Source: a virus | IMG/VR virus record: IMGVR_UViG_3300041411_000073 | Location: 1-29,459 of that record | Strand: one strand, 5' to 3' | Length of the DNA stretch: 29,459 nt | Shown here: one piece after another, positions 1-29,459 of the stretch | How positions within the stretch are numbered: position 1 is the stretch's first letter | Layout of the letters: each line of letters begins with the position of its first letter | The notes under the pieces: model-generated | Seen by the model: the letters and a program-made list of their open reading frames with translations, nothing else | The model's database searches: none | Told to the model about the DNA's origin: nothing | Made by a program: the position numbers and the translations under genes

Positions 1-390
1 CAGGAAAACGGATGGTTGATGGGGAAGGGAAGGCCAAAAGCCGGCTCAGATCTAACGGCCGCTCCGCCGACGGTGAAGAACTACCTGAGCGCTCTGCGAA
101 ACATGTACAAATTCGGCCTGGACATCCGGGACTACAAGACGATGCGAGACATCAGGAACGCCGTAAATGAGGTCAAGGCAGCAAACCGCGTAAAGGCCGA
201 GGTGATGCCTTCATTGGTTGGCGTCCAGATCAGCAAGGATGACATCCTGACCGGCTTCCTCGTTCACGATATATCGGCGGTGATCAAGCACCTGCCTGAC
301 AGTGAGCGCGATGAGTTCGAGGCAAAGCTTCAGCGCCTCCTGTCGCAATACACGAAGAAGGCACCGGCCGAGTTGAAAAAGGCAGCCTGA
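1..390 (+). CDS. hypothetical phage protein, probably 5'-truncated
   Basis: The reading frame is open from the first base of the window, so the gene may begin upstream. Internal starts are TTG at 16 and ATG at 19, neither with a convincing ribosome binding site. The visible part is basic at the N-terminus, has a helical middle (TVKNYLSALRNMYK) and ends in a charged helix and Lys/Ala tail. I do not recognise the family. The middle faintly resembles a helical DNA-binding segment, but that is a guess. A rho-independent terminator follows directly, so this gene ends its transcription unit and is separate from the early operon downstream. Confidence 0.6.
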   Translation, partial: QENGWLMGKGRPKAGSDLTAAPPTVKNYLSALRNMYKFGLDIRDYKTMRDIRNAVNEVKAANRVKAEVMPSLVGVQISKDDILTGFLVHDISAVIKHLPDSERDEFEAKLQRLLSQYTKKAPAELKKAA

Positions 391-402
391 TCAGTCGCGC
401 CA

Positions 403-434
403 AAAGAGCCCAGCCAAGCGCTGGGCTTTTCTTT
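403..434 (+). terminator. rho-independent terminator
   Basis: A perfect 8-bp stem (AGCCCAGC, 407-414, with GCTGGGCT, 420-427) closes a 5-nt loop and is followed by TTTCTTT. It lies 17 bases after the stop at 388-390 and insulates the upstream unit from the promoter at 493. Confidence 0.85.
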
Positions 435-438
435 GCCT

Positions 439-454
439 GAGATTTATCTATCTC
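439..454 (+). promoter_or_regulatory. possible operator (short inverted repeat)
   Basis: GAGAT (439-443) and ATCTC (450-454) form a short inverted repeat around 6 bases, about 40 bases upstream of the -35 box at 493. This could be a repressor half-site pair. Five-base arms occur often by chance, so support is weak. Confidence 0.25.
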
Positions 455-492
455 GCATCCTCACAAGCCTTTAAATATATTTCCAATGCTCG

Positions 493-521
493 TTGACGCA
501 TTATCTGCATATTGATATTGT
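493..521 (+). promoter_or_regulatory. sigma-70 promoter for the early small-gene operon
   Basis: TTGACG (493-498) and TATTGT (516-521) are separated by 17 bases, with a predicted start near 528. An AT-rich tract (TTTAAATATATTT, about 470-482) sits just upstream of the -35 box, like an UP element. It follows a terminator and precedes the first small gene at 556, so it fits an early phage promoter. Confidence 0.65.
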
Positions 522-555
522 CGCCACATCGAAACGAACAACGGAGCAAGACGAG

Positions 556-711
556 ATGACCAACCAACAAGCGCAACTCAAGTCCCTTTGCGAAATGCTG
601 GAAGACTTCAATGCTCGCGGCAAAACTGTAATGGCAGCCAAGACCGAACAGAAGATTCGCGAACTGCAAGAGGCCGCCGAGTCTGAACATGAAGCGCGCA
701 GTGGCTGCTAA
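556..711 (+). CDS. small hypothetical early phage protein (51 aa)
   Basis: Start chosen at ATG 556 because GGAG (543-546) lies upstream at usable distance; the longer reading from 493 would place the promoter inside the gene. The product is a short, charged, mostly helical protein (MTNQQAQLKSLCEMLEDF near the N-terminus, KTEQKIRELQEAAESEHE near the C-terminus), which looks like a coiled coil. No family recognised. It is the first gene of the early cluster and is separated by 65 bases from the next. Confidence 0.55.
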   Translation: MTNQQAQLKSLCEMLEDFNARGKTVMAAKTEQKIRELQEAAESEHEARSGC

Positions 712-776
712 CCAACCCCGCCCACATCAATCCCCTTAACTGGGGCTTTGCCAGTACAACAACCGGGAGAACGACC

Positions 777-923
777 ATGCAAGAACGCAGACGCACCAAA
801 GGCCTACACGTCGCCGACTTCGGAAGCGGTTACCTGCGCTTCGTCGAGCCGCGTGAGATCCGCGAACTCTGGTACATGCTCAGCGAAGAAAACGTGCCGT
901 TCTTGCCGATCCTGTTCCGTTAA
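777..923 (+). CDS. small hypothetical early phage protein (48 aa)
   Basis: ATG at 777 is preceded by GGGAGA at good spacing (766-771) and the frame runs 48 codons to TAA at 921-923. The product starts MQERRRTKGLHVADFGSG and ends VPFLPILFR; the middle (FVEPREIRELWYMLSEE) looks like one amphipathic helix. No family recognised. The overlapping frame at 748-954 has no ribosome binding site and a Ser/Cys/Arg-rich low-quality translation, so this frame is preferred. Confidence 0.6.
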   Translation: MQERRRTKGLHVADFGSGYLRFVEPREIRELWYMLSEENVPFLPILFR

Positions 924-934
924 GGGGAATAACC

Positions 935-1249
935 ATGATGCCGATCTACCTTGAGCAGCGCTTTCATCTGCTGCTGGAGTTTGCCAAAGACGTGAAGCAC
1001 CCGACGGTGGCGCGGGAGAATCTGGCGGCAGCCAAAGAACTGGTGGATACGCTGTTCGCCACCGGGCATCTGGATGCAGTCGAATCCCGGGCCTACCGAA
1101 AACTCTGCACGGCAGCCGGCATCATGGTCGGAACCGCGGAGCTGAAGCGCGCCGCGCACCTCCCAAACGTCAGTGACTGCGCCAACGGCCGCATGCACGA
1201 CGCGCCGAAGAAAGTCGTTACCACTATGCCGGGCGGGTATATCGCCTGA
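935..1249 (+). CDS. hypothetical phage protein (104 aa)
   Basis: ATG 935 (or the adjacent ATG 938) follows the AGGGGA site at 923-928, which overlaps the stop of the previous gene. The product is mainly helical in its first 70 residues (FHLLLEFAKDVKHPTVAREN, AKELVDTLFATGHLDAVE) with a less ordered C-terminus ending VTTMPGGYIA. No family or catalytic motif recognised. Spacing of 11 bases to its neighbour on each side indicates cotranscription. Confidence 0.6.
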   Translation: MMPIYLEQRFHLLLEFAKDVKHPTVARENLAAAKELVDTLFATGHLDAVESRAYRKLCTAAGIMVGTAELKRAAHLPNVSDCANGRMHDAPKKVVTTMPGGYIA

Positions 1250-1261
1250 TTGGAGATTGAG

Positions 1262-1474
1262 ATGAGCGAGTTTCAATTACACGTTCGGAATGGGTCCCGC
1301 CGGCCAGCTGGGGTAAAGAAGGATTCCATAGTTCACGCTCGTGGCGGAGGCCAAGAGATTGTTCAGCGCGCGGATCGTATCGATTGGAGAAATGTATCTT
1401 CGTGGGCATACACAGACAAGCCCGCAACCATAGTTGTCGATTATGCGGCATGCGATGGCGTATGCGACGACTGA
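1262..1474 (+). CDS. hypothetical phage protein (70 aa)
   Basis: ATG 1262 was chosen over TTG 1250 because GGAGATTGAG lies directly upstream at proper spacing. The product begins MSEFQLHVRNGSRR and ends VVDYAACDGVCDD, with a Cys pair near the end. No family recognised. It lies 12 bases after the previous stop. Confidence 0.5.
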   Translation: MSEFQLHVRNGSRRPAGVKKDSIVHARGGGQEIVQRADRIDWRNVSSWAYTDKPATIVVDYAACDGVCDD

Positions 1475-1510
1475 TGCGCACCGACTAACCCCGCCACTCT
1501 GGAAGCGACC

Positions 1511-1735
1511 ATGAAGACCCAAGCCAAACGCTGCACCCGCAAGGAACTTGCCTATCTGTCGCACTGGCGGCTAAACGGCTACATGCTGACGATCGATGAG
1601 CCGATTCCGTTAAGCGCGCTGACGGCGCCGACAAAGGACGAGCCTCGGGCATCGTGGCTGCTTGGGATCGTGGTCATCATCGCGGCGCTGACTCTGTTCG
1701 GCGCCTGGTTTGGCAAAGCTGCGGGGATTTACTGA
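1511..1735 (+). CDS. small membrane protein (74 aa)
   Basis: ATG 1511 follows GGAAG at 1501-1505. The basic N-terminal half (MKTQAKRCTRKELAYLSHW) is followed by one clear transmembrane helix near residues 48-67 (ASWLLGIVVIIAALTLFGAW) and a few C-terminal residues. This predicts a single-pass inner-membrane protein with its N-terminus in the cytoplasm. Function unknown; small early membrane proteins of phages are often host-takeover or exclusion factors, but nothing here shows that. Its TGA shares one base with the next ATG. Confidence 0.6.
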   Translation: MKTQAKRCTRKELAYLSHWRLNGYMLTIDEPIPLSALTAPTKDEPRASWLLGIVVIIAALTLFGAWFGKAAGIY

Positions 1736-2046
1736 TGAGTATTGAATACTGGCGAATCTGCCTAGAAGAGATTCTTGGCGATCACGGCGTTGAAGCCACG
1801 AGCGAGCAGATCGAGGCGATGGCAAAGGACTTCGAATCATGCGCAAGCGTACAGGGCGACTACTCAGCGCCGGTTGAAAACCCAGCCGTGCGTGAAGCTG
1901 CTGAGCTGAGCCGCAAGCTAAAAATCGAGCAGGCTAAAGTCTTCTGCGTGACCTGCAAGGGTACTGGTCGGCTGATCGAAATCATCAGCTCAAGCCATTA
2001 CAGCGACTCGGACTGCTGGAAGTGTCGCGGGGCCGGGAAATTATGA
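1735..2046 (+). CDS. small protein with DnaJ-like CxxCxGxG zinc motifs (103 aa)
   Basis: Start at ATG 1735 overlaps the upstream TGA (translational coupling); the longer frame from 1654 would run deep into the membrane-protein gene. The N-terminal 65 residues are helical and acidic. The C-terminal part carries two CxxCxGxG-type motifs, C71/C74 (CVTCKGTG) and C94/C97 (CWKCRGAG), as in one half of the DnaJ cysteine-rich zinc domain. It probably binds one zinc ion. There is no J-domain, so it is not a full co-chaperone. Such minimal proteins are common in phages and uncharacterised. Confidence 0.6.
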   Translation: MSIEYWRICLEEILGDHGVEATSEQIEAMAKDFESCASVQGDYSAPVENPAVREAAELSRKLKIEQAKVFCVTCKGTGRLIEIISSSHYSDSDCWKCRGAGKL

Positions 2047-2219
2047 AACCACGCAACCGCATCTACATCGGAGGCCCGCCCCTTGATCCGCCCGAAGACC
2101 TCGTAATGGTCAATTGTACCGAGTGCCACAAGAGCGCCTATTCGGCTGAGTGGTTTTCTAACCACGGTGATTGCCCGAGATGCGGAAAGCCGTATGCAGG
2201 GAAACAGAGTGAGGATTGA
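2043..2219 (+). CDS. small zinc-ribbon protein (58 aa)
   Basis: ATG 2043 overlaps the stop of the previous gene by 4 bases. Four cysteines in two knuckles, C25/C28 (CTEC) and C44/C47 (CPRC), spaced 15 residues apart, predict a zinc ribbon filling most of the protein after a Pro-rich N-terminus. No enzymatic motif. It belongs to a run of small Cys-rich proteins in this operon; nucleic-acid or protein binding is likely but not shown. Confidence 0.6.
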   Translation: MKPRNRIYIGGPPLDPPEDLVMVNCTECHKSAYSAEWFSNHGDCPRCGKPYAGKQSED

Positions 2220-2220
2220 T

Positions 2221-2382
2221 ATGAGCGAGCCAGACGAGCAGCACGAATCAGAACATGAATGCCAAGGCTGCGGCATGCAATTCAACGGCTTCGGCACCCT
2301 GTCGCACCACACGGCGCGCTGCCAGAGAGCGTTGCTGCTTGATAGTGATGACGCTCGCGAGCTTGACGAGGTCTCCGAATGA
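2221..2382 (+). CDS. small C2HC zinc-finger-like protein (53 aa)
   Basis: ATG 2221 follows the GAGG of the preceding gene's end. The sequence contains C14/C17 (CQGC), a hydrophobic core F21/F24/L27, then H29/H30 and C34, matching a C2H2-type finger with Cys as the last ligand. The C-terminal 18 residues are acidic (DSDDARELDEVSE). Likely a single zinc finger; role unknown. ATGA overlap with the next tiny ORF. Confidence 0.55.
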   Translation: MSEPDEQHESEHECQGCGMQFNGFGTLSHHTARCQRALLLDSDDARELDEVSE

Positions 2383-2453
2383 CCCTGGCTGCCTGCTGGA
2401 TTCTCGCATCAATAACTGCGGCCGCGCTGACGTGCCGCCTGTTTCATAACTGA
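2379..2453 (+). CDS. possible 24-aa hydrophobic peptide
   Basis: ATG 2379 overlaps the TGA of the upstream gene and has GAGGT (2368-2372) six bases away. It encodes 24 residues, almost all hydrophobic (MTLAACWILASITAAALTC, then RLFHN), enough for one membrane helix. Coupling and ribosome site favour translation. The size means it could also be chance. Confidence 0.4.
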   Translation: MTLAACWILASITAAALTCRLFHN

Positions 2454-2470
2454 CTATCGGAGGTTTGAAA

Positions 2471-3010
2471 ATGAGTGAAGTGAAGCGATACAGCGGCAGT
2501 CATAACGATAACGGCCACTATGAAGACTCAGAGGGGCAATGGGTAAGGCTGGATGATCATCAGGCAACCGAGGCTGCGCTGCGGGAAGAGCTGGCCACGG
2601 CCAAGCGCAGCGAACACAACTCTGAAGTTGCGTACAAGGCTGCAATCGAAAAGCAGGAAGAGTTGCGGGAAGAGTTGACCGAACTGGAAGATGAGTTCGA
2701 TACGCTGGAACACAGCAACATCAGTCTGAAATTATCACTTCAAGCCGCCGAGCAGCGGAATGCGATCCTTACGGCAGGGTTGAAGGAAATAATCACGCGG
2801 TGCAACGCTGGGTGGTCGTGTCATGCGATTGAGCTGACGGCTGAAGAAGCATTGGAAGACGCCGCACTCAAACCAACCGAATCGGCACGTTGCAGTAACT
2901 GCGATAGAGCAACTGTCGAGCAGTGCGATGACGCTGGTTGCGGCTTTCTTGGCTCGGGCAACGGTGCGCCGACAGATACAAAACCCACCGAATCGGGAGC
3001 AGGCGTATGA
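2471..3010 (+). CDS. coiled-coil phage protein with C-terminal Cys cluster (179 aa)
   Basis: ATG 2471 has an excellent GGAGG at 2459-2463; TTG 2465 is rejected. The first 35 residues are polar, followed by a long charged coiled coil from about residue 37 to 100 (heptads rich in Glu, Leu and Lys). After a short loop come four cysteines C141, C144, C152 and C157 (CSNC then CDDAGC) that could bind zinc, and a disordered Pro/Thr tail. The arrangement resembles Ead/Ea22-type accessory proteins of lambdoid phages, but I cannot assign the family from sequence alone. Confidence 0.55.
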   Translation: MSEVKRYSGSHNDNGHYEDSEGQWVRLDDHQATEAALREELATAKRSEHNSEVAYKAAIEKQEELREELTELEDEFDTLEHSNISLKLSLQAAEQRNAILTAGLKEIITRCNAGWSCHAIELTAEEALEDAALKPTESARCSNCDRATVEQCDDAGCGFLGSGNGAPTDTKPTESGAGV

Positions 3011-3198
3011 ATGATCTGCCAATGCCAGCGGCGCGTATCCGCCCGGATGGTTCAAGAGTTTCTGTAGCGGATTCACCTTACGAGGAGGGCATGTACTTCG
3101 GGACTGTTGGTCTTCCAGAGTCAGATAACCCTTATCCGCGCACCGACAAAATGTCACGCAAGCTGTTCAGTAAGGGCTGGAAGGATTCTAAAAAATGA
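3007..3198 (+). CDS. small hypothetical phage protein (63 aa)
   Basis: ATG 3007 overlaps the previous TGA; GGGAG upstream. The product (MNDLPMPAARIRPDGSRVSV, later MSRKLFSKGWKDSKK) is Pro-rich then basic at the end. No domain recognised. Coupled at both ends (ATGA at 3195-3198). Confidence 0.5.
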   Translation: MNDLPMPAARIRPDGSRVSVADSPYEEGMYFGTVGLPESDNPYPRTDKMSRKLFSKGWKDSKK

Positions 3199-3293
3199 CA
3201 AAGTGTCCGAAGTGCGGTACGTCGCCATTCCAACATTGGAATTTTGGCCTGATGCACAAGTGTCATATCTGCAACACGGCTTGGAGAGGGTGA
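3195..3293 (+). CDS. 32-aa zinc-ribbon microprotein
   Basis: ATG 3195 overlaps the upstream TGA and has AAGGA at 3181-3185. The 32 residues hold two Cys knuckles, C4/C7 (CPKCG) and C23/C26 (CHIC), with aromatic residues between them (FQHWNFG), a complete minimal zinc ribbon. The longer frame starting at 3107 reads through this region in another frame, but has no coupling or ribosome binding site; the real downstream gene starts at 3299. Confidence 0.6.
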   Translation: MTKCPKCGTSPFQHWNFGLMHKCHICNTAWRG

Positions 3294-3298
3294 AGCGA

Positions 3299-3967
3299 AT
3301 GAGCAGTAAAATTGTAGTTTTGCAGCATGAACTGGTAGATAGAGTCATAAATGCTCTCGACGACGAAGGCTGGCACAAGCTGTCGCAGGAAGTCCTCGAC
3401 GCTATCGCCGCCCCTGTCGTCGAGCGCCAGCCTAATCCTGAGCCTGAAGCCTTCATGTATCAGCACGAAGAAACCGGCGTTATCGGGTTCGTTGATTTGC
3501 AACAAGTCGAATGGGGGTTTGAAAAGAACAACCCGCGCTTGCACCTGATATGCCCGCTGTTTCGCGCCCCGCCCGAACTCGCCGAACTGCAAGCCCCAAC
3601 GAATGGCGCGCTTATCAAGGATCTGACTGAGGTCATTGCCCAGCAGGCAGCAGAAATCGAGCGGCTTAAGGGTGGGCAGGGGGAGCCGGTGCTACAGGCC
3701 CGCGAGATCACAGGAGAGCCAGCAACATGGGAGGATATGGACGACTTCACGTTTAGTGTCTGCCGCACTGACAGCCACATGTATGAAACTCGAATCCTTT
3801 ACCGCCAACCAGTCTCGCAGCCCGCGCCGGTAGCGGTGCTTGGTCTTGACGTATTTAAGGCCCTCGAAAAAGTCCGTGGCGCACCAGTCCTGACGACAAA
3901 CCAATGCTATGACCTGGCTCGCGAGTTGAACGCCTGCCTCGACAAGGTCAAGGAGCTTAATCAATGA
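3299..3967 (+). CDS. hypothetical phage accessory protein (222 aa)
   Basis: ATG 3299 was chosen because GGAGAGGG precedes it and the upstream in-frame extension to 3107 would overlap two other genes. The N-terminus is helical (MSSKIVVLQHELVDRVINAL), a central coiled-coil segment (ALIKDLTEVIAQQAAEIERL) follows, and Pro/Ala-rich linkers (PVSQPAPVAVLG) join a C-terminal helical part (NQCYDLARELNACLDKVKEL). Such mosaics of short conserved blocks separated by low-complexity linkers are typical of Ead/Ea22-like phage proteins. Function unknown. ATGA overlap with the next gene. Confidence 0.55.
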   Translation: MSSKIVVLQHELVDRVINALDDEGWHKLSQEVLDAIAAPVVERQPNPEPEAFMYQHEETGVIGFVDLQQVEWGFEKNNPRLHLICPLFRAPPELAELQAPTNGALIKDLTEVIAQQAAEIERLKGGQGEPVLQAREITGEPATWEDMDDFTFSVCRTDSHMYETRILYRQPVSQPAPVAVLGLDVFKALEKVRGAPVLTTNQCYDLARELNACLDKVKELNQ

Positions 3968-4164
3968 GCGAGCGCATTACCTGGCAGTCAACACCGCACG
4001 AAAACTACTACCTGCTGACCTGCAAGCGCGGCGACCTTGAGCTGTTCGAAATCATCGAGCGCCTGCGCTGGGCTCGCGCAATTGATCGCGTGATGCTGTT
4101 CAAGCGCGCCATCGAAACCATGACTCGCACCATGCACAACGTTATTTCTGCTGGAATCGAATAA
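3964..4164 (+). CDS. small hypothetical phage protein (66 aa)
   Basis: ATG 3964 overlaps the previous stop. The product starts MSERITWQSTPHENYYLLTC and is otherwise a pair of basic amphipathic helices (ELFEIIERLRWARAIDRVML). No family recognised. It is the last gene of the early operon before the regulatory gap at 4165-4242. Confidence 0.55.
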   Translation: MSERITWQSTPHENYYLLTCKRGDLELFEIIERLRWARAIDRVMLFKRAIETMTRTMHNVISAGIE

Positions 4165-4167
4165 AAC

Positions 4168-4198
4168 AATTGCCATCATTCGTGGTGGCAATTATAGT
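4168..4198 (+). promoter_or_regulatory. promoter overlapping an inverted-repeat operator
   Basis: TTGCCA (4170-4175) and TATAGT (4193-4198) are spaced 17 bases apart, a good sigma-70 promoter. The same segment is an inverted repeat: AATTGCCA (4168-4175) with TGGCAATT (4186-4193), extendable inward by a T-G and a C-G pair to a 10-bp arm with a 6-base centre. A regulator bound here would cover the -35 box and spacer, so the recombination operon is probably repressible. Read as RNA the same arms would form a hairpin, but there is no U-run, so a terminator is less likely. Confidence 0.6.
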
Positions 4199-4207
4199 GG
4201 CAACGCA

Positions 4208-4222
4208 GCGCCAATCCGGCGC
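4208..4222 (+). promoter_or_regulatory. leader hairpin near the predicted transcript 5' end
   Basis: GCGCC (4208-4212) and GGCGC (4218-4222) can form a 5-bp hairpin. If transcription starts near 4205 it lies at the extreme 5' end, upstream of the ribosome site GGGGA (4231-4235), and could protect the mRNA. Short arms make this tentative. Confidence 0.3.
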
Positions 4223-4242
4223 CTGATAATGGGGATTATCGA

Positions 4243-5310
4243 ATGACCAGCAAGACAGAAATCGCAACAGTTCCGACCAAGGAAAACGCCCTGGCCGTGT
4301 TCAGTGCTGCGCAAGGCCTCGATCCATACCTGGCGCATATCCGTGAAGAGATCGATGGATTCATTCCTGATATCACCACCAAGAAAGGCCGAGAGGCTAT
4401 CGCCTCGATCGCGCACAAGGTCGCCCGCTCAAAAACCGCGCTGGACGATGTCGGCAAAAAGCTGGTTGCCGACCTGAAGGAAGTCCCGAAGCTGATAGAC
4501 GCCGAGCGCAAACGCATGCGTGACCTGCTAGACGCTTGGAAGGACGAGGTTCGCAAGCCCCTGGACGACTGGCAGGCAGCAGAAGACGCCCGAGTTGACA
4601 AACTCCAAAACGGCATTGATTGGTTCAAGCTTCGCACCAACGAAAACACCGACCTTGATGCTGAAGAGCTGAAGACTTCGCTCGCTAAGGTTCAAAGCAT
4701 CGTCGTCGGTGAGAAGTGGGAAGAGTTCGAAGCCGAAGCCCATCGCGCCAAAGCTGCCGCCATTGAATCGCTGGCCGCGCAACTGGCCAAGCGTGAGAAG
4801 CAAGACGCAGAGCAGGCCGAACTTGCAAAGCTGCGCGCCGAATCCGAAGCTCGCGAGCAGAAAGACCGTGAAGAGCGCATTGCCCGTGAAGCCGCTGATA
4901 AGGCGCGCACTGAAGCTGAAGAGAAGGCCCAGCGCGAGCGCGACGAACAGGCGCAAAAGGCTCTTGATGAAAAGAACGCCGCCGAACGCCGAGAACTGGA
5001 TCTGAAGCTGCAGGCTGAGAAGGCCGAACGCGAAAAGCTGGAAGCCAACCAGCGCGCCGAGCAGGCCGAGCGCGATTCCGCTGCCAAGGCTGAGGCCGCT
5101 GCACAGGCCGAGCGCGAGCGCCAGGCGGATGAAAAGGCAGAGATTGAGCGCCAGGCAAAAGAACGCCAGGCCGATGTCGAGCACAAATCGAAAGTCCTCA
5201 AGGCCGCCAAAGATGCCTTCATTGGCATGAACATCAGCGAAGAGCTGGCCAAGGCCATCGTCCTGAAGATCGCCCGCGGCGAAGTACCGAGCGTCACCAT
5301 TTCCTTCTGA
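4243..5310 (+). CDS. large coiled-coil protein of the recombination module (355 aa)
   Basis: ATG 4243 has GGGGA seven bases upstream. Residues 1-150 form a helical N-terminal region (ITTKKGREAIASIAHKVARS is characteristic). Residues about 160-325 are an extreme Ala/Glu/Lys/Arg coiled coil with repeated AERE/QAER blocks, TolA-like in composition. A short globular end (FIGMNISEELAKAIVLKIAR) closes the protein. Phage proteins with this layout often sit directly upstream of ERF or RecT annealases; their role is not established. The gene lies 10 bases before the ERF gene and follows a promoter, so it probably heads the operon. Confidence 0.7.
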   Translation: MTSKTEIATVPTKENALAVFSAAQGLDPYLAHIREEIDGFIPDITTKKGREAIASIAHKVARSKTALDDVGKKLVADLKEVPKLIDAERKRMRDLLDAWKDEVRKPLDDWQAAEDARVDKLQNGIDWFKLRTNENTDLDAEELKTSLAKVQSIVVGEKWEEFEAEAHRAKAAAIESLAAQLAKREKQDAEQAELAKLRAESEAREQKDREERIAREAADKARTEAEEKAQRERDEQAQKALDEKNAAERRELDLKLQAEKAEREKLEANQRAEQAERDSAAKAEAAAQAERERQADEKAEIERQAKERQADVEHKSKVLKAAKDAFIGMNISEELAKAIVLKIARGEVPSVTISF

Positions 5311-5320
5311 GTAACTGACA

Positions 5321-6082
5321 ATGACCCAAGAAATCATCATGCCGGAAGAGCGGCACCAATCCATCGCGATCCAGCAACCAGGGCAAGAAGTCAGCATGCT
5401 ATCGACCATCAGCCGGCTGGCCCTCGATCCGCGCTGCGACATGGACAAGCTGGAACGCCTGATCGCGCTGCAGGATCGGATGGAAGCCAAGAGCGCGCTG
5501 GAGGCCTTCAACGCAGCGTTTGCCGAAATGCAATGTGAAATGCCGTCGGTGGAGAAGCGCACGCAGAACACGCACACGAAAAAGATGTATGCCGACCTTG
5601 ACGACATCAATTATGCGGTGCGCCCGATCATGGCCAAGTTCGGTTTTGGCGTGTCTTTCAAGGTAAAAAACAACGACGGCGCCGTAAAGATCATCGGGAT
5701 TCTGATGCACAAGGCCGGGCACCGCGAAGAAACCGAAATGATTTTGCCTCTAGATAAAGGCGCCCAGCGCAGCGCTGTCCAGGAAGTTGGGTCGACCACC
5801 ACCTACGGCAAACGGTACGTCATGTGCGCCCTTCTGAACATCACCAGCGGCGACGACAACGACAACGATGGATACAAGGCGCCGACCGATCCGCTGATCA
5901 CGCCTGCTCAGGCCCGCCAGGTTCAGGGGCTTTTGGACAAGTGCAGCGAAGCGGTTCACGCCAACTTCGAAAAGATGTACGGCGACCCGGGCCAGATTGC
6001 GAAGTCAGCATTTGACGGCGTGGTGGCCGGCCTCAACAACTCAATTTCAAAAGCGGCAAAGGCCGCACAGGGGAACGCATAA
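5321..6082 (+). CDS. erf: ERF-family single-strand annealing protein (253 aa)
   Basis: The protein matches the ERF superfamily (P22 Erf), which anneals complementary single strands during phage recombination and genome circularisation. Family features are the N-terminal helical segment with FNAAFAEMQCEMPSV, the RPIMAKFGFGVSF block, and the hallmark TTYGKRYVMCALLNI at about residues 160-174, followed by an acidic DDNDND stretch. The C-terminal about 65 residues are a linker and a helical tail, probably for SSB or partner contact. It overlaps the exonuclease start by one base, so annealase and exonuclease form a two-component recombinase like lambda Bet/Exo. Confidence 0.88.
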   Translation: MTQEIIMPEERHQSIAIQQPGQEVSMLSTISRLALDPRCDMDKLERLIALQDRMEAKSALEAFNAAFAEMQCEMPSVEKRTQNTHTKKMYADLDDINYAVRPIMAKFGFGVSFKVKNNDGAVKIIGILMHKAGHREETEMILPLDKGAQRSAVQEVGSTTTYGKRYVMCALLNITSGDDNDNDGYKAPTDPLITPAQARQVQGLLDKCSEAVHANFEKMYGDPGQIAKSAFDGVVAGLNNSISKAAKAAQGNA

Positions 6083-6699
6083 TGGGCATGCAAATCATCC
6101 GTGACTTAGAACAAGGATCGCCCGAGTGGCACGCGCTGCGCACTGGCATTGTGACCATGTCCGAAATCAGCAGCTTGCTGGTAGACGGCAAAGGTGTCGA
6201 AGGCTTTGGTGTAGGAGCAATCACCTACATGAACATCCTGATTGGCGAGCGCATCACTGGCGAATCGGCGGATGCATTTGAAGGAAACAAGCATACCGAG
6301 CGCGGCCACGAGCTGGAGCCGAAGGCACGCGCCCTGTACCTGGCGCAAACTGATCTTGAGTGTGATCAGGTGGCGATCATCCTCAATCACGGCTGTGGTT
6401 ACAGTCCTGACTCGCTCGTAGGCCCGAAAGGACTCAACGAGATCAAGACAAAACTCCCGAAGTTTCAGGTCGACATCATCCTTTCCGATGAAGTTCCAAA
6501 GGAACACGTTGCCCAGTGCCAGGGCGGTTTATGGCTTTCAGATCGGGACTGGATCGACTTCATCAGCTATTGCCCGGGCATGCCGCTGTTCATCAAGCGC
6601 ATGGAGCGTGATGAAAAGATGATCCGCAAGATGCAAGAGCGCGTGAAAACCTTCTACGAGATCCTTGAAGATCGCATGAATCGCGTGCTGGGTATCTGA
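6082..6699 (+). CDS. YqaJ/lambda-exonuclease family 5'-3' exonuclease (205 aa)
   Basis: YqaJ-type recombinases resect double-stranded ends to supply single strands for the annealase. Visible family motifs are QGSPEWHALR (about residues 11-20), ERGHELEPKAR (73-83), D110 in SPDSLVG, and E120-I-K122, giving the D-(n)-ExK nuclease centre. AQCQGGLWLSDRDWIDF is the conserved motif that follows. Length (205 aa) is typical of phage members. ATG 6082 overlaps the TAA of erf; ATG 6088 is a possible alternative. All key catalytic residues are present, so it should be active. Confidence 0.88.
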   Translation: MGMQIIRDLEQGSPEWHALRTGIVTMSEISSLLVDGKGVEGFGVGAITYMNILIGERITGESADAFEGNKHTERGHELEPKARALYLAQTDLECDQVAIILNHGCGYSPDSLVGPKGLNEIKTKLPKFQVDIILSDEVPKEHVAQCQGGLWLSDRDWIDFISYCPGMPLFIKRMERDEKMIRKMQERVKTFYEILEDRMNRVLGI

Positions 6700-6701
6700 T
6701 C

Positions 6702-7289
6702 GTGGCCGACCTTGCCCTTGTTCGCTCTGCCAACGGCCTGGTCGGCGCAACCGATGCCGACCGTGAGCTGATTTCGAAGATGAAATACGGCGCCACTGTT
6801 CACGGCGACTTCAAGAAAATGCGCAACGCGAAGTTCCATGGCAAGTTCTTCGCCCTGCTGGCCCTGGCGTTCGATTACTGGGAGCCCGTCGGCGGACTGA
6901 TACCACGACAGGAGTTGCGCGGCATCCACGGGCTGGCCAAGTTCTTCGAAGCCCAAAGCGGAAAGCCTGGACAGCTCTCTGATGCAGTTGCGGCCTACAT
7001 CGAAGGGCTTGAGCAGTCGCGAGCCGAACGATTTCCTGTAGTGGAGAAGAGTCGCGAAGCATTCCGCGAGTGGATCACAGTAGAGGCGGGCCATTTCACG
7101 CTTGTGAAGAGCCCAGCCGGCGTTGAGAAGCGGCCGAAGTCGATCAGCTGGTCACGCATGGACGATGTTGCGTTCGAAGCGCTTTACAAGGATGTATTTG
7201 CCACCTGCTGGCGCCTGGTCCTGCAATCACATTTCGAAACCGAGGCGGAAGCCATGAATGCAGCCGAACAACTTGGAACATTTGCATGA
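6702..7289 (+). CDS. DUF1367 family phage protein (195 aa)
   Basis: GTG 6702 is used as start, two bases after the exonuclease stop. The N-terminal segment GDFKKMRNAKFHGKFFALLALAFDYWEP is diagnostic of DUF1367, a family found in lambdoid and Pseudomonas phages next to recombination or replication genes. No catalytic motif is known. The position between the exonuclease and the DUF1364 protein suggests a part in recombination or DNA processing. The C-terminus overlaps the next gene by 4 bases. Confidence 0.8.
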   Translation: MADLALVRSANGLVGATDADRELISKMKYGATVHGDFKKMRNAKFHGKFFALLALAFDYWEPVGGLIPRQELRGIHGLAKFFEAQSGKPGQLSDAVAAYIEGLEQSRAERFPVVEKSREAFREWITVEAGHFTLVKSPAGVEKRPKSISWSRMDDVAFEALYKDVFATCWRLVLQSHFETEAEAMNAAEQLGTFA

Positions 7290-7582
7290 GCCAGAACAGA
7301 ATCACCAAAGCAGCACGCGGACGGGATTGCATGGTGCGCATCCCCGGCATCTGCAACGGAAACCCTGAAACCGTAGTGCTGGCGCATTACCGATTGGCTG
7401 GCACCTGCGGCACGGGCATGAAGCCGAACGACCTGCAAGGTGCATGGGCCTGCTCAGCTTGCCATGATGCGATTGACGGCCGGACAGATGCCAGCTCAAT
7501 CAGGGATTACCGGCTTTACCACGCGGAAGGTTGCTTCCGCACGATTGACACCCTGGTCCGTGAAGGGATTGTGAAGATCTAG
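7286..7582 (+). CDS. DUF1364 family HNH-like recombination nuclease candidate (98 aa)
   Basis: The sequence fits DUF1364: ITKAARGRDCMVRIPGICNG at the start, AHYRLAGTCGTGMKPNDL in the middle and ACSACHDAIDGR at residues 55-66. Conserved Cys/His residues C15, C23, H34, C41, C56, C59 and H60 resemble a zinc-bound HNH (beta-beta-alpha metal) fold. Family members sit in nin-like regions of phages and are suspected recombination nucleases; no activity has been shown here. ATGA overlap with the DUF1367 gene. It ends the recombination operon. Confidence 0.8.
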   Translation: MSQNRITKAARGRDCMVRIPGICNGNPETVVLAHYRLAGTCGTGMKPNDLQGAWACSACHDAIDGRTDASSIRDYRLYHAEGCFRTIDTLVREGIVKI

Positions 7583-7589
7583 AGCTTGA

Positions 7590-7599
7590 TGGCAATTAT
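7590..7599 (+). repeat. second copy of the TGGCAATTAT motif
   Basis: TGGCAATTAT here is identical to 4186-4195, the right arm of the operator and the start of its -10 box. A further TGGCAA lies at 7638-7643. The gap 7583-7691 may therefore contain sites for the same regulator. It is short, so chance is possible. Confidence 0.35.
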
Positions 7600-7637
7600 G
7601 AAAATAATGCTGGCTAAGTGGTTGACTTGAGCCGTGA

Positions 7638-7666
7638 TGGCAAAGATACTGGCCTCTCTTTATAAC
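7638..7666 (+). promoter_or_regulatory. possible promoter before the FtsK-gamma-like gene
   Basis: TATAAC (7661-7666) is a good -10 box. The hexamer 17 bases upstream is TGGCAA (7638-7643), a poor -35 match but the same half-site as the operator at 4186. TTGACT (7622-7627) is too far away to pair with this -10. A regulated or activator-dependent promoter is possible. Confidence 0.35.
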
Positions 7667-7691
7667 ACCTCACCAAATGGGATTTACGCCT

Positions 7692-8657
7692 ATGAACCTG
7701 CAAGAAAAAGAACTGATCGAACAAGCGCGCATGATGAACGTCCCTGCGCATGAATTTTCAGCCAAGTTCATTGCTCGCGATCTGGTCGAAGCGGCTCTGA
7801 CAGCTGTTCGCAAGAACACGAAGCTGAAGGAAAACCAAGAAGCCAAGCTGATCGACGATCTGAACGACGCGGTGAAAGATCTGATCAGTTCGGCGGTTGC
7901 CGTGATCGCTGCCAATGGCCGATCCGCAATCGTCACCACCGTGAAAAGCGTAATGGTGGCCGGCAAGACCATTCGTGTTGTGTCTGATGTCGACACCAGC
8001 GATCCGCAGCGCCACGCCCTGACCGACACCGTCAACCACCGTGCGCTGCTGGTGCTGGCGCCGGACGAATACTACGACGCACTCGACAGCAACAAGCCGC
8101 AGAAGGACCAGAACGATTTGCCTCTGGAGGCGGAACCGGAAAACCCATTGGGCGCCCTTCAACAACTGGCCGATGAAAACGCTAAACAATGGCCGGACGA
8201 CCTGGCCAAGCCAGCTCCACTGACCCCGTATGAACTGGCTTTCAATCACGTCACCGGTGGCGGCGATATCAGTGCGAAGGCGATTCAGACCGCTGCTGGC
8301 GTGAAGCGCAAGGACGTAACCGACATCATCCTGGCCCTGGCCGAAAATGGCGTGATCAGCGCTCCGGATGACGAAGGCCTGCGCACCCTGCTTGTTCCGA
8401 CTATGACAATCGTTGACGAGTTCGCTGAAGTCTCCGACAAGGCCATTGAATCACTGAACAAGTCCCAGCCATTCAACGAAGACCAGTACCTTGACGCCGT
8501 GCTGATGGTGCAGCGTGAACGCAAGGTCAGCATCAGCTTCATCAAGTCGAACTTTTCCGTCGACGAAGAAACCGCCGAAGCCATGATTCTGCGCATGGAG
8601 CAGGACGGCGTGATCTCGGCACCGAACGACATCGGCGGCCGCGCCATCTACGACTGA
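7692..8657 (+). CDS. phage protein with two tandem FtsK-gamma-like winged helices (321 aa)
   Basis: ATG 7692 was chosen over 7677 because TGGGA lies upstream at usable distance. Residues 1-135 are a helical plus beta domain I do not recognise; residues 135-175 are an acidic/Pro linker. Residues about 178-236 and 261-321 are related repeats, each ending in GVISAP(D/N)D(E/I)G. The second aligns without gaps to the gamma domain of FtsK as I remember it (pattern DxAVxFVxxxRKxSISxVxxxFxxxxxxAxxIIxxMExxGIVS). In FtsK this domain reads KOPS DNA and contacts XerD. There is no translocase motor here. The Asn/Arg of the FtsK recognition helix appear replaced (EETAEAM), so specificity probably differs. 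A terminator follows at 8664. Confidence 0.65.
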   Translation: MNLQEKELIEQARMMNVPAHEFSAKFIARDLVEAALTAVRKNTKLKENQEAKLIDDLNDAVKDLISSAVAVIAANGRSAIVTTVKSVMVAGKTIRVVSDVDTSDPQRHALTDTVNHRALLVLAPDEYYDALDSNKPQKDQNDLPLEAEPENPLGALQQLADENAKQWPDDLAKPAPLTPYELAFNHVTGGGDISAKAIQTAAGVKRKDVTDIILALAENGVISAPDDEGLRTLLVPTMTIVDEFAEVSDKAIESLNKSQPFNEDQYLDAVLMVQRERKVSISFIKSNFSVDEETAEAMILRMEQDGVISAPNDIGGRAIYD

Positions 8658-8663
8658 TCACCA

Positions 8664-8686
8664 CCGGGGCTTCGGCCCCGGCTTTA
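8664..8686 (+). terminator. rho-independent terminator
   Basis: CCGGGGC (8664-8670) pairs perfectly with GCCCCGG (8675-8681) around a UUCG tetraloop, followed by CTTTA. The U-run is short but the stem is very stable. It lies 6 bases after the stop. Confidence 0.75.
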
Positions 8687-8695
8687 TCGGTGTGT

Positions 8696-8809
8696 GATCT
8701 GTAGTTGGCCTCGGGGGATCAGGGTCCATTGCAGAAGCGATGCGGTTGATTAGGTAGCGCTGCCGAAGTCAACGTAAGTCTTTTGGGTTCGAATCCCAGC
8801 CAGATCGCA
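8696..8809 (+). ncRNA. tRNA-like structured element with canonical T-arm
   Basis: TTGGG-TTCGAAT-CCCAG (8783-8799) is a textbook tRNA T-arm. CCAGATC after it pairs 6/7 with GATCTGT at 8696 and 6/7 with GATCAGG at 8717. Between them CATTGC/GCGATG (8727-8742) and GTTGA/TCAAC (8745-8773, enclosing a GGTA/TGCC stem) can pair. An alternative closing helix is GCGAT..GG (8737-8745) with CC..ATCGC (8800-8808). No ordinary D-arm or 7-nt anticodon loop can be drawn, and the end is CACA rather than CCA. It is a decayed tRNA, a tRNA mimic or an attachment-site remnant rather than a normal tRNA gene. Confidence 0.35.
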
Positions 8810-8842
8810 CAACCAATACAGCCAAACCAATGGGGAAACATC

Positions 8843-9118
8843 ATGTGTAACTGCCACAGCGAAACAACAAAAACTCTGCGCGAACACGTAGCCAATCAGT
8901 TGCCGGCCGGCGCAACAGGGCTTGATCTTGAGCTGCAAGGCTATGTTTTCAGCCTTGGTGGCGCTGACGGGCTGAATCACCGTGCTGCGATGCCGGTTGC
9001 AATCGAGTATCAGGCTCCAAAGAAAACTGGCGGCATGAAAACCGTAAAGCAGAAGATCTCTATGCGCGCCACCTTCTGCCCGTTTTGCGGGGTGAAATAC
9101 GACAAGGGCGCGGCGTAA
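8843..9118 (+). CDS. small zinc-binding phage protein (91 aa)
   Basis: ATG 8843 has GGGGAAA upstream; the longer frame from 8783 would overlap the tRNA-like element. The protein begins MCNCHSE (C2, C4) and ends with C79/C82 (FCPFCGVKY), which together could hold a zinc ion. The middle is polar and beta-rich (LDLELQGYVFSLGG). Related small phage proteins with a CPFCGxKY end are common and uncharacterised. The TAA overlaps the next ATG. Confidence 0.65.
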   Translation: MCNCHSETTKTLREHVANQLPAGATGLDLELQGYVFSLGGADGLNHRAAMPVAIEYQAPKKTGGMKTVKQKISMRATFCPFCGVKYDKGAA

Positions 9119-9327
9119 TGCCAGCGCCCAGCTTCAACCCAATGAAACACCTGCGCAGGGCCTCGGCCTTGCGTGACAACCACATTGCCGAGCGCATCAA
9201 GGCGCTGGCCGAGGCGCTGCCGGCGAGCCGTATCGCCAACATGCTTGGCATCAGCCGCACCGAAGTCGAGCAGATCGCAGCGCGCCACGGCTTCGCATTC
9301 AACGATCCACAACAGGAAGAGGCATAA
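9118..9327 (+). CDS. small helix-turn-helix protein (69 aa)
   Basis: ATG 9118 overlaps the previous stop. Residues about 20-57 read as an HTH: ERIKALAEALPASRIANMLG, then ISRTEVEQIAARHGF, with the usual Ala and Gly in the turn. Acidic C-terminal tail. It likely binds DNA; as it sits just upstream of an Arc-like gene it may be part of middle/late regulation. It could also be an antiterminator-type or replication accessory protein. Confidence 0.6.
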   Translation: MPAPSFNPMKHLRRASALRDNHIAERIKALAEALPASRIANMLGISRTEVEQIAARHGFAFNDPQQEEA

Positions 9328-9329
9328 CC

Positions 9330-9605
9330 ATGTTCAATGGCGAATCCCGCATCGCAGATAAGTTTGTAGTCCGCCTGCCCGACGGCGTGCGCGAGAAGGT
9401 CGCCGAGATCGCGCGCACCAATCACCGCAGCATGAACTCTGAAATCGTCATCGCCCTGGAAAAGCTGATCGATGACGCGACCCATGTTCCGAACTCCGGC
9501 CCGCTGGCGCAAAGTGCGGCAGAGATCCGAATCCTTGAGGCTTTCCGCAAGCTCTCGTCTGACAAGAAGCTGGCAGCGCTTGTCATTTTGAGCAGCGACA
9601 AATGA
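9330..9605 (+). CDS. Arc-like ribbon-helix-helix DNA-binding protein (91 aa)
   Basis: Residues 8-50 match the Arc family: a beta strand (DKFVVRLPDGVREKVAEIA) followed by NHRSMNSEIVIALEKLI, including the conserved S-x-N-S-E turn. Arc dimers insert the strand into the DNA major groove; in P22, Arc represses an antirepressor promoter. The C-terminal 40 residues are a helical extension, probably for oligomerisation. Its operator may be one of the inverted repeats in this window. ATGA overlap with the Rz gene. Confidence 0.8.
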   Translation: MFNGESRIADKFVVRLPDGVREKVAEIARTNHRSMNSEIVIALEKLIDDATHVPNSGPLAQSAAEIRILEAFRKLSSDKKLAALVILSSDK

Positions 9606-10042
9606 ACCCGGTCTTCAAGTACCTGGCTGTCTGCGCCTCGATCATGGTCATCATGCTGGGCTGCGCGACCGTAGGCTGGACGTTGCGCGGCTGGCGCTGT
9701 GATACGGAAATGGCCAACTACAAGGCTGATCAGTCGGAAAAGGCCGGCGACCAGCGCGAGGCCAGTCAGGCTATCGAGATCAAGCAGGAAGCCACAACCG
9801 GCCAATCAACACAGCGCCTGGATACGCAACAGGCCGAACAGCAGAAGGAAACCGTCTATGTGGAAAAGCAGGTTATCCAGTATCGCGACCGCTGGCGTGA
9901 TCGCTCTTGCAGGCTCTCTGATGATTGGTTGCAGCTCTACAACGAAAGCCTCTTCGGATCAGATCAAGCAATGCCCGAAGCCGTCGAAACCAGATCAGCG
10001 CCTGCTGGCGCCGACATGCTTTTACCTTCCGGTAGGAACTGA
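9602..10042 (+). CDS. Rz: i-spanin, Rz-like (146 aa)
   Basis: A single N-terminal membrane helix (about residues 7-28, YLAVCASIMVIMLGCATVGW) is followed by a long periplasmic coiled coil (about 33-95) and a C-terminal part. This is the layout of an inner-membrane spanin, which links to Rz1 to fuse inner and outer membranes at lysis. A second gene lies inside it in another frame (9858-10154) and encodes the outer-membrane lipoprotein, which confirms the call. It lies well upstream of the holin genes. Confidence 0.75.
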   Translation: MNPVFKYLAVCASIMVIMLGCATVGWTLRGWRCDTEMANYKADQSEKAGDQREASQAIEIKQEATTGQSTQRLDTQQAEQQKETVYVEKQVIQYRDRWRDRSCRLSDDWLQLYNESLFGSDQAMPEAVETRSAPAGADMLLPSGRN

Positions 10043-10154
10043 CCCGGACGACACCGACGACATCGGCACCATCACCCACAACAACCAGTGTGCACGCCAG
10101 AACCTGAAGCTATTGCTCGAGTGGCAGACCTGGCACAGAGGGATCAACCAATGA
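9858..10154 (+). CDS. Rz1: o-spanin, Rz1-like lipoprotein, overlapping Rz (98 aa)
   Basis: ATG 9858 follows AAGGAAA within the Rz gene, in the +1 frame. The product has a signal peptide (MWKSRLSSIATAGVIALAGS) and a lipobox LMIGC with lipid-attachment Cys at residue 25, giving a mature lipoprotein of about 74 residues with Pro near its start. Unlike lambda Rz1 it is not fully embedded: 112 bases extend beyond the Rz stop. Its TGA overlaps the next ATG. Confidence 0.75.
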   Translation: MWKSRLSSIATAGVIALAGSLMIGCSSTTKASSDQIKQCPKPSKPDQRLLAPTCFYLPVGTDPDDTDDIGTITHNNQCARQNLKLLLEWQTWHRGINQ

Positions 10155-10474
10155 ACAAGCGTGACGCAAAGATCGCAGCAGAGACAATAACCCGCGAGCA
10201 GCTGGCCGCGATGTTCGACAAGGCAAAGGCCTCAGTCACCGACTGGAGCGTGCTGAGCAACGCTAACCCAGCGATCACCCTGGGCGCCGCCTGGAACATC
10301 TTCTACCCGGTATTTCTGAATTGCTTAAGCCTGAAGCCTTTGCTGATCCAGAACATGCTGTGGGTTTTCGGCGACTATCTGGCTGACGAGCTGAAGCCGG
10401 CGAAGAAGGATCAACGCAAGTCGCCGGCCATTAACGTGTTCCACCAAGAGCCAGTGTTTGAGGTGAATCAATGA
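10151..10474 (+). CDS. hypothetical phage protein (107 aa)
   Basis: ATG 10151 overlaps the Rz1 stop. The protein is basic at the start (MNKRDAKIAAETITREQLAA) and contains a hydrophobic stretch near residues 37-62 (PAITLGAAWNIFYPVFLNCL) that could be membrane-associated or simply buried. No family recognised. Its location between spanins and a conserved phage protein does not fix a role. ATGA overlap with the next gene. Confidence 0.6.
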   Translation: MNKRDAKIAAETITREQLAAMFDKAKASVTDWSVLSNANPAITLGAAWNIFYPVFLNCLSLKPLLIQNMLWVFGDYLADELKPAKKDQRKSPAINVFHQEPVFEVNQ

Positions 10475-11031
10475 GCGCTATCGTTCTCGCTGCAATCCGT
10501 ACCGCCTTGACCGAACACCTGCCTGACCGCATGGACACCGTCGGCGCTCGCCTGATGATGCTGGCCATCCAGAAGCAGGAAGATCCTGAAGAGCGCCGCT
10601 ATCAGGTCGTCAAGCGAACCGAGGCGACAGCGCCAGAAAACGTTGCTGGCCAGCGCACAGCCAAAGGTCCGGCCCGCAGCCTGTGGCAGATGGAACTGGG
10701 CGGCGGCGTCAGAGGCGTGCTGAACCACGACAGCACCAGTAATTACATCACCGACATCTGCATCAGCATGGACGTGACGCCGGCCGCTATCACCTGCTGG
10801 AACGCGATCGAGCAGAACGACGTGCTGGCTGCCTGCTTCGCCCGCCTACTGCTGTGGTCCGATCCGCTGAAGATGCCGAGCATCAATGATGCAGAGGGCG
10901 CGTTCAGCCTGTACGTCAGAACCTGGCGGCCAGGCGCATACACCCGGGGCGATGCCGACCAGAAGCAGGCGCTGAAAACCAAGTTCCTGAAGAACCACGC
11001 CGCCGCACGGCTGGAAATGAACATCCAATAA
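10471..11031 (+). CDS. conserved phage protein of unknown function (186 aa)
   Basis: ATG 10471 overlaps the previous stop. The sequence has blocks I recall from hypothetical proteins of many Pseudomonas and Burkholderia phages: ARSLWQMELGGGVRGVL near residue 70 and YVRTWRPGAYTRGDA near residue 148, with AACFARLLLWSDP between them. No catalytic motif is clear. A lysis or late-regulatory role is possible from position alone; I do not assign one. Confidence 0.65.
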   Translation: MSAIVLAAIRTALTEHLPDRMDTVGARLMMLAIQKQEDPEERRYQVVKRTEATAPENVAGQRTAKGPARSLWQMELGGGVRGVLNHDSTSNYITDICISMDVTPAAITCWNAIEQNDVLAACFARLLLWSDPLKMPSINDAEGAFSLYVRTWRPGAYTRGDADQKQALKTKFLKNHAAARLEMNIQ

Positions 11032-11056
11032 CGCAAGACAAGTGGGGAATACCGAC

Positions 11057-11428
11057 ATGAGCATCACCCAAGAAGCCGCAAACCTGATCGACACCCTGGC
11101 CCACGCAGCCAGCCAGATCGGCAGCACCGCCGCCAGCGCGAAGATCAATCAGTTGATCGTCAGCATCCTGCCAGCCACCGACGGCAGCGCAGAAGAAATT
11201 GCCGAAGCCTTGCGCCAGGACAATGCAGCGCTTCAGCTGGAACTGGCCGGCACGCAAAAGAGCGTCGGGATCATGGCTGAAAACCTGACGCTGCTTCGCG
11301 ATCGGATGGAGCAAATCAATACAATCGCTTACAAGCTGATTCAGTCCGCGCCGGCAGATGATGACGGCGAAAAGATCGAGCAAATCATCAACCTTTCCGC
11401 GCCGGCAACTGATCCAGTTGAAGCCTGA
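11057..11428 (+). CDS. hypothetical coiled-coil phage protein (123 aa)
   Basis: ATG 11057 follows GTGGGGA; GTG 11042 is less likely. The product is helical and Ala-rich with a probable coiled coil at residues 50-95 (EEIAEALRQDNAALQLELAG, RDRMEQINTIAYKLIQ). Acidic tail. No family recognised. Confidence 0.6.
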   Translation: MSITQEAANLIDTLAHAASQIGSTAASAKINQLIVSILPATDGSAEEIAEALRQDNAALQLELAGTQKSVGIMAENLTLLRDRMEQINTIAYKLIQSAPADDDGEKIEQIINLSAPATDPVEA

Positions 11429-11621
11429 CAAGCACAGATCCTGGCGCGTAACCGTGCCGGGATACCGCCCATTCCTAATGGGTGGCGAGGAATACACGGA
11501 GGCTGAAGCGCGGCAAGCCGCTGCGCTGATCTGGCCTAAAGCAGAATTCAAAATTGAGCCGACATCGAGCCGGCCAACACAGGACAACCAGCATGACCGA
11601 CCAGAAAACCAAGGAACTTGA
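11418..11621 (+). CDS. small conserved phage protein, WRVTVPGY family (67 aa)
   Basis: The core SWRVTVPGYRPFLMGGEEYT followed by EARQAAALIWPKAEF matches a short family common in Pseudomonas and Burkholderia phages, with unknown function. The start is uncertain: TTG 11418 gives a family-sized protein and overlaps the previous stop, but has no clear ribosome site; ATG 11358 would add 20 residues that do not belong to the family core. The end overlaps the next gene by 29 bases. Confidence 0.55.
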   Translation: MKPDKHRSWRVTVPGYRPFLMGGEEYTEAEARQAAALIWPKAEFKIEPTSSRPTQDNQHDRPENQGT

Positions 11622-11832
11622 AGCGCTTGAAGCGATGCAGCAGCTGATCAACGATCTGCCAGAAGATCGCCGCCATCAGGTGCTGGTTTACAGCGAGGAC
11701 ATTCGCGACATCCTCAGCGAAGGATCTGGCGATGCCTTCCTGGCCCTCACGCTGGTAGCGTGCGAGTTCGCCGCCACCAATGCCCAGCTGGACAAGGAAG
11801 AAAAAGATAATGACCAGATCATCGCCGGATGA
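11593..11832 (+). CDS. hypothetical phage protein (79 aa)
   Basis: ATG 11593 starts a helical, acidic protein (MTDQKTKELEALEAMQQLIN, then EDRRHQVLVYSEDIRDIL and DAFLALTLVACEFAA). No family recognised. It overlaps the RusA gene by 23 bases, so expression of the two is linked. Confidence 0.6.
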   Translation: MTDQKTKELEALEAMQQLINDLPEDRRHQVLVYSEDIRDILSEGSGDAFLALTLVACEFAATNAQLDKEEKDNDQIIAG

Positions 11833-12262
11833 AATCCGCTTCACGGTTCCGGGCGAGCCGCAAGGCAAGGGGCGCGCCCGGGTTGGAACCATCGCCGGCA
11901 AAGCGCGGATGTTCACGCCAGCCAAGACCGTGGCTTATGAGGGATTGATTGCCATGGCTGCTCAGGAGGCCATGAATGGTTCTGAGCTGTTTGCTGGTCC
12001 GGTCATGGTTGAGGTGCTGATGCACTGCCCGATCCGGCCGAGCTGGAGCAAGAAGAAGCAGGCGCAGGCCATGGCCGGCGAGATCTACCCGACCAGCAAG
12101 CCCGATGCCGACAACTGCCTGAAGGCCGTATGCGACGCCCTGAACGGCGTTGCATGGAAGGACGACACCCAGGCCACCGACATTCACATGCGCAAGCGTT
12201 TTTCATCCACACCGAGGGTTGAAGTAATCCTCACCCCACTATCGAAAGCTGGCAGCAGCTGA
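11810..12262 (+). CDS. rusA: RusA-type Holliday junction resolvase (150 aa)
   Basis: RusA dimers cut Holliday junctions to resolve recombination intermediates and debranch phage DNA before packaging. Motifs visible: FTVPGEPQGKGRARV at residues 10-24 with the conserved Gly/Lys/Arg loop, then KPDADNCLKAVCDALNG with D99 and D101, and VAWKDDTQ with D118/D119. These match the catalytic Asp triad of E. coli RusA (D70, D72, D91). Start ATG 11810 follows AAGGAAGAAAAAG; the longer frame from 11780 is not needed. Length is slightly above E. coli RusA (120 aa), as is usual for phage copies. Confidence 0.88.
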   Translation: MTRSSPDEIRFTVPGEPQGKGRARVGTIAGKARMFTPAKTVAYEGLIAMAAQEAMNGSELFAGPVMVEVLMHCPIRPSWSKKKQAQAMAGEIYPTSKPDADNCLKAVCDALNGVAWKDDTQATDIHMRKRFSSTPRVEVILTPLSKAGSS

Positions 12263-12271
12263 GGAACAAAC

Positions 12272-12772
12272 GTGAATAAATCCTACATCGGCACCAAAGT
12301 AATTCTGGCTATGGCCATGACCCGACTTGCATACAACCAGTACCGAGGCTGGGAATTGCCATCCGACGAAGACGGCGCAGACGAAGGCTATTTGGTCGAG
12401 TACACCGACGGCGGCAAGCCAAACCACAAGGACCACACCGGATACATAAGCTGGTCGCCAAAGGAGCAGTTTGATAACGCCTACCGTCCAACCATCGGCA
12501 TGACCCTCGGCAAAGCTATTGAGGCGCTTAAACTTGGATATCGAGTTGCCCGCGCCGGCTGGAATGGCAAAGGCATGTGGCTCGTTCTTGATCCTGGTTC
12601 CACCGTCAGCGAAGTGCGAGAGGGCAGCGCGTACCACAAGGCTGGCGTCACCGGCTCGTTCACGATCAACCCGCACATCGACATGAAGACCGCGACCGGC
12701 GAAATGCAACCGGGCTGGCTTGCCAGTCAGACCGACATGCTCGCTGATGACTGGCAGATCGTAAGCGAGTAA
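12272..12772 (+). CDS. two-domain protein with C-terminal DUF2829 / Tad2-like anti-Thoeris domain (166 aa)
   Basis: GTG 12272 follows GAGGAAC. Residues 1-70 form a domain seen in other phage proteins (KVILAMAMTRLAYNQYRGW, then GYLVEYTDGGKPNHKDH and YISWSPKEQFDNAYR). Residues 77-166 match DUF2829: MTLGKAIEALKLGYRVARAG followed by WNGKGMWLVL, and near the end TGEMQPGWLASQTDMLADDW. Some DUF2829 proteins are Tad2, which binds the signalling nucleotide of Thoeris immunity (a gcADPR isomer) and so protects the phage. The ligand residues cannot be checked here. The gene lies between RusA and a strong terminator, a normal site for accessory genes. Confidence 0.75.
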   Translation: MNKSYIGTKVILAMAMTRLAYNQYRGWELPSDEDGADEGYLVEYTDGGKPNHKDHTGYISWSPKEQFDNAYRPTIGMTLGKAIEALKLGYRVARAGWNGKGMWLVLDPGSTVSEVREGSAYHKAGVTGSFTINPHIDMKTATGEMQPGWLASQTDMLADDWQIVSE

Positions 12773-12805
12773 CATCGCCAAACACCACGCGTTCCCTGCG
12801 ACCAT

Positions 12806-12833
12806 CCCGGCCTACCTAAGCCGGGTTTTTTTT
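12806..12833 (+). terminator. strong rho-independent terminator
   Basis: CCCGGC (12806-12811) pairs with GCCGGG (12820-12825) around an 8-nt loop and is followed by eight T residues. It separates the early/middle genes from the promoter at 12843. Confidence 0.92.
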
Positions 12834-12842
12834 GCCTAAAAT

Positions 12843-12872
12843 TTGACCGCGACATTAGGCCGCCACTATAGT
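12843..12872 (+). promoter_or_regulatory. sigma-70 promoter ahead of lysis and structural genes
   Basis: TTGACC (12843-12848) and TATAGT (12867-12872) are separated by 18 bases, directly after a strong terminator. Predicted start near 12879. The -10 box is identical to that at 4193. It probably drives the late operon (lysis, packaging, head, tail). Confidence 0.7.
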
Positions 12873-12920
12873 TCGCCCATCCCAGCCGGGCGTTCCCCCA
12901 TTGCGCCAGTGGATGTGCAG

Positions 12921-12949
12921 AGGCCCGAGCTTAAAACCCTCGGGCCTTT
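12921..12949 (+). terminator. hairpin, possible early terminator of the late transcript
   Basis: AGGCCCGAG (12921-12929) pairs perfectly with CTCGGGCCT (12939-12947) around a 9-nt loop, then TTG. Located about 45 bases after the predicted start of the late promoter. The U-run is short, so it may pause or attenuate rather than terminate fully. Confidence 0.5.
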
Positions 12950-12987
12950 GCGCGTCTGGGCAATACCAACTGATCAGGAGTCAGGCA

Positions 12988-13038
12988 ATGGCTGCATACG
13001 AAGGCAAGAACAAAACGTGCGAGGGATTCCACCTATGA
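12988..13038 (+). CDS. 16-aa leader peptide coupled to the holin
   Basis: ATG 12988 is preceded by AGGAG (12976-12980) at good spacing. It encodes MAAYEGKNKTCEGFHL and its TGA (13036-13038) overlaps the ATG of the holin gene by the ATGA arrangement. The strong ribosome site and coupling suggest that it is translated and sets holin translation. No similarity can be judged at this size. Confidence 0.45.
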   Translation: MAAYEGKNKTCEGFHL

Positions 13039-13340
13039 GCATGTGGGACGATACGAAACTGGCGCTCGCCGGACTTGTCGGCGCAATCGTTGTTCTTCCC
13101 ATTGAGAAGGAGTTGACGACCTGGCAGGGAAAGCTGTTTTTCCTTTTCTGCGGCGTGGCCTGCTCATACTTCGCCACCCCACTTGCCGTGTACAAGTGGA
13201 GCATCGTCCCGGAACTGGCCGGAAGTGTTGGGTTCCTATTGGGAGCGTTCGGAGGTTCTTTGCTCTCCGCCGGCATCAGGGCGGTCAAGTCCGTCGACCT
13301 AGTCGCCCTCATCAAATCCCGATTTGGAGGTGGTAACTAA
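13035..13340 (+). CDS. putative holin (101 aa, about three membrane helices)
   Basis: Start at ATG 13035 (alternative ATG 13041, a dual-start like that of lambda S105/S107); the open frame to 12843 reads through the promoter and hairpin and is rejected. Hydrophobic segments near residues 8-24 (LALAGLVGAIVVLP), 32-53 (GKLFFLFCGVACSYFATPLA) and 60-83 (LAGSVGFLLGAFGGSLLSAG), with a basic C-terminus (KSRFGGGN). Length and topology fit a class I holin. First full gene after the late promoter. Confidence 0.65.
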   Translation: MSMWDDTKLALAGLVGAIVVLPIEKELTTWQGKLFFLFCGVACSYFATPLAVYKWSIVPELAGSVGFLLGAFGGSLLSAGIRAVKSVDLVALIKSRFGGGN

Positions 13341-13636
13341 TGGTCAGTATTGGCGTTTTTGCCGTTGTATTAATCACGATTCACGCTTTCTGGTGCCTGC
13401 TATCACGCCGAGTCAGTGATGGGATAGTTGGCAAATTCCTATACCTGTTTCTGATTCTCGCCGCCCTTGGCGAGCTGAGCCGCCCCAACTCTCAGGTGGC
13501 GGATGCAGTCCTCTACTGCACATTCGCCGCCGTTGGCGTCAGGCACTGGTGGATGAAAACCATCTGGCCTCACGTCAGAATCTATATGATCAACAAAGTC
13601 CGTTGCGCCACCTGCCCCCACAAGGAGAAGCCCTAA
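13340..13636 (+). CDS. second holin-like membrane protein (98 aa)
   Basis: ATG 13340 overlaps the holin TAA by one base. Hydrophobic helices near residues 2-20 (VSIGVFAVVLITIHAFWCLL) and 31-46 (GKFLYLFLILAALGEL), and a weaker one near 55-68; the C-terminus is basic with CATCPHKEKP. Two adjacent membrane genes between promoter and terminase suggest holin plus antiholin or pinholin, but which is which cannot be told from sequence. Confidence 0.6.
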   Translation: MVSIGVFAVVLITIHAFWCLLSRRVSDGIVGKFLYLFLILAALGELSRPNSQVADAVLYCTFAAVGVRHWWMKTIWPHVRIYMINKVRCATCPHKEKP

Positions 13637-14154
13637 TGGCCACGCCATCCATGACGTTTGACGAGTTCGTCATTGCCCAAGGTTTAGTGTTCCGCGCAGA
13701 AATCGGCTATTCCGGCATCGGCGCCGCTGGCGTGGCTTATACCGGTATCACCACGGGCGCCGACGAGATCGCAGTCCTTCAGCGCGCCTATAGCAGCAGC
13801 GAAGCAACATTAACTGTTGAGTTATTTGAGGCGACCTTCACCGTCGGAAGCACTCCGCGCCTGCTCAACCGCCGACTGGCTAGCGCTCAAGTCTTGCCTG
13901 CCACCATCAAGCAGGGCGTTACACCGGGCGCACTAGGAACTGCCATTACTGGGGCGACATATCGCGCTGTCGTCAGCACTGGCCAGGCATCTGTCGCCGT
14001 TCCTGGCGATGACAGCCGCCTGTATCTGAAGGCGAACACCAGCTATGTCGTGCGCTATACCAACGACGGCGGCGGCACCGCGGCCATCACCAACGCCTTC
14101 GACTTCCGCAAGGTGCTGAAAGGTAACTGGGATGGCCTGCTGGTCAGTGCATAA
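13636..14154 (+). CDS. hypothetical phage protein, possibly virion-associated (172 aa)
   Basis: ATG 13636 overlaps the previous TAA; AAGGAGAAG lies upstream. The product is beta-rich and Thr/Ala/Gly-rich (MATPSMTFDEFVIAQGLVFR, GAAGVAYTGITTGADEIAVL, ITNAFDFRKVLKGNWDGLLV), as in small decoration or fibre-cap proteins. No family recognised. Position just before the terminase genes is compatible with a structural role. Confidence 0.55.
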   Translation: MATPSMTFDEFVIAQGLVFRAEIGYSGIGAAGVAYTGITTGADEIAVLQRAYSSSEATLTVELFEATFTVGSTPRLLNRRLASAQVLPATIKQGVTPGALGTAITGATYRAVVSTGQASVAVPGDDSRLYLKANTSYVVRYTNDGGGTAAITNAFDFRKVLKGNWDGLLVSA

Positions 14155-14163
14155 GCAAGGAAA

Positions 14164-14754
14164 ATGGGGATGACCTACGAACTACCGAAACGCTCAAAGA
14201 AGAACGAAGCCGGAGAGCCAACAGGCAAGCCGCGGCTGTTTTGCGAGTACTACATTTCCGACAATGGGTTGAACGGTGCGCTTGCAGCAAGGAAGGCCGG
14301 CTACTCAGCGCGCAGTTCTGGCGCCACAGCCTATCGTCTGATCAATGACCCTCTGTGCCAGACCTACATCGCCAAGCTGTCCAAGGAGCGTGCCGAGCGC
14401 CTCAAGGTTGATTCCGACTACGTGCTGCAACGCCTGTACGACATGGACCAGATGGACATCATCGACATCCTTAACGATGACATGAGCCTGAAGAACCTGA
14501 GCGAGTGGCCGAAGATCTGGCGCCAGTCCCTCAACGGCGTGGAGATCGCAGACCTGTTTGAAAGCGAAGGCGATGCACGCAAGGTCATGGGTGTGCTGAA
14601 GAAGATCAAGTGGATTGACCGCCTGAAAAACCTTGAGCTGCTGGGCAAGCACGTCGACGTCGGCGCATTCGCCGAGCGAGTCATCGAGGAAGATGCCGGC
14701 ACCCTGGCCAAGCGCCTTGCCGCCGCCCGTAAGCGCAGAGCTGAAAGCCAGTGA
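14164..14754 (+). CDS. terS: terminase small subunit (196 aa)
   Basis: The terminase small subunit binds phage DNA at the packaging start and recruits the large subunit. Family features: KPRLFCEYYISDNGLNGALA followed by ARKAGYSARSSGATAYRL, an N-terminal HTH, then a helical oligomerisation region (LKVDSDYVLQRLYDMDQMDI). C-terminus basic (AKRLAAARKRRAESQ), as needed for contact with DNA or the motor. ATG 14164 or 14170. The stop overlaps the large subunit start by 4 bases. Confidence 0.85.
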   Translation: MGMTYELPKRSKKNEAGEPTGKPRLFCEYYISDNGLNGALAARKAGYSARSSGATAYRLINDPLCQTYIAKLSKERAERLKVDSDYVLQRLYDMDQMDIIDILNDDMSLKNLSEWPKIWRQSLNGVEIADLFESEGDARKVMGVLKKIKWIDRLKNLELLGKHVDVGAFAERVIEEDAGTLAKRLAAARKRRAESQ

Positions 14755-16253
14755 CAGCCCTTGTCGAAATGAGTCGGCACGACCTTGAACTTGAGTTGAT
14801 CGAGGACATGGCCGGCTTCACTCACGATCCTGAAGGGTTTGCCTATTACGCATACCCGTGGGGAGTGGAAGGCACAGAGCTTGCTGAAGTCAAAGGACCG
14901 CGTGATTGGCAGCGGGAGAACCTGCAGATCATCGGCAAGCACCTGCAGAACCCCGAAACCCGCTTTCAGCCTTTGCGTATCGCCGTGGCGTCAGGTCACG
15001 GTATCGGAAAGTCTGCCGACATCAGCATGATCATCGACTGGGCTATGTCGACCTGCGAGGACTGCAAGATTGTCGTCACCGCAACCACCGAGAATCAGTT
15101 GCGCACCAAGACCTGGCCCGAGGTCGGAAAGTGGCGGCGCCTATCCATAACCGCGGATTGGTTCAACACCACGGCAACAGCCGTTTCCAGCAACGACAGC
15201 GAGCACACACGCAGCTGGCGCGCCGATGCAATCCCCTGGAGCGAACACAACACCGAGGCATTCGCCGGTCTGCACAACAAGGGCAAGCGCATCCTGCTGA
15301 TCTTCGACGAAGCATCAGGTATCGCTGACAAGGTGTGGGAAGTAGCAGAAGGCGCGCTGACGGACGAGAACACCGAAATCATTTGGATCGCTTTCGGGAA
15401 CCCGACCCTGAACACCGGGCGATTCGCCGAATGCTTTACCCGGTACCGGCACCGCTGGATCTGCCGGCAGATCGACAGCCGCACCGTTGAAGGCACCAAC
15501 AAAACAGAGATCGCCAAGTGGGCTGAAGACTTTGGCGAAGACTCCGACTTTTTCCGTATCCGCGTGCGCGGTGAATTCCCGAGGGCATCTGAATTGCAAC
15601 TTATCCCGCAGGATTGGGTGGCCGAGGCCCGCAAGCGTCCGGTCTACAGCACCATGCACGACGGTCTGGTCATGTCGATCGACATCGCCAGGGGCGGCGC
15701 CGACAACAATGTGATCCGCTTCCGGCGCGGCATGGACGCCCGGTCGATCAAGAAGCTGAAGATTCCGGGCAGCGAAACCCGCGACACCACAAAGTTCGCC
15801 ATGAAGGTCTGCACGCTGATTGATGAACACAACCCGGATGCCGTTTTCGTTGACAGCACGGGCGTTGGCGGACCAGTCGCGGACCAGATCCGCAAGCTGC
15901 GTCCAAATGCCAGCGTGATCGACATCAACTTTGGCTCAGGTTCCCCCGACCCGAAATTCCTGAACATGCGCACGTATATGTGGTGGCAGATGCGCGAGGC
16001 CCTGCGCGCCGGCTTGGCCATCGAGGATGACCCTGAACTGGAGCGCGAATTGACCGCGCCGAACTACAACACCGACGCCAAAGAAATTGTGCACCTTGAG
16101 AAAAAGAAGGAAATCAAGAAGCGCATCGGCATCAGCCCCGATGATGCGGACGCGCTTTGCCTGTCCTTCGCCATGCCGATCATGCGCCGAGAACACAAGG
16201 CCGGCACCAACAGCGACGGCGTGCAAACGGAGTTCGACCCCTATGCAAGCTGA
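14751..16253 (+). CDS. terL: terminase large subunit (500 aa)
   Basis: The ATPase-nuclease motor packages DNA into the procapsid. GTG 14751 overlaps the terS stop; ATG 14769 is an alternative. Walker A is SGHGIGKS (residues 81-88), Walker B ILLIFDEAS with D186/E187, and a coupling GNPTLNTGRF follows. The RNase H-like nuclease has D311 in MSIDIARGGADNN, D368 in VFVDSTGVGG and D467 in SPDDADAL, the usual acidic triad. Typical length and complete motifs predict an active protein. The last 11 bases overlap the GNAT gene. Confidence 0.93.
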   Translation: MTALVEMSRHDLELELIEDMAGFTHDPEGFAYYAYPWGVEGTELAEVKGPRDWQRENLQIIGKHLQNPETRFQPLRIAVASGHGIGKSADISMIIDWAMSTCEDCKIVVTATTENQLRTKTWPEVGKWRRLSITADWFNTTATAVSSNDSEHTRSWRADAIPWSEHNTEAFAGLHNKGKRILLIFDEASGIADKVWEVAEGALTDENTEIIWIAFGNPTLNTGRFAECFTRYRHRWICRQIDSRTVEGTNKTEIAKWAEDFGEDSDFFRIRVRGEFPRASELQLIPQDWVAEARKRPVYSTMHDGLVMSIDIARGGADNNVIRFRRGMDARSIKKLKIPGSETRDTTKFAMKVCTLIDEHNPDAVFVDSTGVGGPVADQIRKLRPNASVIDINFGSGSPDPKFLNMRTYMWWQMREALRAGLAIEDDPELERELTAPNYNTDAKEIVHLEKKKEIKKRIGISPDDADALCLSFAMPIMRREHKAGTNSDGVQTEFDPYAS

Positions 16254-16683
16254 CGCCATCGAGGTGAAGCCGTACCGCCCGGGCGACGGCGCGCTGATCC
16301 CGGTGGCCGAGGCCGACCCATTTGGGTTCTGGCTGCGCGAGATCGAATCGTCGGGGCGAGGCATGACCAGCTATTACAACGACGGCCTACTGGTCGCCGT
16401 GTCGTTTTACACGCTGGCTTGGGATGGCGTGGCCGACTCTTGCGCCCTGGTTAACCGATCCATCGCCAAAGGATGCGGCAAGGCCCTGGCTATGGCTGTG
16501 CGCCTGCGCATCAACGAACTGATGCAGAGCGACAGACTGCACCGCGTACAGGCAACCAGCGACGTCAGCGATCGCGTAAGTCAGGTATTCTTGCGTGCAA
16601 TCGGCTACCGATACGAATCGACCATGAAGCGCGGAGCCCCTGACGGCAGTGATCTTTTCGTTTACGCCCTACTTGGAGACTGA
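16243..16683 (+). CDS. GNAT-fold acyltransferase-like protein (146 aa)
   Basis: ATG 16243 lies in the last codons of terL in another frame. The protein has a GNAT-like order: N-terminal beta (AIEVKPYRPGDGALIPVAEA), a central strand (GLLVAVSFYTLAWDG), then KGCGKALAMAVRLRINEL, a possible acetyl-CoA loop, and QVFLRAIGYRYEST, the usual C-terminal N/S-x-x-x-x-x-x-GY motif. Substrate unknown. Its position between terminase and portal is found in several podoviruses, where such proteins may be virion or host-modifying enzymes. Confidence 0.6.
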   Translation: MQADAIEVKPYRPGDGALIPVAEADPFGFWLREIESSGRGMTSYYNDGLLVAVSFYTLAWDGVADSCALVNRSIAKGCGKALAMAVRLRINELMQSDRLHRVQATSDVSDRVSQVFLRAIGYRYESTMKRGAPDGSDLFVYALLGD

Positions 16684-16686
16684 GAT

Positions 16687-17034
16687 ATGAGCAAGAAAAT
16701 CAGAAAGACCGTCGCAAAATACGACCTCGGCCACCAGTACGGAAAAAAGATGGGCCTGCCTGATCCCAGTGGCGATTTGTTTTACGGTTCAGATCGAGCC
16801 CTGTCGCCTACAGAGGCAGCCGAGAAGGCGGCCAAGGACGCTGCAAAAGCGGCCGGATCAGCAGACACCCCCGAGGCTGTTCCAGTAGCAGTCAGCGATG
16901 ACACCATGGCCGCACGCGAAGCACAGAAGAAGCGCCAGCTCGCAGCGGCTGGGTTGTCCGGGACCATTCTCACCGGCTCGCAAGGCCTGTCGGCCCCAGC
17001 GTCCACATCCATGAAAAGCCTGCTGGGGAGTTAA
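16687..17034 (+). CDS. small conserved phage protein before the portal (115 aa)
   Basis: The N-terminus is basic (MSKKIRKTVAKYDLGHQYGK), the middle is an Ala/Glu-rich linker, and the C-terminus GTILTGSQGLSAPASTSMKS-LLG is a pattern I recall from small proteins located upstream of podovirus portal genes. Function not known; head assembly or portal placement is plausible. AGGAG-like ribosome site is not obvious; GGAGACTGAG precedes the ATG. Confidence 0.6.
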   Translation: MSKKIRKTVAKYDLGHQYGKKMGLPDPSGDLFYGSDRALSPTEAAEKAAKDAAKAAGSADTPEAVPVAVSDDTMAAREAQKKRQLAAAGLSGTILTGSQGLSAPASTSMKSLLGS

Positions 17035-17039
17035 TCCGA

Positions 17040-18764
17040 ATGGACGACAAAGGCAAAGGCCATAAAGGCAAGTACGCCGAACTTGAGCGCCTACAGAAGA
17101 AGGCCAACGCACTGGTCAATGAGCGAAATAAATCCTGGCTCCCGGTCTACAAAGACCTGCGCGCGTTTATCTCGCCCTACTCGGCACAGTTCGAAGGCGA
17201 CATCACCAACTCTGGCGAGCGCCGAGATCAGCGGATCAACAACCCGAAACCGATCCGATCCAGCGAGCGACTGTCGGCCGGCATGTCGAGCGGCATGTCG
17301 AGCAAGTCGCGGCCATGGTTTGAAGTGGTTCGCCCGAAAGACGCAAAAGACACTATGCCTGTACGCCGCTGGCTCTACGCGGTGCAAAGCGCCCTGCGCG
17401 TAACGCTGTCCAAGACCAACCTGTATGAATCGCTTGAGCAGGTTTACAACTCGCAAGGAATCTACGGCACGGCGGCCATGTCGTGCGTCCCGCATAAGGA
17501 CGAAGTGATTCGCTTCACCCATTACCCATGCGGCACCTACTGCCTGGACACCAACGACCAGGGCGACGTCGACACCTTCTATCGCTGCGAGCAAATGACG
17601 CCTCGGCAAATGGTGCAGAAGTTCGGCATTGAGAACGTATCGGCACAGACCAAAGCCGCCGCCGAGCGTGGCGACATTTCCCGCGTCACCGTGCATCACC
17701 TGATCGAGCCAAACCCGGACGCCGACATGCGCTACGTCGACAATCTGTCGATGGCCTACAAGTCGACCTATTGGGAATCCAATGCTGGCGGCGACAATTG
17801 CGGCATTCTCCGGCGCAGTGGCTTCAAGCAATTCCCGATCGCTGCCCCGCGCTGGCTGGTCACCGGCAACAACGTGTACGGAACCGGGCCCGGATACCAG
17901 GCACTGCCGAAGTCGCGCGAACTGCAAAAACTTGAGTCGGACAAAATGCGGCTGATCTCGCATCTGGCCAACCCAAACCGCACTGCTCCGGTCAGCCTCA
18001 AGGGCCTGGGCGGCGGATCGATCGTTCCGGGCGGCATCAACTGGGTGCCTGACAACCTGATCGGCATCGCCATGCAGCCGACCTATGTTCCTGACCCCAA
18101 CGCCATCGGCAACCTGCGCGCCGAGATCAACGAGTGCGAAACCGACATCGGCGAGGCTTTTTCCGAAGACCTGTTCCTGCTGATCACCAATCGTGATGCA
18201 ACGATGACCGCGTATGAGGTGGCTCAGTTGCAGGAAGAGAAGATCGCCATGCTTGGCCCAGTGATCGAGCGCAACGAAAAGGAATTGCTTGACCGCGTGA
18301 TCACGCTGACCTTTGACGCCATGGTTGAGCAGTCCATGCCGCATTGGATGGGCCTGCTACCCGGCGAGCCACTGTTACCGCCACCACCCGAAGAGCTTCA
18401 GGATATGAAGCTGGACGTCGGCTATATCAGCGTATTGGCCCAGGCTCAGAAATCCGTGGCCACCGCCTCGATCCAGCGAGCCGCGCAGTTCACCGGCATG
18501 CTGATGGGCGCCGGCTTCCAAGACGCTGGCGACAAGTTCAATCCTGACGCAGCCCAGGACGAATACTACGACGCCATTGGAGCGCCGCCGACGATCCTCC
18601 GCGGTGACGATGAGGTTGCCGCAATTCGTCAGCAGCGCGCCCAGGCTCAGCAGCAGCAGATGGCCATGGAGCAGGGCCAGGCGCTGGCGCAAGGTGCCAA
18701 GACCCTTTCCGAAACACCAACCGGTGGCGACACCGCGCTGAGTGCGCTGACCGGGGCCGAATGA
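17040..18764 (+). CDS. portal, head-to-tail connecting protein (574 aa)
   Basis: The portal is the dodecameric ring at one capsid vertex through which DNA passes. The protein fits the 'bacteriophage head to tail connecting protein' family: N-terminal helix then WLPVYKDLRAFISPYSAQF and RSSERLSAGMSSGMSSKSRP, GTAAMSCVP, a central stem (VTGNNVYGTGPGYQALPKSR), and a long C-terminal helix with Gln-rich tail (RAQAQQQQMAMEQGQALAQG). Length 574 aa is normal for this group. It lies directly upstream of the Bbp19, scaffold and capsid genes. Confidence 0.88.
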   Translation: MDDKGKGHKGKYAELERLQKKANALVNERNKSWLPVYKDLRAFISPYSAQFEGDITNSGERRDQRINNPKPIRSSERLSAGMSSGMSSKSRPWFEVVRPKDAKDTMPVRRWLYAVQSALRVTLSKTNLYESLEQVYNSQGIYGTAAMSCVPHKDEVIRFTHYPCGTYCLDTNDQGDVDTFYRCEQMTPRQMVQKFGIENVSAQTKAAAERGDISRVTVHHLIEPNPDADMRYVDNLSMAYKSTYWESNAGGDNCGILRRSGFKQFPIAAPRWLVTGNNVYGTGPGYQALPKSRELQKLESDKMRLISHLANPNRTAPVSLKGLGGGSIVPGGINWVPDNLIGIAMQPTYVPDPNAIGNLRAEINECETDIGEAFSEDLFLLITNRDATMTAYEVAQLQEEKIAMLGPVIERNEKELLDRVITLTFDAMVEQSMPHWMGLLPGEPLLPPPPEELQDMKLDVGYISVLAQAQKSVATASIQRAAQFTGMLMGAGFQDAGDKFNPDAAQDEYYDAIGAPPTILRGDDEVAAIRQQRAQAQQQQMAMEQGQALAQGAKTLSETPTGGDTALSALTGAE

Positions 18765-18765
18765 C

Positions 18766-19077
18766 ATGGATGATGAGCAGATTTTGAAGAATCAGGCCGA
18801 GGCAAGTAGACTCGCAGCCAGTCGCCTAAAGAGCGGTGCCCAGTACATGATGGGCAGCCGCTCAGGCCGCGCTCTGATGTGGCACTTGCTGGAGCAGTTC
18901 GGCGTATTCAACGAAGGCTTCAGTGACAACGCGCTGATCATGGCCAGATCATCCGGGCGCCGCTCTGCTGGCTTGCAACTGATGCAACTGATCGACACCT
19001 TCACGCCCGAGAAATACGCGAAGATGACCGAAGAAGCCCGCGAAGACGCAATCACAAACCCAATGGGGGAAGAGTAA
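18766..19077 (+). CDS. Bbp19 family protein (103 aa)
   Basis: The middle (SGRALMWHLLEQFGVFNEGF, then ARSSGRRSAGLQLMQLID) matches the Bbp19-like domain named after Bordetella phage BPP-1. It is small, helical and always near portal and scaffold genes. Role uncertain, probably head assembly. It starts one base after the portal stop. Confidence 0.75.
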   Translation: MDDEQILKNQAEASRLAASRLKSGAQYMMGSRSGRALMWHLLEQFGVFNEGFSDNALIMARSSGRRSAGLQLMQLIDTFTPEKYAKMTEEAREDAITNPMGEE

Positions 19078-19827
19078 ATGAGCATGTTCATCCACGGCCG
19101 ACTCGGCCACTACCTGCAAGAAGAGGCACCGGCCGATGGCGCTCCATCTGGCGCAGCGGAGCCCGCTCCCGCAGCAGCGCCGGCCGCAACCGATGCGCAA
19201 ACACCTGTAAACGTTGAGGCTTCCAGTCTTCTTGGCGACCTGAAACCTGACGCTAAAACCGATCTCGCTCCCACAGGAGAAAAGACGGACGAAGGCAAAG
19301 AAGGCGAAGAGGCCGAGAAGCCGCCCGAAGGCGCTCCCGAAGTTTACGAGGCATTCAAGGCCCCGGACGGCATTGAGCTTGACGAGTCTGTCATGCCGGA
19401 AATCTACGAGATCTTCAAGGATCTCGGCCTGCCGCAAGACAAGGCTCAGGAGATTTTCGAAAAGTTCCTGGGTATTCAGGAAAAACTGGCCGGCACGCCA
19501 GAGCAGCAAATGCAGCAGGCAGAAGAACAAATTGTCGCGCTCAATACGCGCCTTGCTGAAGAGTGCAAAAACCTGCCGGATATCGGCGGCGAAAAGTTCG
19601 GCGAATCGCTGGCTACCGCTTCGAAAGTTATGCAGCAGTTCGGCTCCCCTGAATTCCGCCAGTTGATTGCCTACACTGGCGTTGGCTCTCATCCTGAATT
19701 TTTCAAGATGATGGTTGCAATTGGCTCTAAGATGTCACCCGATAACTTTGTGCAAGGAGGCGAGCCGGCGAAGACTGAGCGCAGAGGCGAAGAAATCATG
19801 TTTGGCCACCTGTTCGAAAAGAAATGA
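19078..19827 (+). CDS. scaffolding protein (249 aa)
   Basis: ATG directly follows the previous TAA. N-terminal 100 residues are acidic, Pro/Ala-rich and disordered (APADGAPSGAAEPAPAAAPA), then a helical part (AQEIFEKFLGIQEKLAGTPE) and a conserved C-terminal globular end (FKMMVAIGSKMSPDNFVQGG). Acidic, disordered and helical sequence immediately before the capsid gene is typical for podovirus scaffold, which shapes the procapsid and leaves before maturation. Confidence 0.75.
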   Translation: MSMFIHGRLGHYLQEEAPADGAPSGAAEPAPAAAPAATDAQTPVNVEASSLLGDLKPDAKTDLAPTGEKTDEGKEGEEAEKPPEGAPEVYEAFKAPDGIELDESVMPEIYEIFKDLGLPQDKAQEIFEKFLGIQEKLAGTPEQQMQQAEEQIVALNTRLAEECKNLPDIGGEKFGESLATASKVMQQFGSPEFRQLIAYTGVGSHPEFFKMMVAIGSKMSPDNFVQGGEPAKTERRGEEIMFGHLFEKK

Positions 19828-19856
19828 ACACCCCACAAGTGAAGAGGATTTAAACC

Positions 19857-20861
19857 ATGGCATTGCTCTCTAGCGTATCGCTGACCCTGGCCGACTTGGC
19901 GAAACGCCAGGAAGGTACTGACGCCGGGAAGAAGATCGCGATGATTATCGAGATTCTTTCTCTGCAAAACGAAATGTTGCAGGACATCCCATGGATGCCA
20001 GGCAACGACGGCACCGGCCACAAGACCACCATCCGTTCGGGCCTGCCGACCGGTACCTGGCGCAAACTGAACTACGGTGTTCAACCTGAGAAGTCGACCA
20101 CCGTTCAGATCCGCGATCAGACCGGCATGCTGGAAACCTACTCTGAGATCGATAAAAAGCTGGTAGCGATCTCTCAGGACAAAGAAGGTTTCATGATGTC
20201 CGAGAGCCGCGCCTTCCTTGAAGGTATGTCTCAGAACATGGGCACCCAGCTGATCTATGGTGACGCTGCCGTAAACCCTGAGCGCATCACCGGCCTGGCG
20301 CCGCGCTTCAACAGCCTGTCGGCCGAGAACGGCGACAACATCATCGACTGTGGCGGCACCGGTTCCACCAACACTTCGATGTGGCTGATCGCATTTGGCG
20401 ATACCACCGTGCACGGTATCTTCCCGGCCGGCTCCGTCGGTGGCATTCACATCGGCGAAACCAAGGAAGAAACGCTGCTCGACAACCAGACCCCGCCTGG
20501 CAAGTACGAAGGCTACCGCACCCACTACAGCTGGGATGCCGGCCTGACCGTGCGTGACTGGCGTTACGTGGTACGCGCCGCCAACATCGACGTCACCCTG
20601 CTGAAGAAAGACGCAGCAACCGGCGCTGACCTGGTCGACATCATGGTTCAGATGCTTGAACTGCTGCCGAACGAAACCACCGGCACCCTGCGCTTCTACG
20701 TGCCGCGCGTTGTCCGTTCGTATCTGCGCCGCCAGATCAAGAACAGCAAAAACGTGTTCATCAACATGGGCGAAGTGGCGGGCAAGAAAGCCGTTATGTT
20801 TGATGACGTCCCAGTCCGTCGCATGGATGCGATCCTGTCCAACGAAGCCCGCGTGGTCTGA
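19857..20861 (+). CDS. major capsid protein, Bbp17/epsilon15 gp7-like (334 aa)
   Basis: ATG 19857 follows GAAGAGGATTT. At 334 aa it is the size of epsilon15 gp7 (335 aa). Typical segments: LTLADLAKRQEGTDAGKKIA, an N-arm, GTWRKLNYGVQPEKSTTVQI, and SWDAGLTVRDWRYVVRAANI, which fit an HK97-fold coat of this group. No cleaved delta domain is evident; the scaffold is separate. The gene sits between scaffold and cement, and a hairpin follows at 20868. Confidence 0.85.
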   Translation: MALLSSVSLTLADLAKRQEGTDAGKKIAMIIEILSLQNEMLQDIPWMPGNDGTGHKTTIRSGLPTGTWRKLNYGVQPEKSTTVQIRDQTGMLETYSEIDKKLVAISQDKEGFMMSESRAFLEGMSQNMGTQLIYGDAAVNPERITGLAPRFNSLSAENGDNIIDCGGTGSTNTSMWLIAFGDTTVHGIFPAGSVGGIHIGETKEETLLDNQTPPGKYEGYRTHYSWDAGLTVRDWRYVVRAANIDVTLLKKDAATGADLVDIMVQMLELLPNETTGTLRFYVPRVVRSYLRRQIKNSKNVFINMGEVAGKKAVMFDDVPVRRMDAILSNEARVV

Positions 20862-20867
20862 TCCAGC

Positions 20868-20887
20868 GCCGCCCAGCAATGGGCGGC
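20868..20887 (+). terminator. hairpin after the capsid gene (partial terminator or mRNA stabiliser)
   Basis: GCCGCCCA (20868-20875) pairs perfectly with TGGGCGGC (20880-20887) around a GCAA tetraloop. No U-run follows directly (ATGACCCTTTGC), so it is more likely an mRNA 3' stabiliser or attenuator than a full terminator. Confidence 0.5.
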
Positions 20888-20921
20888 ATGACCCTTTGCT
20901 TTCCATGATTGAGGAATAAAC

Positions 20922-21359
20922 ATGAGCATCATCGACCGCTTCCTGCAAGTCTCCAACAACCAAGCCATCACCGTGAACGCCGTATCCACGGACGTGATCG
21001 ACGCTGGCGCTACCAAAAACGCGGCCATTGGTCGTGACCTCGGCGGCGGCACCCAGCTGTTCATGGAAATTTGCGTAACCGCAACCATGACCGGCGCCGG
21101 CACCCTGGCCATTGCCCTGCAAGACTCCGCGGACAACTCCAGCTTTGCCGACGTTCTGACCTTGCCTCCGATTGCTTTCGGCAGCCTTGTGGTCGGCACT
21201 CGCCTGTATATCCCGCTGCCGGCCAAGATGCGCCGCTACATCCGCAACAACTACACCATCGCTTCCGGCCCATTCACCGGCGGCACCCTGAGCGCTCAAG
21301 TCGTCGACGGCATGACTGTTGAGCGCGCCTATCCTGATTCGCTGAGCAAAGTCGTTTAA
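20922..21359 (+). CDS. Bbp16 family capsid cement protein (145 aa)
   Basis: ATG 20922 follows TGAGGAAT. The protein matches the Bbp16 family: MSIIDRFLQVSNNQAITVNA, DAGATKNAAIGRDLGGGTQL, KMRRYIRNNYTIASGPFTGG. It is beta-rich. In BPP-1, Bbp16 binds the outer capsid surface and stabilises it, as the epsilon15 staple does. Placement just after the capsid gene agrees. Confidence 0.8.
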   Translation: MSIIDRFLQVSNNQAITVNAVSTDVIDAGATKNAAIGRDLGGGTQLFMEICVTATMTGAGTLAIALQDSADNSSFADVLTLPPIAFGSLVVGTRLYIPLPAKMRRYIRNNYTIASGPFTGGTLSAQVVDGMTVERAYPDSLSKVV

Positions 21360-21393
21360 TCGACTGGATCAGTTAACCGGTTAAGGAGTGGGG

Positions 21394-21828
21394 ATGATGG
21401 CTAAGAACGACGGCGGCACCGGCTTTATGGTGCGAGCAACACAGATGGGTTTTTTCGGATCGCTGCGCTTTGTCGGCGATAAGTTCAAGGTGAGCAACGA
21501 AGAAGCCTTTGCTGCAAATTGGATGGAACGCCTGGAGCCGAAAGAATCGGCAGCAGTGGAAAGCCAGTCGACAGATGTTGCCGGCCTGGACTTTACCGTT
21601 AAGCACGTACCGGCCGGTAACTGGGTCGTACTGAACAAGGAAGGCGAGCGCTTCAGTCGAGTGTTCAAGAAGGATGAAGGCAACGCCAAGGAACTGGCCG
21701 AGCAGGAAGCTCTTCGGCTGAACGCTGGCGGCACACCGGTTATGCCTGGGCCGAGTGGCGGGGGCGCTGTACCGCCCCTGCCAGTGGATGAAGAGGATGA
21801 TTCTGATCCGACCCTTCCAGACGCTTAA
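21394..21828 (+). CDS. hypothetical phage structural-region protein (144 aa)
   Basis: AAGGAG at 21383-21388 lies before ATG 21394 and ATG 21397 (the latter at best spacing). The N-terminal part (GFMVRATQMGFFGSLRFVGD, KFKVSNEEAFAANWMERL) resembles a small family placed between cement and tail adaptor genes. The C-terminus is Pro/Gly-rich then acidic (VDEEDDSDPTLPDA). Function unknown. Confidence 0.6.
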   Translation: MMAKNDGGTGFMVRATQMGFFGSLRFVGDKFKVSNEEAFAANWMERLEPKESAAVESQSTDVAGLDFTVKHVPAGNWVVLNKEGERFSRVFKKDEGNAKELAEQEALRLNAGGTPVMPGPSGGGAVPPLPVDEEDDSDPTLPDA

Positions 21829-21842
21829 TCCACTACCATGAC

Positions 21843-21864
21843 AGGGGCCGAAAGGCCCCTTTTC
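21843..21864 (+). terminator. rho-independent terminator within the structural operon
   Basis: AGGGGCC (21843-21849) pairs perfectly with GGCCCCT (21854-21860) around a GAAA tetraloop, followed by TTTC. It lies 15 bases after the stop at 21828 and 25 bases before the next ATG. It probably reduces transcription into the tail genes. Confidence 0.7.
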
Positions 21865-21888
21865 ATTTGCGCCGCTGGAGGACGCCCC

Positions 21889-22494
21889 ATGGCGAGCAAG
21901 ATCGAAATCTACAACATGGCCCTGTTTCACGTCGGCAGCACGTCGAAGGTGGCCAGCGACACCGAGCAGAGCATGGAACAAATTGTGTGCAGCACATTTT
22001 ATCCGACTGCTCTGGACGCCCTTCTGTCTTACAAGTCAACAGACTGGGGATTTGCCACCAAAAGCGTGGTGCTGGCTGACATCGGCAGTCCTCCGACGAA
22101 CTGGCTCTACCGCTACGCCTACCCTAACGATTGCGTGCGCGCCATCCAGATAGTCGTCCCGGGCACACGCAATCCAATGCAGGGCCAGCAGATCCCATAC
22201 GACTTGCAGCAAGGCGATTCCAGCCTGACGATCGTTACGGACATGCCAGAGGCTGAGCTGCTTTACATCGCCCGAGGCCTGCCAGCTGAGCGCCTGCCAT
22301 CGCCATTCGTCATGGCTCTTTCGTACCAGCTCGCCGCGCTGATCGCCGTACCGCTGAAGAAAGATCTCGCAACCAGTCAGGCGCTGATGCAGATCGCCGA
22401 GCAGATGACTCAGGTAGCGATGGCGTCCAGCCTCAACCAGCAGCAGCCGGACAACCCGCCGATCTCGATCTATGAAGCGGAGGCGCACGCATGA
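21889..22494 (+). CDS. tail adaptor / head-completion protein, T7 gp11-like (201 aa)
   Basis: ATG 21889 follows GGAGG-type site (CTGGAGGAC); the frame upstream runs through the terminator and is not used. Pattern MASKIEIYNMALFHVGSTSK, NWLYRYAYPNDCVRAIQIVV and ALSYQLAALIAVPLKKD matches the tail tubular protein A/adaptor group (T7 gp11, P22 gp4-like). These join the portal to the nozzle. ATGA overlap with the nozzle gene supports this. Confidence 0.75.
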   Translation: MASKIEIYNMALFHVGSTSKVASDTEQSMEQIVCSTFYPTALDALLSYKSTDWGFATKSVVLADIGSPPTNWLYRYAYPNDCVRAIQIVVPGTRNPMQGQQIPYDLQQGDSSLTIVTDMPEAELLYIARGLPAERLPSPFVMALSYQLAALIAVPLKKDLATSQALMQIAEQMTQVAMASSLNQQQPDNPPISIYEAEAHA

Positions 22495-24833
22495 CAACGA
22501 GCATTATTCAATCCAGCTTCAGCCGCGGCGAGATCGGGCCTCAGCTCTATGGGCGCGTGGACCTGGCCGCCTATCAGAACGGCCTGCGCCAGCTGAGCAA
22601 CTTCATCGTCACGCCCTATGGCGGATTCGTGAACCGTGCCGGCTCTTACTTCCTGTCGCAGACGCTGAACAACGAAGTTGCTCGCATGATCCGCTTCAAG
22701 TTCAACAACTCTGACGCCTACGCGCTTGAGTTCACGCACCTGGCCATGCGTGTCTATCGCAACGGCGGCCTGGTCCTGAACACTGCCGGCCCGAACATTG
22801 GCCTACCGTTCACGCTGGTGACGCCATTCACCCGAGACGAGCTTTTCTCCATCAACTTCACCCAGTCCGGTGACGTGATGGATATGGTCCACGTCAACCA
22901 CAAGCCACAAAAGTTGAAGCGCTTCGCCCACGATAACTGGACTATCGCGCCTGTTTCCCTGGTGCCGAGCGTGGCCGCGCCAGCCAGCGCCACAGCGACA
23001 ACACCTGGCGGTGGCACCGGCAACACTCAGGTCTGGCGCTATCAGGTCACAGCTGTACTGGACGATGGCAGCAATGCAATCGAAGAGTCACTGCCGGTTA
23101 CATCCAACAGCGTGACCGTGTTCAACAGCAACATCCAGGCGACGGTTACCTTTCCGGCAGTCGTCGGAGCGGCCTACTACAACATCTACAAGGACAACGC
23201 CGGGGCAGGAATTTATGGCTTTATCGGCCGGGCAACAGCTCTTACTTTCACCGATAACAACATCAATCCGACTAAGACCGACACGCCACCGACAGGCACG
23301 GATCCATTCATTGGAACCGGTAACTTCCCGCGCGCCGTAACCTACTACCAGCAGCGACTGGTCTACGCCTCAACCCTGAACAAGCCGCAAACTCTTTGGT
23401 TCAGCAAGACCGGCGTCTTCACGAACTTTGGTTACTCGACGCCACAGAAGGATGATGACGCTATCACTTGGTCGATGTTCAGCACCGAAGTGAATACCAT
23501 CATGCATATGGTTCCGCTGAAGTCACTGCTTCCTTTCACGGATGGCGCTGAATGGCTTATCCAGGGTTCTACCGCTGGCTTCACCGCCAAGACCATCAAT
23601 GGTGATGCCCAGTCCTACAATGGGATAGGGCAGCTCAGGCCGCTGCTAATCGGAACAAGCGTGGTTTACAACCAAGAGCGCGGCCGCGAAGTCACCGCAT
23701 TCGGCTACAGCTTGCAGGCCGACGGGTTCAGCGGAAGCACGATCAGCATCCTATCGCCGCATCTGATTGAGGATTACAGCCTGGTCGACTGGGATTATCA
23801 GAAAATCCCATATCACGTCATTTGGGCGGCGAGATCAGACGGCGCGGCCGTCACTTGCACCTACATCCCGGAGCAGGACGTTAACGGGTGGGCGCACCAG
23901 CACACAGACGGCGAATACCTTTCGATTTGCTGCGTACCAGAAGGTCGCGACGACTCGGTTTATGCGTGCGTGCAGCGCGTTATTAATGGCGCCACCAAGC
24001 ACTACGTCGAGCTGTTCGCCAACAGAATTCTGGACCGATACAACGGCACGGCCGTTATCAGACATTCCCATTTTGTTGACTGCGGCCTGGTCTACAACGG
24101 CACCAACACGACAGCAACCACGCTTACCGTCACTGGTGGTACAACCTGGCAATCGCCGGAACCCCTGACCGCCGTAGCATCTTCAGCGATATTTTCCGCG
24201 GGCGACGTCGGAGACATCCTCCAATACGTGCCAACACCGATCGCTGAGCCGTTCCGCTTCAAAATCCTGTCTTACACCAGCCCGACAGCGGTTCAGGTGC
24301 AGCCGCTTGGCGTTGTGCCTGCCGAGATCCGGGGCGCAGCCTTCACGCTTTGGGCATTCGCCCGCAACAGCTTCAGCGGACTCAGCCATCTGGAAGGAAA
24401 GATTGTTTCCGTCCTTGCAGATGGAAACGTGGCGCCTCAGCAAATTGTCACGGCCGGATCAATCACCATTCCAGATCCGTCGGCAATCGTGCACATCGGC
24501 CTGCCCTACCGGTCCATCGCTGAAACCCTGTCGATCAACATCGCCGGCCAGGAAACCCTTCTGGACAAAGGCGTGCAGGTGTCGAGCGTGGCGCTACTGG
24601 TGCGCGACACCCGCGGCGGGAAAGCTGGGGCCAAGGAAAGCGCCCTGTTCGAAATGAAGCAGCGCCAAACGAGCGACAACTACGGCAGCATTGCCGCCAT
24701 CAACGGGCTTGCAGAAGTGAGCATCAGTGACACCTGGGAGAACACTGGGCGATTCCTGATGGTTCAGGACGACCCCCTGCCGATGAACATCATTGCCGCC
24801 ATCCCGCGTGATGAGATTGGTGGGAAATTATGA
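22491..24833 (+). CDS. tail nozzle protein with fibronectin-III-like insert (780 aa)
   Basis: Nozzle proteins (T7 gp12-like) form the tip of the short tail tube. The start IQSSFSRGEIGPQLYGRVDL and SNFIVTPYGGFVNRAGSYFL are typical. Residues about 160-268 are a beta-sandwich insert with fibronectin-III features (VWRYQVTAVLDDGSNAIEES, AYYNIYKDNAGAGIYGFIGR). The rest is a beta-propeller-like body (NFPRAVTYYQQRLVYASTLN, TDGAEWLIQGSTAGFTAKTI). ATGA overlaps at both ends, so the tail genes are coupled. Confidence 0.82.
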   Translation: MTTSIIQSSFSRGEIGPQLYGRVDLAAYQNGLRQLSNFIVTPYGGFVNRAGSYFLSQTLNNEVARMIRFKFNNSDAYALEFTHLAMRVYRNGGLVLNTAGPNIGLPFTLVTPFTRDELFSINFTQSGDVMDMVHVNHKPQKLKRFAHDNWTIAPVSLVPSVAAPASATATTPGGGTGNTQVWRYQVTAVLDDGSNAIEESLPVTSNSVTVFNSNIQATVTFPAVVGAAYYNIYKDNAGAGIYGFIGRATALTFTDNNINPTKTDTPPTGTDPFIGTGNFPRAVTYYQQRLVYASTLNKPQTLWFSKTGVFTNFGYSTPQKDDDAITWSMFSTEVNTIMHMVPLKSLLPFTDGAEWLIQGSTAGFTAKTINGDAQSYNGIGQLRPLLIGTSVVYNQERGREVTAFGYSLQADGFSGSTISILSPHLIEDYSLVDWDYQKIPYHVIWAARSDGAAVTCTYIPEQDVNGWAHQHTDGEYLSICCVPEGRDDSVYACVQRVINGATKHYVELFANRILDRYNGTAVIRHSHFVDCGLVYNGTNTTATTLTVTGGTTWQSPEPLTAVASSAIFSAGDVGDILQYVPTPIAEPFRFKILSYTSPTAVQVQPLGVVPAEIRGAAFTLWAFARNSFSGLSHLEGKIVSVLADGNVAPQQIVTAGSITIPDPSAIVHIGLPYRSIAETLSINIAGQETLLDKGVQVSSVALLVRDTRGGKAGAKESALFEMKQRQTSDNYGSIAAINGLAEVSISDTWENTGRFLMVQDDPLPMNIIAAIPRDEIGGKL

Positions 24834-25291
24834 TTCACGTCAGACGCATGACCGCTGATGACATCGAGCCTATCGCCAGGGAGGCGCGACAGGCCGACCG
24901 TGACGAGATCGAAGAGGGTTGCGGTCAAACCATTGCTTCGGCCTTGGCTCTTGGTCTGCGCTCAAGCGTGGCGGCTCACGTCATCGTATGGGGAGATACG
25001 CCGCTGGCAGCCTTTGGTGACGTCAGTTACAGCCCTGGCGCCGGCATCGGTATCCCGTGGCTGATCAGCACGAACGCCATCGAGCAGCATCCGCGCGCCT
25101 TCCTGAGAATCTGTCAGCCGCTGGTGGCGCAGATGATGGAGCGGCACCAGACACTGGTGAATTACGTCGACACCCGAAACACCGCCGCCATCCGGTGGCT
25201 TGAGTGGCTGGGCTTTAGCATGGGCAGCCCTACGCCATACGGGCCAAAACAGCTACTATTTCGGCAATTCCAAATGACCAGGGGAAACTGA
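24830..25291 (+). CDS. T7 gp13-like GNAT-fold internal virion protein (153 aa)
   Basis: ATG 24830 overlaps the nozzle stop. The N-terminal MIHVRRMTADDIEPIAREAR and the C-terminal RNTAAIRWLEWLGFSMGSPT are the two ends of a GNAT fold, as in T7 gp13 (internal virion protein A, DUF2833). The place between nozzle and gp14-like gene is the same as in T7-type order. In T7 the protein is needed for virion morphogenesis. Enzymatic activity is unproven. Confidence 0.75.
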   Translation: MIHVRRMTADDIEPIAREARQADRDEIEEGCGQTIASALALGLRSSVAAHVIVWGDTPLAAFGDVSYSPGAGIGIPWLISTNAIEQHPRAFLRICQPLVAQMMERHQTLVNYVDTRNTAAIRWLEWLGFSMGSPTPYGPKQLLFRQFQMTRGN

Positions 25292-25292
25292 T

Positions 25293-25850
25293 ATGTGCTG
25301 GATGGCTTTGATTCCGTTAGCTGTCTCCGTAGCGGGCAGCATGATGCAGGGGCAACAGAAGTCGGCCGGCGACATTGGCCAGGCTTCTGCCCTCACCCAA
25401 AACGCTGCCTACCTCAACCGGGCGGCCAATGACGCGCGCTATCGTGGCGTTGTTGACGCAGATACGCAGCGCGTGCAGACGCAGAACATGATCGGCACCC
25501 AGCGCGCCGCCATGGCCGGAAACGGCGGCGTTGTCGACGAAGGCTCAAACGCCTTACTGCAGCAGGACGTCGCTCAATATGGCGAGCTGGACGCCATGAT
25601 CATCAGCAACAACGCGGCCCGCGAAGCCTACGGATATGAAACACAGGCAACCGGTAACCTGGCCAACGCCAGCACCCTGAAGAAGAACGCCAAAACCGGG
25701 ATGATGAGCTCGCTGCTTGGCGGCGTTGTCGGCGGCCTTGGCGGTGCATTTTCCAGCGGCATGTTCAGTGGTGGAGGGGGCGCCGGAGCCGGCACCAATG
25801 CCGCACTGGGCGGCGCCGCTCGCCTCAACTACAACCAAGCCATCGCTTAA
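25293..25850 (+). CDS. internal virion protein, T7 gp14-like (185 aa)
   Basis: ATG 25293 starts two bases after the previous stop. A hydrophobic N-terminus (MCWMALIPLAVSVAGSMMQG), a long helical Gln/Ala-rich middle (QTQNMIGTQRAAMAGNGGVV), and a Gly-rich C-terminus (LLGGVVGGLGGAFSSGMFSG) fit the gp14 class, which inserts into the outer membrane during ejection. Sequence identity within the class is low, so this rests on size, composition and order. Confidence 0.65.
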   Translation: MCWMALIPLAVSVAGSMMQGQQKSAGDIGQASALTQNAAYLNRAANDARYRGVVDADTQRVQTQNMIGTQRAAMAGNGGVVDEGSNALLQQDVAQYGELDAMIISNNAAREAYGYETQATGNLANASTLKKNAKTGMMSSLLGGVVGGLGGAFSSGMFSGGGGAGAGTNAALGGAARLNYNQAIA

Positions 25851-25859
25851 GGGGGAATC

Positions 25860-27959
25860 ATGGCCGTACAAATCCCAACGCTTAATGGCCCAGGTGTACG
25901 CACTCGAGGCATTGGCGCGCCGCAGGTGCAGATCGAGCAGGAAGATACGATCGGCGCCAATCTGGCAAAGCCGCTGGTGCAGGTCGCCTCTCAAATCTGG
26001 CAGAAGACCCAGGACGACGCAGACACTGCCGCCCTGATGGAGGCCGAAAGCAGCCTGAGCAAGTGGCAGACCGATACGCTGTTCAACCCGGACAACGGCG
26101 TTTACACCCGAAAGGGCAAAAACGCGATCGACATCACCAACCAGACGCTGCCGCAGTTCCAGCAACAGGTCGATAACATCAGCAACGGCCTGACCAACGA
26201 CCGCCAGCGCCAGCGGTTCAACCAGATCGCCAAGAGCCAGGCCGAGCGCTTCAACGGCCAGCTGAACCGCTACGAGTTCGGCGAGCGCCAGGTGTTTTAC
26301 AAGGAAGCCGAGGACGCCACCCTCAACGCAGCGACAGAAAGCGCGGTTGCGTACTACGACGACCCGCAGCAGGTGGCGTTCTACCAGAACAAAGGAACGC
26401 GGGTTATCGCCATGCAGGGCGAGCGCAACGGCGAAGCCCCCGAACTGACCCAAGAAAAGGTGCTGAAGTACAACAGCGGCATCAACACCGCCGTGATCCA
26501 GCGCCTGATGCAGCAAGATCCAATCGCGGCCCAGCGCTATTACGCCAAGTCGTATGACGGCATGACCGTCGACGACCAGGCACGGGTGACCAAGTTGCTT
26601 GGCGATGGCGTGCGTCAGCAGCTTGGCAGTCAGATCGGCGAGGCGGCATACAACGCCGGCACCGTCGGCATCAATGGCCTGTCCAATCTGGTGATTCAGG
26701 CCGAAAGCAGCGGCGATCCTACGGCCGTTTCACCAAAAGGCGCCAAAGGCCTGATGCAGCTGATGCCTGAGACGGCTGAGGAAATGGCCAAGGAATTGGG
26801 CATCCCCTACAGCGAAGAGCGCCTGACCGCTGACCCGAACTACAACATGGCGCTTGGTAATGCGTATCTGAACAAGATGCTTGGTCGCTACGGCGGAAAC
26901 TCCACCCTGGCTGTCGCGGCGTATAACGCCGGCCCTGGCAGCGTGGACAAGTGGATCAAGGAGAACGGCGACCCACGCACTGGCGACATCAGCAACCAGG
27001 CGTTCATCGACGCAATCCCTTTCAAGGAAACCCGCGACTACACCGGCAAGATCGTCAGCCAGTTAGCGCCATCGGGCGCTTCTAGCAAGCTCGCGGCAGC
27101 CACCAGCGCGGCAAACCAGATCAAAGACCCGGAGACGCGCAAGTTCGCGCTGGATCGGATCGACGACCTGAACAAAGCCGATCAACTGGTGATCAAGGCC
27201 AACTATGAGCAGGCGGCAGACATCGCGCTTGATCAGGGATACAACGCCATCCCGCCACAAGTGCTGGCCAACATCGGCGCAGAGGACCGCGTGAAGTTGC
27301 AGAAGCTGGACGATCACCGCCGCAAGGGAACAGAGCCAGCCACCGACGAAGGCAAGCTGCGCGAATTCCTGTCGATGCCTGGTCCGCAGTTCGGCGAACT
27401 GAGCCTGACCCGCGACATCCGCCCATTCCTCAACGATGCCGATTACAAGACCGTGAAAAGCTCGTGGGAGAAGGCTGTGCAGGGCGACTATGGCGACCAG
27501 CGCGCAACCAAGGCTGAGAACGATCAGCTGACGATGGTTATGCAGCAGGCTGGGATTCTCACCGGCACCAGCGTCAAGGCCACCACGCCGAAGAACATCG
27601 CCGCGCAAGAAAAGTTCCGCACAGCCTATCAAGGCCAGAAAGATGCGTTCTTCCTGTCCAATGGCCGCCAGCCGACAGCCAAGGAATCCAGCGATATCGC
27701 CAATTCACTGCTGATCGACGTTCGCCTGCGCGGAACAGGAACATTCAGCGAAACCACCGAACAACTGTGGAACGTGGCGCCTGAGCAGATGCAAAACGCG
27801 TATCTGCGCAGCAAGGATATCGGCCTCGACGACATCCCGGCCGGCGACCGTGCGAAGATTGTCCGCACTCTGCGCAGCCGCGGCGAACCGGCGAGCGTGG
27901 AAAACATTATCGGCCTGTATGTTCAGGGCATTTCTGAACTTGGAGTGAAAGCACAATGA
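25860..27959 (+). CDS. internal virion protein with lytic transglycosylase domain (699 aa)
   Basis: ATG 25860 follows AAGGGGGAATC. Residues about 270-390 are an SLT (goose-lysozyme-like) domain: VIQAESSGDPTAVSPKGAKG with catalytic Glu282, GLMQLMP (297-303) and AAYNAGPGSVDKW (353-365). This cuts peptidoglycan so DNA can pass during ejection, like T7 gp16. Residues before (QNKGTRVIAMQGERNG) and after are long helices forming the ejection tunnel. The protein is shorter than T7 gp16 because that role is divided between this protein and the next. ATGA overlap downstream. Confidence 0.85.
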   Translation: MAVQIPTLNGPGVRTRGIGAPQVQIEQEDTIGANLAKPLVQVASQIWQKTQDDADTAALMEAESSLSKWQTDTLFNPDNGVYTRKGKNAIDITNQTLPQFQQQVDNISNGLTNDRQRQRFNQIAKSQAERFNGQLNRYEFGERQVFYKEAEDATLNAATESAVAYYDDPQQVAFYQNKGTRVIAMQGERNGEAPELTQEKVLKYNSGINTAVIQRLMQQDPIAAQRYYAKSYDGMTVDDQARVTKLLGDGVRQQLGSQIGEAAYNAGTVGINGLSNLVIQAESSGDPTAVSPKGAKGLMQLMPETAEEMAKELGIPYSEERLTADPNYNMALGNAYLNKMLGRYGGNSTLAVAAYNAGPGSVDKWIKENGDPRTGDISNQAFIDAIPFKETRDYTGKIVSQLAPSGASSKLAAATSAANQIKDPETRKFALDRIDDLNKADQLVIKANYEQAADIALDQGYNAIPPQVLANIGAEDRVKLQKLDDHRRKGTEPATDEGKLREFLSMPGPQFGELSLTRDIRPFLNDADYKTVKSSWEKAVQGDYGDQRATKAENDQLTMVMQQAGILTGTSVKATTPKNIAAQEKFRTAYQGQKDAFFLSNGRQPTAKESSDIANSLLIDVRLRGTGTFSETTEQLWNVAPEQMQNAYLRSKDIGLDDIPAGDRAKIVRTLRSRGEPASVENIIGLYVQGISELGVKAQ

Positions 27960-29459
27960 GCCTTGAAGTTCCGTCGCTCGTTGCACCCGTAGACGAAACC
28001 ATCCAGCAGCCGACACCTACGCCGCTGACCACTGCAATCCGTGATTCCTTCGACGATGAGCGCACTGACTTCGTCAACAGCCTGAAGACCGTGGCCACGA
28101 TTGCACCGGCCGAATACGCCAAGGCAAACGCCACCTCACGCATGAGCGGCATCCCGGCCGCGACCCTGTATCAGCAGCGCGATCGCATGGCCGAGCTGGA
28201 GAAAGGCAACAAGTACGCGGCGATCTACGACACTTCGCGCAAGACGGCCAACGCCCTGCGCGACGGCAACCTGTCGGCCGTGGCGCAAAACGACCTCGAT
28301 GCCCTGACTCGCATCGAAGGCGCGGCCAGTGATACCCGCTTCAATGAGCAGAGCCTTGGCGAAAAGATGCTGGGCGCGATTCAGCAGCAGTGGACCAGCC
28401 AGGCGCAAGGAACCACGCTTTCTAACGCTCGCGATCTTCAGCGAATTGGCGAACGATTCGATGCAGTTGATGCTGAGATTGCTCGCGCCACCGCTGCTGG
28501 CGTGAAACCGTTCCTCGATGCATCAGAGCCTGGCGGGTTTGCTGGCGAGTACCTGCGCAGCACGCCCGAGCAGCGACAGGTCATGCGTGAAAACCTGACA
28601 ACTCAGCAAGGCGAGTTTGTGGCCCGTGTTGGCGAGCAGCAGATCGAGCTGGAATCGGCGCCGGTTGATCCTGCCGCACGTCAGATCCAGCAGCTGCAAT
28701 CCGGCGATCAGATCGGCATCCCACTTGGCGGCCTTGATCGCCAGGTGATCGATACCGGCGAAGGCATGAGCAGCTTCGATGCCACGCTGGAAGGCCTGAC
28801 CCCTGGCTTTGCCGCACGCACCGCACTTGGCGCTGCAACCTCTTCGGCGCCGGCCTTGCTTGCTGGCGCGCTGGGCGGCGGCATCCCACTCGCATCAGCG
28901 ATCAACTTCGGCACCGAATTCGACGTGAAGCTGGCCGACGTGATCCGCGAAGCCGGCGTGGACTTCAAAGATCCGGCCGCGGTGATGAAGGCGCTGCAAG
29001 ACGACGAACTGATGCAGACAGCCAGCGACAAGGCCGTGCGCAAGGCTGCCGGCACCACTGCCGTTGACGCCCTTGGCATGATGTTCGCGGGCAAGTTGCT
29101 GGCGCCGGCACGCATTGCTGGTCGTCCACTGTCACAAACGCAGCGCGAGCTGGCCAACCTGGCCGTTCAGTTCCCCGTGCAGGGTGTCAGCGAGGCCGCT
29201 GGCGAGGCCGCTGGACAGCTCGCAGCCGAAGGTAAGGTGGATGCTGGCGAGGTTCTGCTTGAGGGCATTGCTGGCGGCCTGGGCTCGAGCGCTGACGTGA
29301 TGGCGTTCGGCGGAAAACGCATGTTCACCACGCTGGCCGACGGCCTGTCGAAGTCGCGCCAAGCTCGCGTTGGCCAGCAGTCGCTGAGCGCCGCCGCAAC
29401 CGCATCTGTGGAAAGTGAGACGCGCAAGCTCGACCCGGGCACCTTCAACCAGATCGCCA
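27956..29459 (+). CDS. large internal virion / polyvalent protein, N-terminal part (501+ aa)
   Basis: ATG 27956 overlaps the transglycosylase stop. The frame is open to the right edge, so the gene is truncated by the window. Residues 1-270 are helical and polar. Residues about 285-330 are Ala/Gly-rich and hydrophobic (ARTALGAATSSAPALLAGAL), and about 400-440 contain VSEAAGEAAGQLAAEG, a pattern seen in large phage virion and polyvalent proteins, followed by LLEGIAGGLGSSADVMAF. The two hydrophobic Gly-rich segments could insert into the membrane during ejection. BPP-1 and Bcep22-like phages carry very large proteins at this place. Confidence 0.7.
   Translation, partial: MSLEVPSLVAPVDETIQQPTPTPLTTAIRDSFDDERTDFVNSLKTVATIAPAEYAKANATSRMSGIPAATLYQQRDRMAELEKGNKYAAIYDTSRKTANALRDGNLSAVAQNDLDALTRIEGAASDTRFNEQSLGEKMLGAIQQQWTSQAQGTTLSNARDLQRIGERFDAVDAEIARATAAGVKPFLDASEPGGFAGEYLRSTPEQRQVMRENLTTQQGEFVARVGEQQIELESAPVDPAARQIQQLQSGDQIGIPLGGLDRQVIDTGEGMSSFDATLEGLTPGFAARTALGAATSSAPALLAGALGGGIPLASAINFGTEFDVKLADVIREAGVDFKDPAAVMKALQDDELMQTASDKAVRKAAGTTAVDALGMMFAGKLLAPARIAGRPLSQTQRELANLAVQFPVQGVSEAAGEAAGQLAAEGKVDAGEVLLEGIAGGLGSSADVMAFGGKRMFTTLADGLSKSRQARVGQQSLSAAATASVESETRKLDPGTFNQIA

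Follow-up and report, generated by a model that had tools for sequence, protein, structure and literature searches.

The γ domain of the DNA translocases FtsK and SpoIIIE (PF09397; structures 2ve8, 2ve9 and 5dcf) is among the known systems closest to the phage protein analysed here. We take its KOPS-contact triad to be N1296, R1300 and E1303 (Asn/Arg/Glu), with N1296 presumably serving both KOPS and XerD contact. For the E. coli domain, the XerD contacts listed in Table 1 of Keller et al. (2016; PMC5052618) are Q1288, R1289, R1292, I1293, G1294 and N1296. Motorless γ domains in phages have already been published, with their function stated as unknown, and according to the same source the small terminase of the Bacillus phages Sam46 and Sam112 (Samaravirus) consists of an N-terminal FtsK_gamma domain fused to Terminase_2, with conserved DNA-binding residues (PMC8190038). 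A phage-encoded XerD activator, XafT of the V. cholerae satellite phage TLC-φ, is also mentioned in the literature (PMC9765430).

The protein described here shares something with each of these systems. Its second winged helix is alike to FtsK/SpoIIIE γ by Pfam score and gapless alignment, but there is no motor and the KOPS triad and XerD contacts are replaced. As in the Samaravirus small terminase, a phage encodes γ without the FtsK motor; unlike that protein it has no terminase domain, Terminase_2 not being among the Pfam matches listed up to E 10. The likeness to XafT, compared by description rather than by sequence, is that of a phage protein thought to act on the Xer system, whereas phrog_6576 records show no dif-like site and the XerD contacts of our protein are lost.

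Results

The gene and its surroundings

The gene lies in a viral stretch of 29,459 nucleotides (IMG/VR record IMGVR_UViG_3300041411_000073), here called the window. Its source phage is Pseudomonas-type, and the structural genes of the window include a terminase similar to that of epsilon15 and a head-tail connector (PF12236). The features referred to below are as follows.

5321–6082, plus strand: Erf-family single-strand annealing protein (SSAP; PF04404, E 1.2e-21; phrog_155)
6082–6699, plus strand: YqaJ/RecE-like exonuclease (PF09588, E 1.1e-11; phrog_149)
6702–7289, plus strand: NinB/Orf-type protein (PHROGs; phrog_319, E 2.4e-52) or DUF1367 protein (Pfam; PF07105, E 5.2e-51)
7286–7582, plus strand: YbcO-like HNH nuclease (PF07102, E 1.6e-41; phrog_131)
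7692–8657, plus strand: motorless FtsK-γ-related phage protein, phrog_6576 member, 321 residues (open reading frame and translation)
7692–8105, plus strand: family-defining N-terminal domain, residues 1–138, mostly helical with two predicted strands (alignments A1–A3)
8106–8126, plus strand: DQNDLPL peptide, residues 139–145, resembling a β-clamp-binding hexapeptide (family conservation)
8220–8399, plus strand: WH1, winged helix whose helix 3 begins with KRK, residues 177–236 (AF2, VIA, hhalign)
8472–8654, plus strand: WH2, diverged FtsK-γ winged helix, residues 261–321 (PF09397, hhalign)

The gene thus follows, in order, Erf, YqaJ-type exonuclease, NinB/DUF1367 and YbcO-like HNH genes. The product of 6702–7289 is named a NinB/Orf recombination mediator by PHROGs and DUF1367 by Pfam; phage annotation may be mixing up the two names. 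Directly 3′ of the stop codon, 8664–8681 form a perfect stem-loop, CCGGGGC-TTCG-GCCCCGG, followed by only three T in a row, at which the terminator scan made no call. A tRNA T-arm-like stretch, GGGTTCGAATCCC, is present shortly downstream at 8785–8797; ARAGORN predicted no tRNA and Rfam gave no match at 8500–9000.

Translation confirmed what the preliminary description had reported for this reading frame, two segments ending in GVISAP(D/N)D(E/I)G (GVISAPDDEG in WH1, GVISAPNDIG in WH2), and the start methionine is the same residue in alignments of close relatives. The protein was also correctly described as motorless: neither Pfam nor PHROGs shows an ATPase motor family, and the match to the NCBIfam FtsK model is confined to its γ end. 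The AF2 model is of modest confidence (mean pLDDT 66, pTM 0.29); Foldseek gave no PDB match at E ≤ 0.001, and its matches among viral models were all family-like or uninformative.

A known family with a misleading label

Placement of the protein in phrog_6576 is firm (E 7.5e-41 over residues 1–237), and the same family is matched by 42/42 aligned members. PHROGs v4 annotates it as unknown function. Relatives in eleven phage records, all of Pseudomonas phages, are 24–26% identical to the window protein, and most of them are labelled FtsK translocases or ATPases; the GenBank products 'DNA translocase FtsK' and 'DNA segregation ATPase FtsK/SpoIIIE' occur in phi297, AF, HU1, PfAn1 and others. On phrog_6576 members, 'DNA translocase FtsK' is often a mis-annotation. 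The family backbone comprises the N-terminal domain, a nearly invariant DQxxLxL peptide and a C-terminal γ-related winged helix, all common to the window protein and the members in phi297, AF, HU1 and PfAn1. Most P. aeruginosa members carry an intact γ cassette at the place where the window protein has WH1. Family counts rest on homology selection, a set picked by the DQ signature having been discarded, and a scan of genome contigs with alignment A1 returned 78 pattern stretches and no confirmed relative.

The N-terminal domain is modelled with a pLDDT of about 54–74 per block. Pfam, NCBIfam and PADLOC returned nothing convincing for it, the RdgC domain (PF04381) is not among the Pfam matches listed up to E 10 for the protein, and the best PDB sequence match is viral ORF131 (E 0.0037 over 58 residues). 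Its profile is present in 11/398 Pseudomonas genomes and 1/369 genomes of the class.

Neighbours were counted in the 50 loci longer than 6000 bases among 62 dereplicated rows, where the relative L002 stands for the window. An SSAP (Erf or RecT) lies within the flanks in 41/50 and an exonuclease in 32/50; in the other 9/50 no SSAP was found with the queries used.

One γ relative and one winged helix related to it

WH2 matches PF09397 (FtsK_gamma) with E 1.5e-9 and 37.9 bits, above the gathering cut-off of 30.6, and its residues 264–319 align without a gap to P. aeruginosa FtsK γ. In hhalign it reached 95–96% against 25 distinct host FtsK γ domains and 97% when compared with the other family members' C-terminal domain; controls using the N-terminal domain stayed under 1%. 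A PDB search with the WH2 profile found FtsK. The sequence comparisons make a solid case for WH2 as a genuine FtsK-γ relative, and it corresponds to the winged helix at the C terminus of the other family proteins. In the window model the γ match of WH2 in VIA has a Z of only 6.9. For the model of the relative L005, VIA placed γ at residues 162–224 and matched the C-terminal domain mostly with ribosomal-protein winged helices, so that fold alone would not name WH2 a γ domain.

The core of WH1 is better modelled (pLDDT 77–86). PF09397 touches one of four WH1 rows, at E 0.18, a PDB search with the WH1 profile found no FtsK, and hhalign gave 7–13% against host γ and about 85% against WH2. In the window model the best structural match of WH1 is KOPS-bound FtsK γ (2ve9_B, Z 9.7; next unrelated fold 7.1), a match that may be biased, as the model's alignment may pair WH1 with the true γ domains of relatives, as alignment A1 did. 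For the L005 model, where γ and WH1 are separate, VIA lists no row for WH1 alone. Since sequence methods do not place WH1 in PF09397 and the model is possibly biased towards γ, the original observation of two tandem FtsK-γ domains is partly confirmed: it stands for WH2, while WH1 is a winged helix related to WH2 and, by sequence, only a putative γ domain. The codons of the common GVISAP ending differ between the two, so a recent DNA duplication did not produce them. A MarR-type match for WH1 is weak (E 0.0087 in the whole-protein Pfam search), and the VIA matches of the window model include many transcription-factor winged helices. Searching viral records with WH1 returned six loci, all within the window's lineage; the phage collection, searched with a cut-off of E 10, gave no match.

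Changed contacts in domains under purifying selection

The KOPS triad positions read E, A and L in WH2 and K, D and L in WH1, in agreement with the earlier remark that the Asn and Arg positions appeared changed. By alignment, the XerD-contact positions read K, S, S, V, D and E in WH2, all changed, and Q, T, G, V, K and K in WH1, all changed except Q1288 and I1293; the replacement of I1293 by V, found in both, is mild. Against L003, L004 and L005, dN/dS is 0.11–0.28 for WH1 and 0.08–0.31 for WH2, indicating purifying selection, and the helix-3 stretches KRK[D/E]V[T/A]DIIL and EETAEAMI[L/F]RMEQDGVIS are almost constant in 6/6 lineage members. As both winged helices are constrained despite their changed contacts, they are probably functional, with an altered specificity or role, and may, as the preliminary description suggested, recognise another sequence. 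The net charge of both is negative (−3 and −6), which lends no support to DNA binding.

At up to three mismatches, a dif-like site was found in 0/18 phage records of relatives (these records may be fragments), and the same search was positive in 2/2 Pseudomonas chromosomes. Dif-like matches in the window, phi297 and P52 were not above chance, the window's best being no better than in resampled sequence. KOPS were counted on the plus and minus strands of flanks in 51 hand-picked loci: 3/23 observed and 6.7/14.4 expected with an intact γ, 5/12 and 5.7/8.2 with a divergent or degenerate γ, and 4/25 and 6.0/11.4 without the cassette. The counts did not differ by γ state across these loci. Flanks of all γ states have more KOPS-like octamers on the strand opposite the gene; being common to all, this minus-strand excess is uninformative on γ.

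A conserved clamp-like peptide

Of 107 distinct family proteins, a set that includes many near-copies, 100 contain [DR]Qxx[LM]x[LF], six have close variants and one is truncated; the strict peptide is found in 56/62 dereplicated rows. D139, Q140 and L145 are invariant in alignment A3, the DQ form is expected at 0.7% after shuffling, and pentapeptide-like forms (DQGELL, DQTELL) are among the variants. Residues 140–152 have a pLDDT under 50. Described clamp-binding hexapeptides include QLSLPL of Hda and QFKLPL of Caulobacter HdaA, as given in PMC3836487. Compared with the QLxLPL type, QNDLPL keeps Q, L, P and L but not the Leu at position 2. The simplest reading of DQNDLPL is that of a putative sliding-clamp tether. 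A relative on a Paraburkholderia phymatum plasmid (L229:4965-5486) has the N-terminal domain only, with RQTSIPGL at the peptide position and no winged helix recognised by Pfam.

A γ cassette that comes and goes

Three main builds occur in the family. One consists of the N-terminal domain and the C-terminal winged helix; the other two add a γ domain between them, an intact FtsK γ in one build and a degenerate γ in the other. Across the 107 distinct proteins, 60 have an intact triad by pattern, 8 a strong but altered match and 39 no or a degenerate γ; the pattern missed L255 (GYNRAARFIE), which is therefore counted as divergent. On an N-domain tree of 62 rows, with 'none' and 'degenerate' scored as one state, a minimum of 13 changes is required for the intact state, each of them imposed by branches with good support. 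L246 and L241 differ by the clean presence or absence of the cassette and are 95% identical over residues 1–172 and 88% over the last 82. Such repeated gain and loss of an intact host γ suggests that phages use γ as a plug-in part. Exchange between phages may account for these changes. An origin of the cassette from one phage source is not rejected on 60 columns (p-AU 0.49), and many captures from hosts are therefore not claimed.

Within the window's lineage the cassette is absent from 5/6 distinct members (window/L002, L003, L004, L308 and L309, of which L308 and L309 stand outside both the cassette count and the tree). The remaining member, L005, matches the window protein at 59% in the best tblastn segment and has an intact γ besides WH1 and WH2 (best PF09397 stretch 162–221; whole-protein E 1.9e-36), about 85% identical to that of Pseudomonas chromosomal FtsK.

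The 68 proteins with a strong γ match yield 24 distinct recognition stretches, in which the XerD contacts Q1288, R1289 and N1296 are kept in 24/24, R1300 in 22/24 and E1303 in 19/24. This small sample, in which N1296 presumably counts for both functions, hints that XerD contact may matter more than KOPS reading for the cassettes. In L261, L265 and L267 the XerD contacts of the cassette are intact while the KOPS triad region reads GYNRAAELMN, so that nature has separated the two sets of contacts; a second γ-like winged helix comes after the cassette.

FtsK γ on other mobile elements

Eight phage or plasmid proteins outside the family had a γ match in our scan, six of them RdgC fusions and one an NA37 fusion. 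PF09397 and RdgC (PF04381) occur together in phages PA8, ST2-1pr, Skulduggery and KLER1-1 and in plasmids pHm21 and P. koreensis p2. RdgC with a C-terminal FtsK γ is seen in phages and plasmids of several genera (L228:3020-4240, L227:2257-3417, L230:1891-3207, L301:1535-2737, L302:1625-2737 and L303:1688-2866). The nucleoid-associated protein NA37 (PF04245) is fused to an FtsK γ with GYNRAARFLE on plasmid R716 (L299:1412-2695), and a stand-alone γ of 83 residues on plasmid pF023 (L300:2459-2710) is annotated DNA translocase FtsK. These fusions resemble the window protein in attaching γ to recombination- or nucleoid-type proteins of mobile elements and differ from it in the main domain. By inspection, 6/7 fusions keep the N, R, E triad, Skulduggery having D for E. 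In Skulduggery the RdgC-γ gene precedes NinB and HNH genes. No paper linking RdgC or NA37 with FtsK γ came up among the listings of our searches of the open-access literature.

Discussion

We favour, at a probability of about 0.35, a model in which the window protein, tethered to the clamp, serves as an accessory to the homologous-recombination module that the phage itself encodes. DQNDLPL, in a flexible linker, would tether the protein to the sliding clamp of the host DNA polymerase and so hold it at phage replication forks, the site of Erf/RecT annealing. WH1, through the basic start of its helix 3, would contact DNA, and WH2, instead of reading KOPS, would offer a docking surface. The intact host-type γ cassette that relatives carry in between would add KOPS or XerD contact; the window lineage usually lacks it. 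The model draws on the SSAP and exonuclease linkage, the conserved clamp-like peptide, the domain assignments, the selection on both winged helices and the cassette pattern, and is also backed by the RdgC-γ gene adjoining NinB and HNH genes in Skulduggery. Against it stand an N-terminal domain without a known fold or function, the modest AF2 confidence, the negative net charge of both winged helices and the 9/50 loci in which our queries found no SSAP; short motifs can also mislead.

The preliminary description had proposed that the protein interferes with FtsK or XerCD. On that view, the γ-like domains would sit on XerD or KOPS in the infected cell and so prevent chromosome dimers from being resolved. 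WH2 as a true γ relative speaks for this, as do the XerD contacts Q1288, R1289 and N1296, which every strong-γ stretch of the family retains. The window protein, however, has lost both contact sets in WH2, while WH1 keeps only Q1288 and, with a mild change, I1293, and its lineage mostly lacks the intact cassette. Because nearly all KOPS and XerD contacts are changed and no dif-like site was found in the relatives' records, such interference is not supported and seems distinctly unlikely; relatives with an extra intact γ (L005, phi297 and others) are better candidates for it than the window protein. A role in activating Xer, so that the phage could integrate or dimers be resolved at a dif-like site of the phage, is less credible again. 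XafT, reportedly described by Midonet et al. in 2019, provides the precedent, and no tyrosine integrase was found in the records of three close relatives (which may be incomplete), but phi297 has its own integrase, and the dif searches and the changed XerD contacts argue against such an activity.

It is possible, if doubtful, that the protein stands in for RdgC, as a nucleoid-type protein, targeted by γ-type domains, that keeps host RecA or nucleases in check during phage recombination. The predominance of RdgC, with NA37, among the γ fusions outside the family points this way, as do the shared NinB and HNH neighbours of the Skulduggery gene and ours; the N-terminal domain, however, scores no PF04381 and no structural match to support it was found. 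Two winged helices binding a phage operator, as in a transcription regulator or other sequence-specific DNA-binding protein, would account for the weak MarR-type match of WH1 and for the transcription-factor folds among the structural matches. We regard this as unlikely given the conserved position within recombination modules, the negative charge of both winged helices, and an N-terminal domain and clamp-like peptide which, to our knowledge, do not occur in MarR proteins. The loss of all KOPS residues could mark a decaying γ remnant without function, which we find hardly credible in view of dN/dS values of 0.08–0.31 across both winged helices and three relatives and of the near-invariant helix 3.

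The clamp-tethered recombination accessory can be set in a broader and more speculative frame, which we offer tentatively. FtsK γ may be a detachable address tag of mobile elements, a KOPS/XerD-reading host module swapped in and out of motorless phrog_6576, RdgC and NA37 proteins to direct them to dif or the terminus of the chromosome. In the window lineage this tag would have been mostly dropped, and two re-specialised winged helices with a clamp tether would redirect the protein to replication forks or phage DNA.

The earlier interpretation is thus partly supported. The window protein is a real motorless FtsK-γ-related member of a known, uncharacterised family, and belongs to a lineage mostly without the host-type reader. 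Natural pairs with and without the cassette, such as L246 and L241, are ready comparisons for what a KOPS- or XerD-reading module does for a phage, and the clamp-like peptide provides a specific, residue-level prediction for the whole phrog_6576 family.

Follow-up and report, generated by a model that had tools for sequence, protein, structure and literature searches.

Four kinds of phage antagonist of bacterial immune signals are already known that bear on the gene described here: Tad2, Tad1, Acb2, and the RyR-type proteins. A review places the gcADPR pocket of Tad2 in the β1-β2, β3-β4, and β4-α3 loops, strand β4, and helix α3, and its dinucleotide site in an insertion between β2 and β5; the assemblies given there are tetramers for Tad2 and hexamers for Tad1 and Acb2 (PMC12043709). 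3'3'-cGAMP is not a ligand of SPO1 Tad2 (PMC11722364), and in the PDB the Spt and Hgm proteins are found with cGG and ModTad2 with hisADPR. With regard to the RyR-type group (RyDEP), phage proteins with an RyR domain are reported in a 2026 preprint to sequester 2'cADPR and 3'cADPR or break them down and to overcome Thoeris, some members of the family being enzymes; R12-like domains were purified in that work, and one tested homologue came from a Pectobacterium phage (PMC13232231).

The protein presented here probably belongs with these antagonists, and it differs from every solved Tad2 chain by carrying a 72-residue domain in front of the Tad2-like part. It is encoded in a 29.5-kb virus record, referred to below as the window, and the coordinates of its features are collected in Table 1.

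Table 1. Features of the locus, numbered from the first base of the window.
Feature	Coordinates	Strand	Basis or remark
RusA-type Holliday junction resolvase	11780..12262	+	PF05866, 2.3e-35; ends 9 bases upstream of the gene
Shine-Dalgarno-like GAGGAA	12261..12266	+	5 bases 5' of the start; overlaps the RusA stop codon
CDS, 166 aa, N-domain plus Tad2-like domain	12272..12772	+	GTG start; Pfam, phrog, codon pattern
N-domain (residues 1-72), β-α-β-β-α	12272..12487	+	AF2, partner survey; no Pfam family
GYLVEY strand, conserved N-domain core	12386..12403	+	Alignments
N-domain signature YISWSPK (S62 and P63 unchanged in every partner class)	12443..12463	+	Alignments
Tad2-like domain (residues 77-164)	12500..12763	+	PF11195; PDB sequence and fold matches
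WNGKG, the β1-β2 loop in Tad2; lines the gcADPR pocket according to the review cited above	12560..12574	+	Alignment with SPO1, Mod, Spt, and Hgm Tad2
WLASQTDMLADDW (residues 149-161), β4-α3 loop and helix α3, reported to line the pocket	12716..12754	+	Same four-Tad2 alignment
Intrinsic-terminator-like stem, then T8	12806..12825	+	33 bases 3' of the stop codon

The open reading frame is a real gene, because it is preceded by a ribosome site and its differences from close relatives are mostly synonymous. Compared with two relatives that are 84-86% identical (L012 and L014), there are 49 synonymous and 24 nonsynonymous codon differences in one case and 54 and 28 in the other, and they concentrate at third codon positions. 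The terminator-like stem says little by itself, since one was found against a mean of 2.0 in shuffled sequence.

As for the virus, the terminase shows a distant likeness to its counterpart in podophage epsilon15 (75% over 625 bases), and this short stretch was the sole DNA match to window positions 13500-25500 among 50,697 phage records. With similarity so limited, the window is, judged by its DNA, a member of a poorly sampled podophage group. The nearest bacterial-genome matches of the N-domain are in Pseudomonas, which suggests a Pseudomonas-like host. The gene stands among recombination genes here and occupies various other positions in other phages; a conserved synteny with RusA was considered and rejected, RusA being adjacent in 2 of 164 loci. 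Upstream of RusA, a 92-aa ORF (window 11554-11832) gave a subthreshold match to Acb1 (E 0.039, 14.1 bits vs a cut-off of 27), probably by chance. PADLOC and NCBIfam returned no useful match.

A sequence-only reading of this DNA had proposed that the C-terminal half carries DUF2829 blocks and is Tad2-like, and both points hold. The blocks are VARAGWNGKGMW at residues 92-103 and WLASQTDMLADDW, and PF11195 matches over its whole length (profile positions 1-73 of 73) with an E-value of 5.6e-26 and 91.3 bits, the cut-off being 25. The solved chains of SptTad2, HgmTad2/AcrIIA7, ModTad2, and SPO1 Tad2 are matched by phmmer with E-values from 2.6e-16 (SptTad2) to 1.1e-11, and a 61-sequence profile reaches solved Tad2 at up to 4.5e-26. 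The AlphaFold (AF2) model of the whole chain, a monomer of two domains (pLDDT 92.4, pTM 0.65), was paired by Foldseek with 24 Tad2 chains at probability 1.00 and target TM scores of 0.67-0.87, those for ModTad2 being 0.81-0.87. By profile and by the predicted monomer fold, this half is thus a member of the Tad2 family (PF11195); alone, at the locus as first reported, it would be ordinary.

Which ligand might such a domain hold? WNGKGM and WLASQTDMLADDW are kept in the alignment with the four solved Tad2 proteins and, because the review cited above puts the β1-β2 loop and the β4-α3 loop with helix α3 in the pocket, both would be pocket-lining. The putative pocket loops, whose residues the earlier reading had singled out for checking, are in place at the level of sequence blocks. 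Counted from the Arg that precedes WNGKG as far as the Trp block at the C-terminus, the stretch has 55 residues in the window protein; SPO1 and Mod have 51, Spt 63, and Hgm 69. At 55 residues, the long β2-β5 insertion of the subgroup that binds cyclic dinucleotides (Hgm and Spt) is absent. Since the loop is short, as in SPO1 and Myroides Tad2, and not long as in Spt and Hgm, the signal loop comes closer to the ADP-ribose-type members than to the dinucleotide binders, and an ADP-ribose-type ligand appears likelier than a cyclic dinucleotide.

The same reading had presented the gene as a fusion with another domain, and this needs to be qualified: two domains are indeed joined in one ORF, but the arrangement is not unusual. 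The fusion itself is not new, because a single family, phrog_872, extends over the full length of the two domains (E 5.2e-59), annotated phages encode the same architecture, N4 gp49, phiAH14a, and Vibrio crassostreae phages among them, and relatives are encoded on over 580 IMG/VR stretches; 89 annotated phage records contain 80% or more of the query. Gp49 of E. coli phage N4 has the same two-domain order over its full length and differs by sequence divergence only (43% identity), and phrog_872 is listed as of unknown function. On these profile and sequence matches, the fusion is a widespread family, known but unnamed, in which the linker between the two domains has a median of 0 residues by profile edges.

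The neighbors of such genes also deserve mention. Of 178 genes for the two-domain protein, 39 have a gp49_66 gene directly next to them, against 7 cases in which it lies nonadjacent in the same flanks; the stop and start codons of the paired genes often overlap by 4 bases, and N4 gp48-gp49 is an adjacent pair of this kind. PF13876, named "N4 Gp49/Sf6 gene 66", matches N4 gp48 (8.8e-35; EF056009, L001:2606-2977) rather than gp49, and a label taken over from this family can therefore be wrong for gp49, the protein with the N-domain and Tad2. The name had led to the guess that the N-domain is PF13876; this was rejected, since Phage_gp49_66 matches neither the N-domain nor any other part of the window, and it is in other loci that it occurs, as a neighbor or a fusion partner. 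In Vibrio phage 1.205.O, crAss001_48 and Tad2 are joined in one gene and the N-domain is encoded by the next, and genes for an Acb2/Tad1 hairpin or for Tad2 lie near N-domain genes at three further loci (L389, L293, and L246).

The N-terminal part had been read as a separate domain of about 70 residues outside standard Tad2, and this is what was found: with the threshold relaxed to E 10, Pfam still yields nothing for residues 1-72, and AF2 folds them on their own, in the topology given in Table 1, with a pLDDT of 95.2. Against the PDB there was no sequence match and no Foldseek match with an E-value below 1.8. Two other identities were tried and set aside. One was the β domain of Tad1: a search of the PDB with the N-domain profile gave no Tad1 chain, and in one protein (L381) an entire Tad1 follows the N-domain. 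The other was a distant Tad2 paralogue, suggested by look-alike motifs, for which the hhalign probability is about 0 and the Foldseek match to SPO1 Tad2 reaches only E 5.9-7.1. Five residues (K9, G39, Y44, S62, and P63) are invariant over all partner classes in an alignment whose L384 row is poorly aligned, and A13, Y40, V42, Y58, S60, W61, and F67 are kept in at least 90% of it. No description of the domain was found in the open literature, a search outside of which several key sponge papers fall. As far as was checked, therefore, the N-domain is a new shared module, attached to antagonists that are themselves already known.

The sequence-only reading had missed that this domain likewise stands in front of Tad1, Acb2, and RyR-type anti-Thoeris proteins. 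Loci were gathered in several scans and 303 distinct ORFs were classified, giving 205 with TAD2, 33 with crAss001_48, 18 with gp49_66, and 17 of Tad1 type, plus mixtures; these counts are biased, as some queries carried a particular partner. When GTDB genomes were searched with the N-domain only, the 70 distinct ORFs comprised TAD2 (31), gp49_66 (15), crAss001_48 (11), the N-domain alone (8), Tad1-type (4), and TAD2 with crAss001_48 (1), with no other partner. The same query in IMG/VR gave Tad2 34 times, crAss001_48 12 times, and others twice. Proteins of three parts, with the N-domain, Tad2, and crAss001_48 together, are present at L081, L292, and L384.

The Tad1 case is clear: residues 69-180 of L381 match Tad1 (8kbb) at 3e-34, an anti-Thoeris sponge whose fold is unrelated to Tad2. 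In some Tad1-type proteins (L239, L180, L207, and similar), the N-domain is separated from the hairpin by an additional variable segment. In Caulobacter phage RapA, gp016 joins the N-domain, in a copy that carries insertions, to a C-terminus of the anti-CBASS sponge type, a helical hairpin without Tad2 that matches the Acb2 family PF24729 at 4.5e-17 and, weakly, p26 and Vs.4. When the N-domain model was used for a structure search, an RyR-domain protein of Yersinia phage TG1 was retrieved, and PF02026, again with a fold unrelated to Tad2, follows the N-domain in this phage, in Pectobacterium phage CB3, and in E. coli phage 4HA13. The whole protein with both parts is present in 14 records; in many other phages, the match begins only at residue 73-74.

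Outside the GTDB scan with the N-domain only, there is a minority of partners that are neither sponges nor crAss001_48 or gp49_66. These include two uncharacterized modules without a Pfam family, one with the motif "YAWSWHCNIAM" (L173, L252, and L004) and one with "HLPPHLQEVS" (L003 and L005), as well as L321 and others. In the record of Klebsiella phage K17alpha62 (L010), the region that contains an ORF for the N-domain with crAss001_48 is labeled a virion RNA polymerase pseudogene, probably by an annotation error; a scan with the L010 protein supplied one relative. The idea that crAss001_48 is a disguised Acb2/Tad1 hairpin found no support in profile comparison. Neither crAss001_48 nor gp49_66 shows likeness to the hairpin or Tad2 profiles compared and both are uncharacterized, so to state that the partners are always sponges goes beyond the evidence.

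How freely are the partners exchanged? On the N-domain tree, a weak one of about 70 columns, there are at least 47 partner changes vs 58.6 with shuffled labels, a faint sign that partners track ancestry slightly and switch often. The weak correlation of identity between the N-domain and the C-terminal part says little about domain shuffling, because the two halves of the N-domain themselves correlate only at 0.21.

Taken together, the best explanation, to which we give a probability of about 70%, is that the gene encodes a phage anti-defense sponge, more probably for an ADP-ribose-type ligand, with an accessory N-domain. The anti-defense role proposed earlier remains the likeliest function on homology. 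The Tad2 half would most likely assemble into an oligomer, as characterized Tad2 proteins do, and would capture the nucleotide alarm signal of a bacterial TIR-type (Thoeris) system; with the signal captured, the effector would stay off. What, then, might the N-domain add? We infer that it is an accessory shared among sponges, a binding module. That it brings the sponge to a common partner is close to an even bet; that it supplies a small-molecule site of its own is somewhat unlikely; and that it only aids folding, expression, or assembly is unlikely.

The strongest competing explanation makes the N-domain a second signal-binding domain, so that the protein would be a two-site sponge taking two kinds of alarm molecule at once. 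Its compact core of polar and aromatic residues is strongly conserved across partner classes, in the proteins with Tad2 it is more conserved than its partner (mean pairwise identity of 65% vs 52%), and the characterized partners in the genome scan with the N-domain only are all signal handlers. However, such conservation fits protein binding equally, there is no solved homologue or ligand, and Foldseek returned no nucleotide-binding relative. In addition, the short Firmicutes form of the domain, of about 45-50 residues (L400), is small for an independent pocket unless it is oligomeric. On balance we regard this explanation as unlikely.

Less probable still is a passive recombination cassette, by which phages would swap cargo at shared 5' ends and the N-domain would aid expression, solubility, or assembly only. 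The 8 solitary copies among the 70 GTDB ORFs, the many partner changes on the tree, and the direct junctions with Tad2 are what one would expect from it. A cassette would nevertheless gather random partners, and in the scan with the N-domain only the identifiable ones are Tad2, Tad1-type, crAss001_48, and gp49_66: a set of signal handlers and two uncharacterized modules that argues against a mere cassette. The core residues are also kept over distant phages. Nor does a shared oligomerization device fit well with the varied folds and assemblies of the partners, and a single such aid would be awkward for the tetramers of Tad2 and the hexamers of Tad1 and Acb2.

That the protein is mainly an anti-CRISPR of the AcrIIA7 kind, and not an anti-Thoeris sponge, is very unlikely. 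AcrIIA7 (9kzr) does match in sequence at 6.6e-14, HgmTad2 was deposited as a type II CRISPR inhibitor, and homologues are named "anti-CRISPR protein" in several phage records. The same chains, though, were solved with 1',2'-cADPR and cGG (8kbj, 8kbk), and the other characterized partners of the N-domain act on nucleotide signals, not on Cas9. Highly improbable, finally, is a nucleotide role in phage or host metabolism unrelated to defense, to which the placement of the gene, among recombination genes here and at differing places in other phages, would be congenial, since the pocket loops are conserved with proven sponges and the N-domain is common to three other signal-neutralizing families.

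The reading of the gene as an anti-defense sponge with an accessory domain leads to a broader question. The N-domain is attached to at least four unrelated alarm-blocking families, and it could thus serve widely as a functional component of phage counter-defense. We put forward tentatively, at rather less than even odds, that it is a general counter-defense module giving unrelated sponges (Tad1, Tad2, Acb2, and RyR-type) a common function, in which case crAss001_48 and gp49_66 would be new immune-signal antagonists. That function, in an equally tentative proposal, might be a signal site of its own, or attachment to a host or phage factor that the sponges have in common and that is located where the signals arise.

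The partner rule makes the question of the N-domain testable, with small proteins and standard assays. If the domain is a working part, four anti-defense families that were discovered separately and have no common fold would become linked. It would also serve as a sequence handle: proteins in which it precedes an uncharacterized C-terminus, together with gp49_66 and crAss001_48, would become candidates for further antagonists of bacterial immunity.
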